This document shows positions 1 through 64,000 of a stretch of DNA of 64,000 nt, piece by piece. The stretch covers positions 1-64,000 of the forward strand of contig NZ_VOAK01000024.1 of NCBI RefSeq assembly GCF_007859075.1. Reading direction: 5' to 3'. Source of the DNA: Gemmobacter aquaticus (GTDB lineage: Bacteria; Pseudomonadota; Alphaproteobacteria; Rhodobacterales; Rhodobacteraceae). The notes below the pieces were generated by a model. The model did no database searches and was not told the DNA's origin. It saw nothing but the letters and a program-made list of their open reading frames with translations. A program made the translations under genes and the position numbers. The first letter of the stretch is position 1. Each line of letters opens with the position of its first letter.

Positions 1-414
1 GATCAGGCGGTTCGGGCAGGTGCGATGCGCGGGGGCCGAGGTGATGTAGAACCGCCCCTCGCCCGCAAATGTGACCGGCCCCGCCCCCATGCCCAGATAG
101 AGCACGTCGCCACGCTCCAGCGCCCAGCTCTCGCCCGCCGCGCTGACCGTGCCGGGCCCGCCGATGTTCACGATGCCCATCTCGCGCCGGTCAAGAAACG
201 AGGGTGTCTTCGTCTCGGCCACCTGATCGAGAACAAGACTGCCCCCCGCAGGAACCGCGCCACCCATCACGAACCGGTCGTAATGCGTGTAGATCAGACG
301 TATCTCGCCTTCCAAAAACATCCCCGATGCCAGAAAGTGCCGCCGCAGCGACGCGGTATCCATGCCGGGAACCTGCAAAGGGTGAATGGCATGACGTGTC
401 TCAACGTGAAGCAT
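1..414 (-). CDS. kduI: 5-dehydro-4-deoxy-D-glucuronate isomerase (KduI), C-terminus outside window
   Basis: The enzyme isomerises 5-keto-4-deoxyuronate to 3-deoxy-D-glycero-2,5-hexodiulosonate in the cytoplasm, the step after unsaturated uronates are released from pectin-type or glycosaminoglycan polymers. The visible 138 residues follow the KduI N-terminal half: a start resembling HAIHPLQVPGMDTASLRRHF, then IYTHYDRFVMGG, FLDRREMGIVNIGG and SAPAHRTCPN, all recognisable KduI blocks. The metal-binding C-terminal half lies beyond the window. It starts 13 bp downstream of the TRAP large permease on the same strand, so it probably belongs to the uronate transport and GH105 operon. Only the truncation limits the call. 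Confidence 0.9.
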   Translation of the reverse strand, partial: MLHVETRHAIHPLQVPGMDTASLRRHFLASGMFLEGEIRLIYTHYDRFVMGGAVPAGGSLVLDQVAETKTPSFLDRREMGIVNIGGPGTVSAAGESWALERGDVLYLGMGAGPVTFAGEGRFYITSAPAHRTCPNRLI

Positions 415-427
415 GGACGAGGTTCCT

Positions 428-1726
428 TCAAAGTCCGAAGTGACGTGGCAGCGCCATGGTCAGCGCAGGCACATAGGTGACGACCAGAAGCAAGGCGACC
501 AACAGCAGGTAGAACGGCACCAGCGCCTTGATTGCGGCCTCGACCTTCACCTTGGCTACACCTGCGCCTACAAAAAGGCCGGTCCCGACAGGCGGGGTGA
601 TGGTACCGATGGCCAGATTGAAGATCATGATCACACCGAAATGAACCGGATCGACACCCACCTTCTGTGCGATCGGCAGCAGGATCGGGGTAAAGATCAG
701 AATGGCTGGCCCCATATCCATGAAGCATCCGACGACGAGCAGCAGGACATTGATGATCAGCATCACCATGATCGGGTCTTCGGCGATCCCCAGGATCAGT
801 GCCGTCACCGCGGCAGGTATGCCGGTGAATGCCATCGCAAAGCTGAGCGCGGCCGACGCCGCCAGAAGCAGCATGATCGTGCCGGTCATTTGGACAGTCT
901 CAAGCAGAAAGCCCGGAAGGGCCGAGATCGGCATGGTCCGGTGGATCACGAAAGCCAGCAGCAAGGTATAGACGACTGCGACGCCTGAGGCCTCGACCGC
1001 GGTGACGATGCCCAGAAGGATGCCGCCAATGATCAGCACGATCAACATCAGGCTTGGCAGCGCCGCAATGGTCACTTGCAGCGCCTGACGCAGCGAAACC
1101 CCTGGGGCGACTGGCCAGCCACGGCGCCGCGCGACAATCGCCGTCAGAACCATCATGCCAAGCCCCCAAAGCGTGCCCGCCACCGCCCCACCCATGAACA
1201 GCGCCGCAACCGAGGTGCCGCCCGAGATCAGTGAGTAAATGATAAAGGCTGTCGTCGGCGGGATGAGCATGCCCGTCGGAGCCGAAGCTATGTTGACTGC
1301 GGCTGCAAAGTCATGGTCGTAGCCCTCGCGCTTCTGCATCGGCACCATGACGCCGCCGATCGAGGTCGAGGCGGCGATGGCCGAGCCGGAAATGCAACCA
1401 AAGAGCATGTTCCCCGCAATGTTGGTCTGGGCCAGCGAACCGGGGATGCGCCCAGCAATCAACTTGGCAAAGTCCACCAGCCGCACCGCGATGCCGCCCG
1501 AGTTCATGATCACCCCGGAAAGGATGAAGAATGGCACCGCCAGAAGCGAAAAGCTGTCGAGGCTTGCCAGCATTTTCTGCGCCGAGGTGAACAATGCCAT
1601 GTCGAATGGTGCCACCAGCATGACCGCGGCAATCGCGGCGGCAGTGATTGATACGGCCAGCGGCACGCCGATCAGCGTCAGCGCGCCAAAGACGGCAATC
1701 AGGATCAGACTTGCAGGACCGGCCAT
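428..1726 (-). CDS. dctM: TRAP transporter large permease (DctM/SiaM type)
   Basis: This 432-residue protein is the large membrane subunit of a tripartite ATP-independent periplasmic transporter, which moves an organic acid across the inner membrane using an ion gradient. It is almost entirely hydrophobic with about a dozen predicted membrane segments. It carries DctM-typical stretches such as the N-terminal LIAVFGALTLIGVPLAVSI, GCISGSAIAASTSIGGVMVPM and NLAIGTITPPVGTGLFVG. Length is normal for the family. Its ATG lies one base after the stop of the small permease, consistent with translational coupling. Neighbouring kduI and GH105 genes suggest an unsaturated uronate or oligouronide as substrate; that is inference from context. 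Confidence 0.95.
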   Translation of the reverse strand: MAGPASLILIAVFGALTLIGVPLAVSITAAAIAAVMLVAPFDMALFTSAQKMLASLDSFSLLAVPFFILSGVIMNSGGIAVRLVDFAKLIAGRIPGSLAQTNIAGNMLFGCISGSAIAASTSIGGVMVPMQKREGYDHDFAAAVNIASAPTGMLIPPTTAFIIYSLISGGTSVAALFMGGAVAGTLWGLGMMVLTAIVARRRGWPVAPGVSLRQALQVTIAALPSLMLIVLIIGGILLGIVTAVEASGVAVVYTLLLAFVIHRTMPISALPGFLLETVQMTGTIMLLLAASAALSFAMAFTGIPAAVTALILGIAEDPIMVMLIINVLLLVVGCFMDMGPAILIFTPILLPIAQKVGVDPVHFGVIMIFNLAIGTITPPVGTGLFVGAGVAKVKVEAAIKALVPFYLLLVALLLVVTYVPALTMALPRHFGL

Positions 1727-1727
1727 G

Positions 1728-2240
1728 TCATTCCCCCATCAGGGCGGACTGCGCCTCGGCCGGCTCATGGTGCAGCCGCCCGCGCGTCAGGTCATAAAGG
1801 TTCAGAAGGTTGTAGATCACGATCAGAACGCCGCTGACCGGCAGCGCTGCATAGACCCAACTCATAGGGATCTGTAGCACCGCGCTCGTCTGCTGGGCTG
1901 AAATCGAGACGCCTCGCATCCCGCCAACGATCAGCACGGCCACGGCGAAGAGGATGAAGACCACCGTGACACCCGCCTCGAGCCAGATCCTGGCCCTGCC
2001 CCGCAGCCGATCGCGGAGCAGGTCAACGGACATATGGCTGCCACGACCCGAGGCGTATGCCGCCCCGAGCATGGACATCCAGATCACGCCATAGCGCAGA
2101 ATCTCTTCGCTGGAGGTTGAGGGCGCGTTCAGGGCGTAACGGCTGAAGACCTGCCAAACCAGAACCGCGACAAGCCCTGAGAGGAGCAGGCTCCCCACAC
2201 TGCCGAGAAACAGGTCCAGCGCACGGCGCAGCGATTGCAT
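1728..2240 (-). CDS. dctQ: TRAP transporter small permease (DctQ type)
   Basis: This is the small membrane subunit of the TRAP transporter, about 170 residues with four predicted membrane helices. The phrase RYALNAPSTSSEEILRYGVIW is the usual DctQ pattern (F/YxLN..l.WseEl.r). It pairs with DctM in the membrane and helps dock the solute-binding protein. The ATG overlaps the stop of dctP in a TGATG arrangement; a GTG one codon upstream is an alternative start. It sits between the binding protein and large permease genes, so all three subunits are present in order P-Q-M. Confidence 0.92.
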   Translation of the reverse strand: MQSLRRALDLFLGSVGSLLLSGLVAVLVWQVFSRYALNAPSTSSEEILRYGVIWMSMLGAAYASGRGSHMSVDLLRDRLRGRARIWLEAGVTVVFILFAVAVLIVGGMRGVSISAQQTSAVLQIPMSWVYAALPVSGVLIVIYNLLNLYDLTRGRLHHEPAEAQSALMGE

Positions 2241-3199
2241 CACTGCACCTTGGCGCGGATAGCGTTGGCAACTGCGGCACGTTCGGCATCAAGGTCGTCA
2301 TACATGACCTTGACCGCCTCGCGGAACGGCGCGACATCCGGGGTGTAGAACGTCACGCCCATTGCTGCGGTTTCGGCCTTGGCGGCCTCGACAGCGGCAT
2401 CCCAGACCGACTTGTGGAACTCGGTCGATTCCTTCGCAGCCTCAAGCACAGCGGCGCGGTGCTCAGGGGTCAGTCGCTCCAGGGTCGCGGTCGAGATCAC
2501 GACAATGTCGGGAATGCGGGTGTGACCGTCGTAGGAATAATGCTTGGCGACCTCGGCATGGCGCGCGATCGTCATGGCGAATTCGTTGTTCTCGGCGCCA
2601 TCCAGAACGCCCTGCTGCAAGGAGGTGTAGACCTCGGCCTGGCTCATGGCCACCGGGGTTGCGCCCAGCAACTCGGCCATGCGGATTGAGGTCGGGCTTT
2701 GCAGCACGCGTATCTTCAGGCCCTTCAGGTCCTCGACCTTCTCAATAGGCTTTGAAGCCGTGTAGAAGTTGCGCGCGCCAGAGTTGTAGTAGGTCGCGCC
2801 AACAAAACCGATACCCTTGGTTGCATCGTAGATCGGCTGCATGATGGCGGCATCGTCCATGACACTGTAAAAATGTGCCTGGTCATCGAACAGGAAGGGC
2901 ATCGGGAAGACGCCATAAACCGGGGCAAAGCTCTCCAGCAAACCGCCAGACACTTTGGTCACATCCAGCGCACCGGACTGCACCAGCTCCACCAGTTCGC
3001 GCTCTCCGCCCAGCTGGCCATCGGGAAAGAAGGCGACCGTGACCTCGCCATTGGTCTTTGCCGCAACCAGCTCGCCGAATTTCTGCATCGCTTCCACCGT
3101 GGGGGTGGCGTTCTGCGCATAGCCGAAGCGCAGCTCCTCGGCCATTGCGACACCCGACATCAGGGTAATCAACGCCAGCGTGGTCAGTGACTTGTACAT
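2240..3199 (-). CDS. dctP: TRAP transporter solute-binding protein (DctP family)
   Basis: This is a periplasmic binding protein of about 319 residues with a clear signal peptide (MYKSLTTLALITLMSGVAMA, then AEELRFGY). Family signatures include the FPDGQLGGERELVELVQSGALD block and the LKIRVLQSPTSIRMAELLGATPVAMSQAEVY region, whose arginine normally binds the substrate carboxylate. I chose the ATG at 3199 rather than upstream candidates because it begins the signal peptide and is preceded by GAGGAGG at good spacing. It is the first gene of the P-Q-M transporter set, just downstream of the GH105 gene. By context the ligand is probably a uronate derived from plant or algal polysaccharide. Confidence 0.94.
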   Translation of the reverse strand: MYKSLTTLALITLMSGVAMAEELRFGYAQNATPTVEAMQKFGELVAAKTNGEVTVAFFPDGQLGGERELVELVQSGALDVTKVSGGLLESFAPVYGVFPMPFLFDDQAHFYSVMDDAAIMQPIYDATKGIGFVGATYYNSGARNFYTASKPIEKVEDLKGLKIRVLQSPTSIRMAELLGATPVAMSQAEVYTSLQQGVLDGAENNEFAMTIARHAEVAKHYSYDGHTRIPDIVVISTATLERLTPEHRAAVLEAAKESTEFHKSVWDAAVEAAKAETAAMGVTFYTPDVAPFREAVKVMYDDLDAERAAVANAIRAKVQ

Positions 3200-3233
3200 G
3201 GGTATCCTCCTCATAACCCGGTGCAATGGCCTG

Positions 3234-4352
3234 TCAGATGTAGGTCCGCAGGAATTCCGAAAGGCAGAACATCGCCATCGCCTGCCCGTAGGGCATCGAG
3301 GTCAGCTTGACCTGCCGGTAATAGTCGAGATCGGCCCCCATGGCGGTGCCGAACGAGACGTTGCGCAACTCGCCTTCGGGACTGATATTGGCAATCACGC
3401 CCTTCACGGCACGCTCGGCCACGGCACCAAACTCAGCCGGCAGATAGCGCTTTCGCACGCCTTTCAGCAGACCATAGGCGAAGCCCGCCGCTGCCGAGGC
3501 TTCAAGGTAGCTGTCCTTGTCATCGATCAGGGTATGCCACAGGCCGCTCTCGTCCTGCGTGTCGCGCAGGGTTTCGGCCTGCCGACGCAGGGTTGACAAG
3601 AGATGTCGGCGAACGGGGTCACCTTCGGGCAGGCCCAGCATCTCTATGAACTCCGGGATCGCGATGGTGATCCAGCTGTTGCCACGCGCCCAAAGCGCGC
3701 GGGCAAAGTTGTGGTTGCCGTCGAATGTCCAGCCGTGGAACCACAAGCCCGTGCGCGTATCAGCCAGATACTGCGCATGCAGCAGGAACTGGTATTTCGC
3801 CTCCTCCACATACTCGGGCCTTTTCAGAAGCAGGCCGATCTTGGCAAGCGGCATCACGCTCATCATCAGCGTGTCGTCCCAAAGCTGCTGGTCGTTCACA
3901 CTGTTGTAGACGATGTGCTGCAAGCCACCCTCGCGGGTGCGGGGCATCTCGTGCATCACCCACTCAGCCCAGGCATCCAGATAGGGCACCCATACCGGGT
4001 TCGGCTGATGTTCGTGCAGACAGGCAAGCGTCAGGAAAGGGGCAACGGTGTTGATGTTTTTCGTCGGCGTCCCCTCCGCCAGACGGGCATCGAACCAGTC
4101 TCGAATGATCTTCATCGCCTGCGGATTACCGGTCAGCTGCCAGTACTTGAACAGACCGTAAAGACCGATGCCATGGGTCCACTCCCACCCGGCCCAGCCC
4201 TTGGTGTCGATGACCCGCCCATCCTCCAACCGCAGCAGGAACTCGCCCGTCGTGTCCGTGATATTGATAAGGTTCTGGGTCAGGCGGTCGATCAGGCCCG
4301 TTACCTCTTCGCGCGAGACGAAACGGTCCTTCTGCCGCAAAAGCGGATGCAT
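3234..4352 (-). CDS. Glycoside hydrolase family 88/105 unsaturated uronyl hydrolase (YteR/RhiN-like)
   Basis: GH105/GH88 enzymes remove a 4,5-unsaturated uronic acid from the non-reducing end of oligosaccharides made by polysaccharide lyases. The product rearranges to 5-keto-4-deoxyuronate, the substrate of KduI encoded at the other end of this operon. The 372-residue protein shows the alpha6/alpha6-barrel blocks WEWTHGIGLYGLFKYW, NDQQLWDDTLMMSVMPLA and FARALWARGNSWITIAIPE, with WDD carrying the likely catalytic aspartate. There is no signal peptide, so it acts in the cytoplasm on imported oligomers. The start at 4352 follows GGAGGAGG. Whether the backbone is rhamnogalacturonan, ulvan or another polymer cannot be decided from sequence alone. 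Confidence 0.9.
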   Translation of the reverse strand: MHPLLRQKDRFVSREEVTGLIDRLTQNLINITDTTGEFLLRLEDGRVIDTKGWAGWEWTHGIGLYGLFKYWQLTGNPQAMKIIRDWFDARLAEGTPTKNINTVAPFLTLACLHEHQPNPVWVPYLDAWAEWVMHEMPRTREGGLQHIVYNSVNDQQLWDDTLMMSVMPLAKIGLLLKRPEYVEEAKYQFLLHAQYLADTRTGLWFHGWTFDGNHNFARALWARGNSWITIAIPEFIEMLGLPEGDPVRRHLLSTLRRQAETLRDTQDESGLWHTLIDDKDSYLEASAAAGFAYGLLKGVRKRYLPAEFGAVAERAVKGVIANISPEGELRNVSFGTAMGADLDYYRQVKLTSMPYGQAMAMFCLSEFLRTYI

Positions 4353-4398
4353 AGGGTAGTCCTCCTCCTGAGATCGGCATACGAAATTTTTCGGAATG

Positions 4399-4438
4399 CC
4401 GTTTCGAAAATGAAGGAACCACACTCCGTTTCAAAAAT
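4399..4438. promoter_or_regulatory. Direct repeat, candidate IclR/KdgR-type operator
   Basis: CCGTTTCGAAAAT at 4399-4411 and CCGTTTCAAAAAT at 4426-4438 are near-identical 13-mers 27 bp apart, in the AT-rich gap between the GH105 operon and the divergent IclR gene. A CGAAA-TT-TTTCG inverted repeat lies just beside them at 4382-4393. TTTC/GAAA-rich sites are typical of KdgR-like IclR proteins, so these are plausible binding sites. This is inferred from sequence pattern and position only. Confidence 0.5.
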
Positions 4439-4514
4439 CAACAAGGAATCATTCAGGCGCAACCTCAATAATAACTGTTATTATGCAATGAGTTAGGTGA
4501 AATTCTGCGCCTCC

Positions 4515-4543
4515 TTGACAGAAGCCATCACAAATTTCAGAAT
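4515..4543 (+). promoter_or_regulatory. Candidate sigma-70 promoter for the IclR regulator
   Basis: TTGACA at 4515-4520 is followed after 17 bp by CAGAAT at 4538-4543, upstream of the ATG at 4566. The -35 is a perfect match and the -10 a partial one. If it is used, the IclR gene cannot begin at an upstream start near 4497. Confidence 0.45.
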
Positions 4544-4565
4544 GCAGTTCCATATTTTGCAGAAC

Positions 4566-5354
4566 ATGGCCATGTCTGAGCGCACCCCGAAAACCGAAAA
4601 CGCCGCCGCCGTCCTCAAGGTCTTCGCCGTGCTGGAGGCGCTGGCCGATGAGCGCCGCGCCAGCCTCGCCGATATCGCGCAGAAGGCGATGACATCAAAG
4701 ACCACCGCCCATCGCCTACTGCAGACGATGGCGGATCTGGGCTATGTCGAGCAGGAGCCAGAGACAGAGAAATACGGCCTGACGCTGAAGCTGTTCGCCC
4801 TTGGCGCCCGCACGCTGCGCGGACAGGAGGATCTGCTTCGCGTCGCAGATCGCGAGATGGGAAAGCTGTCGCGTGCGACCGGCGAGTCGATCAATCTTGG
4901 CGTGCTGGACGATCACGAACAGCGCGTCGCCTACATCCACAAGTACGATTCAACCTATAACCTGTCGATGCACTCCACGCTCGGCAAACGCAATCCGCTG
5001 CACTCCACCTCGCTGGGCAAAGCATTGCTTGCTTGGCGCGATGCCGAAGAGGTATCCGAGCGGATCGCCCGGATGGACTTGCGCAAGCTTGCCCCGCGCA
5101 CAATCACCGACCCTGACCAGTTGCGCGCCCAGCTGGAACAGATCCGTGCGCAGGGCTATGCCGAAGAGATCGAAGAGAGCGAGGCAGGCGTACGCTGCAT
5201 GGCCGCGCCAATCCTCGACCACGCTGGCAAGTCGATTGCGGCGATCTCCATCGCCTTTCCCCTTGTCCGCTTTGACGAAGCACGCAGGGCCGACTATGTC
5301 CGCCTGCTGACCGAGGCTGGCCGCGCGGCATCGGCATCGCTGGGTGCGGGGTGA
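4566..5354 (+). CDS. IclR family transcriptional regulator (KdgR-like)
   Basis: An IclR-family regulator of about 262 residues. The N-terminal winged helix-turn-helix is seen as AAAVLKVFAVLEALADERRASLADIAQKAMTSKTTAHRLLQTM. The C-terminal effector domain includes NLSMHSTLGKRNPLHSTSLGKALLAW and EESEAGVRCMAAPILD, the conserved IclR ligand-pocket region. It is divergent from the GH105-TRAP-kduI operon, with direct repeats in the shared region, so it probably represses that operon and responds to a uronate intermediate such as 2-keto-3-deoxygluconate. The start is uncertain: no strong ribosome site precedes 4566, and in-frame starts exist at 4497 and 4542. The upstream promoter-like sequence favours the later start. 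Confidence 0.9.
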   Translation: MAMSERTPKTENAAAVLKVFAVLEALADERRASLADIAQKAMTSKTTAHRLLQTMADLGYVEQEPETEKYGLTLKLFALGARTLRGQEDLLRVADREMGKLSRATGESINLGVLDDHEQRVAYIHKYDSTYNLSMHSTLGKRNPLHSTSLGKALLAWRDAEEVSERIARMDLRKLAPRTITDPDQLRAQLEQIRAQGYAEEIEESEAGVRCMAAPILDHAGKSIAAISIAFPLVRFDEARRADYVRLLTEAGRAASASLGAG

Positions 5355-5725
5355 GCGAGCCAGGTCAGGCTGGCGCATCGTTACGGCAGAAATACCAAGC
5401 CCTTCGCGATGATGGGACTTGGGTGACCCCCTCGGGCTGAACCATTAGGGCTCCTCCGATCCGGGCCGCCGTTTGGAAGATTGGCGTTACGCACGTATTG
5501 GAAGAGCGCCAGCCCAAGGCGGATGGCCATCACGCCCAACGTCCACTCGCATGCCAATTGAAGCCTCTCGCCTCAGATCACCAAACTTGACGGATGCGAA
5601 CGAACTTGGCTCACTCAAGCCCACACACCAGCCGCAGCTGGCGCTGATAGCCGGGCTCAGATCAATATGCTCCGGCACCTTCGACAGGGGCTTTCAGTCT
5701 CGCCGACTTGGCAACCGGGCTGGCG
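5355..5725. other. Gene-free stretch of 371 bp
   Basis: No reading frame here resembles a known protein; frames on either strand are short, low in complexity and without a ribosome site. I see no tRNA cloverleaf, no terminator with a T-run and no terminal repeats of a mobile element. It lies between the end of the IclR gene and the end of a small exported protein gene. It may be decayed coding sequence, but nothing supports a specific origin. Confidence 0.4.
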
Positions 5726-5962
5726 TCAGATACCGAGCAACTTCTTCGCTTCCGCCAATGCGTCGACCGAGGCCTGATGATTGCCGGCATCGTGCTCAGC
5801 CTCTCCCATCGCGCGAAGTTCCTTGACGCGGGCAAGGTCTTCCGCGCTCAGGCTTGCAGTTTGCAAAGCCGCATCGATGGCGGCCATGTCAGCCGGGCAC
5901 TGAAAGGCAAGGGTCGGTGATGCGAGCAACGCAAGAAAGCCGGCAGTGATCAACATCTTCAT
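5726..5962 (-). CDS. Small exported protein of unknown function
   Basis: A 78-residue protein with a clear signal peptide (MKMLITAGFLALLASPTLA) and a mature part of about 60 residues starting FQCPADM. The mature part is predicted helical, rich in Ala, Glu and Asp, with a single cysteine. It resembles small periplasmic proteins often annotated as hypothetical in Rhodobacteraceae. The start at 5962 is chosen because it begins the signal peptide; the preceding GGGG is a weak ribosome site. It is alone on its strand, with no operon partner. Confidence 0.6.
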   Translation of the reverse strand: MKMLITAGFLALLASPTLAFQCPADMAAIDAALQTASLSAEDLARVKELRAMGEAEHDAGNHQASVDALAEAKKLLGI

Positions 5963-6181
5963 GTCGCGTACCCCTTTATCCTGAATGCGCCAACGCTGAC
6001 GCACCACGAGGATAGCACTCCTGCAAGGGAGCACCCCTCACGTTTCTGTGCGGCAGACAGTCCTGAGTTTATCCTGATCCGGGCCGATGGTTGCAGATAA
6101 CACATCTGACTCAGGCCGCTTAACCCTGCATCCGCCGCGGATGCCGGAGCAGATCGGTAGCGCTCTGGCGGGCCATTGCGG

Positions 6182-8305
6182 CTATGTGTGCCGCAGGCTG
6201 GCGGATGCGGCCATCAGACCCGTCCCGCCGGTTTTTTGCACGAGGACCCCTTCAATCATCCAGAGGGTAGAGGGCCATGCGACCGGGAGGTTTATCCCAC
6301 CCGACATCAGCGCCCGGCCCGACAAGGTTACCGGCCCGTGTTGCAAAGCCGACTTGCCGCGCGATTGCGGCGGCGCGTCTTCTGGGTTCAGCAGACGCAG
6401 TTCATAGCGCGCGTCGGGGTCAAGCCCGGTCAGGCAGATCGGACGCGGCAGGATCTGCCGGCTCATCTCTGCCACGCCTGCGGCCAGCAGAAAGCGCCCA
6501 CCATCCTCGGCCAGCTGCACCTCGGTCGTCACTGCCGGATCGGGCGAGTCCAGCCGCAGGATTGTGGCCCGCATCATCCAGTCCCGGTTGGATTTCCACC
6601 AGCGGGTCACCTCGGCCAGCGTGTTCGCCTCGGCCTCGGTCAGTTGCCGCAAGTCCATCTCGAAGCCAAAATGGCGCAACGCCGCGACACGCGCGCGGAA
6701 CGACATTGGCTGAACCCGTCCGGTGGTATGCGCACGCGCCGCACCAACGTGGCTGCCCGTCACTGCGGCTGGCAGCAGAAGTGCGGCATCGGCCTGTATG
6801 CGGAGGCGTTCCGTCGGGTCGATGCAGTCCGACAGCCAGACGCGCTGCGTGCGCGCCAGAATCCCGGCATCAATTCGCCCGCCACCCGAGGCACAGCTTT
6901 CGATCTCTACACCCGGATGGGCGGCGCGCAGACGGTCGAGCAGATCGTAGACCCCCTCGGTCTGCGCCGCATCGACCACCGGCAGCAGCCGGTTGTGATC
7001 CCATTTCAGATAGTCGATGTCATGCGAAGACAGAAGCGCATCGAGCATCGCGAACAGGTGGTCACGCACATCGCCGCGCCCCATGTCCAGCACCATCTGG
7101 TTGCGTCCGGTGGTCTGGTCCGCGGGCCCCAGTATCCAGTCGGGATGCGCGCGCGCCAGATCGCTGTCAGGGTTCACCATCTCGGGCTCGACCCACAGGC
7201 CAAAACGCATGCCAAGGCTCTGCACATGGGTGATCAACGGCTGCAGCCCTTGGGGCCATTTGCGCCGGTCAACCCTCCAGTCACCCAGGCTAGAGGTGTC
7301 GTCGTCGCGCCGCCCGAACCAGCCATCGTCCAGCACAAAACGCTCGGCCCCAAGCGCCGCCGCGCGGGTGGCGATGTCAAAGAGCGTGGCAAGATCGTGG
7401 TTGAAGTAAACTGCCTCCCAGCAGTTGTAATGTACCGGGCGCGGGCGCGCCGGATCAGGCCATGTCACCACCCGGTCTCGCATGTCGCGCTGGAAGGTGG
7501 CGCCGATCCCGTTCAGGCCCTGTGTCGAAACGGCAGCCAGAAGTTCCGCCGTTTCAAACTGCCGCGCCGGTGCCAGATGGGCACCGCTGGCATGGCCGAA
7601 CTGCACCTGACGGCGCCCGTCGGGCAGCTCTTCCGCGATCATACGATGGCCACCCGACCATGCGTAATGCAGAGCCCGCGCCGCCCCTTGAGTAAAGGTG
7701 CAGCCGGGGGCAGGTAACAGCGCCCATGGCGGATGCTCTTGCCCCGAACGGCCCGTGCGCGCCTCGCGCAGGCGAATGCCGGGGGTCCAGGGCGTCCGGG
7801 TCAACTGCAACTCGCCCAGCCATTTGCCGGAAAAGTCGAGAATCTCGGTATCGATCTGCGACACGGGCAACACCGGTGCTGCAAGCCAATGAAGGCGGAT
7901 CGGGCGGTCTGCCTCAACCCTGGCCTGCATAGCAATCACGCCGGTCGGATGGGCACGGAAGCTGTGGGTCAGCGTCAGCCCCTGATCGCCCGAGACCAAG
8001 TGCAGGGCGCCCTCCCCCACCTCGGCGCGAATGAAGCACAGGCGCGGAAACAGCGGGCGGCCATCAGCCTCGGCCGCGATCAGACCGGGCTGGCCGTGCC
8101 AGTCAGCGGCAGGCAGCGGGCAGAGCGTCAGATCGGGCAGCCGGTCGAGCATCCCGCCGGTCAGATCCGAAACCTGCGCGCGGGCGAGCCCGGCCAGATC
8201 CTCATCGGCAGGCAGGGTGGGACCCCACCAGATCACGCGCGGAACCGCGCCCTCTGTCGTCAGCGCGATCGTCTGACCCGGAGCATCGATCCGCCACACC
8301 GTCAT
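6182..8305 (-). CDS. Alpha-galactosidase, GH36
   Basis: A retaining alpha-galactosidase of 707 residues, the usual size for bacterial GH36 enzymes. The order is an N-terminal beta-sandwich, a (beta/alpha)8 barrel from about residue 290, and a C-terminal beta domain. The nucleophile motif DYLKWDHN places Asp436 and the acid/base motif WLSDCIDPTERLRIQ places Asp493. CWEAVYFN, LDDGWFGRR and GLWVEPEMVN are further family signatures. There is no signal peptide, so it acts on imported sugars such as melibiose, raffinose or galactosyl oligomers. Its ATG overlaps the stop of the GH42 gene in an ATGA junction, so both belong to the galactoside operon. Confidence 0.93.
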   Translation of the reverse strand: MTVWRIDAPGQTIALTTEGAVPRVIWWGPTLPADEDLAGLARAQVSDLTGGMLDRLPDLTLCPLPAADWHGQPGLIAAEADGRPLFPRLCFIRAEVGEGALHLVSGDQGLTLTHSFRAHPTGVIAMQARVEADRPIRLHWLAAPVLPVSQIDTEILDFSGKWLGELQLTRTPWTPGIRLREARTGRSGQEHPPWALLPAPGCTFTQGAARALHYAWSGGHRMIAEELPDGRRQVQFGHASGAHLAPARQFETAELLAAVSTQGLNGIGATFQRDMRDRVVTWPDPARPRPVHYNCWEAVYFNHDLATLFDIATRAAALGAERFVLDDGWFGRRDDDTSSLGDWRVDRRKWPQGLQPLITHVQSLGMRFGLWVEPEMVNPDSDLARAHPDWILGPADQTTGRNQMVLDMGRGDVRDHLFAMLDALLSSHDIDYLKWDHNRLLPVVDAAQTEGVYDLLDRLRAAHPGVEIESCASGGGRIDAGILARTQRVWLSDCIDPTERLRIQADAALLLPAAVTGSHVGAARAHTTGRVQPMSFRARVAALRHFGFEMDLRQLTEAEANTLAEVTRWWKSNRDWMMRATILRLDSPDPAVTTEVQLAEDGGRFLLAAGVAEMSRQILPRPICLTGLDPDARYELRLLNPEDAPPQSRGKSALQHGPVTLSGRALMSGGINLPVAWPSTLWMIEGVLVQKTGGTGLMAASASLRHT

Positions 8306-10242
8306 CCTGTGATCCTCTGCGCGATAGTCAGGCCCTGCGGCGGCACGGTCTGCCCGCCCATCAGGCAGTCGAACCCTGAGGGCAGCGTCCAGTCGCCGGG
8401 GCCGTAGTTGAAGAACATCCACCAGTCGCCGCGGCGGCGCAGGCGGATCTGCGACGGCAGTGGCAATGTCTGCAAGCCCGCGACCTCTGCCATATGGGCG
8501 GCAAGCGCCTCCAGAAGGTCGGGCGCGGGCCAGCCGTGCAGAACATGCACCCGGCCCTTGCGGGTCAGCGCAGGGCCATGATCGGCAAAGCGCGCCAGCA
8601 CGTCGGCGTCCGCCGTAACGTGGTCGCGCCAGCGGATCACGCCCCCCTGAACCGAACCCGTGACCGGCTGTTCCAGCCCCGGCCGCAACGAGGCGACCTG
8701 CGTGACGCGCGCACCCGTCAACCCGGCAAGCGGCCCCGGCGCAAGGTTCTCGGGGATCGCGAAGGTCCGGTCGCGCGACCCCGCACGCGGGCCGATCAGC
8801 ACCATTCCATCGGCGGCCTCAATCGCGGCACGCGCGGCATCGGTCACATGTACCATCGTGGGCACAACGACCAGATCATAGCCCTGAAGCGGCGCGCCCG
8901 GTGGGACGACATCGATGTCGAGCCCCAGACGGCGGAACGCCTCATACCAGCGGAAAACCAGCTCCTCATAGCGGAAGTCGCGGCCCTGCGGCTGGATCAT
9001 GGTGGCCCAGTAGCTGGGGTAATCAAAGACAAAGGCCACAGGCGCCGGCCGGGTTTCAGGCAAGGGTGGCAGGGTGGCCAACTCGCGCGCGACCTGCGCC
9101 GCCTCGGCTCCGCCGGGGGAAAGCTCGTCGAGGCCCGGCAGGTTCAGCCCGGCATGGAACTGTTCCTGCGCAAAGGGCGCCTGACGCCAGCGGAAGTAGC
9201 TGACCACCTCGGCCCCATGGGCCAGCGCCTCCCATGTCCAGAGCCGCACCATTCCTGGTTTGGGCACAGGGTTCCAGGCAGCCCAGTTCACCGGTCCGGG
9301 CTGCTGTTCCATCACCCAGAACCGGCCCCGACCGACCCCCCGATAGAGGTCGTGGTGCCAGGGCGCGATATCGGGATGCGAGGTTTCGGCCCAGCGGTTG
9401 CGCTCGACCTCGGAAAAGGGGAACTTCTCGACAAAGCCGATCGGGTAGCTGTCCCAGGACGCCAGATCGAGGTTTTCCGCCACCTTGAAATGGTCAAAGT
9501 CCGACACGAACCCCATGAAGTTGTGGGTAATCCAGCGCCCCGGCGAATGCGCGCGGATCAAATCGCATTGCATCCGGTCATAGGCGGCGACCTGATCGGA
9601 ATGGAAGCGCCAGAAATCCATCCGCTGGGCCGGGTTCGGCTCGGTCACGGTGCCGTTGGGCAGGCTGACCTGATCGAAGCCCGTCACCTCCATGGACCAG
9701 AAGACCGCACCCCAGGCCTCGTTCAACTGCTCGGCCGACTGGTAGCGGTGGCGCAGCCAGTCACGAAAGGCGCTCAGGTCCTCAGGACCCCAGGAAAGGG
9801 TGCTGTCATGACAGCCGTATTCATTGTCGGTCTGCCAGCCCGCAAGCCCGGGATGCGCACCATAGCGCCGTGCGATCGCCTCGACGATGCGGGCACTTTC
9901 CCGCCACCAGGTCTTGGACGAAAAGGTGTAGTGCCTTCGCGAGCCAAAGCCGCGGACCCGGCCCTGTTCATCATAGGGCAGGATATCGGGGCATTCATCC
10001 ACCAGCCATTTCGGCGGAGTGGCCGTGGGCGTTCCAAGAACGATGCGCAGGCCGGCGGCGTGCAACACGTCCATCGCACGGTCGAGCCAGCCGAAGTTGA
10101 ACTCTCCCCGCGCGGGTTCGCTCCGCGACCACGCGAATTCACCGATGCGCACATAGGTGATGCCCAGCTCTACCATGCGGCGCGCGTCGGTTTCCCATCG
10201 ACCTTCGTCCCAGTGTTCGGGATAGTAGCAGACCCCCAGCAT
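8302..10242 (-). CDS. Beta-galactosidase, GH42
   Basis: A 646-residue GH42 beta-galactosidase. It begins [16 protein letters not shown], the typical GH42 opening. The acid/base Glu141 lies in TDNEYGCHD and the nucleophile Glu312 in VMEQQPGPVNW, the same numbering as the well-studied Thermus enzyme. The barrel is followed by a glutamine-amidotransferase-like trimerisation domain (FDYPSYWATMIQPQG region) and a small C-terminal domain. No signal peptide is present, so it works on galactosides brought in by the adjacent ABC importer. The ATG overlaps the stop of the ATPase gene as TGATG. Its coupling to an alpha-galactosidase suggests mixed-linkage galactosides as substrates. Confidence 0.94.
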   Translation of the reverse strand: MLGVCYYPEHWDEGRWETDARRMVELGITYVRIGEFAWSRSEPARGEFNFGWLDRAMDVLHAAGLRIVLGTPTATPPKWLVDECPDILPYDEQGRVRGFGSRRHYTFSSKTWWRESARIVEAIARRYGAHPGLAGWQTDNEYGCHDSTLSWGPEDLSAFRDWLRHRYQSAEQLNEAWGAVFWSMEVTGFDQVSLPNGTVTEPNPAQRMDFWRFHSDQVAAYDRMQCDLIRAHSPGRWITHNFMGFVSDFDHFKVAENLDLASWDSYPIGFVEKFPFSEVERNRWAETSHPDIAPWHHDLYRGVGRGRFWVMEQQPGPVNWAAWNPVPKPGMVRLWTWEALAHGAEVVSYFRWRQAPFAQEQFHAGLNLPGLDELSPGGAEAAQVARELATLPPLPETRPAPVAFVFDYPSYWATMIQPQGRDFRYEELVFRWYEAFRRLGLDIDVVPPGAPLQGYDLVVVPTMVHVTDAARAAIEAADGMVLIGPRAGSRDRTFAIPENLAPGPLAGLTGARVTQVASLRPGLEQPVTGSVQGGVIRWRDHVTADADVLARFADHGPALTRKGRVHVLHGWPAPDLLEALAAHMAEVAGLQTLPLPSQIRLRRRGDWWMFFNYGPGDWTLPSGFDCLMGGQTVPPQGLTIAQRITG

Positions 10243-11330
10243 CAGCGTGTCAGATCCCCGTTGATGAGGGCCTGTCCTGCGGCATCGAACAGATGGCATG
10301 CGCGCGCGGGTACGCCCACGCGCATCCGGTCGCCCGGCCGCTCGGAGGCCAGCCCGTCGGCCTTGACCGCGATTTCCGATCCGTCGGAAAGCGCGACAAA
10401 GAACAGGGTCTCTGATCCCAGATGCTCGGCCAGCTTCACCGTGCCCTCCAGCACGGCATCGCCCACGCCGGTCGCACTGGCATGTTCGGGGCGCAGGCCC
10501 AGCGTCATCTGACCCGCCACCGCGATCTGGCCCGCCAGCGTCACCACCGCGCCGCCGGGCAATGTGACCTCGGCCCCGCCGGGTGCGGGGCGCGCCTCAA
10601 CCGTCAGGAAGTTCATCTTCGGACTGCCGATAAAGCCCGCGACGAACAGGTTGCGCGGCCGGTGATAAAGCTCGAGCGGGCTTCCGACTTGTTCGATATG
10701 GCCTGCCGACAGCACCACGATCTTGTCGGCCATGGTCATCGCCTCGACCTGATCATGGGTGACGTAGATCATCGTCGCGCCCAGATCCTGATGCAGCCGC
10801 GAAATCTCGCCCCGCATCTGCACCCTGAGCGCCGCGTCGAGGTTCGAGAGCGGCTCGTCAAACAGAAAGACATCCGGGTTGCGCACAATGGCCCGGCCAA
10901 TGGCAACGCGCTGGCGCTGCCCGCCGGAAAGCTGCCCCGGCTTGCGATCAAGCAGATGGTCAAGCTGCAGCATCTTTGCCGCCGCCGAGGTGCGCTTGGC
11001 GATCTCGGCCTTGTCATGGCCGGTCATCCGCAGCCCAAAGCCGATGTTCTCGGCGACCGTCATGTGCGGGTAAAGCGCATAGCTTTGAAACACCATCGCC
11101 ACCCCGCGATCCGAGGGGCCGACCTGCGTCATGTCGCGCCCGCCGATGCGCAGCGCGCCAGAGCTGATCTCCTCCAGCCCCGCCACCATGCGCAGCAGCG
11201 TGGACTTGCCGCAGCCCGAGGGGCCGACAAAGACGCAGAACTCGCCATCCGCGATCTGCAGGTCGATGCCCTTGATGACGCTGACCGCGCCGAATTCCTT
11301 GGTGACCTTGCTGAGGCTGACCTCGGCCAT
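10242..11330 (-). CDS. Sugar ABC transporter ATP-binding protein (MalK/UgpC type)
   Basis: The energising ATPase of a carbohydrate importer, 362 residues. Walker A is GPSGCGKST at 36-44, the signature LSGGQ at 134-138 and Walker B VFLFDEP at 154-160, followed by the D-loop SNLD. The C-terminal third is the MalK-type regulatory OB-fold region (GLRPEHA, then the [10 protein letters not shown] part). The start at 11330 follows AAGGAG; upstream in-frame codons belong to the permease gene on another frame. It is coupled by TGATG to the GH42 gene. MalK-type ATPases may also serve other importers in the cell. Confidence 0.94.
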
Positions 11331-11347
11331 GGGATTGCTCCTTCTTC

Positions 11348-12196
11348 TCAGCCCTTGGTCGCGCCAAGGGTCAGACCGGCAATGAAGTGCCGCTGCATGA
11401 GGAAAAACATCAGGACTGGGGGCAGCGCCGCCACGATCGACCCGGCCGAAACCAGATGCCATGCGGCAACCCATTGCCCGTTCAGCGAATAAAGCCCGGC
11501 CGTAACCGGCATGGCGTGCTGGCCCTGCACCAGCACGGTCGCCCAGAAGTAGTCGTTCCAGACGAAGGTGAAGACCAGAACCGACAGCGCGGCGATGGCG
11601 GGGCGCATCAGGGGCAGCACGATATGACGGAAGATGCGCCATTCGCTGACGCCTTCCACCCGCGCGCTCTCGATCAGGGCAAAGGGCAGGCCCTTGATGA
11701 AGTTGCGCATGAACAGCGTGCAGAACCCGGTCTGGAAGGCGATGTGAAAGAGCACAAGGCCCAGCGTCGTGTCATACATCCCCGCCCTGAGCGTCATGTC
11801 ACGCACCGGCACCATCAGGATCTGGAAGGGGATGAAGTTGCCCGCGACAAAGGCGAAGAACACCCACAGGTTGGCGCGGAACCCATAGACCGCCAGCGCA
11901 AAGCCGGTCAGACACGACAGCGCCACCGCCCCGATCACCGTGGGAACCGTGACCTTGAAGGAATTGAGGATGTACCAGCCGATCGGGCTGTCGCGAAACA
12001 CGGCGGCGTAGTTCTCGAAGGCAAGCCCGGAGGGGATGCCGAAGTAGTTGCCCGCCGCGAGGTCAGAGGCTGGTCGCAGCGAGGTCACCGCCACTCCGAT
12101 CAGCGGAATAAGCCAGATCATCAGCGCCACGGGCAGAAGCACCTGATAGCCGATCCGCGCCGCGGGTGAGGCCTTCTGGATAGGGGTCGGAAACAT
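11348..12196 (-). CDS. Sugar ABC transporter permease, MalG type
   Basis: Inner-membrane permease of 282 residues with six predicted helices. The EAA loop that docks on the ATPase is seen as [25 protein letters not shown] near the middle of the second half. It is the second permease of the importer and is joined to the first by a TGATG overlap. CUT1-family importers use one MalF-type and one MalG-type permease, and both are present here, which makes this transporter complete. Confidence 0.93.
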
Positions 12197-13101
12197 CAGC
12201 GGTTCCTTTCCTGCGCGATCATCCGCACGATGAACAGCGTGATGAAGACCATCATGATCAGGAACAGCACCACCGCGATCGCCGCGCCATAGCCCATGCG
12301 ATAGCCGTATTCGGAGAGCGCCTGCTCATACATGAAATAGCTAAGCACCTGGCTCGACCCGTAGGGGCCGCCCGCCGTCATGATCGAGACAAGGTCAAAG
12401 CTGCGCAGCGCGCCGATCACAGTGACGACCATGGCGATGAAGGTCGCGGGCGCCAGTTGCGGCAGGATCACATGCCAGAGCAGCCGCCAGCCACGGGCAT
12501 TGTCCATCCGCGCGGCCTCGATCTGTTCGGGGTTCAGGTTGTTCAGCCCCGTCAGATACAGGATCATGCAATAGGCGGTCTGCGGCCAGAGCCCGGCAAC
12601 GATGATGCCCAGGGTCACGAACCGCTCATCCGCGAGAACTGCGATCTCGGTTCCCGTCAGCCATTTGATCAGCTGTGAGAACAGCCCGAAATCAGGGGCG
12701 TAGAACCAGGTGAACATCAGGCCCACAACGACCTGGCTGATCACGAAGGGAAAGAAGAAGAGCGATTTGTAAAGCCGGATGCCCCAGACCGTCTGGTTGA
12801 GAAAGAGCGCCGTCGCCAACCCCATGGGAATGGCCAGCAGGTAAAGCGCCAGCCAGATCAGGTTGTTCTTCAGCGCGACATAGAACGTGTCGTCGTCCAG
12901 CAGTTCGACATAGTTGCCAAGGCCGATCCAGACCTTGTCGCCCAATCCGTCCCAGTCGTGAAAGCTGATCCAGACGGACTGGACGATGGGGATCAGCACA
13001 TAAAGCAGGAACATGATCGCGCCGGGGGCCAGAAAGGCCCAGGGGGCAATCTTCAACTGGTTCCGTTTCCAGAACCCTGCGGATCTTGCGGTATCTGACA
13101 T
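12196..13101 (-). CDS. Sugar ABC transporter permease, MalF type
   Basis: Permease of 301 residues with six or so predicted membrane helices and the EAA motif EAARMDNARGWRLLWHVILPQLAPATF. It begins with a short cytoplasmic N-terminus (SDTARSAGFWKRNQLKIAPW). It lies 71 bp downstream of the binding-protein gene and overlaps the second permease by one base. The CUT1 organisation, binding protein - permease - permease - ATPase, is intact. Confidence 0.93.
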   Translation of the reverse strand: MSDTARSAGFWKRNQLKIAPWAFLAPGAIMFLLYVLIPIVQSVWISFHDWDGLGDKVWIGLGNYVELLDDDTFYVALKNNLIWLALYLLAIPMGLATALFLNQTVWGIRLYKSLFFFPFVISQVVVGLMFTWFYAPDFGLFSQLIKWLTGTEIAVLADERFVTLGIIVAGLWPQTAYCMILYLTGLNNLNPEQIEAARMDNARGWRLLWHVILPQLAPATFIAMVVTVIGALRSFDLVSIMTAGGPYGSSQVLSYFMYEQALSEYGYRMGYGAAIAVVLFLIMMVFITLFIVRMIAQERNR

Positions 13102-13172
13102 GAGCGGCCTCGGGGATCTGGCGCAAAAGGCCCGGGGCCACCCGAAGGTAGCCCCGGCAGGGAGAGACCGGT

Positions 13173-14405
13173 TTACTTGTAGACCTTGGCGCGGACCTTC
13201 TCGAGCCGCTCGAGGATACGGTCGATCTGGTCGGGCTTGACCATGAACTCCTGGAAGCCCTCCATCCCGGCCTTGGCCATCTCGGCGTCGGCGTCGCGGT
13301 CATAGAACTGCGCCAGCGCATAGGCGTTCGAGAGCATCGTGAAGCCCGCGTCGAGGAACTTGTCCGAGGGCTTGGCAGCCTGATTGTTCACCGGCAGCTG
13401 ACCCAGCGTCGCGTTCATCTTGGCCTGTGCCTCGGGCGAGGCGAGATAGGCGAGGAAGACCTTGGCATCTTCCTTGTTCTTGGCACCCGAGGGGATGTGG
13501 AATGTGTCGGTCGGTGCGTCCTCGGCCATCGGGATGCCGGGGGTGATTTCCGGGAACTGCATGAAGCCGATCTGGTCCTCGGTCAGCCCGCCGTCCTTCA
13601 TCGTGGCAACGGCGAAGTTGCCCATCAGATACATGGCGGCCTTGCCCTGCACCATTTGCGGGATGGCGTCCTGCCAGTCGATGGCGGCGTGGTTTTCAAG
13701 GAAGTAGCCCGGGCCTACCAGCTCGGCCCACTTCTCGAACACGGCCTTCACACGCGGATCGGTATAGGGAACCTTGCCAGAGGTCAGCTCCATGTGGAAC
13801 TCATAGCCGTTCACCCGCAGGTTCAGATAGTCGAACCAGCCACCGGTGGGCCACAGCGCCTTGGTGCCGATGGCAAAGGGTGTGATGCCCGCCGCTTTCA
13901 GCTTTTCGCTGGCAGCCAGCAGCTCGGCCCAGGTCTTGGGTGGGGCGATGCCCTGTTCGGCAAAGATATCGGCGCGGTAGTAGATGCCCCACTGGTAATA
14001 GGTATAGGGCACGCCCCATTTCGTGCCGTCGATCGTCATCGACGCGGCCGAGGATTTCAGCTGCTCGTCGAGGCCATTGGAGGCCCAGACATCGGTCACG
14101 TCCTCGAAGAGGCCCGCACCAACGAAGGGCGCCATGCGATTGCCGGCATACCAGGCCGCCACATCCGGCGGATCGGCGGTCAGAAAGTTGCGGATCGCAG
14201 CCTTGTAGCCTTCGTGGTCAAAGTTGTTCCACTTGACCGTGATATCGGGGTGCTTTGCCTGAAAGTCAGCGATCAGCTCTTCCATGGCTTTCTTGGGTGC
14301 GGGGTCGGAATGATCCGAATTGATGACGATCTCGCCCGCAAAAGCGGCCGATCCCATCAGCAGGGCCGAAAGGGCAAGCCCTGCAAGGGCCTTGAACTTG
14401 GTCAT
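13173..14405 (-). CDS. Sugar ABC transporter substrate-binding protein (CUT1)
   Basis: Periplasmic binding protein of 410 residues with a signal peptide (MTKFKALAGLALSALLMGSAAFA, cut before GEIVINSD). It shows the family-1 features DFQAKHPDITVKWN near the N-terminus, AWYAGNRMAPF and the hinge region GKAAMYLMGNFAVATM. It is the first gene of the galactoside operon, with GGGAGG before the ATG. By context the ligand should be an alpha- or beta-galactoside, but binding specificity cannot be read from sequence. The divergent AraC regulator shares its upstream region. Confidence 0.93.
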   Translation of the reverse strand: MTKFKALAGLALSALLMGSAAFAGEIVINSDHSDPAPKKAMEELIADFQAKHPDITVKWNNFDHEGYKAAIRNFLTADPPDVAAWYAGNRMAPFVGAGLFEDVTDVWASNGLDEQLKSSAASMTIDGTKWGVPYTYYQWGIYYRADIFAEQGIAPPKTWAELLAASEKLKAAGITPFAIGTKALWPTGGWFDYLNLRVNGYEFHMELTSGKVPYTDPRVKAVFEKWAELVGPGYFLENHAAIDWQDAIPQMVQGKAAMYLMGNFAVATMKDGGLTEDQIGFMQFPEITPGIPMAEDAPTDTFHIPSGAKNKEDAKVFLAYLASPEAQAKMNATLGQLPVNNQAAKPSDKFLDAGFTMLSNAYALAQFYDRDADAEMAKAGMEGFQEFMVKPDQIDRILERLEKVRAKVYK

Positions 14406-14537
14406 GGTTTCCTCCCTGAAACCGGTGTCCTGCGCCGTCGTGACATGGTCTCCTCAACCATGCCGACTGCGAAAGAGGATGACAGGAAATCAGGCAGGTT
14501 CTACCGTTCAAACAAAGAAACCTTCCGGGATTCTAAG

Positions 14538-15461
14538 GTGACCTCGACGACGCACGCCAGTTTTCCGCCCAAGCAGGACGAATCTGTCCCTGCCCACCCG
14601 GACTATGACCCACGCCATCCGCTGGTGGTCTTTGGCGACCACCGTTTTTGCGCAGGCGAGTCGGTCGAGGTGCGGCGGATGCCGGGGCCACATATGCACA
14701 GCCAGATCGAGCTGAACTTCGTGCTTGAGGGCGCGATGACCTACTGGTTCGACGGGCGCGAGCTCACCGTCGATGCCGGGCGGTTGTGCCTGTTCTGGGG
14801 CATGGTCCCACATCAGGTGATCGAGGTGCAGCACGCGACGCGATTTGTCTGCCTCTATGTGCCGATGTCGGTGTTTCTGGGGCTGCCCGCACTTTCGCCC
14901 TTTCGCGATGCGGTGTTTCGTGGCGCAGTGATCGAGGCCACGCATCTGACACCCTGGGACCGCGACATCTTTCTGCGCTGGCGCGAGGAACTTCTGTCGA
15001 ACGACGCGGCCCTGACCGATATCGTCCGGAACGAGTTGACGGCGCGGGTGCTGCGCATCCAGCGTGACGGCTGGCATGATCTGCGCGCCGACGCCTCGGC
15101 AATTCCGGCGATCGCCCCGCAGGATGCCGCGCGCATCGATCATGTAGAGCGCATGTTGCGCTTCATCGCAGAGCGCGCCCATGATCCGATTTCAGCCGAG
15201 GATGTGGCAGCTGCCACCACGCTGCATCCGAACTATGCCATGGGCCTGTTTCGTCGCACTGTCGGCCATACGATCAATCAGGCGATCACGCGACATCGCC
15301 TGGACACGGCCCGTTCGCTCTTGATCTCGACAGACCGCACAGTCGCCGAGATCGTCTTCGGTGCGGGTTTCGGATCGTCCTCGCGGTTTTACGAAGCCTT
15401 TGAACAGCGCTTCGGCGAAAGTCCGGGCGCGTTCCGTCAGCGCATGCGACGGGGAAGCTGA
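14538..15461 (+). CDS. AraC family transcriptional regulator
   Basis: A sugar-responsive activator of about 307 residues. The N-terminal cupin domain includes PHMHSQIELNFVLEGAMTYWFDG and LFWGMVPHQVIEV. The C-terminal double helix-turn-helix runs from RIDHVERMLRFIAERAHDPIS to FGSSSRFYEAFEQRFGESPGAFRQ. It is divergent from the galactoside importer operon and probably activates it. I favour the GTG at 14538 because the 80 bp upstream look non-coding and hold the shared promoter region; ATG at 14460 or 14445 would add 26-31 residues. Confidence 0.9.
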   Translation: MTSTTHASFPPKQDESVPAHPDYDPRHPLVVFGDHRFCAGESVEVRRMPGPHMHSQIELNFVLEGAMTYWFDGRELTVDAGRLCLFWGMVPHQVIEVQHATRFVCLYVPMSVFLGLPALSPFRDAVFRGAVIEATHLTPWDRDIFLRWREELLSNDAALTDIVRNELTARVLRIQRDGWHDLRADASAIPAIAPQDAARIDHVERMLRFIAERAHDPISAEDVAAATTLHPNYAMGLFRRTVGHTINQAITRHRLDTARSLLISTDRTVAEIVFGAGFGSSSRFYEAFEQRFGESPGAFRQRMRRGS

Positions 15462-15623
15462 CCCCAAATCCAAGGAGGTGGGCTGGCACGTTGCTTCCTT
15501 GACGCAACTGGCAAGGCTGATTGAATCGCGCAATTCCAGCCCCTACTGGATCTCGGGGATCGGTCGCAGGGCAGTCAGGGCCCAACCCGATAACCGCACG
15601 TCCTGAAGCACCCTGACGATGAA

Positions 15624-15659
15624 GGCCACGCCCGCCGCGCCTTGGCGGGGGACGTGGCC
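15624..15659. terminator. Hairpin between convergent genes
   Basis: GGCCACG-CCCGCC and GGCGGG-(GGA)-CGTGGCC form a long stem with loop GCGCCTT, between the ends of the convergent AraC and PQQ-type dehydrogenase genes. There is no T-run on either side, so it may act as a bidirectional barrier rather than a classical intrinsic terminator. Confidence 0.5.
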
Positions 15660-15677
15660 GATCTTGCAGGACCGCGC

Positions 15678-16967
15678 TCAGGCCCCGGTGACGCGCCAGA
15701 TGACATCGCCCACGTCATCAGCCATCAGAAGCGACTTCTGATCAGGCCCAATCGTCACCCCGACAGGACGGCCATAGGCCAGCTTTTCGTCGTCGGAGAG
15801 AAAGCCGCTCAGGATATCGCGCGGAGGACCGCTCGGTGCGCCATCTGCGAAAGGCACAAAGATCAGCCGGTAGCCGCTAAGCTTTGAGCGGTTCCAGGAA
15901 CCGTGCTGGCCGATCACCATGCCTGAGCCAAATCCCGGCAAGGTGCCTTCGGGCATCCAGCACAGACCCAGCGATGCGGTATGGCCGCCAAGCGCATAGT
16001 CCGGCGTGATCGCCTTTGCCACCAGGGCCGGATCTTGCGGCACACGATCGTCCACCGTCTTGCCCCAGTAGCAATAGGGCCAACCGTAAAAGCCGCCGTC
16101 CCGCACCGAGGTCAGGTAATCCGGCGGCGTCTCATCTCCCAGCCCGTCACGCTCGTTCACCACGGTCCATAGCGTCTGCGTCGCTGGCTCCCATGCCATG
16201 CCAACGGCATTGCGCAGGCCAGAGGCAAAGATGCGGGCCTGTCCGGTCGCAAGATCCAGCTCCCAGATCGCGGCGCGGCCCTCTTCGGCCTCCATACCGT
16301 GATCGCCGATGTTCGACAGCGACCCGACCCCGGCATAGATCCGTGTGCCATCCGGCGACACGATCAGGCTGCGGGTCCAGTGCCCATGCGGCTTGAAGTC
16401 AACCAGCTTGTCACCGGGGCCAGAGATCGAAGTCGCGTCCGGTGTGTAGTCGAACACGCGTATGCCGTCCGTGTTGCCCAGATAGAACCGGTTGCCGACC
16501 AGTGCCATGCCGAAGGGCTGGTTCTGGTTTTCGACAAAGACCTTGCGGATCTCGGCCGTGCCATCGCCATCGGCGTCCCGCAGCAGTGTGACGCGGTTGG
16601 CGCTTTGGCCGATGGCCTTGACGCGCCGCATCGTCGCTTGCGCGGCATGATCCATCAGGGTCTTGGGCGCAGCCGGTTGTTCCTTCGATTCCGCGATCAG
16701 CACATCACCGTTCGGCAGCACCTCGATCCAGCGCGGATGATCGAGCCCGGTCGCAAAGGCATTGACCTTGAGACCCGCCGCACAGGTCGGCAGATGCCCA
16801 TCCACCCAACCCTTCGCCACCGGCATTTTCAGCGTCATGATCCCCTGCTTGCGCGCCTCGGGGATCACGGGCTGGGCGCCCACGGCCTGATGGGCGGGCG
16901 AACCCATGCGCCGCATCAACGCAACAGCGCCACCGACCAATGCGGTCGCCCGTGCCAGAAGTTCCAT
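15678..16967 (-). CDS. PQQ-dependent sugar dehydrogenase (sorbosone dehydrogenase family)
   Basis: A 429-residue beta-propeller protein of the soluble glucose/sorbosone dehydrogenase family, which oxidises sugars or aldoses with PQQ in the periplasm. Recognisable blocks are AFATGLDHPRWIEVLPNGDVLIAES, NQPFGMALVGNRFYLGNTDG, YAGVGSLSNIGDHGMEAEEGRAAIW, GLRNAVGMAWEP and GVTIGPDQKSLLMADD. The N-terminus MELLARATALVGGAVALMRRM is hydrophobic and may be a signal anchor. It is transcribed alone, convergent to the AraC gene. True PQQ use and substrate are not provable here, and no PQQ synthesis genes are in the window. Confidence 0.82.
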   Translation of the reverse strand: MELLARATALVGGAVALMRRMGSPAHQAVGAQPVIPEARKQGIMTLKMPVAKGWVDGHLPTCAAGLKVNAFATGLDHPRWIEVLPNGDVLIAESKEQPAAPKTLMDHAAQATMRRVKAIGQSANRVTLLRDADGDGTAEIRKVFVENQNQPFGMALVGNRFYLGNTDGIRVFDYTPDATSISGPGDKLVDFKPHGHWTRSLIVSPDGTRIYAGVGSLSNIGDHGMEAEEGRAAIWELDLATGQARIFASGLRNAVGMAWEPATQTLWTVVNERDGLGDETPPDYLTSVRDGGFYGWPYCYWGKTVDDRVPQDPALVAKAITPDYALGGHTASLGLCWMPEGTLPGFGSGMVIGQHGSWNRSKLSGYRLIFVPFADGAPSGPPRDILSGFLSDDEKLAYGRPVGVTIGPDQKSLLMADDVGDVIWRVTGA

Positions 16968-17181
16968 CTATGCCCTCCAGATTGACTGTCGCAGAGCCTA
17001 GCGGGATTTGCAGAGCGATTACAGCCGATTGTCTTGGCAGTCATCGGCCCGCCAGACCATCCCCCTTCTGGGCACTCGGGCACCGCAGCGCGATCTGGTT
17101 CGGCAGGCCAAGACACTTGGCAACACATGCGTTCTTGGATAAGGCCTAGGCTTGTTCTGAAGGTAAAAGTGCGCCGCGCAG

Positions 17182-18825
17182 ATGGATCGACCAGCCACCT
17201 CGTCACAGGACTCTGGCGCGCGGAACGGGCGCAAGATCCTGTTCTCGGCCATGAAGAACGAAGCCCCCTTTCTTGTGGAGTGGATCGCTTATCACAAGGC
17301 CATCGGCTTTGACGAAATCGTCATCTGCTCCAACCCGTCAAATGACGGAACCGAAGAGATTCTGGCGACCTTGGCCGAACAAGGGGAAATCCGGCATCTG
17401 CGCCGACGCCCTGCCCCCAACCAGTCCCCGCAGGGCGAGGCATCAAGGGCCTTCACGCAAGAGGTCGGCTATCGTGCGGGGGACTGGTATCTGTGGCTTG
17501 ACGCAGATGAGTTCCTGAATGTCCATTGCGGGGATCGGACGGTTGACGCCCTGATTGCAGCGGCGGGTGGAAGATCCTGCATCTTCGTCAATTGGCGCAT
17601 CTTTGGAACAAGCGGGAACGACGACTTTCCGGGTCGGTTTGTAAGCCCCGATTTCACCGGGGCCGCCCCGCGCGAGTTCCGGCAGCATAAGCACATCAAA
17701 TCGTTGTTCCGCTTGACCGAAGGGGTCGCGGGCTTTGCCGTGGAGGGAATCCATCGCCCCCTGCTCAAACCCGGCAACGCGATCGGTCTTTCGGATATTC
17801 TGACCGGCAAGGGCAAGAGCGCGCGCGCACCGGGGCAGGAACATCAGCGCTGGCTGGGCGGAGCGGACTCGGGCCGCTTTCATTCGACCTCACGCCATGA
17901 AACCGGATGGGCGCTTGCACAGATCAACCACTATCTGGTGCGCACCCGCACGAGCTTTGCACTCAAGCAGGCCCGCGGGCGTGGATGGGTTCCGGGCGCT
18001 GTGGGCAAGGTCATCCCGCGCCACACCGACGACTTCTTCGCGCTGAACGACCGCAACGACGAAGAAGATCGCTCCATCCTCCACTGGCAGGATGCGGTGA
18101 CCGAGGAGATGGCGCGCCTTCACGGCCTGCCCGGTGTCGCCGCGGCCGTCGAACATGCCGGGCGGCTGATGCAGCAGATCATGTCAGGGCTCGCGGTCGC
18201 ACGCGCCCCTGAGCCTGCGGCGAGTATCGTGACCGAGGATGAACCGACGGGCGATCCGGCACCAAGGCTTACCTTTCCGCCAGCCGAGGCCCGGTTCATC
18301 CGAGCGGTCTATCCGCAGGCAAAGTTCATCCTCGAATACGGCAGCGGCGGCTCCACAATGCTTGCGGCAAGCCTGGGGACCCGCGTGATCAGCGTCGAAA
18401 GCGACAAGGCCTGGAGCGAGCGTCTCGCTGGCCATCTGGCGCCTTTCGCCGACAGGGCAAAGCTGCATTACGTCGACATCGGTCCGACAGGTGCCTGGGG
18501 CAAACCCAACACGATCGACCGTTTCGCCCAGTATCATCGCTACGCGCTATCAGTCTGGGACCGCCCGGATTTTGAGGAGCCCGATCTTGTACTGATCGAC
18601 GGCCGGTTCCGCGCCTCTTGCCTTGTCGCAGTGCTGTTGCGTGCCCGTCGTCCGACCACCGTGCTGTTCGACGACTATGCCGAACGGCCCTATTATCACG
18701 CGGTCGAACGGCTTGCCCGGAAAGAGGAATTGATCGGCCGGATGGCGCGTTTCACCGTGACCCCGGGATCCATCCCGCCAGACATGCTTACCCAGGCGAT
18801 CGGCTGGTTCGCCGACATGCGCTGA
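17182..18825 (+). CDS. Glycosyltransferase family 2-like protein with C-terminal methyltransferase-like domain
   Basis: A two-domain protein of 547 residues. Residues about 18-330 resemble the GT2_4/GT92-like group: SAMKNEAPFLVEWIAYHKAIGFDEIVI at the start and the metal-binding LWLDADEF (D107-E110). Residues about 362-547 form a Rossmann-like SAM-methyltransferase-type domain with EYGSGGST (385-392) as the glycine loop and DLVLIDGRFRASC. A linker rich in Ala, Glu and Pro (about 340-362) separates them. It is probably cytoplasmic and modifies a surface polysaccharide, but the acceptor is unknown. It is single, with no neighbouring sugar genes; the start has no good ribosome site, and the methionine at residue 24 is a possible alternative. 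Confidence 0.72.
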   Translation: MDRPATSSQDSGARNGRKILFSAMKNEAPFLVEWIAYHKAIGFDEIVICSNPSNDGTEEILATLAEQGEIRHLRRRPAPNQSPQGEASRAFTQEVGYRAGDWYLWLDADEFLNVHCGDRTVDALIAAAGGRSCIFVNWRIFGTSGNDDFPGRFVSPDFTGAAPREFRQHKHIKSLFRLTEGVAGFAVEGIHRPLLKPGNAIGLSDILTGKGKSARAPGQEHQRWLGGADSGRFHSTSRHETGWALAQINHYLVRTRTSFALKQARGRGWVPGAVGKVIPRHTDDFFALNDRNDEEDRSILHWQDAVTEEMARLHGLPGVAAAVEHAGRLMQQIMSGLAVARAPEPAASIVTEDEPTGDPAPRLTFPPAEARFIRAVYPQAKFILEYGSGGSTMLAASLGTRVISVESDKAWSERLAGHLAPFADRAKLHYVDIGPTGAWGKPNTIDRFAQYHRYALSVWDRPDFEEPDLVLIDGRFRASCLVAVLLRARRPTTVLFDDYAERPYYHAVERLARKEELIGRMARFTVTPGSIPPDMLTQAIGWFADMR

Positions 18826-18843
18826 CCCCCTCTCATTTCTCTC

Positions 18844-20079
18844 TCAATGCCCGCCCTGCAGGACGAGCGTTTTGACGGGCATGATGATGGCCTGCATGCG
18901 CAGGATGAGGGCGTGGACGAATCCGACGGTGTCGACGACGTGCAGGCCGATCCGTTGGAAGGTTCCGAGGTTGGGATCTTCGAGCTTTGCGTGATTGCTG
19001 GTGTAGAGGTTTGCGATGCAGTTTGCGCCGGGGCGCAGGCTGTCAAATCCACCAGCGTAGAGCGGCTCGATATAGACCGTCAGGGTGCCGTTGGGGGGAA
19101 CCTGCGCGGCATCGACCAGTTGATCTGTCGGTCGCATTTGCCCGGAGGCGATGACCGACTGCACCTCGGTCACCACGCCGGGCAGCACGGTAAAGATGAC
19201 CGAGGGGCAGATCACCTCGGCCACCATGCCGGGGCGGATCACCTGGCTTTCGGTCTGGCCGAACCCGGCCTGCAGGGCCACGCGACCGGCCTTTTCCGGG
19301 ATCAGGATGCCTGCGGGCCGCATGAACGGGTTCACGATGTCGCCCGGACGCAGCGCGAACTGTTCCAGCTGGCCATCGACCGAGGCGCTGATCGTGGTCT
19401 TGGAAAGCGCGATTTCGGCCTCTCTCAGTTGCGCCTCGGCGCTGGCCTTCTGTGCCGGCAACTGCACACGGATCGAGGCATTCACACTGTCGACGTTGGC
19501 GCGCGCTGCATCGACAGCGCCCTGCCGGGTGTCGACCGTGATCTGCAGCTTTTCCACATCACGGTCGGCAATGGCATCCGGGTTGCGGCGCTTGAGTTCC
19601 GCACGCGTTTCATATTCCTCGATCGCCTGCTCAAGCGCACCCTGTGCCTGCGCCAGATTACCCTCGGCCGCATCGAGCGTGGCCTCGGCCGCCTGGATCG
19701 AGGCCTCCACCTCTGCCACGCGGCGGCGTGCGGTTTCCACCGCCGCCTCCTGGGCCGAGGAATCCAGCCGGAAGATCGGCTGACCCGCCTTCACCTTGTC
19801 GCGCACGCCGACATAGACCTCGGCCACGCGGCCCGATGCCTCAGGCAAGATCGGAACGGTACGGAAAAACGAGGTGACCGCCGTCGAGGCCGGATGAAAA
19901 AAGAAAACCAGCGTAATCAACGAGATAGTCAGGATCACGCAGCCTACGATGCCGTAGCGCAGCTCATACCAGACGGTAAAGAAGGTGATCTCGCGCCCGA
20001 ACCTGCGCCCCTGGGCATAGCGGCGATACAGGAAATCCGGCAGGATGGTGAAGGCCGAACACAGCAGAAGCTCAAGCAT
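18844..20079 (-). CDS. HlyD-family membrane fusion protein
   Basis: A periplasmic adaptor of 411 residues. A membrane segment near 50-70 (VGCVILTISLITLVFFF) is followed by the lipoyl-like half FRTVPILPEASGRVAEVYV, a long coiled coil of about 110 residues rich in Ala and Glu, and the second half SASVDGQLEQFALRPGDIV. Such proteins link an inner-membrane pump to an outer channel or act with a small inner-membrane partner. The N-terminal portion MLELLLCSAFTILPDFLYRRYAQGRR is conserved in Rhodobacterales relatives as I recall. The start overlaps the upstream small membrane gene by 8 bp. No pump gene is adjacent. Confidence 0.85.
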   Translation of the reverse strand: MLELLLCSAFTILPDFLYRRYAQGRRFGREITFFTVWYELRYGIVGCVILTISLITLVFFFHPASTAVTSFFRTVPILPEASGRVAEVYVGVRDKVKAGQPIFRLDSSAQEAAVETARRRVAEVEASIQAAEATLDAAEGNLAQAQGALEQAIEEYETRAELKRRNPDAIADRDVEKLQITVDTRQGAVDAARANVDSVNASIRVQLPAQKASAEAQLREAEIALSKTTISASVDGQLEQFALRPGDIVNPFMRPAGILIPEKAGRVALQAGFGQTESQVIRPGMVAEVICPSVIFTVLPGVVTEVQSVIASGQMRPTDQLVDAAQVPPNGTLTVYIEPLYAGGFDSLRPGANCIANLYTSNHAKLEDPNLGTFQRIGLHVVDTVGFVHALILRMQAIIMPVKTLVLQGGH

Positions 20080-20527
20080 GGCGCGCCTCTTCGGTCTGGG
20101 CGGCACTGGTTTGCTCGGTACCGTCATCGTCAGGCGGCGTATCGGGATCATCCGATTTCGGCCCCACCATCTTTTCAGCGCCCGCCATCTTTTCAAGCGA
20201 GTCGGCAATCGACTTCAGCGGCGTGCCGAAGTCCGGCAGGTCAATCATCGCCAGAAGCAGCGCCGCGATCCAGAAGATGTGCTGATGGGTGAAGAGCGCG
20301 ATAAGTGCCAGCACCGCCACAATGTCCATCTGCAGCTTGCGCGTATGGCCCGCCATATGCTCGGGCAGCGCGTGGAGCTTCAGATAGAGAATGCCCACCG
20401 TGAAGACCATGCCCACGACAAGAAAGGCCGTAAAGGTCATCAGCCCGTCTGATCCGTCCGCCCCCGGAATGAAGAACGGCAGGTGATCCGTCAGCTTCGG
20501 ATTCACCCCTGCAGCAATATCGGTCAT
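20072..20527 (-). CDS. Small inner-membrane protein, partner of the HlyD-like protein
   Basis: A 151-residue protein with two strong membrane segments (LMTFTAFLVVGMVFTVGILYL and IVAVLALIALFTHQHIFWIAALLLAMI) and an acidic C-terminal tail (DDPDTPPDDDGTEQ). GGGGAAAAG precedes the ATG. Its gene overlaps the membrane-fusion gene by 8 bp, so the two products are made together and likely form one complex. The arrangement resembles the small-protein plus HlyD pairs seen next to efflux or cell-envelope genes. I cannot assign a family name or substrate. Confidence 0.65.
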   Translation of the reverse strand: MTDIAAGVNPKLTDHLPFFIPGADGSDGLMTFTAFLVVGMVFTVGILYLKLHALPEHMAGHTRKLQMDIVAVLALIALFTHQHIFWIAALLLAMIDLPDFGTPLKSIADSLEKMAGAEKMVGPKSDDPDTPPDDDGTEQTSAAQTEEARHA

Positions 20528-20770
20528 CTTTTCCCCATGCCCGCAAGTCTTCTTAATCTCCACTCACCCTAGGGGCGGAGCCAACAACAGGCAACGGTGT
20601 CTCGGTGACTCACAGACAACAAAAGCCAACCAGGACCTGAAGGGACGTCGAAGCAGCGTAGTGTGCAGCGCAGGCGTCGCGCTCGCGACGGCCCGAGCGC
20701 ATTGCCCCAGCGAACGACCGCGACACCAAAGGCGACGCCATCGAACTGTCATGAAAGTTTCACTGGATCA

Positions 20771-20804
20771 TTCCATTTAATTCCTTCATTCAGGAAATAT
20801 GGAA
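20771..20804. promoter_or_regulatory. Nested inverted repeats over the ars start, candidate ArsR operator
   Basis: Outer arms TTCCAT (20771-20776) and ATGGAA (20799-20804) enclose inner arms TTCCT (20781-20785) and AGGAA (20792-20796). The centres coincide within about one base, and the outer right arm overlaps the start codon of the fused arsR gene. This position is typical for autorepression by ArsR-type proteins. Binding is inferred. Confidence 0.5.
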
Positions 20805-21644
20805 ATAAACCGCGCAACCCACGCCTTTGCCACGCTCGGCCATCCCGGCCGGTTGGCCGTATTTCGCCTGCTGATGCGCTTTGCACCACAGGGCGTACGC
20901 CCGACCGAGATCGCCGAGGCGCTTGGGCTGAAGGCCAATACCCTGTCCCACCACCTTGCCGACCTCACATCCTCGGGACTGGTCGAGGTCGAACGGCAGG
21001 GCCGCTCGCTCTTCTACGCCGTCAATCTGGAGATGGCCGAGCAGCTGATCGGCTATCTCGCCCTGAACGTCGGGCGCGCGCGGCCTGACCTGATTGCCCC
21101 TCTGTTGATCCCGGACAAGGACACCGACATGCCTGCCACCGATTTCAATGTGCTCTTCATCTGTTCGGGCAACTCCGCCCGGTCGATCTTTGCCGAAGCG
21201 CTTCTGCGCGATCTGGGGCGCGGCAAGTTCCGCGCCTTTTCTGCCGGGACGCGCCCGAACACCGAGTTGAACCCCTTTGCGCTGGAGATCCTGCAGCGCA
21301 ATGGCCATGACATCGCGGGTCTGCGTTCAAAGCACATCTCTGAATTCCAGCAACCCGGCTCGGCCAGCATGGATTTTGTCTTCACCGTCTGCGACACCGC
21401 AGCGGCCGAGGAATGCCCACCCTGGCCGGGCCAGCCGATCACCGGCCATTGGGGCCTGCCCGACCCGGTGAAGGCCACGGGGACGGATGCGGAAAAGGCG
21501 CTCGTCTTTGCCCAGACCTATGCCGCGCTGCGCCGCAGGATTGCGGCATTTGTCGAACTTCCCTTCGACAGCCTGTCCCGGATGGCCCTGCAGACCCGCG
21601 TCGATGCAATTGGCCTTGATGCCCTGACCGCCGAGAAAGGCTGA
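20799..21644 (+). CDS. ArsR-type regulator fused to low-molecular-weight phosphatase-type arsenate reductase
   Basis: A 281-residue fusion. Residues 1-85 are a winged helix-turn-helix of the ArsR family ([17 protein letters not shown], then [32 protein letters not shown]). Residues about 115-260 are a low-molecular-weight tyrosine-phosphatase fold of the arsenate reductase type: [17 protein letters not shown] with the C-x5-R loop at Cys122-Arg128, and the later [15 protein letters not shown]. The DNA-binding half has no cysteine at all, so the usual ArsR arsenite sites (ELCVCDL or the C-terminal Cys cluster) are missing. It heads the operon with gapdh and arsJ and probably controls it. The start at 20799 has AGGA five bases upstream. 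Confidence 0.88.
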
Positions 21645-21649
21645 ACCTG

Positions 21650-22657
21650 ATGACCCGCATTGCCCTGAACGGCCTTGGCCGCATCGGAAAGCTTGCCTTG
21701 CGCGACCTGATCGACACCGGCGCAGGTGGCGAGATCGTCTTGCTGAACGACCCCGTCGGCGATGCCGAGCAGCATGCCCTGCTGATGGAGTTCGACTCGG
21801 TCCACGGACGCTGGCGGACACCAGTCGATCACACAGCGGATGCGCTGGTGCTGAACGGCCAGACCATCCGCCTGACGCATGAAAAGTCGATCGAGGCTCT
21901 GCCGCTCGCTGAACTGGGTGTCGATCTGGTGATCGACTGCACCGGCGTGTTCAAGACCGCCGCCAAGGTGGCGCCCTATTACACTGCGGGGGTGAAGAAG
22001 GTCGTGGTCAGCGCGCCGGTCAAGGACGGTGGCGCGCTGAACCTCGTCTATGGGGTGAACCATCACCTCTACGATGGCACGCAGACCCTGATCACAGCCG
22101 CGTCCTGCACGACGAACTGTCTCGCCCCGGTGGTCAAGGTCATCCATGAATCGTTGGGCATTCGCCACGGATCGATCACCACGATCCATGATGTGACCAA
22201 TACGCAAACCATCGTGGATCGCCCGGCCAAGGATATGCGCCGTGCGCGGTCCGCCCTGATGAACCTGATCCCGACGACAACCGGGTCCGCGACCGCCATC
22301 ACGCTTATCTATCCCGAGCTCAAGGGCCGCCTGAACGGTCATGCCGTGCGGGTGCCACTCCTCAACGCCTCGCTGACCGATTGCGTGTTCGAGGTCGAGC
22401 GGTCGACCACGGCCGAAGAGGTGAACGCCCTCTTTGCCGCGGCGGCTGCGGGGCCGCTGAACGGCATTCTGGGCTATGAGACGCGGGCGCTGGTGTCTTC
22501 GGACTTCACCAACGATCCCCGCTCGTCGATTGTGGATGCGCAATCGACCATGGTGATCAACGGCACCCAGGTGAAGATCTACGCCTGGTATGACAACGAA
22601 TGGGGCTATGCCTGCCGGCTGGCGGACATCGCGCGGATGGTTGCGGTGTCGATGTGA
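21650..22657 (+). CDS. Glyceraldehyde-3-phosphate dehydrogenase, arsenate-operon type
   Basis: A 335-residue type I GAPDH. The NAD fold starts [15 protein letters not shown], and the catalytic cysteine is Cys153 in [25 protein letters not shown] near the end is the standard GAPDH closing block. In ars operons this enzyme uses arsenate in place of phosphate, making 1-arseno-3-phosphoglycerate, which ArsJ then exports. Immediate neighbours here are the ArsR-ArsC fusion 5 bp upstream and arsJ overlapping by 4 bp. It is thus likely a dedicated resistance copy, not the glycolytic one, which should lie elsewhere. Confidence 0.93.
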
Positions 22658-23913
22658 GCGAGACCGTCCCCGAGGCCAATCCGCTGCGTGCCTATGCCGC
22701 CGTGACCGCCGCCTATTGGGCTTTCATGCTGTCTGATGGCGCACTGCGGATGCTGGTGCTTTTGCACTTCAATTCGCTGGGCTTCACGCCGGTGCAACTG
22801 GCGTGGCTGTTCCTGCTTTATGAGATCGCCGGAATCGTGACCAACCTCGCCGCCGGATGGCTGGCCGCGCGCTTTGGATTGGCCGCGACGCTTTACGGCG
22901 GACTTGCGCTGCAGATCGGCGCTCTGCTGGCACTGGCACAGCTTGATCCCGGCTGGGGTGTTGCCGCCTCTGTCGCTTTTGTCATGGCTGTGCAGGGCGT
23001 CTCGGGGGTAGCCAAGGATCTGGCCAAGATGTCATCGAAATCAGCCGTCAAGCTGCTCGCCCCGCGCGAGGATGGGGGGCTCTTCCGCTGGGTCGCGGTG
23101 CTGACCGGGTCAAAGAACGCGGTCAAGGGTCTTGGCTTCTTTCTGGGCGCGGCGCTGCTCGGCCTTGCCGGATTTGATGCCGCCGTCTGGGGAATGGCCG
23201 CCGTGCTGTCGGTCATCCTGATGGCGGTCGTGCTGTTTCTGCCCGCGGGCCTGCCGGGGCGGATGAAATCGGACGAAGCATGGGGCGGCTGGCGGTCGAA
23301 GGACAGGCGCGTGAACCGGCTGTCGCTGGCCCGGATGTTCTTGTTCGGTGCGCGCGATGTCTGGTTCGTGGTGGGCGTGCCGGTCTATTTCCAATCGGTC
23401 CTGTCTGACGGCACTGCCGAGGGGCGTCGCGAGGCCTTCTTCCTGATCGGCGGTTTCCTCGCGCTCTGGATCATCGCCTATGGGGCGGTTCAGGCCTTCG
23501 CGCCGCGCATTCTGGGCGGGAAGGGCCAGCCCGAGGCAGAAACTACGCGCCGGGCTATCACCTGGTCGGGGCTGCTGGTCCCGATCCCCTTCCTGCTGGC
23601 GGCGGCAGCCTGGGTTGCGGGCGGACCATCGGGCTGGCTGACCGCAACCCTGATCCTGGGGCTTCTCGCCTTCGGCTTTGTCTTCGCCGTCAACTCCTCC
23701 GTCCATTCCTACCTGATCCTTGCATACGGATCAGCCGAGCGGATTACCCGCGACGTAGGCTTTTACTACATGGCCAATGCGGCCGGGCGGCTGATCGGAA
23801 CGCTTCTCTCCGGTCTCAGCTACCAACTGGGCGGGCTGCCGCTTTGCCTTGCCACGGCCGGGATCATGGCCTTGGCAAGCTGGCTTGCCGCGCGTCGCCT
23901 TGCGACCGCCTGA
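22654..23913 (+). CDS. arsJ: Organoarsenical efflux MFS transporter ArsJ
   Basis: An MFS permease of 419 residues with about 11-12 membrane segments. ArsJ-typical stretches are [56 protein letters not shown] and [16 protein letters not shown]. It exports 1-arseno-3-phosphoglycerate, which breaks down to arsenate outside the cell. The GTG start overlaps the GAPDH stop as GTGA. The gene pair GAPDH-ArsJ is the established arsenate exit route; no ArsB or Acr3 arsenite pump is present in the window. Confidence 0.93.
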
Positions 23914-24044
23914 ACCGCGAAATCGCGGGCCGGGCGATCACGATTGGTATCGGTGCTTCACGGAATCTTGACTGGAAATCCGGAAAGGTCGCGGCTTAGC
24001 GCGCCGCGGCAACCTGACAAGCCCCCGACGCGGAAATTTGAGGG

Positions 24045-24070
24045 TGATCCGAAGTGCGTTCCCAAAGCTA
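24045..24070 (+). promoter_or_regulatory. Candidate sigma-E (RpoE-ChrR type) promoter
   Basis: TGATCC at 24045-24050 is followed after 18 bp by TA at 24069-24070, about 42 bp before the fasciclin ATG. Rhodobacter sphaeroides sigma-E promoters have this TGATCC plus TA spacing, and a fasciclin-domain gene is a reported member of that regulon. Assignment here is by pattern only. Confidence 0.5.
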
Positions 24071-24111
24071 TCCCATTCGCCAAACACGGCATCACTGAAT
24101 GGGAGAGAACA

Positions 24112-24591
24112 ATGATCCGCAGAACATTCCTTGCGTTTGCCGCTGCTACCACCTTCCTCTCGGCACCGGCCTTTGCAGCTGACAAGGACATTGTCGATAC
24201 CGCTGTCGGCGCGGGGAACTTCACCACGCTCGTCGCAGCCGTGCAGGCCGCAGACCTTGTCGAGACGCTGAAGGGCGAAGGGCCGTTCACCGTCTTTGCC
24301 CCGACTGACGCTGCCTTTGCCGCCTTGCCGGCTGGCACCGTCGAAGACCTGCTCAAGCCCGAAAACAAGGACAAGCTCGTCTCGATCCTGACCTATCATG
24401 TGGTTCCCGGCAAGGTCATGTCGGGCGACCTGACCGAAGGCATGAAGGCCAAGACCGTTCAGGGTGGCGAGGTGACGATCACGCTTGACGGCGGCGCCAA
24501 GGTCAACGGCGCAGCCGTCTCGACCGCCGACATCGAGACGACCAACGGCGTCATCCACGTTATCGACGCAGTGATCCTGCCCCCGATGTGA
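24112..24591 (+). CDS. Exported fasciclin-domain protein
   Basis: A 159-residue protein with a signal peptide ([22 protein letters not shown], cut before ADKDIVD). One fasciclin domain fills the rest: [23 protein letters not shown] (the FAS1 H1-box region), [18 protein letters not shown] and [14 protein letters not shown] at the end. FAS1 proteins act in surface adhesion and, in photosynthetic or marine bacteria, in stress responses; the exact role is unknown. GGGAGAG precedes the ATG. A hairpin terminator follows, so it is probably a single-gene unit. Confidence 0.92.
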
Positions 24592-24596
24592 CGATC

Positions 24597-24623
24597 AACC
24601 GGCAGGCTTCACGCCTGCCGGTT
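24597..24623 (+). terminator. Hairpin terminator of the fasciclin gene
   Basis: Arms AACCGGCAGGC and GCCTGCCGGTT are perfect 11-mers around a 5-base loop, 5 bp after the stop and followed by CCCTTTCC. The T-run is weak, but position and stability fit an intrinsic terminator. Confidence 0.75.
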
Positions 24624-24740
24624 CCCTTTCCGGGGCCGCAAGCACGCGACCCTTGCATTCCACCAACATCAACCATCATGGAGCCGGTCGCAGCCTGAAG
24701 GCTGGCGACGCCGGCTACCCCATTGCCAGGGAGACTTGCC

Positions 24741-26264
24741 ATGCCCAGCATTGCCGCGATCGCCAGTGGCGACGACCGGTTCTCGATCCTCGTTCAGGCG
24801 CTGAGCTATGTGGATACGGCGATACCAGGGTCCAATCTGATTGCGACGCTCTCGTCCCATTCTGCCGAACTGACTGTCTTTGCCCCGACGGATGCAGCCT
24901 TTGGCCAACTTGCCGTCGACCTTGGCTTCCACGGCAATCCATCTGACGAGGATGCCGTCGTGTCCTTCCTGACAACGGCGGTGCCTGCCGAAACGCTGAA
25001 GACGGTGATCCTGTATCATGTCAGCGCCGGGGCGCTGACGGCGAACGAAGTGGCTGCGCTGGAAAGCATCCCGACGCTCGCTGGCGTCAACATCGGGACG
25101 GATTTGCCCACGCTTGTCGATGCCGAGCCCGACCTGATCGATCCCTCGTTGGTTCAGACCGACATCATCGCGACGAACGGCGTGATCCATGCGATTGACC
25201 GCGTCCTTCTGCCGATCGACCTGCCCGGAAATGACGCCCCCACGATCACGGACATCGTTGCGGCGAGCGGCGAGTTTGACAGCAATGGTCGCGACTTTGA
25301 CCTGCTCTTGCAGGCGGTGACGGCGGCCGGGCTGGCTGGAGCGCTTGACGATCCTGAGGCGGACCTCACTGTCTTTGCCCCGAACGATGCCGCCTTCATC
25401 AAGCTTGCAAAGACCCTTGGGTTTGAGGGCAGCGGCGAGGGTGACGCCTTTGCCTACATCGTCGATGCGCTCACCTTGCTGTCGGGAGGTGGCGATCCGA
25501 TCCCGCTGCTGCAATCGATCCTGACCTATCATGTCGCGCCCGAGTCGCTTCAGGCATCGCAGGTTCTTGCATCCGACAGCATCGAAACGCTGCTTGGGCC
25601 TGCTCTCGGTGTGAACGGAACCCGTCTGGTCGATGCCGAACCTGACCTTGCAAACCCGGGGATCATTGCGACCGACATTCAGGCCGCGAATGGTATCGTC
25701 CATGTGATCAACGGTGTCCTGCTGCCCACTGACCTGCCGACCTTCGGCGGTGCAGACGGGGCTGAACTGGTGATTGCATCCGATGAGGCGAACGTGCTGT
25801 TCACCGGCAAGGGGCGGGATCTGATTGCCGCAAATGGCGGGGATGACGTCGTCGGCGCGGGCGCGGGCAGCGATCTTGTGCTGGGTGAGGCGGGCTCGGA
25901 CAAGCTTTTTGGCGGACTGGGCGCTGACCGGCTTGACGGGGGCGCGTCACGGGACTTCGTGTTCGGTGGCAAGGGCGCCGATGTGCTGATCGGTGGCGCC
26001 GGGGGTGATTTCCTGACGGGCGGCGACGGGCGTGACCGCTTTGTCTTTGCAACCGGCGACGGCCGCGACCTGATCTCGGATTTCGAGGTGGGCGAGGATC
26101 GCATCGACCTGTCGGGCACGACCTACGATAGCTTTGATGACATCTCGGGTCGCATCTCGGGCTCCATCGGCTTCACCGTGATCTCGCTGGGCAACGGGGA
26201 CAGCATTGCCCTGGCCGGCGTGCGTCCGCGCGACCTCGGGGCTGACGACTTCCTCTTTGCCTGA
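24741..26264 (+). CDS. Secreted protein with two fasciclin domains and RTX repeats
   Basis: A 507-residue protein with two FAS1 domains (about 15-160 and 165-335) followed by RTX nonapeptide repeats. FAS1 boxes are [44 protein letters not shown] and again DLTVFAPNDAAFIKL, ILTYHVAPESLQA and NGIVHVINGVLLP. The repeats (GGDDVVGAG, GSDLVLGEA, GSDKLFGGL, GADRLDGGA, GADVLIGGA) bind calcium. It ends DLGADDFLFA, a C-terminus typical of type I secretion cargo. There is no N-terminal signal peptide, consistent with that route, and no type I exporter genes are nearby. AGGGAG precedes the ATG. Confidence 0.88.
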   Translation: MPSIAAIASGDDRFSILVQALSYVDTAIPGSNLIATLSSHSAELTVFAPTDAAFGQLAVDLGFHGNPSDEDAVVSFLTTAVPAETLKTVILYHVSAGALTANEVAALESIPTLAGVNIGTDLPTLVDAEPDLIDPSLVQTDIIATNGVIHAIDRVLLPIDLPGNDAPTITDIVAASGEFDSNGRDFDLLLQAVTAAGLAGALDDPEADLTVFAPNDAAFIKLAKTLGFEGSGEGDAFAYIVDALTLLSGGGDPIPLLQSILTYHVAPESLQASQVLASDSIETLLGPALGVNGTRLVDAEPDLANPGIIATDIQAANGIVHVINGVLLPTDLPTFGGADGAELVIASDEANVLFTGKGRDLIAANGGDDVVGAGAGSDLVLGEAGSDKLFGGLGADRLDGGASRDFVFGGKGADVLIGGAGGDFLTGGDGRDRFVFATGDGRDLISDFEVGEDRIDLSGTTYDSFDDISGRISGSIGFTVISLGNGDSIALAGVRPRDLGADDFLFA

Positions 26265-26275
26265 TTGCAGAGCAC

Positions 26276-26305
26276 GGGCCGCGGCAGACACCCTCGCCGC
26301 GGCCC
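26276..26305 (+). terminator. Strong hairpin after the fasciclin-RTX gene
   Basis: Perfect 10-base arms GGGCCGCGGC and GCCGCGGCCC with a 10-base loop, 11 bp after the stop. It lacks a T-run, so it is a likely but unproven terminator. Confidence 0.55.
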
Positions 26306-26422
26306 TGTTCGGATGCTTCGCGCTTCCGTCGTGGACGTATCGGACCAATGTGATGTAGGACAGCCTCTGGATAGCTGTCGCGGGACCGGTGCCGCGCCGC
26401 CCGCGTCAAGATAGAGGACAGA

Positions 26423-26866
26423 ATGCCCAAGCCCATCTTCATCCTGAACGGCCCCAACCTGAACCTGCTGGGCAAACGCCAGCCCGAGATCTATGGCCGC
26501 GACACGCTGGAGGATGTGGAGCGCAATTGCGCCGCCGCCGCAGCGGATCACGGGCTTTCGATCCGCCTGTTCCAGTCGAACCACGAAGGCGTGATCATTG
26601 ATACGATCCATCAGGCGCGTGACGAAGCCTCAGGGATCATCATCAACCCCGGAGCCTTCACGCACACCTCGGTCGCGATCCTCGATGCGTTGAACGCCTT
26701 CGATGGCCCTGTGCTGGAGTGTCACATCTCCAATGTCCACAAGCGTGAGGCATTCCGCCATCACTCCTATGTCTCGGGTCGCGCCGATGGTGTGATCGCG
26801 GGATTCGGCGTGCAGGGCTACGTACTCTGCGTGCTGCGCATGGCCACGCTTCTGCGCGCCGCTTGA
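26423..26866 (+). CDS. aroQ: Type II 3-dehydroquinate dehydratase
   Basis: The 147-residue enzyme converts 3-dehydroquinate to 3-dehydroshikimate in the shikimate pathway. [20 protein letters not shown] at the N-terminus holds Asn11-Asn13 and the catalytic Tyr24; [16 protein letters not shown] and [18 protein letters not shown] follow, matching the conserved type II active-site order. Length is normal for the dodecameric class. It is a single gene, convergent with the AI-2E family permease gene; the two stops are only a few bases apart. Confidence 0.96.
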
Positions 26867-26870
26867 CGGC

Positions 26871-27950
26871 CTAGCGGCCGGTCTGGCCGCCGCTTCGTGA
26901 CAGAAGAATGGCAATGGGCCGCGTGGTGTCGAATTCCGACAGCACGATCACCATGACAGCGGTGATCGGAATGGCGGCAATGGCGCCTGCAATGCCCCAC
27001 AATGCCGTCCAGACCGTCAGGCTTATCAGCACGGCATAGGGGCTGAGGTCCATCGACGTGCCCATGACCTGCGGCTCAAGCACGTTGCCGATCAGGAACT
27101 GTGCGGCAGACAGAAACAGGATCAGCGTGATCACCTCATCCGTCAGGCCGAACTGGCCAAGGGCGATGACCCCCGGCACGGCCACCCCGATGAACGATCC
27201 GATATAGGGGATATAGTTCACCAGCGCGATCACGATGGCCCAGAGGACAGCAAACTCAAGCCCATAGGCCAGCATGATGCCATAGCACAGGACACCAAGC
27301 GCAATGTTGATCAGCGTCTTGACCACCAGATAGCGCCCGACGCGCCCGTTGATGTCCTCGATCACCTTGCGCAGCCGGACCGAGCCCTCGCCATCGGGAA
27401 CCATCTTGTCGAGCTTGGCATCAAAGCTGCCCCGCTCCAGCAGCATGAATACGACGTTCAGCAGAACGAAGATCAATCCCCCCAGCAGGGCGGCGGAGGA
27501 AGCCACGCCGCTGCGCAGTGCGGACTGCAGGTTGATCTGGCCAAAGAGGTCACTGCGCAGTGTTTCCCAGGTCAGGTCGCCCTGAAAGCCCGCCATGTTT
27601 GCAAGGGTCTGAACTGCGGAAAGCAGCCGCGTCTGATACTCGGGCGCAGAACTGGCAAAGGCAGCCAGATTGGCGGCAAGCAACGTCACCAGTTGCACCA
27701 GACCGTAGCAGATCAGCACCGCCGCGACGGCGAGCCTTACCCCCGGTGACAGCCGCGCCCCGATCCATGGAATGGTGCCTGTCAGCCGCGCCACCGCCAT
27801 GACCACATAAGAGATCATCAGCCCCAGCACCATTGGCACCAGAACGCCCGAGGCGATGTGGAAGAACCACCCCAGCATCAGCGCCAGCATGACGCCCAGC
27901 GTGATGTTCAAGAGGGCCGGTGGTGCGGCGGTCGGCGTGGGCTGTGTCAT
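26871..27950 (-). CDS. AI-2E family (PerM-like) membrane transporter
   Basis: A 359-residue inner-membrane protein with seven or so predicted helices and a central extracytoplasmic region. Family phrases include GLMISYVVMAVARLTGTIPW and IALVNYIPYIGSFIGVAVPGVIALGQFG, which is strongly conserved in the AI-2E/PerM family. Members export small molecules or act as Na+/H+ exchangers; export of AI-2 was proposed for one member only. No luxS is nearby, so the function here is open. It is 29 bp from the end of the next gene upstream and could be co-transcribed with it. Confidence 0.9.
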   Translation of the reverse strand: MTQPTPTAAPPALLNITLGVMLALMLGWFFHIASGVLVPMVLGLMISYVVMAVARLTGTIPWIGARLSPGVRLAVAAVLICYGLVQLVTLLAANLAAFASSAPEYQTRLLSAVQTLANMAGFQGDLTWETLRSDLFGQINLQSALRSGVASSAALLGGLIFVLLNVVFMLLERGSFDAKLDKMVPDGEGSVRLRKVIEDINGRVGRYLVVKTLINIALGVLCYGIMLAYGLEFAVLWAIVIALVNYIPYIGSFIGVAVPGVIALGQFGLTDEVITLILFLSAAQFLIGNVLEPQVMGTSMDLSPYAVLISLTVWTALWGIAGAIAAIPITAVMVIVLSEFDTTRPIAILLSRSGGQTGR

Positions 27951-27979
27951 GACGATCCCGAAGCTCTGTCCCTACCGGG

Positions 27980-29416
27980 TTAGAAGGAACCGAAGGCTGT
28001 GCCAAGCACGATCACCGCCACAAGGGCAACAAGCGCGCTGACAATGGCGGCCATGACGATGTCCAGATAGCTTTCGCGATGCGTGCAGCCACAGACCGCA
28101 AGCATCGTGACCACCGCGCCATTATGCGGCAAGCTGTCCAGCGTACCCGAGGCGATCACGGCCACCCGGTGCATCAGCGCAGGGTCCAGCCCTGTGTCTG
28201 ACGCGATCTGCATGAAGGTGGGCCCAAGGGCCTGCAGCGCAATGGTCATCCCGCCCGAAGCCGATCCGGTCAGCGCGGCAAGGATGTTCGTCGCGACCGC
28301 CAGCGACACGAGCGGCCCGCCTCCGATGCCCAGAACCCAGTCCCGCACCATCTCGAACGCAGGCAGGGCCGCCACGACCGCGCCGAAACCCACAAGGCTT
28401 GCCACGCTCATGATCGGAAGTACTGCGGCCGTCGCGCCCGAGTCGATGCTTTCGCGCAAATTGCGAAAGCGGCGCCGGTTCATGGCAACCAGCACGATGC
28501 AGGCGACCAGAAGCGCAAGCGCCACCGACCAGACCCCGCCGACAGCCGACAGGGTGGTTTCACCCCATGCGGGCTGCGAGAGGAAATCGAAATCCATGCT
28601 GGGCAGCACGAACTGCGTCAGGATCAGGTTGACCACGACAACCAGAACCAGCGGCAGAATGGCCAAGCCGATCGGTGGCCGCCCGCCCCAGGATCCGGCG
28701 CGGCTGATCTCGGCAGGGTCAAACTCGCGTGCGGTGCTGGCCAGCTCGCGCGAGACGGCGGTGCCTTTTTCGGCCGCGCCATAGCCTTCGCCCCGCGCCT
28801 TGGCCTGACGTTCGCGGAAGGAAAGCCAGCCCAGGCCGATGGCCGCCATGATGATGCTGGCTATGATGCCAAGCCCAGGTGCGGCAAAGGGGGTGGTACC
28901 AAAGAACGGCATCGGAATGGCGTTCTGGATCGCGGGCGTTCCCGGCATGGCCGACATGGTGAAGGTCGAGGTTCCAAGCGCGAGTGCCGCCGGAAGCAGC
29001 CTGCGCGGCACGCTTCCCGCCTTGAACAGCGCCTGCCCCATTGGCGCCAGCACGAAGAACGCCACAAACAGGCTGACACCGCCATAGGTGACCATCGCGC
29101 CCGCAGCCACCACGGCAAGGATCGCCCGCGAGGGGCCGAGCCGGCGCGTCATGTAATCGGCGATCGCCGAAACCGATCCGCTGTCGTCCATCAGCTTGCC
29201 GAACAATGCGCCCAGCAGGAACAGCGGAAAGAACTGCGCCACAAACCCCGCCGCCGCAGGCATGAAGGTCTGCGTCCAGTGCGCCAGCATCGGCTGACCG
29301 GAAAAAAGCGCCGCCACCGCAGCGGCCAAAGGCGCCAGCAGCAGGATTGTCCAACTGCGGAACGCAAGCACCATGATCAGGGCAAGGCCCAACAGAATAC
29401 CCAGCAGACCCAGCAT
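27980..29416 (-). CDS. GntP family permease
   Basis: A 478-residue permease with about 12 membrane helices from the GntP (gluconate/3-hydroxybutyrate/citrate-type) group. The N-terminus LGLLGILLGLALIMVLAFRSW and blocks such as MPGTPAIQNAIPMPFFGTTP, LTGSASGGMTIALQALGPTF and GTLDSLPHNGAVVTML are diagnostic for this family. The start at 29416 lies 1 bp from the patatin stop, so both genes are one transcript. In related organisms such permeases take up D-3-hydroxybutyrate; here the partner patatin lipase would fit release of storage or membrane acids, but that is inference. Confidence 0.88.
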   Translation of the reverse strand: MLGLLGILLGLALIMVLAFRSWTILLLAPLAAAVAALFSGQPMLAHWTQTFMPAAAGFVAQFFPLFLLGALFGKLMDDSGSVSAIADYMTRRLGPSRAILAVVAAGAMVTYGGVSLFVAFFVLAPMGQALFKAGSVPRRLLPAALALGTSTFTMSAMPGTPAIQNAIPMPFFGTTPFAAPGLGIIASIIMAAIGLGWLSFRERQAKARGEGYGAAEKGTAVSRELASTAREFDPAEISRAGSWGGRPPIGLAILPLVLVVVVNLILTQFVLPSMDFDFLSQPAWGETTLSAVGGVWSVALALLVACIVLVAMNRRRFRNLRESIDSGATAAVLPIMSVASLVGFGAVVAALPAFEMVRDWVLGIGGGPLVSLAVATNILAALTGSASGGMTIALQALGPTFMQIASDTGLDPALMHRVAVIASGTLDSLPHNGAVVTMLAVCGCTHRESYLDIVMAAIVSALVALVAVIVLGTAFGSF

Positions 29417-29417
29417 G

Positions 29418-30458
29418 TCAGAGCTCGTCCGCCAGTGCGTCGATGTCAAAGGTGGATCGCACCCCGATGTCCTGAATATGGGTGCGGCCGAAATCCTCGG
29501 CGGCGCGGCGCCCTTCATCGAAGAGCATCTTCAGGAAGTCCCATTCGGCATTCAGCTTCGAGGAATGTCCAAGGTCCACCATGATGTCCGAGGTGATGCG
29601 ATGCAGGCGCATCTCTTTCCAGTACCGCGCCTCGCCATTGCCGGGGTCAATGACACGGCGCAGCAACGCCATCATCCGCAACTCTTTCAGAAGCTGGGCG
29701 TTGAAAGAGATCTCGTTCAGGCGGCTTGCGATCTCGCGCGCGGTGCGCGGCGTCTCGCGCCGCTCGACCGGGTTGATCTGCACCAGAACGGTATCGAGGC
29801 TTTCGCATTCACGCACGAGCGGCGTCATCGTCGGGTTGCCCGCATAGCCGCCGTCCCAATAGGGCACGCCGTCGATCTCGATGGCCTGGAACATCGATGG
29901 CAGGCAGGCCGAGGCGAGCAGCACATCGGCCGTCACCTCATGCTTGCGGAACACCCTGCCCTGCCCGGTGTGCACATTGGTTGCCGTGATGAACAGCTTG
30001 ACCGGCCCTGTCGCCAGCGCGTCGAAATCGATCAGGTCTGTCAGGATGTCGCGCAGCGGGTTCCCTGCCGCCCCACCCAGAGAATAGGGCGAGATCAGCC
30101 GCGCCATCAGATCCATGGCGATGAAGGCGGGCGAGTTGTCCAGCGTCCATTTGCCCGTCAGGACCTCCAGCGGCCCGCGCTTGAACGGGCTGAAGCGCGC
30201 GGCATCGGCCGTCCGGCGCCAGAAGGCGGTCAGCATCTCACGCGCGGTCTGCCGCCCGCCGGTGGCCATGCCGGCCGCCAGGATTGCCGCGTTCATGGCG
30301 CCGGCCGAGGTGCCGGAAATGCCATCGATCTCGAACCAGTCTTCCTCGAGGATGCGGTCCAGAACGCCCCAGGTAAACGCCCCATGCGAACCGCCCCCCT
30401 GCAAAGCGAGGTCGATGGGGAGGGTTTTTCGCGTCTGCGATTTCGGGCTGCTGGCCAT
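29418..30458 (-). CDS. Patatin-like phospholipase
   Basis: A 346-residue acyl hydrolase of the patatin type. The oxyanion motif is GGGSHG (21-26), the nucleophile Ser51 lies in GTSAG, and the partner Asp202 lies in YWDGGYAGN, so the Ser-Asp dyad is complete. There is no signal peptide; activity should be cytoplasmic or membrane-associated. Relatives attack phospholipids or polyhydroxyalkanoate granules. It is directly followed by a GntP-family permease gene and is separated from hdeD by a terminator. Confidence 0.9.
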   Translation of the reverse strand: MASSPKSQTRKTLPIDLALQGGGSHGAFTWGVLDRILEEDWFEIDGISGTSAGAMNAAILAAGMATGGRQTAREMLTAFWRRTADAARFSPFKRGPLEVLTGKWTLDNSPAFIAMDLMARLISPYSLGGAAGNPLRDILTDLIDFDALATGPVKLFITATNVHTGQGRVFRKHEVTADVLLASACLPSMFQAIEIDGVPYWDGGYAGNPTMTPLVRECESLDTVLVQINPVERRETPRTAREIASRLNEISFNAQLLKELRMMALLRRVIDPGNGEARYWKEMRLHRITSDIMVDLGHSSKLNAEWDFLKMLFDEGRRAAEDFGRTHIQDIGVRSTFDIDALADEL

Positions 30459-30493
30459 TTCGGCGCCTTTCAGTCAATTCATTGCAAGAAAAT

Positions 30494-30513
30494 GGCGCCC
30501 GAAGCCGGGCGCC
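30494..30513 (-). terminator. Intrinsic terminator of the hdeD-like gene
   Basis: Arms GGCGCCC and GGGCGCC with a 6-base loop; read on the minus strand it is followed by ATTTTCTT. It lies about 10 bp after the hdeD-like stop and separates that gene from the patatin gene. Confidence 0.75.
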
Positions 30514-30522
30514 TTGGGGGGA

Positions 30523-31110
30523 TCAGGCGGCGGGCGCCGCTTGCCCGCGAAGCCTCCACGCCATCGCACCAAGGGCCGCGCCAATGGCGATGAGGTCGAG
30601 CCCCAGCATCAGCCCGATCAGCCACAGCGCAGTGACCGGCATCGCGGCAAAAAGCACAAGCGACAGCACGACCGAGAGCACCCCGCTGGCAAAAACCCAA
30701 AGCCAGTTGGGCAAGGGACGGATCGTCAATGCGAAGACAACCTTCGACATCCCCTCGATCATGAAGAAGATGATCAGCAGAAGCGACAGCAGCAGCATCC
30801 CCTGCGCGATGTTGCGCAACAGCAGAATGCCCAGCAACACGCCAAGGATGGCCGAGATGATCTGCAGCCAGAAGTTTGGCGCATGGCGTGCGCTGATCAG
30901 GCCGATGGCCTGGATGATGCCGCTGGCGATCAGCAGCCAGCCGAACACCACGACGGCCGCAGCCGAAGAAAAGACCGGGAAGACGATGGCGACGATGCCC
31001 GCGACGACCAGCAGCGCGGCCTGTACCAGGTGGAAGGTCGAATGGCGGCGCACCGCATCGCGCGCGGCCTCGCGGTAGGTTTGCGCAGCGGCGGCAAGAC
31101 TGATCGGCAT
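30523..31110 (-). CDS. HdeD/DUF308 family membrane protein
   Basis: A 195-residue protein with six predicted membrane helices. The pattern LLVVAGIVAIVFPVFSSAAAVVVFGWLLIASGIIQAI is the typical DUF308 repeat unit. Enterobacterial HdeD has a role in acid resistance at high cell density; in alphaproteobacteria the role is unproven. The start at 31110 begins the family's usual cytoplasmic N-terminus (MPISLAAAAQTYREAARDAV). It is a single gene ending in a terminator. Confidence 0.85.
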   Translation of the reverse strand: MPISLAAAAQTYREAARDAVRRHSTFHLVQAALLVVAGIVAIVFPVFSSAAAVVVFGWLLIASGIIQAIGLISARHAPNFWLQIISAILGVLLGILLLRNIAQGMLLLSLLLIIFFMIEGMSKVVFALTIRPLPNWLWVFASGVLSVVLSLVLFAAMPVTALWLIGLMLGLDLIAIGAALGAMAWRLRGQAAPAA

Positions 31111-31339
31111 GGCACTGACTTCCTTGTTCAACAGGGTGCTGCCCGCCGGGCAGGGGATGTTGCCCTCCCCGACCCGCAGGGCCGGATATGGATCAAAAAT
31201 GGCACAGGACCGTGAAGCCCATGCCAGACAATCAATTTTCATCGCCATGATGCAGGTGCAGCATCGCAATGTCCATAGCTGACGCCGGGGCGATCTTCCC
31301 CCCAAGACAGCGCCCGGCATTCTCGCTAGATTGCCCATC

Positions 31340-31759
31340 ATGCTGCGGATCAATGACACCATCACCATCGCCGACTGGGAACTCTCCGAGGCCTTTTCGC
31401 GCTCGTCAGGGCCGGGCGGGCAGAACGTCAACAAGGTTGAAACGGCTGTAGAACTGCGGTTCGAGGCCGAGCGATCCCCCCATCTGACGCCTGCGGTGAA
31501 GGCCCGGCTCAAGCGCCTGGCCGGGCGGCGCTGGACGACCGAGGGCGCCATCGTCATCCGCGCCGAAGAGACCCGCAGTCAGGCCCGCAACCGTGCCCTT
31601 GCCGAAGAGCGCCTGGTCGAGTTGATCCGCCAGGCGCTGATCGCACCCAAGCGCCGTATTGCGACCAAGCCGACGCTTGGCAGCCAGCGGCGACGGCTGG
31701 CCGCCAAAACACAACGCGGAGAGGTCAAGGCCCTGCGCGGCAAGGTGGACGACGAATGA
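31340..31759 (+). CDS. arfB: Alternative ribosome-rescue peptidyl-tRNA hydrolase ArfB
   Basis: A 139-residue stand-alone GGQ protein that releases stalled peptides from ribosomes lacking a stop codon. The GGQ motif is at 26-28 within SSGPGGQNVNKVETAVELRF, and the basic tail (KPTLGSQRRRLAAKTQRGEVKALRGKV) is the part that enters the mRNA channel in ArfB. No sequence for a codon-recognition domain exists, as expected. Its stop overlaps the start of the next gene by 4 bp. Confidence 0.93.
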   Translation: MLRINDTITIADWELSEAFSRSSGPGGQNVNKVETAVELRFEAERSPHLTPAVKARLKRLAGRRWTTEGAIVIRAEETRSQARNRALAEERLVELIRQALIAPKRRIATKPTLGSQRRRLAAKTQRGEVKALRGKVDDE

Positions 31760-32688
31760 ACGAAGCCACCGAGGCCGCGCACCACTGGGATGCCACCATC
31801 ACCGCCGAGCTGCGCAACCGCGAGAATGCGGTCTATGCGCTGCGCCTGCCCGACGGCTCCAAGGCCGCGCTGCGGCTGCACCGGCTAGGCTACCAGACCG
31901 AAGCGGCGATCCGGTCAGAGTTGTGGTGGTGCAGCGAAATGGCCGCACGGGGGTTGCCAGTCCCGGCACCGCTGCCCGACACACAGGGCAATCTGCTGCC
32001 GGCCCTTTCGACCGGGCGCCGGGCATCGGTCGTAAGCTGGATCGATGGTGGGCCTTTTGGTGAGGCAGGCACCCCCCTGCCCGGATCGCGCACCGAACAG
32101 CTTGGGCGGCATCGCGCCCTTGGCATGCTGCTGGCGCGGATGCACCAGACGACCGACACGCTGGTCCTGCCCAAAGACTTCAGCCGCCCCCGTTGGGACA
32201 TCGAGGGGCTGGTCGGCGAGGCGCCGTTCTGGGGAAGGTTCTGGGAACATCCGCTTCTGTCGGCAGAGGATGCAGCCACATTGATCCGCGCCCGCGCCTT
32301 TCTGCGGGAACGTCTGCTGGATCATGCGGCCCCCCTCGGCCTCGTCCATGCCGATGTGCTGCGCGAGAACATCCTTGTGACGGACGCAGGCCTTGCCTTG
32401 ATCGACTTTGATGACAGCGGCTTTGGCTATCGCCTGTATGATCTGGGCACGGTTCTCTCGCAGGATCTGTACGAACCCGACCGCCCGGCCCTGCAAGCCG
32501 CCCTGGTCGAGGGCTATGCCAGCCTCTGCCCCGTTGATGCGGCCATGGTGCCGGTCTTTACGCTGGCGCGCGTGCTGGCCTCGGTCGGTTGGGTCGCGCC
32601 GCGCCTGCCCTTGGATCATCCCGTGCATCGCAGCCATATCGCCCGCGCGGTGATGTGGGCGCGCCATGTCATGGCAGGCGGGGCCTAG
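31756..32688 (+). CDS. Aminoglycoside phosphotransferase-fold kinase
   Basis: A 310-residue kinase of the APH/choline-kinase superfamily, resembling homoserine-kinase or stress-response kinase types. The catalytic loop is [13 protein letters not shown] (Brenner motif HxDxxxxN), followed by the metal motif [17 protein letters not shown]. The N-lobe ([18 protein letters not shown]) holds the ATP-binding lysine. Substrate is unknown; nothing nearby supports antibiotic resistance. It is translationally coupled to arfB by an ATGA overlap, and its last four bases overlap the last four bases of the convergent pncB gene. Confidence 0.82.
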
Positions 32689-33974
32689 ACCACCACCTCC
32701 TGCGCCTGCTGCTCGCCCACGCCGAAGACGCGCTTGTAGCGTTCGACCTCGGCCTTTGGCCCCATGGCCTTGTTGGGGTTGTCCGAAAGCTTTACCGTCG
32801 GTCTGCCATTCGCGCTGACCGCCTTGCAGACTAGGCTGAAGGGCGCCAGACGGTCCCCGGCCAGCCCGCGGAAGTCATTGGTCAGCATGGTGCCCCAGCC
32901 GAACGAGACCTTGACCCGCCCGGCAAACTGCGCGTGCAACTCTTCGATCATTTCGACGTCAAGCCCGTCCGAGAAGATCACGAGCTTCTTCGACGGGTCC
33001 TCGCCCCGCTCTTTCCACCAGCGGATCGCAATCTCGGCGCCCTGCGCCGGATCACCACTGTCGATGCGGATACCGGTCCATTTCGACAGCCAGTCGGGTG
33101 CGCGCTTGAGGAACCCTTCAGTGCCATAGGTATCGGGCAGGATGACACGCAGATTGCCGTCATGTTCCTCATGCCAGTCCGCAAGAACGCGATAGGGCGC
33201 ATCCGCCAGTTCGGCATCGCTGTCGGCCAGTGCTGCATAGACCATCGGCAGTTCATGAGCGTTGGTGCCGATCGCCTCGATATCGCGCTTCATCGCGATC
33301 TTGCAGTTCGAGGTTCCGATGAAGGCGTCGCCCAAGCCTTCCATCATCGCCTGCACGCACCAGTCCTGCCAAAGGAACCCATGGCGGCGGCGCGTCCCGA
33401 AATCAGCGATCTTCAACCCGTCGATCCGGCGCAGACGTTCGATCTTTTCCCAAAGACGGGTCATGGCGCGGGCATAAAGAACCTGCAGCTCGAACTTGCC
33501 CATGCCCTTCAGAACCGCGCGCGAGCGCAACTCCATCAGCACGGTCAGCGCGGGGATTTCCCACAGCATGACCTCGGGCCAGCGCCCCTCGAACGTCAGT
33601 TCAAACTGACCGTCCCGCTTTTCGAGGTGGTAGGCCGGCAGGCGCAGACCCTCGAACCACTCCATGAAATCGGGGCGGAACATCTGGCGCTTGCCGTAAA
33701 ATGTGTTCCCGCGCAGCCATGTGCTCTCACCACGGCTCAGGCTGAGGCTGCGGACATGATCCAGCTGCTCGCGCAGTTCGCCCTCGTCGATCAGATCGGC
33801 CAGACGGACCGCAGTGGTGCGATTGATCAGGCTGAAAGTGACCGAAGTGTCGGGCTTGTTGCGAAAGATCGACTGACACATCAGAAGCTTGTAGAAATCG
33901 GTGTCGATCAGCGACCTGACGATTGGATCGATCCGCCAGTTGTGATTGTGCACCCGTGTCGCGATATCGACCAT
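32685..33974 (-). CDS. pncB: Nicotinate phosphoribosyltransferase
   Basis: A 429-residue enzyme that makes nicotinate mononucleotide in the NAD salvage pathway. The N-terminus [32 protein letters not shown] and the [20 protein letters not shown] block, carrying the phosphoribosyl-pyrophosphate-binding residues, are family-specific, as is [15 protein letters not shown] with the conserved histidine. Length matches the bacterial type I class. The start at 33974 follows GGGGAGG. It is followed upstream on the same strand by pncA, so both salvage steps are encoded together. Confidence 0.96.
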
Positions 33975-34046
33975 AGCGCCGCCTCCCCTCTTCGAAACCA
34001 CCCATGCAAGGCCCGCCCCAAGGGGCCAGGGGCCTTCGCACGACAC

Positions 34047-34652
34047 TCAGATCAGATCGACGCCCGCCGTCATCATCCGCTGACAGGCATCCGCCAGCGA
34101 GCCATCCAGATCGATCGCGCGGCAGGCACTCATCTTCACCGCCACCCGAAAGCCGAGACGCGCGGCATCAAGTGCCGAATAGGTGACACAGAAATCGGTG
34201 GCGAGCCCGACCAGCGTGATCGCCCCCACACCGCGCGTGCGCAGATAACCCTCGAGCCCGGTGGGTGTGGTGCGGTCGTTCTCGAAGAATGCGGAATAGC
34301 TGTCGATCTGCGACCGGAACCCCTTGCGGATCACCATATCGCCGCGGTCAGTGTCGAGCCGTGGATGAAACGCAGCGCCCTCTGTTCCCTGCACGCAATG
34401 CGCAGGCCACAGGACCTGCGGGCCATAGGGCATTTCCGTCATCGAGAACGGCGCAGCCCCAGGGTGATTGTCGGCAAAGCTCGCGTGATCGGCCGGGTGC
34501 CAGTCCTGCGTCAGCACCCGCACCTCGAACTGACGTAGCAGCGCATTGATCTCGGGGATGATCGCATCGCCCCCGGCAACCGCCAGCGCGCCTCCCGGGC
34601 AGAAGTCGTTCTGCACATCGACGACGATCAAGGCTTCATCGGCTGGACGCAT
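34047..34652 (-). CDS. pncA: Nicotinamidase/pyrazinamidase
   Basis: A 201-residue isochorismatase-fold amidase that hydrolyses nicotinamide to nicotinate, the substrate of PncB. The catalytic triad is Asp12 (VVDVQNDF), Lys110 (IRKGF) and Cys155 (GLATDFCVTYSA). The metal site shows as DWHPADHASF (Asp50, His52, His56). GGGGGAAAA precedes the ATG. It sits 72 bp upstream of pncB on the same strand, forming a two-gene NAD salvage unit. Confidence 0.95.
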   Translation of the reverse strand: MRPADEALIVVDVQNDFCPGGALAVAGGDAIIPEINALLRQFEVRVLTQDWHPADHASFADNHPGAAPFSMTEMPYGPQVLWPAHCVQGTEGAAFHPRLDTDRGDMVIRKGFRSQIDSYSAFFENDRTTPTGLEGYLRTRGVGAITLVGLATDFCVTYSALDAARLGFRVAVKMSACRAIDLDGSLADACQRMMTAGVDLI

Positions 34653-34749
34653 GATTTTCCCCCGTTTTCTTCTGGCTAAGGGCCTTGGGCGCATGCGTCA
34701 ATGCCAAGGATCACTTGCATTGCGACAGGCATCGGGGCAGATGCAAGCC

Positions 34750-35652
34750 ATGTTCACCATCGCCGCCCTCTATCACTTCACCCGTTTTCCCGACCCTGCT
34801 ACGCTGAAAGGGCCGCTTCAGGCCCTTGCCGAAGCGCAGGGGATCAAGGGCTCGCTCCTGATCGCCGCCGAGGGGATCAATGGCACCATCGCCGGCAGCC
34901 GAGCCGGGATCGATGCGATGCTCGCACATCTCCGCGCCCTGCCCGGCTGTGCAGACCTGGAGCACAAGGAAAGCTTTGCCGAGGCCCAACCCTTCGGTCG
35001 CATGAAAGTCCGCCTCAAGCGCGAGATCGTGACCATGGGCCAACCCGACATCGACCCGCGCGCCCGCGTCGGCCACTATGTCGCGGCGCAGGACTGGAAC
35101 GCGCTGATCAGCGAACCCGATGTGGCAGTGATCGACACCCGCAATGATTACGAGGTCGAGATCGGCACCTTCCGCAGCGCGGTCGACCCCGGCACCCGCA
35201 GTTTCCGCGATTTTCCCGCGTGGTGGCAGGCCAACAAGGACCGGTTCCACAACAAGCGCATCGCCATGTTCTGCACGGGCGGCATTCGCTGCGAAAAATC
35301 GACGAACTATCTGCTGGGTCAGGGCGTGCCCGAGGTCTATCACCTGAAGGGCGGTATCCTGAAATACCTTGAGGACGTGCCCGAGGCCGAAAGTCTCTGG
35401 CAAGGACAGTGCTATGTTTTCGACCAGCGCGTCAGCGTGGGCCATGGCCTTGTCCCGGGCGACTATGGCACCTGCCACGCCTGCCGGCGCCCCCTCAGCG
35501 CCGAGGATCGCGCGCGACCCGAATTCGAGGATGGCGTTCAGTGCCATCGCTGCGTCGATGAATATACCGACGCCGACCGCGAACGCTTTCGCGAACGCAT
35601 GCACCAGATGCAACTGGCCGAACGGCGGGGCGAGCGCCACCTCGGCGGCTGA
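34750..35652 (+). CDS. trhO: tRNA uridine-34 hydroxylase (rhodanese type, TrhO)
   Basis: A 300-residue protein of the TrhO/YceA group, which adds the oxygen of 5-hydroxyuridine at the tRNA wobble position. The N-terminal domain (FTIAALYHFTRFPDP, KGSLLIAAEGINGTIAGSR) and the central rhodanese domain with CTGGIRCEKS are both present, as is the C-terminal zinc-like part with Cys pairs (CHACRRPLS, CHRCVDEY). It starts at ATG 34750; an ATG at 34741 would add three residues. It is divergent from pncA and single. Confidence 0.93.
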   Translation: MFTIAALYHFTRFPDPATLKGPLQALAEAQGIKGSLLIAAEGINGTIAGSRAGIDAMLAHLRALPGCADLEHKESFAEAQPFGRMKVRLKREIVTMGQPDIDPRARVGHYVAAQDWNALISEPDVAVIDTRNDYEVEIGTFRSAVDPGTRSFRDFPAWWQANKDRFHNKRIAMFCTGGIRCEKSTNYLLGQGVPEVYHLKGGILKYLEDVPEAESLWQGQCYVFDQRVSVGHGLVPGDYGTCHACRRPLSAEDRARPEFEDGVQCHRCVDEYTDADRERFRERMHQMQLAERRGERHLGG

Positions 35653-35660
35653 TCCCGCCC

Positions 35661-35730
35661 TTCTTCTTTTCCCAAATATCCTCAGGGGGTGAATGGGCCG
35701 CACGGCCCAGAGGGGGCGCGAGCGCCCCCT
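35661..35730 (+). repeat. Rhodobacterales-type intergenic element with two GC hairpins
   Basis: TTCTTTTCCCAAATATCCTC (35664-35683) is followed by two hairpins: GGGCCG/CGGCCC at 35695-35708 and AGGGGGCGC/GCGCCCCCT at 35711-35730. I recognise the AAATATCC plus GGGGGTGAA start followed by GC-rich hairpins as a common intergenic sequence in Rhodobacteraceae genomes. It lies after trhO and before the convergent lipase gene and may act as a terminator. Only one copy is seen in the window. Confidence 0.55.
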
Positions 35731-35748
35731 GCCCCGCTCGCCACCCGA

Positions 35749-36474
35749 TCAGGGAGCCTTGCCCAATGCGATCTCGACCGCGCGGGCATAGCCCATGTTG
35801 GGGTCGAACCGCCCTTCGCGCAGGAAAAGTACAGTCTGCGCGATGACCTGCGGATTGAGCATCATGAAAGTATGCGTCACCGGCAGCGTCAGATGTGCCT
35901 TCATCCCCGCAACCCTTGTCGACTCGACCGAGACCTTGCCATCATCCTTGCCCTCGATGATCGAGGAGTAGACCGGGTTGAGCGACCTGTTGCCCGCGAT
36001 CACGCCCAGCTCGAAATCCGGCAGCGGCAGCGCATTCGGCACCGATCCGTCACCGGTTCCAAGCTGGATACCTGCCGGACCGTTCAGCCATTCAAAGGCT
36101 CCGATCTGACCAAAGGCATCGACCAATTCTGATCCGTGGTTGGGCGGGGCCAGCATCACCACACGGCCCATCTGTTCCGGCTTGTGATCCTTCAACCAGA
36201 CCCGCGCAAGAATGCCTCCCATCGAATGGGTCACGAAGTGGACGGTCTGCGCGCCACATTGGGCGACCGCCTCGCCCACCTTGGGCGCAAGCACCCGGAT
36301 CGGCTCTGATGTCGAGGGGTATCCGTTGTTCACCACCTGAAAGCCCTGCACCTGCAGGGCCTTTTCCATTGCCAGAAGCGAGGTCTCGCTACGCGCGAGG
36401 CCATGCAGAAGCACGACGCAGTCAGCCTGCGCGATGCCCGCCCCCAGCAGCCAGATCAGCAACGCCCTCAACAT
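35749..36474 (-). CDS. Exported alpha/beta hydrolase (lipase-like)
   Basis: A 241-residue protein with a signal peptide ([17 protein letters not shown], then [12 protein letters not shown]). The nucleophile elbow is THSMGG; the Asp and His partners are likely in the SLNP and [10 protein letters not shown] segments. The HGLARS opening resembles small bacterial lipases and esterases with an oxyanion hole. The perfect GGAGG site selects the ATG at 36474 over the one 12 bp upstream. It is divergent from the Nudix gene. Confidence 0.85.
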
Positions 36475-36551
36475 CGATACCTCCATGAAGGCGCAGGCCC
36501 CATCGATCCGCAGGATGGACAAACCGCCCACCATCGGCAACCCTCTGACGC

Positions 36552-36998
36552 ATGAAAAGCATCTCTCCCCGCCTCGGCGTGCGCGGCCTGATCCTGCACG
36601 AGAACCGCCTGCTACTGGTGAATGCCTGGCCTGACGGGCTGTCGGATCTGTGGTGTGCGCCGGGCGGCGGCATGCATCGCGGCGCCTCGCTGCATGACAA
36701 TCTGATCCGCGAGATCCACGAAGAAACCGGCCTTGTCGTGACTGTGGGCGAGCCATGCCTCGTCAACGAATTCCATGACCCGAACGGAACCTTCCATCAG
36801 GTGGATATCTTCTTTCGCTGTTTCATCGTGGACGGGCGCCTGGACACCAGTTGGGCTGACCCGGCAGGTGTCGTCACCGCGCGGCGCTTCTTTACCCGGG
36901 CAGAAATGACCGGCATTCGGTATAAACCCGACAGCCTGCCCGATGCAGCATGGGATGGCAGCCTGCTCTATGACCCGCTGGAGGCGATCATCCGATGA
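36552..36998 (+). CDS. Nudix hydrolase
   Basis: A 148-residue Nudix protein. The box runs [24 protein letters not shown], with REIHEETG carrying the metal-binding glutamates. The glutamate normally in the first half (Gx5E) is an alanine here, a departure from the strict consensus. Upstream residues [17 protein letters not shown] are normal for the fold. The substrate is unknown. It is coupled by ATGA to the acetyltransferase gene that follows. Confidence 0.88.
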
Positions 36999-37483
36999 TC
37001 CGTGAGCTTGATCCCATGACTGACCTGCCCGCCGTCGAGGCGCTTTTTCACGCGGCCGCCGACTATGTCGATCTGGAAACCGGCTTGCCGGTCGATGGAT
37101 CGCAGGCACGCGAGTTCTTTACCGATGCACCTCCGGGCATCGATCCCGCAAGCAGCCTGCGACTTGGGATGTTCGAGGGCGAGAGACTTGTGGGCAAGGT
37201 TGATCTCGCCTTCGGCTACCCTGAACCGCAGGATGCCTATGTCGGGCTGATGATCTTTGACCCTGCAGCCCGAGGGCGCGGCAACGGGGCGCGGCTTCTG
37301 CGCGACGTCGAGGCGCGTGCGCGCGCGCGCGGCGCGACTCGCCTGCTGATCGCGGCGCTTGGGGCCAACGAGAAGGGTCGCGCCTTCTGGATGCGCGAGG
37401 GCTTTGTTCCCGACCAGATCTTCCCCGATCGGGACTATGGCAACCGGCGGCATGACGTCCACAGGATGGTCAAACCGCTGTGA
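36995..37483 (+). CDS. GNAT family N-acetyltransferase
   Basis: A 162-residue GNAT protein. The acetyl-CoA loop is visible as MIFDPAARGRGNGARLLRDVEARARARGATRLLIAAL, with the R/Q-x-x-G-x-G/A motif, followed by NEKGRAFWMREGF. The acceptor is not known. It overlaps the Nudix gene by 4 bp, so the two may act on related substrates, but that is weak evidence. Confidence 0.87.
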   Translation: MIRELDPMTDLPAVEALFHAAADYVDLETGLPVDGSQAREFFTDAPPGIDPASSLRLGMFEGERLVGKVDLAFGYPEPQDAYVGLMIFDPAARGRGNGARLLRDVEARARARGATRLLIAALGANEKGRAFWMREGFVPDQIFPDRDYGNRRHDVHRMVKPL

Positions 37484-37487
37484 CGCG

Positions 37488-39092
37488 CTAGCCCGCGCTG
37501 GCCAAGGCGCTCGCGCGGCTCCATGCCCAACCACAGGGCGCAAGCGTCAGCTTGCCCGCCTTCAGCGCGGCACCCGAAGATGGCCCGTCAAGCGCGTCCA
37601 ACCCTTTTACCGGCACCGTGACCGCAGTGTCGGACAGGTTGAATACGCACAGCACCGACGTCGCGCCGGCATCGCGCCGGAAGGCCAGCACCGGCGGCGT
37701 CACGTCAAAGAACGTGCTGCGGCCGTCCAGCAGAGCCGAGGTCTTGCGCCAGGCCAGCAGGGACCGATAGGCCTCCAGCACCGATCCCGGCACCTCTTGC
37801 GCGGCAACATTGCGCGCCAGTTGCGGTGCCTTGACAGGCAACCAGGGGGTGCCCGTGGTGAACCCGCCTTGTGCGCTCGCATCCCAGACCATCGGGGTGC
37901 GACATCCGTCGCGGCCCTTGTAGTCGGGCCAGAAGCGGATACCCGGCGGATCGGTCAGTTCGTGGTACTCGATGTCGGTCTCGGTCTGGCCAAGTTCTTC
38001 CCCCTGATAGAGGCAGATCGTCCCCTCAAAGGCCAGAAGCATCGCCGCGGCGAGTTTCGCCACATCATCCTGCGGCCCGAACTTTTCCCACCGGGTCACA
38101 TGGCGGATCACGTCGTGATTGGAAAAGGCCCACATCGGGCAGCTGTCCGGGGCCGCCGTAAAGAACCCCTCGATCCGGCTGCGGAAATGCTCGGGCGTGA
38201 ACTTCGGCCCCAGCATGTCAAAACTGTAGGCCATGTGCAGGCGTTTTCCGCTGGTATACTCCTCCATCACCTTCAGCGCGCGGCGCGGGCCTTCGCCCAC
38301 CTCGCCGACCATGGTGCGGTCGTCGAATTCGTCCAGAAGTGCCCGCATGCGTTCGAGGAATGGCAGGTTCTCGGGCCGGCACTTGGAATATTCGTGGTCC
38401 TGCATCTCATAGGGATTGACGGCAGGCTCGTTCTCCTCGCGAAGCTCAGGCCCGTTGTCGCGCAGTCGCGCGTCGTGGAAATAGAAGTTCACCGTATCCA
38501 GTCGGAAGCCATCCACCCCGCGCTCAAGCCAGAAGCGCATCGTGCCCAAGAGCCAGTCCTGCACGTCCGGGTTATGAAAGTTGAAGTCCGGCTGGCTGGC
38601 CAGAAAGTTGTGCAGGTAATACTGGCGACGGCGCGAATCCCATTCCCAGGCGCTGCCGCCAAAGACAGAGACCCAGTTGTTCGGCGGGCTGCCATCGGGC
38701 TTGGCATCGGCCCAGACATACCAGTCGGCCTTGGGGTTCTTGCGGCTTTTCCGGCTTTCGATGAAATACGGGTGCTGGTCGGAGGAATGGCTCAGCACCT
38801 GGTCGATGATCACCTTGAGGCCAAGCTCATGCGCGCGGGTGACGAGGGCGTCAAAATCCGCAAGCGTGCCGAACAGCGGGTCGATGTCGCAGTAATCCGA
38901 GACGTCATACCCCATGTCGGCCATCGGACTGGTAAAGACAGGCGACAGCCAGATCGCATCCACGCCAAGCGAGGCGACATGATCAAGTCGCGCAATGATG
39001 CCCTTCAGATCGCCGATCCCGTCCCCGTCGCTGTCCTGAAACGAGCGGGGGTAGATCTGATAGACCACCGCGCCGCGCCACCAATCGCTCAT
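37488..39092 (-). CDS. Alpha-glucosidase (GH13)
   Basis: A 534-residue cytoplasmic GH13 enzyme of the oligo-1,6-glucosidase/sucrase-like group, hydrolysing short alpha-glucosides. It opens WWRGAVVYQIYPRSFQDSDGDGIGDLKGI. The nucleophile Asp199 is in DGFRLDTVNFY, the acid/base Glu264 in MVGEVGEG and the stabiliser Asp327 in FSNHDVIRH. The C-terminal domain is short. The start at 39092 is chosen because it opens the family block; upstream codons have no ribosome site. No sugar transporter is adjacent; two MFS genes diverge from it. Confidence 0.93.
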   Translation of the reverse strand: MSDWWRGAVVYQIYPRSFQDSDGDGIGDLKGIIARLDHVASLGVDAIWLSPVFTSPMADMGYDVSDYCDIDPLFGTLADFDALVTRAHELGLKVIIDQVLSHSSDQHPYFIESRKSRKNPKADWYVWADAKPDGSPPNNWVSVFGGSAWEWDSRRRQYYLHNFLASQPDFNFHNPDVQDWLLGTMRFWLERGVDGFRLDTVNFYFHDARLRDNGPELREENEPAVNPYEMQDHEYSKCRPENLPFLERMRALLDEFDDRTMVGEVGEGPRRALKVMEEYTSGKRLHMAYSFDMLGPKFTPEHFRSRIEGFFTAAPDSCPMWAFSNHDVIRHVTRWEKFGPQDDVAKLAAAMLLAFEGTICLYQGEELGQTETDIEYHELTDPPGIRFWPDYKGRDGCRTPMVWDASAQGGFTTGTPWLPVKAPQLARNVAAQEVPGSVLEAYRSLLAWRKTSALLDGRSTFFDVTPPVLAFRRDAGATSVLCVFNLSDTAVTVPVKGLDALDGPSSGAALKAGKLTLAPCGWAWSRASALASAG

Positions 39093-39219
39093 GCCTGCCT
39101 CCAATTCGTTTGCGCTACCATCGCGCGGCTGCAAATCCGCTGCAAGCGCCGTTTCACACCGGTTTGGATCGCGCCACCAACCGGGCAGACAGCCCCCAGA
39201 GTTGCATCAAAATTGATCA

Positions 39220-39234
39220 TTGTATGGATCACAA
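39220..39234. promoter_or_regulatory. Candidate operator between alpha-glucosidase and MFS genes
   Basis: TTGT-ATGGATC-ACAA at 39220-39234 is an interrupted palindrome in the 202-bp divergent region, near the centre. Such TTGT/ACAA sites are common for GntR-type regulators. No regulator gene is adjacent, so the binding protein is unknown. Confidence 0.35.
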
Positions 39235-39294
39235 AAATCAAATTGACCCCGCCGCACCGTCGCCGCACCTTTCGCCGGTCAGCAGGAGCGCGCC

Positions 39295-40530
39295 ATGACC
39301 CAAGCCAGACTGTTCACACCCGTTCTGATTGCGGGATGTGCGATCCTGCTTCTGAACTTTGCCCTCAGGGCAAGCTTCGGGGTATTCCAGCTGCCAATCG
39401 CCGAGGAATTCGGCTGGCCGCGGGCCGAGTTTTCGCTGGCCATCGCCATCCAGAACCTTGCCTGGGGGATCGGGCAGCCGCTGTTCGGCGCCGTGGCCGA
39501 GCGTTTTGGCGACCGCAAGGCCATCGTGCTGGGGGCGCTGATGTACGCGGCGGGGCTTTTCATGACCGCCTGGGCCACGACGCCTGCGCAGATGCAACTG
39601 CTTGAGGTGATCGTGGGCTTCGGCATCGCGGGCACCGGTTTCGGCGTCGTGCTTGCGGTGGTGGGCCGCGCAAGCTCGGCCGAGAACCGGTCGCTGGCGC
39701 TTGGCATCGCAACGGCCGCAGGCTCGGCCGGTCAGGTTGTCGGCGCGCCTTTGGCCGAGTTTCTGCTGCAGAGCTTCAGCTGGCAGGAAGTGTTCATGAT
39801 CTTTGCCGGGATTATCCTCTGCTCGCTGCTGGCCCTGCCCTTCCTGCGCTCTCCGCAGATGGCAAGCCGGGCAGAGCTTGAGGAAAGCCTGGGCGAGGTG
39901 CTGAAAAAGGCCTTCAGCGACCCATCCTATATCATGATCTTTCTGGGCTTCTTTTCCTGCGGCTATCAGTTGGCCTTCATCACCGCACACTTCCCGGCCT
40001 TCGTGACCGAGATGTGCGGCCCCATCGATCCGAACGGCCCGCTGGCCGCACTTGGCATCACCACAACCTCGGCGCTTGGCGCAATGTCGATCGCGGTGAT
40101 CGGACTTGCCAATATCGTGGGCACGATCTGGGCGGGCGCATTGGGCAAGAAATACACCAAAAAGTACCTGCTGGCTGGCATCTACACCGCCCGAACCATT
40201 GTGGCCGCGCTTTTCATCATGCTGCCGATGACACCGACCAGCGTGCTTCTGTTCTCACTTGCAATGGGGTCGCTGTGGCTTGCCACCGTTCCGCTGACCT
40301 CGGGACTGGTCGCGCATATCTTCGGTCTGCGCTATATGGGCACGCTCTACGGATTTGTGTTCCTGTCGCACCAGATCGGCGGCTTTCTCGGCGTCTGGCT
40401 GGGTGGCAAGATGTATGACATCACCGGCGACTACACGATGGTCTGGTGGATCGGGGTGGGCGTCGGGGCCTTTTCAGCGCTGGTGCACCTGCCGATCCGA
40501 GAGGCGCCCTGGACTGCAAAGGCCGCCTGA
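39295..40530 (+). CDS. MFS transporter (oxalate/formate or monocarboxylate antiporter-like)
   Basis: A 411-residue permease with 12 predicted membrane segments. LNFALRASFGVFQLPIAEEFGWPRAEFSLAIAIQNLAWGIGQPLFGAVAERFGDRK is the classical OFA/MCT-type first half, with the MFS loop between helices 2 and 3. The substrate is probably a monocarboxylate or dicarboxylate. Its stop overlaps the ATG of the next MFS gene by one base, so the two are translated together. GCAGGAG precedes the start. Confidence 0.88.
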   Translation: MTQARLFTPVLIAGCAILLLNFALRASFGVFQLPIAEEFGWPRAEFSLAIAIQNLAWGIGQPLFGAVAERFGDRKAIVLGALMYAAGLFMTAWATTPAQMQLLEVIVGFGIAGTGFGVVLAVVGRASSAENRSLALGIATAAGSAGQVVGAPLAEFLLQSFSWQEVFMIFAGIILCSLLALPFLRSPQMASRAELEESLGEVLKKAFSDPSYIMIFLGFFSCGYQLAFITAHFPAFVTEMCGPIDPNGPLAALGITTTSALGAMSIAVIGLANIVGTIWAGALGKKYTKKYLLAGIYTARTIVAALFIMLPMTPTSVLLFSLAMGSLWLATVPLTSGLVAHIFGLRYMGTLYGFVFLSHQIGGFLGVWLGGKMYDITGDYTMVWWIGVGVGAFSALVHLPIREAPWTAKAA

Positions 40531-41699
40531 TGCGCATTGGAATTGCCTGCCTGTTTGCAGCCTATGTGCTGAGCCAGTTCTATCGTGCTTTTCTGGCCGT
40601 GCTCTCGCCCGTGCTGAAGCAGGAAATCGGCGTTGCGGCCGCGGATCTCGCGGCAGCCTCAGGCCTGTGGTTTCTGGCCTTTGCAGCGATGCAGATACCC
40701 GTCGGTGCCGCCCTTGACCGCGTGGGCCCCCGCCTGACCGCTGCAGCGCTGCTGATGGTCGGCGCTCTTGGCGCGGCGGTCTTTGCGCTGGCGGGCGGTC
40801 CCTTCGGCATCAAGCTTGCCATGGTGCTGATCGGCATCGGCTGCTCGCCCGTGCTGATGGCTGGCTATTTCATCTTTGCCCGCAGCTTTGCGCCTGCGGT
40901 TTTCGGAACGCTAGCCGGGGCGATGGTCGGCATCGGCAATCTGGGCAACATCGGCTCCTCCCTGCCGCTGACGGCGGCGGTCGATGCCTTTGGCTGGCGC
41001 CCGACGGTCTGGGGGCTGGCCGCCATTACCGCCTTGATCGCCACGTTGATCGCGGTTCTGGTCCGCGACCCGCCACGGGTGGAACACACGCAGCGCGGCT
41101 CTTTGCTCGATCTTCTGCGCCTGCGGTCGCTTTGGCCGATCTTCGTGATGATGGCGCTGTGCTATGCCCCTGTCGCGGCCGTGCGTGGGTTGTGGGTCGG
41201 CCCCTATTACGCCGATGTCTTTGGCGCGACTGCCGATCAGATCGGGCAGGTCACGCTGATGATGGGCCTTGCCATGGTGGCGGGCAGCTTTGCCTATGGC
41301 CCGATGGAGCGCCTTTTGCGCAGCCGCAAACGCCTGATCCTTACGGGCAATGCGGTGGTTCTTGCTACGCTTCTGCTGCTGTGGGCGATGCCGCTGGCGG
41401 GTGGTTGGGTCACCGTGGCGCTCCTGGTGCTGTTCGGCTTTGCGGGATCGTCCTTCCCGATGGTGATTGCCCATGGCCGGGCCTTCCTGCCCGCACATCT
41501 GGTGGGGCGCGGGGTGACGCTGCTGAACCTTTTTGGCATTGGATCGGTGGGCGTGCTGCAGTTCGTGACGGGCCGCCTGCATGCTTCTACCCCGACCCCT
41601 CCGGCCGAGGCGCCCTATGCCGCGATCTTTCTGCTGCTGGCCATCACGCTGGCCGTGGCACTCGCGATCTATGCGACCTCGCGGGACCGCACCGACTAG
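40530..41699 (+). CDS. MFS transporter
   Basis: A 389-residue permease with 12 predicted helices. SQFYRAFLAVLSPVLKQEIGVAAADLAAASGLWFLAFAAMQIPVGAALDRVGPR at the N-terminus shows the MFS signature between helices 2 and 3. I cannot assign a substrate. It is coupled to the upstream MFS gene by TGATG and followed at about 90 bp by the surface-polysaccharide genes. Confidence 0.87.
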   Translation: MRIGIACLFAAYVLSQFYRAFLAVLSPVLKQEIGVAAADLAAASGLWFLAFAAMQIPVGAALDRVGPRLTAAALLMVGALGAAVFALAGGPFGIKLAMVLIGIGCSPVLMAGYFIFARSFAPAVFGTLAGAMVGIGNLGNIGSSLPLTAAVDAFGWRPTVWGLAAITALIATLIAVLVRDPPRVEHTQRGSLLDLLRLRSLWPIFVMMALCYAPVAAVRGLWVGPYYADVFGATADQIGQVTLMMGLAMVAGSFAYGPMERLLRSRKRLILTGNAVVLATLLLLWAMPLAGGWVTVALLVLFGFAGSSFPMVIAHGRAFLPAHLVGRGVTLLNLFGIGSVGVLQFVTGRLHASTPTPPAEAPYAAIFLLLAITLAVALAIYATSRDRTD

Positions 41700-41789
41700 C
41701 GCAGACCAGCGATCCGGGCTTTCCCTTTCCCCCCGTTGGCCATACCTTCGGGCCTCTGGCACTTCCTGCCGAACGGCCCCGCTGAACCG

Positions 41790-42896
41790 ATGATCGTATT
41801 TCCAGCCGAATATGACGCCCGCAAAGAGGCGATCTTTGCCGCGCTCGCGCAGGCCGAGGGGCAAGCACGGCGTTTGCGCGTCATCCCGCTCAGCTTTCGC
41901 GACTGGCCCGAGACGTCGGCGCGTGTCGAGGCGGCGCTTGTGCGCGCAAAACGCCAACCAAAGGGGGCCGTCTCTCGCTGGCTGAAACGGCAGCTGATCC
42001 GCGGGCAATACAACTGGTCGCGGCGGCACTTCGGGCAGAACCCAAACCAGATCGCCGTGGCATGGAATGGGCTGACCGGATCAAGGATGGCCTTCATTCA
42101 AGGCGCAAAGGATGCAGGCGCACCGACGCTTTATGCCGAACTTGCCCCCCTGCCCGGACGCATCACGCTCGATCCAACGGGGGTCAACGCCGAAGGCTCG
42201 GTCCCGCAGGACCCGGAGGTCTTTCGCGCCTATGCCGCAACGGTCGAGACGGGCGACTGGCGGCAGATTGCGGCGGGGCTTTCCGCCCGCGCTTCACGCC
42301 GGGCCGATGTCGGCCAGGGCGGCGGCAGCCTGCCTGAAACGCCCTTCCTGTTCTGCCCGCTTCAGGTTCCCGATGACAGTCAGGTGACGCTGTTTTCCGG
42401 CTGGTGCGGCGGCATGGCAGGCTTTCTTGCGGCCCTGCAGCAAGCGGCACGGCACTTGCCGGAAGGATGGCATCTGCGGCTGAAGGAACACCCCTCGGCC
42501 AAGCAATCACTGGCCCCGCTGATCGGCCCGCTGCTGGCAGATGGGCGCGTGGTGCTGGACAACGCGACCGACAGTTTCGCGCAGGTCGCCGCATCGCAAG
42601 GGGTGGTGACGCTGAACTCCTCGATGGGATTGCAGGCGTTCTTTCACGACAAACCGGTGATCACGCTGGGCCGCGCCTTCTTCAATCTGGTGGGCCTTGT
42701 GCATCATGCCGAAAGCCAGCAGGGGCTGAATGCGCTTTTCGCGGCACCCGAAGCCCTGAGCTATGACGCGGCACTGCGCGCGGCTTTCCTGACCTGGCTT
42801 GACCGTGAATACTATGTCCGCTTCGACTGGCCGGGCGGCACCGCGGATACCGATGCCTTCCGGGCGCGGCTGACTGCTGCAAGGATGCGCCGATGA
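41790..42896 (+). CDS. Capsule polysaccharide export/biosynthesis protein-like (KpsS/LipB family)
   Basis: A 368-residue protein resembling the capsule-synthesis family that includes KpsS. Its C-terminal half carries GWHLRLKEHPSAKQSLAPLIGPL, VVTLNSSMGLQAFFHDKPVITLG and LVGLVHHAESQQGLNALFA, recognisable from KpsS/KpsC-type Kdo-transferring proteins. The ATG at 41790 opens the protein; TTG at 41736 is an alternative. It is linked to the GT29-like gene by a 4-bp overlap. This suggests synthesis or capping of a Kdo- or sialic-acid-containing surface glycan. Confidence 0.7.
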   Translation: MIVFPAEYDARKEAIFAALAQAEGQARRLRVIPLSFRDWPETSARVEAALVRAKRQPKGAVSRWLKRQLIRGQYNWSRRHFGQNPNQIAVAWNGLTGSRMAFIQGAKDAGAPTLYAELAPLPGRITLDPTGVNAEGSVPQDPEVFRAYAATVETGDWRQIAAGLSARASRRADVGQGGGSLPETPFLFCPLQVPDDSQVTLFSGWCGGMAGFLAALQQAARHLPEGWHLRLKEHPSAKQSLAPLIGPLLADGRVVLDNATDSFAQVAASQGVVTLNSSMGLQAFFHDKPVITLGRAFFNLVGLVHHAESQQGLNALFAAPEALSYDAALRAAFLTWLDREYYVRFDWPGGTADTDAFRARLTAARMRR

Positions 42897-43510
42897 ACCG
42901 CCTGCAGTATCTGTTCGCCAAATGGCGCGGCGATGAAGCCGCCTTCGCCGCCGCATCGGTCACCGAGGCCGAATTGCTGAAGACGATTGAGGGCAAGCAG
43001 GTGGCGCTGATCGGCAATGCCCGCGCGCTGGCCGAACAAGACTACGGGGCCGAGATCGACAGCGCCGATGTGATCATCCGCATCAATAGCGCGCCGATGC
43101 CTTCGGCCCGGTCACATGGCACCAGAACAGACTGGCTTGCGCTTGCCGTCAGGCTTTCACCTGATGAGTTCGATCGGCTGGGGCAGCCGCGCCTCTTGTG
43201 GCTGTCGCCCAAGTTCAAACGGATCAGCTGGAATGTCCTGCAGGCGCCGGGCTTCTTCCGCTATCCGCCCGCACGGTATCAACGCCTGCGCGCCGACCTC
43301 GGCACCGGCCCCACCACCGGCATCATGATGATCGATCTTCTTGCGACCTCACGCATGGCGGGCCTGCGGCTTTATGGCTTTGACTTCTTCGCCTCGCTGT
43401 CGCTGTCAGGCCCACGGACGAAGGCCGATGTCGGCCATAACTTCGATGGCGAGGCGGCATTCGTGGCCGATCTGTCAGCCCGCGACCCGCGCATCGTTCA
43501 CCGGCGTTGA
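42893..43510 (+). CDS. GT29 (sialyltransferase-like) family protein
   Basis: A 205-residue protein with two segments like the GT29 sialylmotifs: KQVALIGNARALAEQDYGAEIDSADVIIRINSAP (about 35-68) for motif L, and GPTTGIMMIDLLATSRMAGLRLYGFDFF (139-167) for motif S and its partner. Between them lie a short variable part and the final His-containing region. Bacterial GT29-like proteins are rarer than GT42/52/80 types, and transfer specificity is unknown. It overlaps the KpsS-like gene by 4 bp. Confidence 0.68.
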   Translation: MNRLQYLFAKWRGDEAAFAAASVTEAELLKTIEGKQVALIGNARALAEQDYGAEIDSADVIIRINSAPMPSARSHGTRTDWLALAVRLSPDEFDRLGQPRLLWLSPKFKRISWNVLQAPGFFRYPPARYQRLRADLGTGPTTGIMMIDLLATSRMAGLRLYGFDFFASLSLSGPRTKADVGHNFDGEAAFVADLSARDPRIVHRR

Positions 43511-43576
43511 TCGTGCTTTTCCTTGGCGCCTGTTTGCGCTAAGGGCCGAGCGTCTCTGAAGAGAAGGAGGTCCTCG

Positions 43577-44599
43577 ATGGGCTACAGAGTCGCCGTCGTC
43601 GGCGCCACGGGCAACGTGGGCAAGGAAATGCTGAACATCCTCGCGGAACGCGAGTTTCCGGTGGACGAGATTGTCGCGCTTGCATCGCGCAACTCGCTGG
43701 GCACTGAAGTCAGCTTCGGCGACAAGACTTTGAAGACCAAGGACCTGGCCGATTTCGACTTTACCGGCTGGGACATCGCCTTCTTCGCCATCGGATCGGA
43801 CGCGACCAAGGTTTACGCGCCCAAGGCCGCAAGCCAGGGCTGCGTGGTCATCGACAACTCGTCGCTCTACCGCTACGACCCCGATGTGCCGCTGGTTGTG
43901 CCGGAAGTGAACGCGGCCGCCGTTGACGGCTATACCAAGCGCAACATCATCGCAAACCCCAACTGCTCGACCGCGCAGATGGTGGTGGCGCTGAAGCCGC
44001 TGCATGACCGCGCCAAGATCAAGCGCGTGGTGGTTGCCACCTACCAGTCGGTGTCGGGCACCGGCAAGGAGGCGATGGACGAGCTGTGGAACCAGACCAA
44101 GGGCATGTTCGTGCCCGGCCAGGAAGTGGCCCCAAAGGTCTATCCCAAGCAGATCGCCTTCAACGTCATCCCGCATATCGACGTCTTCCTCGACGATGGT
44201 TCGACCAAGGAAGAATGGAAGATGGTCGCCGAGACGAAGAAGATCCTCGACAAGTCGATCAAGCTGACCGCGACCTGCGTGCGCGTGCCGGTCTTCGTCG
44301 GCCATTCCGAGGCTGTGAACGTCGAGTTCGAAGAGCCGCTCGACTGGCAGGAAGCACAAGACATCCTGCGCGAGGCGCCGGGCATCCTCGTCGTCGACAA
44401 GCGTGAAGCCGGTGGCTACATCACCCCCGTCGAGTGCGTGGGCGATTACGCAACCTATGTCAGCCGCATCCGTCAGGACTCGACCGTCGAGAATGGCATC
44501 AGCTTCTGGTGCGTGTCCGACAACCTGCGCAAGGGCGCCGCTCTGAACGCCGTGCAGATTGCCGAAGTGCTGGGAAATCGCTGCCTGAAAAAGGGCTGA
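43577..44599 (+). CDS. asd: Aspartate-semialdehyde dehydrogenase
   Basis: The 340-residue enzyme reduces aspartyl phosphate to aspartate semialdehyde, the branch point to lysine, threonine, methionine and diaminopimelate. VAVVGATGNVGKEMLNIL is the NADP-binding start, Cys130 in NPNCSTAQM is catalytic, and the conserved histidine region HSEAVNVEFEEPL follows. AAGGAGG precedes the ATG. It is a single gene with a strong hairpin after it. Its pathway partner dapB is in the same window, near 63 kb. Confidence 0.97.
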   Translation: MGYRVAVVGATGNVGKEMLNILAEREFPVDEIVALASRNSLGTEVSFGDKTLKTKDLADFDFTGWDIAFFAIGSDATKVYAPKAASQGCVVIDNSSLYRYDPDVPLVVPEVNAAAVDGYTKRNIIANPNCSTAQMVVALKPLHDRAKIKRVVVATYQSVSGTGKEAMDELWNQTKGMFVPGQEVAPKVYPKQIAFNVIPHIDVFLDDGSTKEEWKMVAETKKILDKSIKLTATCVRVPVFVGHSEAVNVEFEEPLDWQEAQDILREAPGILVVDKREAGGYITPVECVGDYATYVSRIRQDSTVENGISFWCVSDNLRKGAALNAVQIAEVLGNRCLKKG

Positions 44600-44622
44600 A
44601 GCCGCAACTATCGGCGCGAAAT

Positions 44623-44657
44623 GGCCAAGGCCCCGCCGGATGTGCGGGGCCTTGGCC
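44623..44657 (+). terminator. Hairpin after asd
   Basis: Perfect 14-base arms GGCCAAGGCCCCGC and GCGGGGCCTTGGCC around a 7-base loop, 24 bp after the asd stop. No T-run, but the stem is very stable and it lies between convergent genes. Confidence 0.7.
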
Positions 44658-44779
44658 GTTGCGGGGGCCCGCCCCCCGGAGCCACCGTCATGTCCTCAAG
44701 CGCGGATCAGGTACGGTGACCCCGGGGATTGGCCCGGAGGAGGCCGGAAGGGAGGAGGCCCTTCCGGCGGGGCATGGCC

Positions 44780-46297
44780 TCAGAAGAAGCCAAGCTTGTT
44801 GGGGTTGTAGCTGACCAGCAGGTTTTTGGTTTCCTGATAGTGGTCGAGCATCATCTTGTGCGTCTCACGCCCGATTCCGGACTGCTTGTAGCCGCCGAAG
44901 GCCGCGCCAGCCGGATAGGCGTGGTAGCAGTTGGTCCAGACGCGGCCCGCCTCGATCCCGCGGCCCGCGCGGTAGGCGGTGTTCATGTCGCGGCTCCATA
45001 CCCCGGCGCCGAGACCGAAGACGGTGTCGTTGGCAATCTCAAGCGCCTCGTCCAGTGTCTTGAAGGTGGTCACCGACACGACCGGTCCGAAGATTTCCTC
45101 CTGGAAGACCCGCATCTTGTTGTGGCCTTCAAAGACGGTGGGCTGGATGTAGAAGCCATTGGCGATATCGCCGTTGAACTTGTTCACCGAACCACCGGTC
45201 AGCACCTTGGCGCCCTCCTTGCGGCCGATCTCCAGATAGGAAGAGATCTTGTCGTATTGCTCCTGGCTTGCTTGCGCACCGATCATCGTGTTGGTCGCAC
45301 GCGGGTCGCCCGCGATGATCGCCTCAACCCGCTTCAGGGCCTTTTCCATGAAGCGGTCGTAGATCGATTCATGGATCAGCGCGCGCGACGGGCAGGTGCA
45401 GACCTCGCCCTGGTTCAGCGCGAACAGGGCAAAGCCCTCCAGCGCCTTGTCCAGGAATTCGTCATCCTCGTCCATCACATCGGCGAAGAAGACGTTGGGG
45501 GACTTGCCACCCAGTTCCAGCGTGATGTTGGTCAGGTTGTCGGCGGCGGCGCGCATGATCGACTTGCCCACCGGTGTGGAGCCCGTGAAGGCGATCTTGG
45601 CGATGCGGGTCGACGCGGCGAGTGGCGCACCTGCTTCAAGACCGAGGCCGTTCACGATATTCAGCACACCCGGCGGCAGCAGGTCTTCGATGAATTGCAT
45701 CAGGTACATGATCGAGGCCGGGGTCTGCTCGGCCGGCTTCAGAACGATGCAGTTGCCCGCGGCCAGTGCAGGTGCAATCTTCCATGCCGCCATCAGGATC
45801 GGGAAGTTCCACGGAATGATCTGGCCGACAACGCCCAGAGGTTCGTGGAAGTGATAGGCCACGGTGTCGTTGTCGATCTGCCCGATCGAGCCTTCCTGCG
45901 CACGGATCGCACCGGCGAAATAGCGGAAGTGGTCGATGGCGAGCGGAATGTCCGCGGCCAGCGTCTCGCGCAGCGGCTTGCCGTTATCCCAGGTTTCGGC
46001 AATCGCGATGGCTTCAAGATTGGCTTCAATCCGGTCAGCAATTTTCAGCAGGATGTTCGAGCGTTCGGTGGTCGAGGTGGTGCCCCAACGACGGCGCGCG
46101 GCATGTGCGGCATCCAGTGCGGCCTCGACATCGGCGGCGTTTGAACGTGCCACCTCGCAGATCACCTGACCGGTGACGGGCGAGATGTTGGGCATGTACT
46201 GCCCCGACTTCGGCGCGACCCACTGGCCGCCGATGAAGTTCTCATAGCGGGTCTTGAACGGGGCAGCCTTCAGGTCGAAGGTTTCAAGCTTGGTCAT
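44780..46297 (-). CDS. NAD-dependent aldehyde dehydrogenase (ExaC/AldB-like)
   Basis: A 505-residue aldehyde dehydrogenase of the acetaldehyde/ExaC/AcoD type. Catalytic Glu261 lies in [14 protein letters not shown] and nucleophile Cys300 in [15 protein letters not shown]. Length and the NWVHAY-like C-terminal [21 protein letters not shown] are typical. The gene lies about 106 bp downstream of the AcoR-like regulator on the same strand, and an 11+11 palindrome sits about 100 bp upstream of its ATG. Regulation by that protein in response to an alcohol or aldehyde is probable. GGAGGAA precedes the start. Confidence 0.93.
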
Positions 46298-46396
46298 GGT
46301 GGTTCCTCCTGTCAGGCCGCCTCCTCGCGGCCGATAGAGAAACTGTGTGGCCTTGGGTGATTCCCGTCACCCCGGGGCCGGCGGGTCGTCAGGCAG

Positions 46397-46420
46397 ACCT
46401 GTCTCAGTTCTGAGACAGGT
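46397..46420. promoter_or_regulatory. Perfect palindrome, candidate AcoR-type upstream activating site
   Basis: Arms ACCTGTCTCAG and CTGAGACAGGT are separated by TT. It overlaps the last codons of the AcoR-like gene and lies about 100 bp upstream of the aldehyde dehydrogenase start. TGTCTC...GAGACA sites are typical targets of AcoR-class Fis-type proteins. On the minus strand it could also act as a hairpin. Confidence 0.55.
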
Positions 46421-47378
46421 CGCGCCCTTCAGTTGCCCGTGCCCCAAGCTTGCGGTGAAACGTGGCGCGGCTGATGCCGAGATTGCGCGCCGCGGCAGAT
46501 GCATTTCCCCCGGTCCGCGCCAGAGCACGCGCGATTACCGCGCGTTCGCCATCCTCTAGCGTATCGGGTACAGCAAGGCCGAGAAGATCGGCGGCGGGCA
46601 CCGGATTGCGCGCCAGATCGCCCTTCAAGCCAAAGTGCTGGCGTGCCGCGCGCGTAGCTCCGATCACCAACTCATCCGCATCGACGGCAAGGATCGCCCC
46701 GACCCCGCGATCAAGACCGGGCGCCAGCCACATCCGGGCCGAGGCAAATCGGGCGCGAAACAGGTCCGCCTCGATCCGTCGGGCAGCCTCGGTCACCGAA
46801 TGGGCAATCAGCGTCATCACCGCCTCAGTGCAGGCGGCATTCGCGGTCGAGACATCCAGCACGGCCGTCAGGGCACCTTCGGCATCGTGGATCGGTGCCG
46901 AGGTGCAACTGAGCCGGGTATTCGACGACAGAAAGTGCTGGTCGCGCTGGATGGTCACGGCGCGTGCCTCGGCAATGCAGGTGCCGATGGCATTGGTACC
47001 GGCCTGCGCCTCAGACCAGATCGTCCCGGTCCACAGCCCGCAATCGGCAAAATCGCGATCCTCGGCACTGTTGCCGCGACGGTCCACCGGCACGCCGTCA
47101 CGGTCCGACAGCACGACACAGGTGCCAAGCCCGCCAACCGCGCGGAACAGCCGATCCAGCGTCGGCGCCGCCAGCCGGACGGTGGGCTCCATCCGGTCAG
47201 AGACATGGCGGAACTCGGCATCTGTCATCCGCATGGGCGCGCTGCGTGCTGCAGGGTCCAGCCCGTACATTCGTGCAGACCGCGACCATGAGGCCGCGAT
47301 GGGCGACCGCGCAGCCTCTCCGGTTGTCAATGCTGCCTCGATCCGGGCGGCGTGGGCGCGTGTTTCTGCGACGATCAT
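46404..47378 (-). CDS. AcoR-like regulator with GAF and Fis domains, no AAA+ domain
   Basis: A 324-residue protein. Residues about 30-60 (PIAASWSRSARMYGLDP) and a GAF-like sensor region follow the AcoR/AcxR type (FADCGLWTGTIWSEAQAGTNAIGTCI, DQHFLSSNTRLSCTSAPIHD). The C-terminus ERAVIARALARTGGNASAAARNLGISRATFHRKL is a Fis-type DNA-binding domain. The central sigma-54-interacting AAA+ domain, normally about 240 residues, is absent. It therefore cannot drive sigma-54 transcription by itself. It lies directly upstream of the aldehyde dehydrogenase gene and probably controls it. Confidence 0.85.
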   Translation of the reverse strand: MIVAETRAHAARIEAALTTGEAARSPIAASWSRSARMYGLDPAARSAPMRMTDAEFRHVSDRMEPTVRLAAPTLDRLFRAVGGLGTCVVLSDRDGVPVDRRGNSAEDRDFADCGLWTGTIWSEAQAGTNAIGTCIAEARAVTIQRDQHFLSSNTRLSCTSAPIHDAEGALTAVLDVSTANAACTEAVMTLIAHSVTEAARRIEADLFRARFASARMWLAPGLDRGVGAILAVDADELVIGATRAARQHFGLKGDLARNPVPAADLLGLAVPDTLEDGERAVIARALARTGGNASAAARNLGISRATFHRKLGARATEGRDLSQN

Positions 47379-47491
47379 GCGGACCTCCTGTTACGACGGC
47401 CTCGCGCGGGGAAATCCGGCTGGGGTTGCAGCACCCTAACGCATAGGCGCGCAGGGTCATTGCGACCTTGGTCTAAACCGGCAGGGGCGCG

Positions 47492-48937
47492 TCACTCGGC
47501 CGCGCTGTCCCACCCCGAGATCGCCTTCACCTCGAGGAACTCCTCGATACCCCAGGTTCCGCCCTCTCGCGCGCGCCCCGAGGCCTTGATGCCGCCGAAA
47601 GGGCTGCCGGCAGCGCGCGATTTGCCGTTCATCTCGATCATGCCAGCGCGCAGCTGACGGGCCAGCCGGTTGCGGCGGGTGCCATCCTGGCTCTGGACGT
47701 AGTTTGTCAGGCCATAGGGCGTGTCATTGGCGATGCGCACGGCCTCTTCCTCGGTGTCGAAGGGAATGATCGACAGGACCGGGCCAAAGATCTCTTCGCG
47801 CTCGATGGTCATGCCGGGCTTCACATCAGCAAAGACGGTGGGTTTGACATAGAAGCCGCGGTTCAGATGCTCGGGCAGGCCAAGCCCGCCTGCGACAAGG
47901 CGCGCGCCCTCGTCGATCCCTTTCTGGATGTAGCCCTGGATCTGTTCCCACTGGCGCTTGTTCACCACCGGGCCGATGTGCGGCCCTTCTTTCGAGGCCG
48001 GGCCAACCGCGATGGAACTTGCCACCTGCGCGGCCTTTTCGACCGCCTGATCATAGACCGCGCGTTCCACCAGCATCCGCGAGGGTGCGTTGCACGACTG
48101 GCCCGAGTTCTGCATCATGTGACGCACGCCACGCTCGACCGCCTTTTCGTCGGCATCGGCGAAGATCAGGTTGGCGCCCTTGCCCCCCAGTTCCAGCGTC
48201 ACCCGCTTCAGCGTCTCGGCCGCGGCCTTGGAAATCGCCCGCCCCGCACGGGTTGATCCTGTGAACGAGATCATCTCGACATCCGGATGCTCTGACAGAC
48301 GGGTGCCCACGCCCGCCCCGTCGCCATTCACAAGGTTGAAGACACCGGCAGGAACGCCTGCCTCATGCACGAACTCGGCAAACAGCATCGACGAAAGCGG
48401 CGATTCCTCTGACGGCTTCAGCACGCAGGGGCATCCCGCCAGCAGCGCCGGGATCACCTTCAGCGTCACCTGGTTCATCGGCCAGTTCCAGGGCGTGATC
48501 AGCCCCACAACCCCGATGGGCTCCAGTGCGATGCGGTCATTCGGCGCGTGGGGACCAAGCGGGCGGATCCATTCAACATGGTCGAAGGCCGTCAGGAAGT
48601 TCCGCAGGTGCCACGGCAGGCACGGCGCCTGCGAGTTGCGCGACAGATCGATCGGGGCGCCCATCTCAAGGCTGATGGCCTGCGCCATCTCTTCCTTCCG
48701 GCGCTCATAGATGTCGAGGATGCGTTCCACATACATGCGACGCGTCGCCGGCGGTGTCGCGGCCCATGTCGGGAAGGCCGCCTTGGCCGCAGCCACCGCG
48801 CGGTCGCAATCGGCAGCACTGCCCAGCGAGATCACGGCGCAGACCTCTTCGGTGGAGGGATCGATGACCGGGCAGTCGCGCGGCGCCAGCGGGGCGACCC
48901 AGGCACCGTCGATATAGAAGTCGCGCTTTTCGATCAT
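47492..48937 (-). CDS. Aldehyde dehydrogenase family protein
   Basis: An NAD(P)-dependent aldehyde dehydrogenase of 481 residues. Glu249 is in VTLELGGKGANLIFA and Cys282 in NSGQSCNAPSRM, so both catalytic residues are present. It differs clearly from the ExaC-type paralogue and belongs to the broad betaine/salicylaldehyde-type group; the substrate is unknown. It lies 113 bp upstream of the AcoR-like gene on the same strand and could be transcribed with it. The ATG at 48937 follows AAGGAGG. Confidence 0.92.
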   Translation of the reverse strand: MIEKRDFYIDGAWVAPLAPRDCPVIDPSTEEVCAVISLGSAADCDRAVAAAKAAFPTWAATPPATRRMYVERILDIYERRKEEMAQAISLEMGAPIDLSRNSQAPCLPWHLRNFLTAFDHVEWIRPLGPHAPNDRIALEPIGVVGLITPWNWPMNQVTLKVIPALLAGCPCVLKPSEESPLSSMLFAEFVHEAGVPAGVFNLVNGDGAGVGTRLSEHPDVEMISFTGSTRAGRAISKAAAETLKRVTLELGGKGANLIFADADEKAVERGVRHMMQNSGQSCNAPSRMLVERAVYDQAVEKAAQVASSIAVGPASKEGPHIGPVVNKRQWEQIQGYIQKGIDEGARLVAGGLGLPEHLNRGFYVKPTVFADVKPGMTIEREEIFGPVLSIIPFDTEEEAVRIANDTPYGLTNYVQSQDGTRRNRLARQLRAGMIEMNGKSRAAGSPFGGIKASGRAREGGTWGIEEFLEVKAISGWDSAAE

Positions 48938-49080
48938 GTCGTCCTCCTTGAGTTGGGCGGGATCATAGCGGGCGCCCCGCAGCGGGCAAGTCGATTCGCG
49001 ATAATTTGATCAAATTATTTGACAGCCGTTTTCCGCCGACAGGCTTTTGCCAAGGCCCGCCGGTGCTGCTAGGAAGACGC

Positions 49081-49992
49081 ATGTTCGGATTTCTGCAGCG
49101 TTCCCGCTCGATCACCAAGATTGCCCTGCAGCCGCCCACGCCGCAGGCAGACCGGCACGGGCTGGCGCTGGTGCTGATCGTCAAGAACGAGGCACCGCAT
49201 ATCGGCGAATGGGCACGGTTCCACCTGCGCGCGGGCGTGCGGCACATCCACGCCTATGACAACGGCTCTACTGATGGCACGGCAGAGGCGCTCCTCTCGG
49301 CGGCTGGCCTGCAGGCCAGCGTGATCCCCTGGGACCAGAAGCTGCGCGACGCCCGGCGCGGGCTGGAGATCCACAATCAGGTTCTGGCCTATGCCCATGC
49401 CGTGCGCAATTTCGGCAGCCGCTATCGCTGGCTCAGCTTCATCGATGTCGACGAGTTCCTGATCCCCAGGCAGGCCAACAGCTTGCCAGAGGCGCTGGCC
49501 CATCTGGAAGGCTGCCGCAACATCAGCCTGCCTTGGCATATGTTCGGACGGTCCGGCCATATCGAGCCGCCCGCCGGGGGCGTGCTGCGCAACTACACCC
49601 GCCGCAATCCTGATCCGATGAGCGATGCCAAGGGCCTACGGAACTTCAAGATGATCGTCGACCCCTGCCATGTCACCGCCCTCAAGGTGCATGAGATCGA
49701 GACCGACGGCGGCACCACCACCTGCAATGACCGGGGTGAGGCGTTCACCAACTCTTCGCGTGAAGGGACCCGTTTCTATTCGGCCGACCACATCCAGTTG
49801 AACCATTACTACACCCGGTCCGATGCCGAGTTGCGGGCCAAGATCGCGCGCGGCCCCAATCTGACCACTCCGGATGCCGACCATCTGCGCCGCGTCATGC
49901 GCAAGGTCGCCGCGATTGAGGCCGACGAGATCGAGGACCGCGCCGCGATCGAGTTTCTCGAAAGGCCCCACCCCGAAAGGACAGGTGGATGA
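49081..49992 (+). CDS. Glycosyltransferase family 2-like (GT2_4/GT92-type) protein
   Basis: A 303-residue glycosyltransferase. The nucleotide-sugar part is ALVLIVKNEAPHIGEWARFHLRAGVRHIHAYDNGSTDG (29-65), and the metal motif is IDVDEF (121-126). The C-terminal HYYTRSDAELRAKIARG is normal for the GT2_4/GT92 group. No signal or membrane segment is seen. It is the first gene of a run of three glycosyltransferases and overlaps the GT25 gene by ATGA. The start follows GGAAG. Confidence 0.82.
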   Translation: MFGFLQRSRSITKIALQPPTPQADRHGLALVLIVKNEAPHIGEWARFHLRAGVRHIHAYDNGSTDGTAEALLSAAGLQASVIPWDQKLRDARRGLEIHNQVLAYAHAVRNFGSRYRWLSFIDVDEFLIPRQANSLPEALAHLEGCRNISLPWHMFGRSGHIEPPAGGVLRNYTRRNPDPMSDAKGLRNFKMIVDPCHVTALKVHEIETDGGTTTCNDRGEAFTNSSREGTRFYSADHIQLNHYYTRSDAELRAKIARGPNLTTPDADHLRRVMRKVAAIEADEIEDRAAIEFLERPHPERTGG

Positions 49993-50780
49993 ACCGGCTG
50001 GACGTTCAGTTGATCAACCTTGATGGCAGCGATGCCCGCCTGACCCGCGCGACGGCGGCGCTGCAGGCCGCAGGCATCCCCTTTCGCCGCCTTCCCGCTT
50101 TTGACGGCCGCGGCAAGCGCCCCGAGGATCTGCCGCTTTACGATCCCGCTGCCGCAATGCGCAGTTTTGGCCGCAAGTTGACCGGCGGCGAGATCGGCTG
50201 CTTCCTGAGCCATCTGGAGGCTGCGCGGCAGTTTCTGCAAACTGGCGCTGACTATGGGCTGGTGCTGGAGGATGACCTCTCGATCGCTACGCCTGATGCG
50301 GGCACAGTCCTGACAGGACTGCTTGATGCGCTGCCCAAAGTGTCGGCAGACAAGGTCTGGCATGTAGCCAACCTTGGACGCGCAGCGCCCGAGGTGTCTT
50401 CGCGTCTTGGCCCGGTCGCGCCGGGCCATCTGCTGGTGCGCGCCCATCTGTTTCCCGTGACCACGACGGCGATCCTCTGGTCGCGCGAGGGGGCAGCGGC
50501 TTTTGTGCATGACGTTCAGCGCATCGATATGCCCGTGGATCAATGGCTGCGGTGCTGGGCTTCAGCGGCGGATACCGGGCTTGCGGTCAATCCGGCGCTC
50601 TTTGGCACCTCTGGCGCGGCGAGTGAGATCGACGCCTCGGTCTCGCGCAGCAAATCCGTGCGACGGGGGCCGCGCTACGCCATCGCCCGAAAGCTGTGGC
50701 TTTGGCGGAACACCCGGCTTGCGCGCCGCCATCAGGCGGCATTTGCCAAAGCCCACCCACAATCAAGTAGCAGGACCTGA
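49989..50780 (+). CDS. Glycosyltransferase family 25 (LPS type)
   Basis: A 263-residue protein of the GT25 group that adds galactose or similar sugars to lipopolysaccharide or glycans. LTGGEIGCFLSHLEAARQFL (65-84) and YGLVLEDDLSI (89-99) are family hallmarks, with EDD as the nucleotide-sugar motif. It is coupled to the GT2-like gene upstream by ATGA, and the next GT8 gene follows within 20 bp. The acceptor is unknown. Confidence 0.9.
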   Translation: MNRLDVQLINLDGSDARLTRATAALQAAGIPFRRLPAFDGRGKRPEDLPLYDPAAAMRSFGRKLTGGEIGCFLSHLEAARQFLQTGADYGLVLEDDLSIATPDAGTVLTGLLDALPKVSADKVWHVANLGRAAPEVSSRLGPVAPGHLLVRAHLFPVTTTAILWSREGAAAFVHDVQRIDMPVDQWLRCWASAADTGLAVNPALFGTSGAASEIDASVSRSKSVRRGPRYAIARKLWLWRNTRLARRHQAAFAKAHPQSSSRT

Positions 50781-50798
50781 GTGCAGGAGTTGGTGTCC

Positions 50799-51710
50799 AT
50801 GGTCTCCCATCCGGTCAAGATCGCCTTCGTCACGGATCGCGGCTATCTGCGCCCCACGCTGGTGGCGATGTGGAGCCTTCTCGAACACCTCTCCCGCCCG
50901 GCTGAAGTACATTTCTGGGGGGATGACCTGTCAGAGGCCGACTGGCAGGCCGTAAGCCGGGTGGCCGCGATCCGGCCGGACTGCCGGTTGATCACAAAGG
51001 CCCTCGGGGCGGCTGAGTTGGGCGCGTTCAGCTGGGAAAGCACCTACATCACCGCTGCGGCCATGGGGCGGCTGTTCCTGCCCCGCCATGTGGCCGGACG
51101 CATCCTTTATGTGGATGGCGACACGATCATCCGGGGCGATGTGGCGCCTTTGTTCGACCTCGATCTGGGCGGTGCGCTGATTGGCGCGGTGCGCGATGAT
51201 CCGACCGCAAAGCAGATGGTCAAGCGTGGACGAGGGCGAAAGCTGCGCCCCGCGGCAGTCGAGCGGGTGGACGGCATCGCCGCCTATACCGACCCTGCCC
51301 GCTATTTCAACTCGGGCGTCCTGCTTCTGGATTGTGACCGCATCCGCGCCACCCCCGGCCTACTTGACCAGCTTGAGGATGTCAGCGCCGCTTCGGCCTT
51401 CGCGATGGGGGATCAGGATCATCTGAATGCGATCTTCGCCAACCGCACCCATTTGCTTAACCCGGCATGGAATGCCTCATGGGCGCGCGCGGGCTTGCAG
51501 CGTGACCTGAGCCGGGCGCTTGGTGCCGAGGCTGACGAACTTGCGCCTTTGCCTGACACGATCATCCATTTCCACGGTCCCCGCAAACCGTGGCTCGCGC
51601 CCCGGCGTGATCTCTGGAACAAGACGGCCCGCGCGACGCTGTCTTACCGGCGGCAGTTGCGCCGCTATCTGCGTGCGTTCCCTGATCTGGCGCCGCCCGC
51701 AAAGGGGTGA
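50799..51710 (+). CDS. Glycosyltransferase family 8 protein
   Basis: A 303-residue GT8 protein, related to LPS glucosyl/galactosyltransferases (RfaI/RfaJ) and glycogenin. KIAFVTDRGYLRPTLVAMWSLLEH starts the domain, YVDGDTIIRGD (105-115) has the DxD metal site, and GDQDHLNAIFANRTHLLNPAWNA is the usual acceptor/UDP region. IIHFHGPRKPW gives the conserved His. The ATG at 50799 is preceded by AGGAG; GTG at 50781 is an alternative. It ends the glycosyltransferase run. Confidence 0.9.
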   Translation: MVSHPVKIAFVTDRGYLRPTLVAMWSLLEHLSRPAEVHFWGDDLSEADWQAVSRVAAIRPDCRLITKALGAAELGAFSWESTYITAAAMGRLFLPRHVAGRILYVDGDTIIRGDVAPLFDLDLGGALIGAVRDDPTAKQMVKRGRGRKLRPAAVERVDGIAAYTDPARYFNSGVLLLDCDRIRATPGLLDQLEDVSAASAFAMGDQDHLNAIFANRTHLLNPAWNASWARAGLQRDLSRALGAEADELAPLPDTIIHFHGPRKPWLAPRRDLWNKTARATLSYRRQLRRYLRAFPDLAPPAKG

Positions 51711-51899
51711 ACGTTCGGCAGGACCGCCTCTTTGCGGGAAAGAACTTGCGCCAAGGGCTGGCCCCACGGTGCTTCGGTTCGCCTGTGGGACTGCGCGATG
51801 GAACGGTGTCCTCATTTGTTTGGCAACGCGCCTTGGGGGCTGAAACCCGGCCAGATTTCCACTATTTGATCATTGACTTACCCTTGCAGGAGCCTGTTC

Positions 51900-52559
51900 A
51901 TGTCTGTTCGCATCAATGATATCGCCCCCGATTTCACCGCACAGTCCACCGCCGGCGAGATCCGCTTCCACGAATGGCTGGGCGACAGCTATGGCATCGT
52001 GTTCAGCCATCCGCGCGATTTCACGCCGGTTTGCACCACCGAATTTGGCGCCGTTGCGCAACTGGTGCCCGAATTTGCGCGCCGCAATACCAAAGTAATC
52101 GGCGTCTCGGTCGACTCGGTTGACGATCATGCCAAATGGAAGCGCGATATCGAGGCCTTTGGTGGCGCGCCGGCAGATTTCCCGATCATCGACGACACCG
52201 CCCTGACTGTGGCCAAAGCCTATGACATGCTGCCGGCCGACTACTACCTGCCGACCGAGGGGCGCGCGCCTGCGCATACCGCGACGGTGCGCACCGTCTA
52301 TATCGTGGGGCCGGACAAGAAGGTGCGGTTGACCATGACCTATCCGATGTCGGTCGGGCGCAACTTCGCCGAGATCCTGCGGGCGCTTGATGCCGTGCAG
52401 GCCACCGACGGCGTTCCACTGGCTACGCCCGCCAACTGGCAACCCGGTCAGGACTTGATCGTGGCGCTGAGCCTGAACAACGAACAGGCCGCTGAACGCT
52501 ACGGCGATCTAGATATCCGCCTGCCCTATCTGCGCTTCGCCCGCGCCCCGCGCGGCTGA
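51900..52559 (+). CDS. 1-Cys peroxiredoxin (Prx6 type)
   Basis: A 219-residue peroxiredoxin that reduces hydrogen peroxide and organic peroxides. The single cysteine Cys45 lies in HPRDFTPVCTTEFG and no other cysteine exists, so it is 1-Cys. FPIIDDTALTVAKAYDML and the Prx6-type long C-terminal region (TPANWQPGQDLIVALSLNNEQA) are as in the family. GCAGGAG precedes the ATG. A good intrinsic terminator follows. Confidence 0.94.
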   Translation: MSVRINDIAPDFTAQSTAGEIRFHEWLGDSYGIVFSHPRDFTPVCTTEFGAVAQLVPEFARRNTKVIGVSVDSVDDHAKWKRDIEAFGGAPADFPIIDDTALTVAKAYDMLPADYYLPTEGRAPAHTATVRTVYIVGPDKKVRLTMTYPMSVGRNFAEILRALDAVQATDGVPLATPANWQPGQDLIVALSLNNEQAAERYGDLDIRLPYLRFARAPRG

Positions 52560-52584
52560 GACCTTCAAAGCATTGCACCTGCTG

Positions 52585-52614
52585 AAACCCCGCGCCCGCT
52601 GGCGTGGGGTTTTT
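52585..52614 (+). terminator. Intrinsic terminator after the peroxiredoxin gene
   Basis: Arms AACCCCGCGCC and GGCGTGGGGTT (one G-T pair) with a CGCT loop, ending in TTTTT. It lies 25 bp after the stop. Confidence 0.88.
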
Positions 52615-52703
52615 CGCTGCGCAGGGGCTGCGCGCTGACGATTTCGTTATCGGTTTGTGAAAAGCCATGCGGTTTCTGCATGGCGGCATTAACCCGCCGG
52701 CGG

Positions 52704-52733
52704 ATTGTGCATCCGCAGCATTTGCCCCATGTT
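52704..52733 (+). promoter_or_regulatory. Candidate RpoH-type promoter for the DUF1127/CcsR unit
   Basis: ATTGTG at 52704-52709 and CCCCATGTT at 52725-52733 are 15 bp apart, like the sigma-32 pattern (CTTGAA, then CCCCATnT). It lies about 60 bp before the DUF1127 ATG. In Rhodobacter sphaeroides the equivalent unit is driven by RpoHI/RpoHII. Assignment is by pattern. Confidence 0.5.
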
Positions 52734-52792
52734 AGCGTCAACAGCGCGAAGGAATGATGAGCGCGCCAAGACGATGATGATGAGGCACTGAG

Positions 52793-53008
52793 ATGGCATA
52801 CGTAGTTTCGAACCGCACCGCACGCTTTTCGCTCGGCGACTATCTGGGCAATGTGAAGGCTTCGCTGAAGGCCAATCTGGCCCGCCGCGCGATCTATCGC
52901 CAGACCCTGAACGAGCTGAACGCGCTGACCGACCGTGAGCTGATTGACCTGGGCATCTCGCGTTTCGAGATCACCGCACTGGCCCATGAAGCGGCCTACG
53001 GCAAGTAA
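52793..53008 (+). CDS. DUF1127 small RNA-binding protein (CcaF1-like)
   Basis: A 71-residue basic protein. The DUF1127 signature fills the C-terminal part (RQTLNELNALTDRELIDLGISRFEI). In Rhodobacter sphaeroides the homologous small protein CcaF1 (RSP_6037) binds RNA and influences processing of CcsR sRNAs, which are made from the 3' part of its own transcript. The same layout is present here: a two-hairpin RNA directly follows. GAGG lies 8 bases before the ATG. A role in stress-dependent post-transcriptional control is likely. Confidence 0.85.
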   Translation: MAYVVSNRTARFSLGDYLGNVKASLKANLARRAIYRQTLNELNALTDRELIDLGISRFEITALAHEAAYGK

Positions 53009-53020
53009 TTCCCCGGTTTC

Positions 53021-53086
53021 CTGCCCCTCCTCCTCCTCCCTGAGGGGCGGAACAAGACGAAGCCCTCCTCCTCCCTGGCTTCGTCA
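53021..53086 (+). ncRNA. CcsR/'cuckoo'-type sRNA with two CCTCCTCCC loops
   Basis: Two hairpins follow the DUF1127 gene. Hairpin 1 has arms GCCCCTC and GAGGGGC (53023-53048); hairpin 2 has arms GACGAAGCC and GGCTTCGTC (53056-53085). Both enclose the same 12-base loop CTCCTCCTCCCT, an anti-Shine-Dalgarno motif. This is the known CcsR/cuckoo architecture in alphaproteobacteria. R. sphaeroides has four copies in tandem; here I see one unit with two hairpins. A terminator ends the transcript at 53123. Such RNAs accumulate under stress and may titrate ribosomes or base-pair with mRNAs. Confidence 0.82.
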
Positions 53087-53094
53087 ATGACAGA

Positions 53095-53123
53095 AGGCCC
53101 GTGGCACCCGCCACGGGCCTTTT
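53095..53123 (+). terminator. Intrinsic terminator of the DUF1127/CcsR unit
   Basis: Perfect 11-base arms AGGCCCGTGGC and GCCACGGGCCT around ACCC, followed by TTT. It ends the sRNA and lies beside the convergent DUF6525 gene. Confidence 0.88.
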
Positions 53124-53127
53124 GCAT

Positions 53128-53373
53128 TCAAGCGCACCCGAAGGACTCGCGGCGAAGCGTGGCCCGTTCGGCGGCGTCCAGCCGCGCCAGTGCCTCGTCC
53201 TCGGACTGGCCCTGTTGCAGCGCACGGGTCCAGATACGCAAGACAGACCGCGCGCTCCATGGCAGGGCGGCATGGATGACCCAACGCCGCAGTGCGGGCG
53301 GCAGGGCATCATGGCGCGACATCGGGCACCCGCTGCGCCAGCGCGCGCGGGATGACACAAGGTTCCGCTTCAT
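53128..53373 (-). CDS. DUF6525 family small protein
   Basis: An 81-residue protein. The block [33 protein letters not shown] is the DUF6525 core found next to diverse genes in Rhodobacterales. The N-terminus [15 protein letters not shown] also fits relatives I recall, so the start is set at 53373. That ATG overlaps the stop of the COG0523 gene (ATGA), so it is the second gene of that operon. Function is unknown. Confidence 0.7.
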
Positions 53374-54572
53374 ACCGATGCGGCCCGCCATTGGGGAAAC
53401 GGATCTGCAAGCAGATCAGGTGCGACTGGCCATTCCGTCTCGGCTGGCATCAGGGCCGAATCGAGGGTAGCCCGCAAGGCCGCCTCATCCATGCCCCGCC
53501 CGATGAAAACCAGCTCTTGCCGACGATCCCCCCACGGGTCTTGCCACTGTTCGGCGATTGCAGCCTGCATCCCGTCTTGCCGGGGCCAACGCGCCTTGGG
53601 AACAGCCGCCCACCACCGACCCAGCGGGACAACCGTCGCGGCCGCCCCCGCCAGCGAGTATTCCGCCACCCAGTCCGGTTGCGTGGCAAGCCAGAAATGC
53701 CCCTTGGCGCGGATGACACCGGGCAGATCGCCATTCAGGATCGCGTGGATCTTTGCCGGATGGAACGGTCTGCGCGCGCGATAGACAAAGCTCGATATCC
53801 CATATTCATCGGTTTCCGGCGTGTGATGGGCAAAGCCGTACAGCTCTTTCGCCCAGAGAGGGTGCTCATGGGCGCGATCAAAGTCAAAAAGGCCGGTCTC
53901 AAGGATGGCATCGGGCGGCACGATGCCATGATCCGTCTCGATCACCTGCGCGTCAGGATTAAGCGCCCGCAGGATCGCCCGCGCCGCCACCACACGGTCG
54001 GGACCAGCGTCACGGCATTTGTTCAGCACGATGACATCGGCGAATTCGATCTGATCGGTCAACAGCGTGACCAATGCCCGCGGATCGTCGGGGCCAAGGC
54101 TCTCGCCGCGCTGGCTGAGAAAATCCTGGCTGGAGTAGTCGGCCATCAGATTCATGGCATCGACGACGGTGACCATGGTGTCGAGGCGCGCCACGTCCGA
54201 CAGGCTTGCCCCCTGCTCATCCCGAAAGGCGAAGGTCGCGGCCACCGGCAATGGCTCGGCAATGCCGGTCGATTCGATCAATAATTGATCAAAGCGCCGC
54301 TCATTGGCCAGCCCGCGCACTTCGGCCAGCAAGTCGTCCCTCAGGGTGCAGCAGATGCAGCCGTTGGTCAGTTCCACCAGCTTTTCCTCGCTGCGGGTCA
54401 GTCTGGTTCCTGCGCGCAGAAGGTCGGCATCGATATTCACTTCGGACATGTCGTTGACGATGACTGCCACCCGGCGGCCATCGCGATTGTTCAGCACGTG
54501 GTTCAGCAGCGTGGTCTTGCCAGCCCCCAGAAATCCGGAAAGCACAGTCACGGGCAAACGTAAGTCGGTCAT
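53370..54572 (-). CDS. COG0523/CobW-type GTPase, putative zinc metallochaperone
   Basis: A 400-residue GTPase of the CobW/ZigA/Nha3 group, which inserts metals into target proteins, often under zinc limitation. The P-loop GFLGAGKTT is at 13-21, and the metal motif GCICC has Cys72, Cys74 and Cys75. The guanine-specificity motif reads NKCRDAG instead of the common NKxD, seen also in some relatives. The C-terminal CobW_C domain ([22 protein letters not shown]) is complete. A possible Zur site lies in the upstream region. It is co-transcribed with the DUF6525 gene. Confidence 0.9.
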
Positions 54573-54607
54573 TGCGGGCTCCCTCTGCAGACAGCCCGAT
54601 TTATCGT

Positions 54608-54621
54608 TATGTTATTACATA
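54608..54621. promoter_or_regulatory. Candidate Zur box
   Basis: TATGT-TATT-ACATA forms an inverted repeat 36-49 bp upstream of the COG0523 ATG, in an AT-rich stretch. Zur sites in alphaproteobacteria are AT-rich palindromes containing TGTTAT/ATAACA-type halves. This one is imperfect and unproven. Confidence 0.4.
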
Positions 54622-54627
54622 TGCAAG

Positions 54628-55221
54628 CTATGCAGGTGACGAACGTGGATAGAGCACGATCGGCGTTCCCAGTTGCGCCCGCTCGTACAGCATCATGATG
54701 TGCTCGTTCACCAGCCGCACACAGCCGTTCGACACTGCCGAGCCGATCGTCCAAGGTTCAGGCGTGCCATGGATGCGCAGGAAGGTATCGCCGCGCGCCT
54801 CGTCAAACAGATAAAGCGCTCGCGCGCCCAGCGGATTGGTCGGACCGCCGGGCATCCCGTCGGCCCATTTGGCATAATGGCCCGGATCGCGGGCGATCAT
54901 CTCTTTGGTCGGGGTCCAGCTCGGCCATTCCTTCTTTGCCCCCAGATAGAAGCGGCCGGATTCATAGAGATTGCCCCGTGCGATCCCGACCGTGAACTTC
55001 AGCGCGACCTGAGGCTCAAGAATGAAGTACAGCGCAAAGACGTTGGGATCGACGAGGATGGATCCGACCGGGAAGCTCTCGGCCAATCGCAGGGTGACGG
55101 GCTGATGCTCCGGTGGCACGACCCAGGTCTCAAGCGTGGGTTTCTCGGCCAGCGCAGGGCGCGGAAGGGCAAGGGCGGCGGCACCAGCCAGCAGATGGCG
55201 GCGCGTCAACGGCAAGGGCAT
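54628..55221 (-). CDS. L,D-transpeptidase (YkuD type)
   Basis: A 197-residue cell-wall enzyme. The N-terminus TRRHLLAGAAALALPRPALA is a Tat-like or Sec signal with twin arginine. The YkuD active site is complete: His151 in RIHGTPEPWTIG and Cys167 in SAVSNGCVRL. It probably cross-links or anchors peptidoglycan in the periplasm. GGGAG precedes the ATG. It lies after pnp on the same strand, but a terminator separates the two units in opposite order. Confidence 0.92.
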   Translation of the reverse strand: MPLPLTRRHLLAGAAALALPRPALAEKPTLETWVVPPEHQPVTLRLAESFPVGSILVDPNVFALYFILEPQVALKFTVGIARGNLYESGRFYLGAKKEWPSWTPTKEMIARDPGHYAKWADGMPGGPTNPLGARALYLFDEARGDTFLRIHGTPEPWTIGSAVSNGCVRLVNEHIMMLYERAQLGTPIVLYPRSSPA

Positions 55222-55314
55222 GGTGGCTCCCTGAATGATTTCCCTTACAAAGAAAGGGAGATGCGGCCCAAACTTCCACAGATATCCTTGGCTGTCACGC
55301 AAGCGTGAAACGAA

Positions 55315-55338
55315 AAGGCCCCGGAAAACCGGGGCCTT
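55315..55338 (-). terminator. Intrinsic terminator of pnp
   Basis: Arms AAGGCCCCGG and CCGGGGCCTT around AAAA. On the minus strand it is followed by TTCG after the stem, forming a TTTTCG tail. It lies about 20 bp after the pnp stop. Confidence 0.85.
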
Positions 55339-55359
55339 CGTATCAGATACCGGAAGGGA

Positions 55360-57510
55360 TCAACCTTCGGCGGCCTCTTCCTTTTCTTTCTTCTCGGGCG
55401 CGATTTCCTCACCCGTCTCCTGGTCGACCATCTTCATGCCAAGGCGCACCTTGCCACGGTCGTCGAAGCCCAGAAGCTTCACCTTCACCTCTTGACCCTC
55501 TTTCAGGATCTCGTTCGGGTGGTTCAGGCGCTTGTTGGCGATCTGGCTGACGTGCACCAGACCATCGCGCTTGCCGAAGAAGTTCACGAAGGCGCCGAAA
55601 TCGACCAGCTTGACCACCTTGCCGGTGTAGATCTGGCCTTCTTCCGGCTCTGCCACGATCGACCAGATCATGTCATAGGCCTTTTTGATCGCTTCAGCCG
55701 AGTTCGAGGCGATCTTGATCACGCCGTCGTCGTTGATGTCGACCTTGGCGCCGCTCGTTTCCACGATCTCGCGGATGACCTTGCCGCCCGAGCCGATCAC
55801 TTCGCGGATCTTGTCGGTCGGAATGGACAGCGTTTCGATCTTGGGCGCGTATTCGCTGAAGCCCTGCGGGGCGGACAGCGCCTTGTTCATCTCGGCCAGA
55901 ATGTGCAGACGGCCGTCCCGAGCCTGGGCAAGCGCCTGCGCCATGATCTCGGGCGTGATGCCTGCGACCTTGATGTCCATCTGCATCGTGGTGATGCCAG
56001 CCTCGGTGCCCGCGACCTTGAAGTCCATGTCGCCGAGGTGATCCTCATCGCCCAGGATGTCGGTCAGCACGGCCCATTTGCCGTCATCTTCCAGGATCAG
56101 GCCCATGGCCACACCGGCAACCGGCGCCTTCAGCGGCACACCTGCATCCATCATCGACAGCGAGCCGCCGCAGACCGAAGCCATCGAGGACGAGCCGTTC
56201 GATTCCGTGATCTCCGACACTACGCGGATAGTGTAGGGGAAGTCGGTCGGGGCCGGCAGCACGGCCTGCAGCGCACGCCATGCGAGCTTGCCATGGCCGA
56301 TCTCACGACGACCGGGCGAGCCCACGCGGCCCACTTCGCCGACCGAATAGGGCGGGAAGTTGTAGTGCAGCAGGAAGTTCGAGCGGTAGTTGCCGTTCAG
56401 CGCGTCGATGATCTGCTCATCCTCGCCGGTGCCCAGCGTGGTGACCACAAGGCCTTGCGTCTCGCCACGGGTGAACAGGGCCGAGCCGTGGGCACGCGGC
56501 AGAATGCCGGTTTCCGAGATGATCGGACGCACGGTCTTGTTGTCGCGGCCATCGATGCGGGCGCCACCGTTGATGATGTCACCGCGCAGGATCGCGCTTT
56601 CCAGCTTCTTGATCGCCGAGCCGAGGTTGATGTCGGCCTGATCTTCTTCGGAAAGCGAGGCTACGATCGCAGCCGATGCAGCACTGATCGCGTTCGAGCG
56701 CTCTTGCTTGTCGCGCAGGGCGAAAGCGGCACGCATCTGCGCCTCACCGGCGGCTTTCACCTTGGCATAGAGGTCCGAGATGTCGGGCGCGCTGAAATCG
56801 AAGGGCTCCTTGGCCGATTCCTCGGCGAAGTCGATGATCAGATCGATCACCGGCTGCATCGCGTCATGGCCGAACTTGACCGCGCCCAGCATTTCCTCTT
56901 CGGTCAGCTCATAGGCCTCGGATTCCACCATCATCACGGCGGTCTTGGTGCCGGCGATGACCAGATCCAGACGCTGCTCGGGGTTCATGCGCAGCTGCGT
57001 CATGTCATCCATGCTGGGGTTCAGCACATATTGGCCGTTGGCAAAGCCCACGCGCGCAGCCCCGATCGGCCCCATGAAGGGCACACCCGAGATGGTCAGC
57101 GCGGCTGAGGCCGCGATCATCGCGACGATATCGGGATCGTTGACGAGGTCGCAGGACAGAACGGTGGCCATGACCAGAACTTCGTTCTTGAAGCCATCGA
57201 CGAACAGCGGGCGGCACGGACGGTCGATCAGACGGGAAACCAGCGTTTCCTTTTCCGAGGGGCGCGCCTCGCGCTTGAAGAAGCCGCCCGGAATCTTGCC
57301 GGCGGCATAGTATTTCTCTTGGTAGTGAACGGTCAGCGGGAAGAAGTCCTGGCCCGGCTTTGCCTTCTTGGCAAAAGTCACGTTGGCCATGACCGAGGTT
57401 TCGCCGACCGTGGCGATGACCGAGCCATCCGCCTGGCGCGCAACCTTGCCGGTTTCCAGCGTGAGCGTCTCATTGCCCCACTGGATCGACTTTTTCGTGA
57501 TATTGAACAT
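55360..57510 (-). CDS. pnp: Polyribonucleotide nucleotidyltransferase
   Basis: A 716-residue phosphorolytic 3'-5' exoribonuclease central to mRNA decay. Two RNase PH domains ([30 protein letters not shown]; the second with [16 protein letters not shown] and [22 protein letters not shown]) are followed by KH ([15 protein letters not shown]) and S1 ([34 protein letters not shown]) domains. Length is standard. It follows rpsO in this cluster, as in many bacteria, but an HPP/CBS gene is placed between them here. The leader contains a hairpin just before the ATG. Confidence 0.98.
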
Positions 57511-57524
57511 CTAGCATCCTATCT

Positions 57525-57554
57525 GAGAGCACCCACGGGCCCATCCCGTGTCTC
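57525..57554 (-). promoter_or_regulatory. Leader hairpin before pnp
   Basis: Inner arms CACGGG and CCCGTG (57534-57550) with outer GAGA and TCTC (57525-57528, 57551-57554) form a stem about 15 bp upstream of the pnp ATG. A leader stem is the site of RNase III/PNPase autocontrol in enterobacteria; the analogy here is inference. Confidence 0.4.
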
Positions 57555-57696
57555 CCCTGGTCTGCGGCCCCATTGCCGCCGCCCCCTATCCTTTGCATGC
57601 GGCCGGGGGCTGGCCTCACGTCACAGATTGGGCGCGCATACACGAAAACGGGCCAAATGGAAAGCGGCTTGTCATGTGGCCGCAGTCGGCCCACCC

Positions 57697-58860
57697 TCAG
57701 TCCGTCGCGCGCAGGCTTTGGCGTGCGAGGGCTGCGATCAGATCGGTGCGGGTGACGATGCCGACGATCCGGCCGCGCGTGAGCACGGGCACGGCATCGC
57801 AGCTTCCCTCGGCCATCATCGGCAGCAGCGCGGCAACCGGCGTATCGGGTGTCACACGCGGCATGGCGACCGACATCACCTCTCCGGCGCGGACCGGCGT
57901 GCTGCGGCGGGGATCGAGCATCCGTGCCATCGCGGGGCCGAAGCCGCGTTCCAGCCGAAAGGCATCGTCATGCGCGCGCCGGATCAGGTGCAGCTGAAAG
58001 ATCACGCCAAGGAACTTGTCCCCCTCTTGCACCACCGGCAGGGAGGTGAACCCATGGCGGCGGAACAGATCGGCTACCTCTGACAGCGGCGCATCGGGGC
58101 CGACAGTTACCAGATTGCGCGACATGATCTCGCCCGCAGTGGCCGCCCCGCTGCGATGGCTTGCCGCCTGCAGCTCGGCCGCGCCGATCAGGCGTGCCAG
58201 ATCTTCGACCCCGAGGTTCAGCGACTGGCGGTAGCGATCAAGGATGTCCTGCAGTTCGGCCTCGCTGAGGCCAAGGCGTTCGGCAGGCACGGGGTCATCG
58301 GTGCCGAAAGCATTCGGCGCGTCAAACTGGCGGAAAGGATAGCGCCGGCCGGAAAGCCGCGCATAGGCCATGGCAAGCCCCACCAGAAGCGCCGTGCCCA
58401 GCATCACCGGCGACACCGAGAACCAAAGGCCCTGCTCAGCCATCTGATCGGGGTTCAGCGCCGCCGTCATGGCGACTGCACCCGCCGGGGGATGCACAGC
58501 GCGCAACAGGATCATCGCAGCGATCGCTGCGCCAACGGCCAGCGCCACGCGCAGGGTCGGGTCATCAACCAGCAGGCAGGCCAGCACGCCCATCACGGCT
58601 GCCGAGCCGTTGCCGACAACGGCCGACCAGGGTTGCGCCAGCGGGCTGTTCGGCACCGCGAAAAGCAGCACCGATGAGGCCCCGAACGGCGCAATCAGAT
58701 AAAGCCCGAACCGCAGGTCAACGCCACCGAAATGCACCAGCGCCCCAAGGATAGCCAGCGCCGCGATGGCCCCAAGGGCTGCCCGCAGCGCCTCGGCCAA
58801 GTGCCCTGACGGGATCGCGGGCCCGAATGCGCGCAACAGGCGCCTAGTCAGTGTGGACAT
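57697..58860 (-). CDS. HPP family membrane protein with CBS domains
   Basis: A 387-residue protein with four or five membrane helices in the HPP domain (RFGLYLIAPFGASSVLLFAVPNSPLAQPW, then LRAVHPPAGAVAMTAA with the HPP motif at 123-125) and two C-terminal CBS domains (EIMSRNLVTVGPDAPLSEVADLFRRHGFTSLPVV and GEVMSVAMPRVTPDTPVAALLPM). HPP proteins are proposed nitrite or other anion transporters, and CBS domains bind adenosyl ligands. GGGGG precedes the ATG. It lies between rpsO and pnp, which usually adjoin. Confidence 0.9.
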   Translation of the reverse strand: MSTLTRRLLRAFGPAIPSGHLAEALRAALGAIAALAILGALVHFGGVDLRFGLYLIAPFGASSVLLFAVPNSPLAQPWSAVVGNGSAAVMGVLACLLVDDPTLRVALAVGAAIAAMILLRAVHPPAGAVAMTAALNPDQMAEQGLWFSVSPVMLGTALLVGLAMAYARLSGRRYPFRQFDAPNAFGTDDPVPAERLGLSEAELQDILDRYRQSLNLGVEDLARLIGAAELQAASHRSGAATAGEIMSRNLVTVGPDAPLSEVADLFRRHGFTSLPVVQEGDKFLGVIFQLHLIRRAHDDAFRLERGFGPAMARMLDPRRSTPVRAGEVMSVAMPRVTPDTPVAALLPMMAEGSCDAVPVLTRGRIVGIVTRTDLIAALARQSLRATD

Positions 58861-58910
58861 CCGGCTTCCCCCCTGTTGCCACCCGGCGGAGCAACCCCTT
58901 GATGGCGAAA

Positions 58911-58934
58911 CGCCCGCGCCTTTCGGCACGGGCG
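58911..58934 (-). terminator. Hairpin terminator of rpsO
   Basis: Arms CGCCCGCGCC and GGCACGGGCG with a TTTC loop, about 24 bp after the rpsO stop; the minus-strand tail is TTTCGCC. One G-T pair in the stem. Confidence 0.7.
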
Positions 58935-58957
58935 CTCTTGCAAACCTGTTGAAAGGC

Positions 58958-59227
58958 TTAGCGGCGCAGGCCCAAGCGGGCGATCAGCGACGCATAACGG
59001 CCTTCATCCTTGCCCTTCAGGTAGTCCAGCAGCTTGCGGCGCTGAGCCACCAGCATCAGAAGGCCACGACGCGAGTGGTTGTCCTTCTTGTGGGTTTTGA
59101 AGTGCTCGGTCAGCGTCGCGATGCGCGAGCTGAGGATCGCAACCTGAACTTCGGGCGAACCGGTGTCGCCTTCCTTGGTCGCGTATTCCTTGATCAGACG
59201 GGCTTTTTCTTCCACGGTGATCGACAT
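58958..59227 (-). CDS. rpsO: 30S ribosomal protein S15
   Basis: The 89-residue S15 protein: [36 protein letters not shown], then [33 protein letters not shown]. Length and all four helices match bacterial S15. It binds 16S rRNA in the central domain. AAAGGAG precedes the ATG. The next gene on this strand is HPP/CBS, followed by pnp. Confidence 0.98.
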
Positions 59228-59467
59228 CGGGATCTCCTTTTCAGGGTTGAAGGTGACGGCACAAGCCGGGATGTCGTCCAGCAGGGCCCTTGCACCGGCA
59301 GATTCGCACGGAATTTGCTCGGATGTGGGCGGATACTGCAAACTGTCCAAAAAGAAAAGCCTGCATTGACCGCGCATGGGCGGCTGAGTTCATCGTTTGT
59401 CAACTTTGGCAGGCCAGCCTGTTCCGGATACCACCCATCGGCGGGTGGTCGGGTCAGGGTGTCGCAC

Positions 59468-60484
59468 ATGCTCGCATTGATCGGTTTTCTGGGAATCGCC
59501 GGCGCGGGGTTTCTCTTCGATGCATTTCTGGCGCGCAACGAGGCGTCGGACGATGCCGAAGATGACGCGCCCGTACCGGATGAGCAAGCACCGCGTGCGA
59601 CGGTGGGCGATCTGCTGCAAACGGTCGGCAGCGATGTCGCAGCCCCCCCGCCAGACGCTGTAGGGACCGAGGAGAATGACAAGCTCGCCGGTGACGCGCT
59701 CGACAACCAAATCGACGGACGCGGCGGGCTGGACCAGATCCTCGGACGCGAGGGGAATGACAGCCTCGCAGGCGGGCGGGGCGGCGACCACCTCTGGGGT
59801 GGCAGCGGGCGGGACGATCTGGCGGGCGGGACCGGGGATGACAACCTGCGCGGCGAGGGCGGTGCTGACCGGATCGCGGGAAACGCGGGCGATGATCAAC
59901 TTTCGGGCGAGAACGGCCGAGATACCCTGTCAGGCGGGGCCGGAAACGACTCGCTCCTCGGCGGAAGCGGCGATGATAAGCTAACTGGCCAGCAAGGCGA
60001 CGACTGGCTCAATGGCGGCTTCGGCAACGACCGGCTGGTTGGCGGCGAGGGCTCTGACACGCTCGACGGCGATTTCGGGGATGATCATCTGAACAGCCAT
60101 CACGACGGGCAATCCGACGACAAAGCCGATTTCCTGAACGGCGGCGCGGGCAATGACGTGATCGAACCCGGCAGCGGTGACTACGCAAACGGGGGCGAGG
60201 GTCGCGATCTCTTCAGGCTGGGTGGCTGGATTGCGGCGGGCGAGGCTGCTCTCGTTACCGACTTTGACCCCGATCAGGACCAGATCGAGGTTGTCTATGA
60301 CCCGGATGCCCATCCCGATGCAGAGTTGACTATCGAACACGATCCCCGCACCGGCGCCGCGCATCTGAAGCTGGATGGCCGCCCTCTCGCCGTCGTGCAG
60401 AATGGTGCGGCATTGACGGCCGAGGCCATTCGTCTCACCGCCGAGCGCGATCAGGACCAAGACCTGCGCGGCTTCAAAGATTGA
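59468..60484 (+). CDS. RTX calcium-binding protein with N-terminal membrane segment
   Basis: A 338-residue protein. It begins with a hydrophobic segment ([22 protein letters not shown]) and an acidic linker (about 23-80), then at least ten RTX repeats such as [22 protein letters not shown] and [11 protein letters not shown], and a C-terminal block ending about residue 338. The hydrophobic start suggests anchoring rather than classical leaderless type I secretion. It is convergent with truB and overlaps its end by 11 bp. ATG 59468 is preceded by a weak site; GTG 59459 is possible. Confidence 0.85.
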
Positions 60485-61379
60485 AAACGCGGGTCGGGTG
60501 CAGCTCGCCCCCGCGATATATGCCAACGGCAACAGGGCGGCCCTGATGGCTGGCCCAGGCCTCGTCGCCGTAGGCCAGACCGTTCACGATGACCATGCCG
60601 GGGTTGCCGTTGCGCAGGCGCGCCGCACCTTCGGCCGTCGCCTCGCAGCGCGGCAGATCGGCAAGGCCCAGTTCCAGAGGCTGCAGCAAGGCGTCGATCT
60701 CGGGGCTACGGGCCAGACGGTCGATGTCGTCCAGTGACGCGCCCTTTGCGGCGTCAAACGGCCCCGACCAGACCCGCCGCAACCATTGAACATGGCCGAG
60801 GCAGCCAAGTGCCTGCCCCAGGTCGCGCGCGATGGACCGGACGTATCCGCCCTTGCCGCAGACCATCTCCAGTTCCACATGGTCGGCATCGGGCCGGGCG
60901 ATCACCTCAAGGCTTTCAACCCAGAGGGCGCGGGCCGCAAGCTCCATTTCGACGCCGTCGCGCGCAAGATCATAGGCGCGTTCGCCATCCACCTTCACAG
61001 CCGAGAATTGGGGCGGCACCTGCATGATCTCGCCGCGAAAGGCGGGCAAAGCATCTACGATCTGCGCATCGCTCGGCCGCTCGGCGCGCGTCTCGATCAC
61101 TGCGCCTTCGGCATCGTCCGTGGTCGTCGCGGCACCAAGGCGCACCATGAAACGGTAGCACTTCAAGGCGTCGGTGATATAGGGGACGGTCTTGGTCGCC
61201 TCGCCCAGTGCGACGGCCAGAACCCCGGTTGCCGCCGGATCGAGCGTGCCGGCATGACCCGCCTTCTGCGCCCCAAACGCCCATTTCACCTTGTTGACAA
61301 CGGCAGTCGAGGTGATGCCTGCAGGCTTGTCGATCACGACCCAGCCCGATACTGCCCGACCCTTCTTGCTGCGCGCCAT
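60474..61379 (-). CDS. truB: tRNA pseudouridine-55 synthase
   Basis: A 301-residue enzyme that makes the pseudouridine at tRNA position 55. The catalytic Asp47 is in [16 protein letters not shown], and [16 protein letters not shown] and [15 protein letters not shown] are family blocks. The C-terminal domain ([29 protein letters not shown]) resembles the PUA-like part. AGGAG precedes the ATG at 61379. It belongs to the rbfA-truB-rpsO-pnp type translation cluster. Confidence 0.97.
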
Positions 61380-61444
61380 TGCCAACTCCTGCGTGAAGAA
61401 GCCCGCCTGCTAGCCCCACACCCAAGGCGCGTCAAGCAGCGCTC

Positions 61445-62188
61445 TCAGGGGGCGGGAACGGCAAGACCCACGATCGGACCCATCGGCAGCCCCAGATCGG
61501 ACCGCCCCAGCGCGGGCGAAAAGAGCCGCGAGACCTTGCCGTCAAAGTAGAGCGCATCGGGCATACCCAGATGATCGCGATACATCCGGCCAAAGGTGTC
61601 GAAGTTCACCGAATCCTCGGAAATCGCAAAGACGGCGCGCGTCCCGTCCGCCGAAACCCCCACACCGTTCCGGATGTAGCGGCTGTCACCTCCTGGAATG
61701 AAGCGCGGGTGCAACTGGCCCTGTTTGACCATCAGCGGGCCGGATTGCGTCGCGTACTGGCAGCGGCGCGGGTTCGCGGCAAAGTCGCGCGAATCGGTGA
61801 TGTGGAAGCCATCTTCCGCGATGCAGAACACCCCGTTGGGCAGCATCCCGAAGTTCCCGGCAGAACCGCCGGTGATGACCGGCGTCAGTTGCTGCCCACG
61901 CTCGATGTATAGTCCCACCGGGCGGCGGTCGGGGTGATACATCCCGGCGTTCATCGCGAAGGCGAGCGTTTTCCCCTCGGTCGACAGAAGATCGTTCACC
62001 GCGCCAAAGCTGCCCAGCAGATCGCCCGCCGGATCGGAGTGGAACAGGCGCAGATCCTCGCCCGCGCGCACCTCGCACAGGGTAAAGGTCACGCCTTCGA
62101 ATTCCGTTTCGGCACAGGGGGCGGCAGCAACGGGGGACGCCAGCAAAAGCAGCGCCGCCAGCGCCTTAAGTATCAGCTTCGTCTTCAT
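61445..62188 (-). CDS. Phosphodiester glycosidase (DUF2233/NAGPA) family exported protein
   Basis: A 247-residue protein with a signal peptide ([22 protein letters not shown]). The domain includes [62 protein letters not shown] and [17 protein letters not shown], characteristic of the NAGPA-like group; the cleaved bond in bacteria is unknown. It overlaps the end of rbfA by 23 bp, so it is likely co-transcribed with rbfA and truB. Confidence 0.85.
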
Positions 62189-62591
62189 CTTCGCGCCGCG
62201 CCACGTCGCGCTGCACCCGCTCGTCCGAAAAGAGCCTGCGGGTTTCATCAAGCTGATCGAAGGTGCCGTCGGGCCGAAAGCGCAGATCGGGCGTGTACTT
62301 CAGCGTCAGCGCCCCACCGATACGGTGGCGCAGCTCTGCCTTGTTGCGCGCAAGCGCCGCGATCGCATCCTCGACCGGCACCGATCCCATCAGCGGCATC
62401 ACATAGGCAGTGGCCACCTTGAGATCGGGCGAGCAGCGCACCTCACCCACGGTGATCGACATGCGGTTCAGCTCGGGGTCGTGAATCTCGGCCCGGTTCA
62501 AAACGTCAGACAGGGTGCGCCGGATCAGTTCGCCGACGCGAAGCTGGCGCTGCGATGGGCCATCGCCCGAAGAGAAGCGGTTTTTCGACAT
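62166..62591 (-). CDS. rbfA: Ribosome-binding factor A
   Basis: A 141-residue KH-fold factor needed for 30S maturation. [53 protein letters not shown] and [15 protein letters not shown] are typical. It begins the leftward cluster with DUF2233, truB and, further on, rpsO. It is divergent from dapB. Confidence 0.95.
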
Positions 62592-62688
62592 GGCACGTAT
62601 CTATGCCTTTTGCCCCTCCCCCGCAACGGCAGGCTTTTCGTGCGCGCCCACCCGCGCTAAAGGCGAGGTAGCAGCAAGGAGACGGATC

Positions 62689-63498
62689 ATGGGCAACCTG
62701 CCGGGCATTGTCATCACGGGCGCATCAGGGCGGATGGGGCAGATGCTTCTGCGTACCGTCCTTGCCAGTGACAAATGCCGCCTCGCAGGTGCGGTGGAAC
62801 GCACAGGCAACCCGTGGGTCGGGCGCGACGTGGGCGAGATGCTGGGCGGCCAGCACGTCGGCGTGACGGTGACGGATGACGCGCTGGAGGCTTTTGCCAA
62901 GGCGCAGGCCGTGATCGATTTCACGGCCCCTGCAGCCACGGTCGAGTTTGCGGCCCTGGCCGCACAGGCGCGCGCCGTTCACGTCATCGGCACAACGGGG
63001 CTGGAGGCCGAGCATCTGGCGAAGATCGCCGCCGCCGCCCGCCACGCGGTGATCGTCCGGGCGGGAAACATGAGCCTCGGCGTCAATCTTCTGGTCAAAC
63101 TGACGCAGAAAGTGGCCGAGGCTTTGGACGCCGACTGGGATGTCGAAATTGTCGAGGCCCATCACAACAAGAAGATCGACGCGCCATCAGGCACCGCGCT
63201 GATGCTGGGTGAGGCCGCGGCCGAGGGGCGTGGCGTCTCGTTGGCACAAATGCGCGAGTCGGGGCGCGACGGCATAACGGGTGCCCGCGCCCATGGGGCC
63301 ATCGGCTTTTCCGCGATTCGTGGCGGTGACATCGTGGGCGAGCATGATGTGATCTTTGCTGGCGCTGGCGAGCGGGTGATCCTGCGCCATGTCGCGACCG
63401 ACCGGGGCATCTTTGCACGTGGCGCACTGCGCGCGGCGATCTGGGGGCAGAACAAGTCACCCGGCGAATATGACATGATCGACGTTCTGGGCCTTTGA
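62689..63498 (+). CDS. dapB: 4-hydroxy-tetrahydrodipicolinate reductase
   Basis: A 269-residue enzyme of lysine and diaminopimelate synthesis. The NAD(P) motif GASGRMG is at 11-17, and [15 protein letters not shown] (157-170) carries the catalytic His158/His159 and Lys162. FIGTTG-like [12 protein letters not shown] is the usual DapB block. CAAGGAG precedes the ATG. It supplies the branch begun by asd in this window. Confidence 0.97.
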
Positions 63499-63561
63499 CC
63501 AACTGATCCGCCCGGCCCTGTCTTGCGTAACATTCGCACAACGGGTTTTCGGGGGGATCAG

Positions 63562-63915
63562 ATGTTCCGCATTGCTGCCTGTCTTGCGCTGATGGCCACC
63601 ACGGCTGCAGCCGAACCTTTCGATCAGGTCAAGGACAAAGCCCGGTTTCTGGACCTTGTGCAGGGCCGCGCCCTGCATATGGGTGCCTTCCGCATCGCAC
63701 TTGAAGTCTTGCCGGACGGTGAGATCAAGGGCGAGGCCTTGGGCTGGCCCGTCACCGGTCGCTGGGTCTGGCAAGAGGGGTACTTCTGCCGCGAGCTTGA
63801 CTGGAGCGGCAAGCCCATTCCCTGGAACTGCCAACTGGTCGAGGCGCGCGGCGATTCCATGCGCTTTACCGTCGATCAGGGGGCTGGCAGGTCAGCGCTT
63901 TTTCGCCTGCGCTAG
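63562..63915 (+). CDS. Small exported protein of unknown function
   Basis: A 117-residue protein with a signal peptide (MFRIAACLALMATTAAA). The mature part holds two cysteines in EGYFCRELDWSGKPIPWNCQLVEARG that could form a disulphide. Similar small proteins are often annotated as dihydrodipicolinate reductase because of this neighbourhood with dapB, but there is no DapB domain. It is 63 bp after dapB on the same strand. Function is unknown. Confidence 0.7.
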   Translation: MFRIAACLALMATTAAAEPFDQVKDKARFLDLVQGRALHMGAFRIALEVLPDGEIKGEALGWPVTGRWVWQEGYFCRELDWSGKPIPWNCQLVEARGDSMRFTVDQGAGRSALFRLR

Positions 63916-63918
63916 CGA

Positions 63919-64000
63919 TCAGAAATCGATCGCGATGCCTTTCTTTTCCCAATCACCGTAGCGAACGGGCTCAGGCCCTTCGCGCCCGCCAAGTTCGGTC
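63919..64000 (-). CDS. SDHAF4/DUF1674 family protein, C-terminus only
   Basis: The visible end reads TELGGREGPEPVRYGDWEKKG then IAIDF, the conserved C-terminal motif of DUF1674/SDHAF4-type proteins that help assemble flavinylated succinate dehydrogenase. The gene runs off the window edge. Only 26 residues are seen, but the motif is distinctive. Confidence 0.82.
   Translation of the reverse strand, partial: TELGGREGPEPVRYGDWEKKGIAIDF

Follow-up and report, generated by a model that had tools for sequence, protein, structure and literature searches.

A short DUF1127 gene followed by two hairpins and a terminator in Gemmobacter aquaticus raises the question of whether such a locus is what remains of a longer small RNA array or a locus in its own right, and of what would switch it on. 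The locus lies in the window (the whole 64,000-nt stretch of DNA that was analyzed), where it and its neighbours comprise the following features:

51873..52559, + strand: conserved neighbour, 1-Cys peroxiredoxin (AhpC/TSA)
52667..52691, + strand: box 1, a dyad TGCG-N6-GCAT (52668-52681) overlapping TGCATGGCGGCATTA (52677-52691); putative LysR-type (LsrB/VtlR-like) site
52704..52720, + strand: box 2, ATTGTGCATCCGCAGCA, which includes the -35 TTG (52705-52707) and hardly varies among the loci surveyed
52725..52730, + strand: RpoH-like -10 element, CCCCAT
52793..53008, + strand: DUF1127 small protein of 71 aa (Pfam PF06568); second paralogue, other than the array-linked one
53015..53125, + strand: ar14/cuckoo-type small RNA in the 3' UTR (RF02344, 76.3 bits)
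53018..53052, + strand: hairpin 1, with the anti-Shine-Dalgarno (aSD) loop CTCCTCCTCCCT at 53030-53041
53056..53085, + strand: hairpin 2, with the aSD loop CTCCTCCTCCCT at 53065-53076
53091..53124, + strand: Rho-independent terminator hairpin
53128..53391, - strand: neighbour DUF6525, converging on the terminator; present in 3 of 7 other genus stretches

The DUF1127 gene and the RNA behind it

The window locus genuinely belongs to a known kind, the pairing of a short DUF1127 gene with a CcsR-like RNA that is described under the name CIN1 locus in PMC10253847; here the short gene lies directly 5' of a cuckoo/ar14 sRNA on the same strand, with 9 nt between its stop codon and the first hairpin base (53018). 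The ORF at 52793-53008 matches Pfam PF06568 with 46.2 bits against a cut-off of 23.3, and the Rfam model ar14 (RF02344) matches 53015-53125 over its full length (1-123) with 76.3 bits against a threshold of 58.8, the sole above-threshold Rfam match within the 64 kb. These matches bear out both the order of DUF1127 gene, two same-loop hairpins and terminator and the CcsR/cuckoo-type identity that an earlier note on this DNA had proposed. With the DUF1127 protein as query, no NCBIfam model matched up to E 0.1, and a PDB search with the DUF1127 alignment returned nothing usable (best E 0.17).

The two hairpins have unrelated stems and identical 12-nt loops, so that, as had been noticed earlier, it is the loops and not the stems that are conserved; a search of both strands of the 64 kb for CTCCTCCTCCCT finds only these two loop copies. 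When 53009-53125 was shuffled 5000 times with dinucleotides preserved, at least two TCCTCC-loop hairpins (stems of at least 7 bp) arose in one shuffle and at least one in 84. The fold z-score of the window RNA is -7.9, with none of 200 shuffles equally stable. Gene, hairpins, identical loops and Rfam membership are thus observed directly, as are the orthology and the common promoter module described below.

In its layout the locus resembles CcaF1-CcsR1-4 of Rhodobacter (Cereibacter) sphaeroides, which likewise has a 71-aa DUF1127 protein, an RpoH-type promoter, a 3'-UTR RNA and a terminator, and whose transcript is reported to arise from an RpoHI/RpoHII promoter and to be cleaved by RNase E (PMC10253847). 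CcsR1-4 form a tandem array of several two-hairpin sRNAs, four in number, whereas the window has one hairpin pair; the array-type counterpart in G. aquaticus is a different locus, on contig C12 (see below). A further likeness is to RSP_0557, an R. sphaeroides gene for a 70-aa DUF1127 homologue of CcaF1, whose promoter, according to PMC10673084, is bound by RpoHI and RpoHII when core enzyme is present. In 2011, RNAs carrying three or four CCUCCUCCC hairpins were described and proposed to be one family with varying hairpin number and several copies per genome (PMC3927594). The window's two hairpins carry such CCUCCUCCC loops on variable stems, as do ar14/cuckoo RNAs (RF02344), among them NfeR1, with which the window shares, besides the above-threshold covariance match, a candidate LsrB-like site at about the same promoter position. 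NfeR1, as described in PMC10746234, differs in having three hairpins that all bear the motif and a sigma-70 promoter, whereas the third hairpin of the window is a plain terminator.

Polynucleotide phosphorylase, an RNA-decay enzyme, is encoded about 2.2 kb from the DUF1127-sRNA locus (window 55360-57510); pnp also accompanies the window-type locus in 5 of the 7 other genus stretches, as it does the locus of G010, a genome from another genus.

A second locus beside a ten-hairpin array

The earlier note had read the single hairpin pair as an array reduced to one unit, a natural minimal version of the system. By copy number alone the locus does look small. RF02344 matches 121 of 149 family genomes (one genome per genus), and we surveyed 90 loci from 81 of these 121, a sample that favours good scorers and in which a wider stretch, where there was one, took the place of narrow loci from that genome. 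At least two aSD hairpins lie downstream in 70 of the 73 DUF1127 rows (range 2-17, with 4-12 in 60 of the 70); 68 of the 70 have 3-17, and exactly two, as in the window, are found in G105 and G126. The comparison of hairpin numbers behind DUF1127 genes that the note had called for sets the window's two against 3-17 in 68 of 70 loci. A full array is, however, present in the same genome. The G. aquaticus genome (G000) has seven DUF1127 matches and five ar14 matches, and four of the five ar14 matches form one array on C12, directly behind another DUF1127 gene; this array has ten aSD hairpins and adjoins mrp- and mraZ-like genes. No TCCTCC-loop hairpin was found at the genome's other five DUF1127 matches within the 2-2.5 kb stretches examined.

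The two kinds of locus can be followed separately through the genus. The array locus is found in 10 of 11 genus genomes, with ten hairpins in 8, nine in G158 and three in G152; it was not found in G156 (genome 82% complete). The window-type locus, beside the 1-Cys peroxiredoxin, is found in 8 of the 11; G149, G150 and G152 (this last genome 87% complete) yielded none. In G010 a DUF1127 gene with one clear aSD hairpin has as neighbours pnp and a peroxiredoxin that is more distant (58% identity). A tree of 93 short DUF1127 proteins (71 columns), in which 45 of the 90 inner branches are unresolved, groups the nine window-type proteins, that of G010 included, in one clade with support 94/94 and the ten array-linked proteins of the genus in a separate one with support 94/87. 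Among the best 80 of 269 titled peroxiredoxin loci (3 of which have less than 1200 nt downstream), a DUF1127 gene follows within 2.5 kb in five, those of Gemmobacter caeruleus, G. lanyuensis, G. serpentinus and two Gemmobacter MAGs; these five are already among the 8 of 11 genus loci and are not further cases. Together, the genus distribution, the coexisting C12 array, the separate DUF1127 clades and the peroxiredoxin survey establish the window locus as a lineage-specific second locus alongside a full array. That a canonical CcsR array shrank to one unit in this lineage, for which the low hairpin number and the two other two-hairpin loci speak, is accordingly very improbable: the ten-hairpin array refutes reduction for the genome as a whole, and the window-type clade stands apart from the array-linked one. 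The window locus may still be an old duplicate that lost units after duplication.

Our reading of the locus, to which we give a probability of about 80%, is that of a second CIN1-type locus with a stress promoter and a LysR-type site, whose cleaved 3'-UTR sRNA blocks Shine-Dalgarno regions; expression, processing, target pairing and regulator are modelled here on relatives. Under stress, an RpoH-type polymerase and a LysR-type activator would act at the promoter module, and the one stress-type promoter would yield a DUF1127 mRNA with the two hairpins and the terminator in its 3' UTR. Endonucleolytic cleavage of the 3' UTR would free a two-hairpin RNA of about 110 nt, the CUCCUCCUCCCU loops of which would pair with the Shine-Dalgarno regions of mRNAs and block their translation. 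The DUF1127 protein may modulate the window sRNA and other RNAs (alternatively, contacts with proteins may be how DUF1127 proteins act; PMC12501420), and the locus would add protein and a small RNA dose to the output of the array.

Orthologues show how the two parts of the locus can separate. Across the 8 window-type loci both aSD loops are kept in 5, degenerate in 1 and absent in 2, so that the conservation of the loops in close relatives, which the earlier note had expected, is borne out in part. G000, G153 and G158 have two aSD hairpins, to which G156 and G157 add an aSD terminator loop; G151 has degenerate loops, and G154 and G155 have none. Judged by these orthologues, two of which have the DUF1127 gene but no aSD loops and one of which has degenerate loops, the sRNA part is dispensable at the window-type site; the retention of the protein in the two relatives without aSD loops further suggests that the sRNA part of the second locus is redundant with the array. 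The same two loci, together with the fact that G154 still folds two stem-loops with other loops, would also fit hairpins that are mere structure, stabilizing or terminating the DUF1127 mRNA with loops that have no trans function here. We consider this unlikely given the identical 12-nt loops on unrelated stems, the retention of both aSD loops in 5 of 8 orthologues and the occurrence, in other genera, of same-loop clusters without a DUF1127 gene directly upstream. A second locus with a functional sRNA thus remains our preferred reading. It means that a one-pair DUF1127-cuckoo locus can coexist with a full array, and that relatives which have the protein and have lost the RNA loops separate the two parts naturally, without engineering.

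Several neighbouring observations concern aSD hairpins elsewhere. The G154 stem-loops lie in the orthologous 3' UTR at L082:4047-4160, where the aSD loops are gone. The family survey holds 19 further aSD clusters without a DUF1127 gene directly upstream, 13 of them pairs, and some of these pairs (e.g. both of L331) are probably due to chance. Three such pairs occur in G094 (L320, L321 and L322) and two in G039 (L329 and L330); the promoter module is found at L320 only. A single aSD hairpin with a terminator lies behind an ammonium transporter-like gene in G156 (C64:39001-39109, L116; ar14 40 bits), and was not counted as a locus, having one aSD hairpin and no DUF1127 match. Four tandem DUF1127 matches lie within about 2 kb in G007 (C6:20602-22640).

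The promoter module common to both loci

Upstream of the gene, the TTG at 52705-52707 and the CCCCAT at 52725-52730, 17 nt apart, fit the RpoH-type promoter pattern, and the sigma-32-like promoter predicted earlier is thereby supported. The conserved box at 52667-52691 lies upstream of the point at which the earlier note began and was missed there. Relative to the putative start site it falls at about -70 to -48, and with it the promoter becomes a module. Its dyad, TGCR-N6-GCAT, leads into GCATRGCNGCATTG; after another 12-13 nt ATTGTGCANNYGCAGCA covers the -35, and a -10 of the CC(C/T)AT type follows. The module is common to the window locus, the C12 array locus and loci across the family. Its conservation exceeds what a sigma-32 site needs, and this common module is the new element here. 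The ten-hairpin array locus carries the same module, so the window and array loci are probably switched on together.

Both boxes lie upstream of 85 of the 87 DUF1127 loci with at least two hairpins, a count that is not an independent test, the patterns having been written from the aligned loci themselves; they are found at 3 of 6 DUF1127 genes with fewer hairpins and at 7 of 21 DUF1127-less clusters (box 2 at 10 of 21). Independent support comes from the outside control of box 2, from dyad shuffles and from one new genome, G055. The box 2 pattern has 100 matches inside the 300-nt upstream windows versus 1 outside them (1.23 Mb, both strands counted), and 7 in the 80 peroxiredoxin loci, of which five fall one apiece in the window-type loci and the other two elsewhere; this pattern, looser than GGATTGTGCANNNGCAG below, also has one additional match in the window, at 30812. 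The dyad occurs in 91 of the 100 loci with box 2, always with N6, where shuffles give an expectation of 0.1.

Genome-wide, GGATTGTGCANNNGCAG matches exactly at the window and C12 loci only. Three matches have one mismatch, all inside ORFs and none near any of the genome's seven DUF1127 matches (one, at C1:427498, has CCAT at the -10 distance); with up to two mismatches there are 52 matches versus 14 for the reversed pattern. The box 1 pattern behaves similarly: at up to one mismatch it finds both DUF1127-cuckoo loci and one place inside an ORF, and at up to three it has 148 matches versus 28 for the reversed control. The strict two-box pattern matches in 2 of 289 class genomes, both of this family, of which four genomes were sampled; it misses the G. 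aquaticus array locus because box 1 of that locus departs from the pattern.

G055, one of the two strict-pattern genomes, had no ar14 match in the family survey with its stricter filters. An RNA-like stretch free of protein genes follows its module and contains two aSD hairpins, one strong and the other weaker; a DUF1127 gene, itself followed by aSD motifs, comes farther on. A direct scan there gave 34.2 bits for CcsR1 (threshold 65.3) and 30-31.5 bits for ar14 (threshold 58.8), all below threshold. The promoter module thus led to a DUF1127-cuckoo-like locus that scores below the Rfam thresholds.

Candidate readers of the module

The module points to a LysR-type regulator, although the literature examined, in the parts available, names none here. 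In Sinorhizobium meliloti the LysR-type LsrB is described as an indispensable activator of transcription of NfeR1, which is an ar14 RNA, and as binding TGCA-N6-GCAT in its promoter (-72 to -60; the site is given as -72 to -57) (PMC10746234). A consensus GCAT-N3-TG-N3-T has been proposed for LsrB/VtlR sites, the one in the abcR1 promoter spanning -61 to -49 (PMC8844928), and the VtlR targets in Brucella are reported to include AbcR2 and three DUF1127 genes (PMC12595884). In the window the corresponding letters are TGCG-GTTTCT-GCAT and GCAT-GGC-GG-CAT-T, each with one departure from its pattern, at a position reckoned from the putative start site; the Brucella VtlR motif printed in PMC12595884, taken in reverse complement, and the window box disagree at 2 of 15 letters. 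In sequence, and in position as counted from the predicted -10, the window dyad thus resembles the LsrB site of NfeR1, and the LysR-type box has nearly the same letters as in the VtlR/LsrB regulon of AbcR sRNAs and DUF1127 genes in Rhizobiales.

We tentatively propose, at somewhat less than even odds, that a single dedicated LysR activator of the LsrB/VtlR type, bound at the dyad and the -35 box, controls the DUF1127-cuckoo loci of Rhodobacteraceae, whether arrays or single units. Box 2 at the -35 would presumably be the second contact of such an activator, as we take the architecture of LysR sites to be. LsrB is described as unique to Rhizobiales in PMC11975290; VtlR/LsrB is described as present in many Alphaproteobacteria in PMC7486931, which also places vtlR next to trxB in Agrobacterium. 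Inspected by eye, the surroundings of trxB held no LysR gene among ORFs of at least 100 aa (3.9-kb stretch) or at least 130 aa (7.5-kb stretch). In the literature searched, partial texts among which key older papers did not figure, we found no description of this module for Rhodobacteraceae. If the proposal holds, LsrB control of NfeR1/AbcR in Rhizobiales would be an ancestral wiring of anti-SD sRNAs spanning two orders, LsrB-type control would operate in a family that, as one paper implies, lacks LsrB, and the regulon in the G. aquaticus genome would be little more than the window and C12 loci. The short module offers a testable lead to whatever, besides RpoH, switches on CcsR-type RNAs.

The boxes can also be read as CTGC-N3-GCAG and GTGC-N4-GCAG, and this CTGC/GTGC-GCAG arrangement is a pattern of PhaR, the PHB-responsive repressor, which could bind the conserved module instead of an LsrB/VtlR-like regulator. 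Consistent with such a reading, the promoter of a phasin-like gene next to phaR in the G. aquaticus genome has two CTGC-N3-GCAG sites (the phasin match itself is under the Pfam cut-off), and in S. meliloti PhaR sites are reported to flank the -35 of phasin promoters and PhaR to repress the sRNA MmgR (PMC12542648). The dyad TGCR-N6-GCAT, however, occupies roughly the position of the proven LsrB site in an ar14 promoter and accompanies box 2 in 91 of 100 loci; the N3 of box 1 is mostly ATR in the alignments, a departure from the S. meliloti PhaR motif, and our literature search for PhaR with DUF1127, in the texts available to it, found no link between the two. We therefore regard PhaR as a doubtful reader of the module and favour the LsrB/VtlR-like regulator.

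Three minor observations were made on C12 of G. aquaticus. The two CTGC-N3-GCAG boxes of the phasin-like promoter (about 210.4-212.4 kb) are 28 bp apart; the gene after phaR resembles one for a LysR regulator; and a palindrome, TGCTGCATTGCAGCA, lies just upstream of a ParA-like gene (C12:99376).
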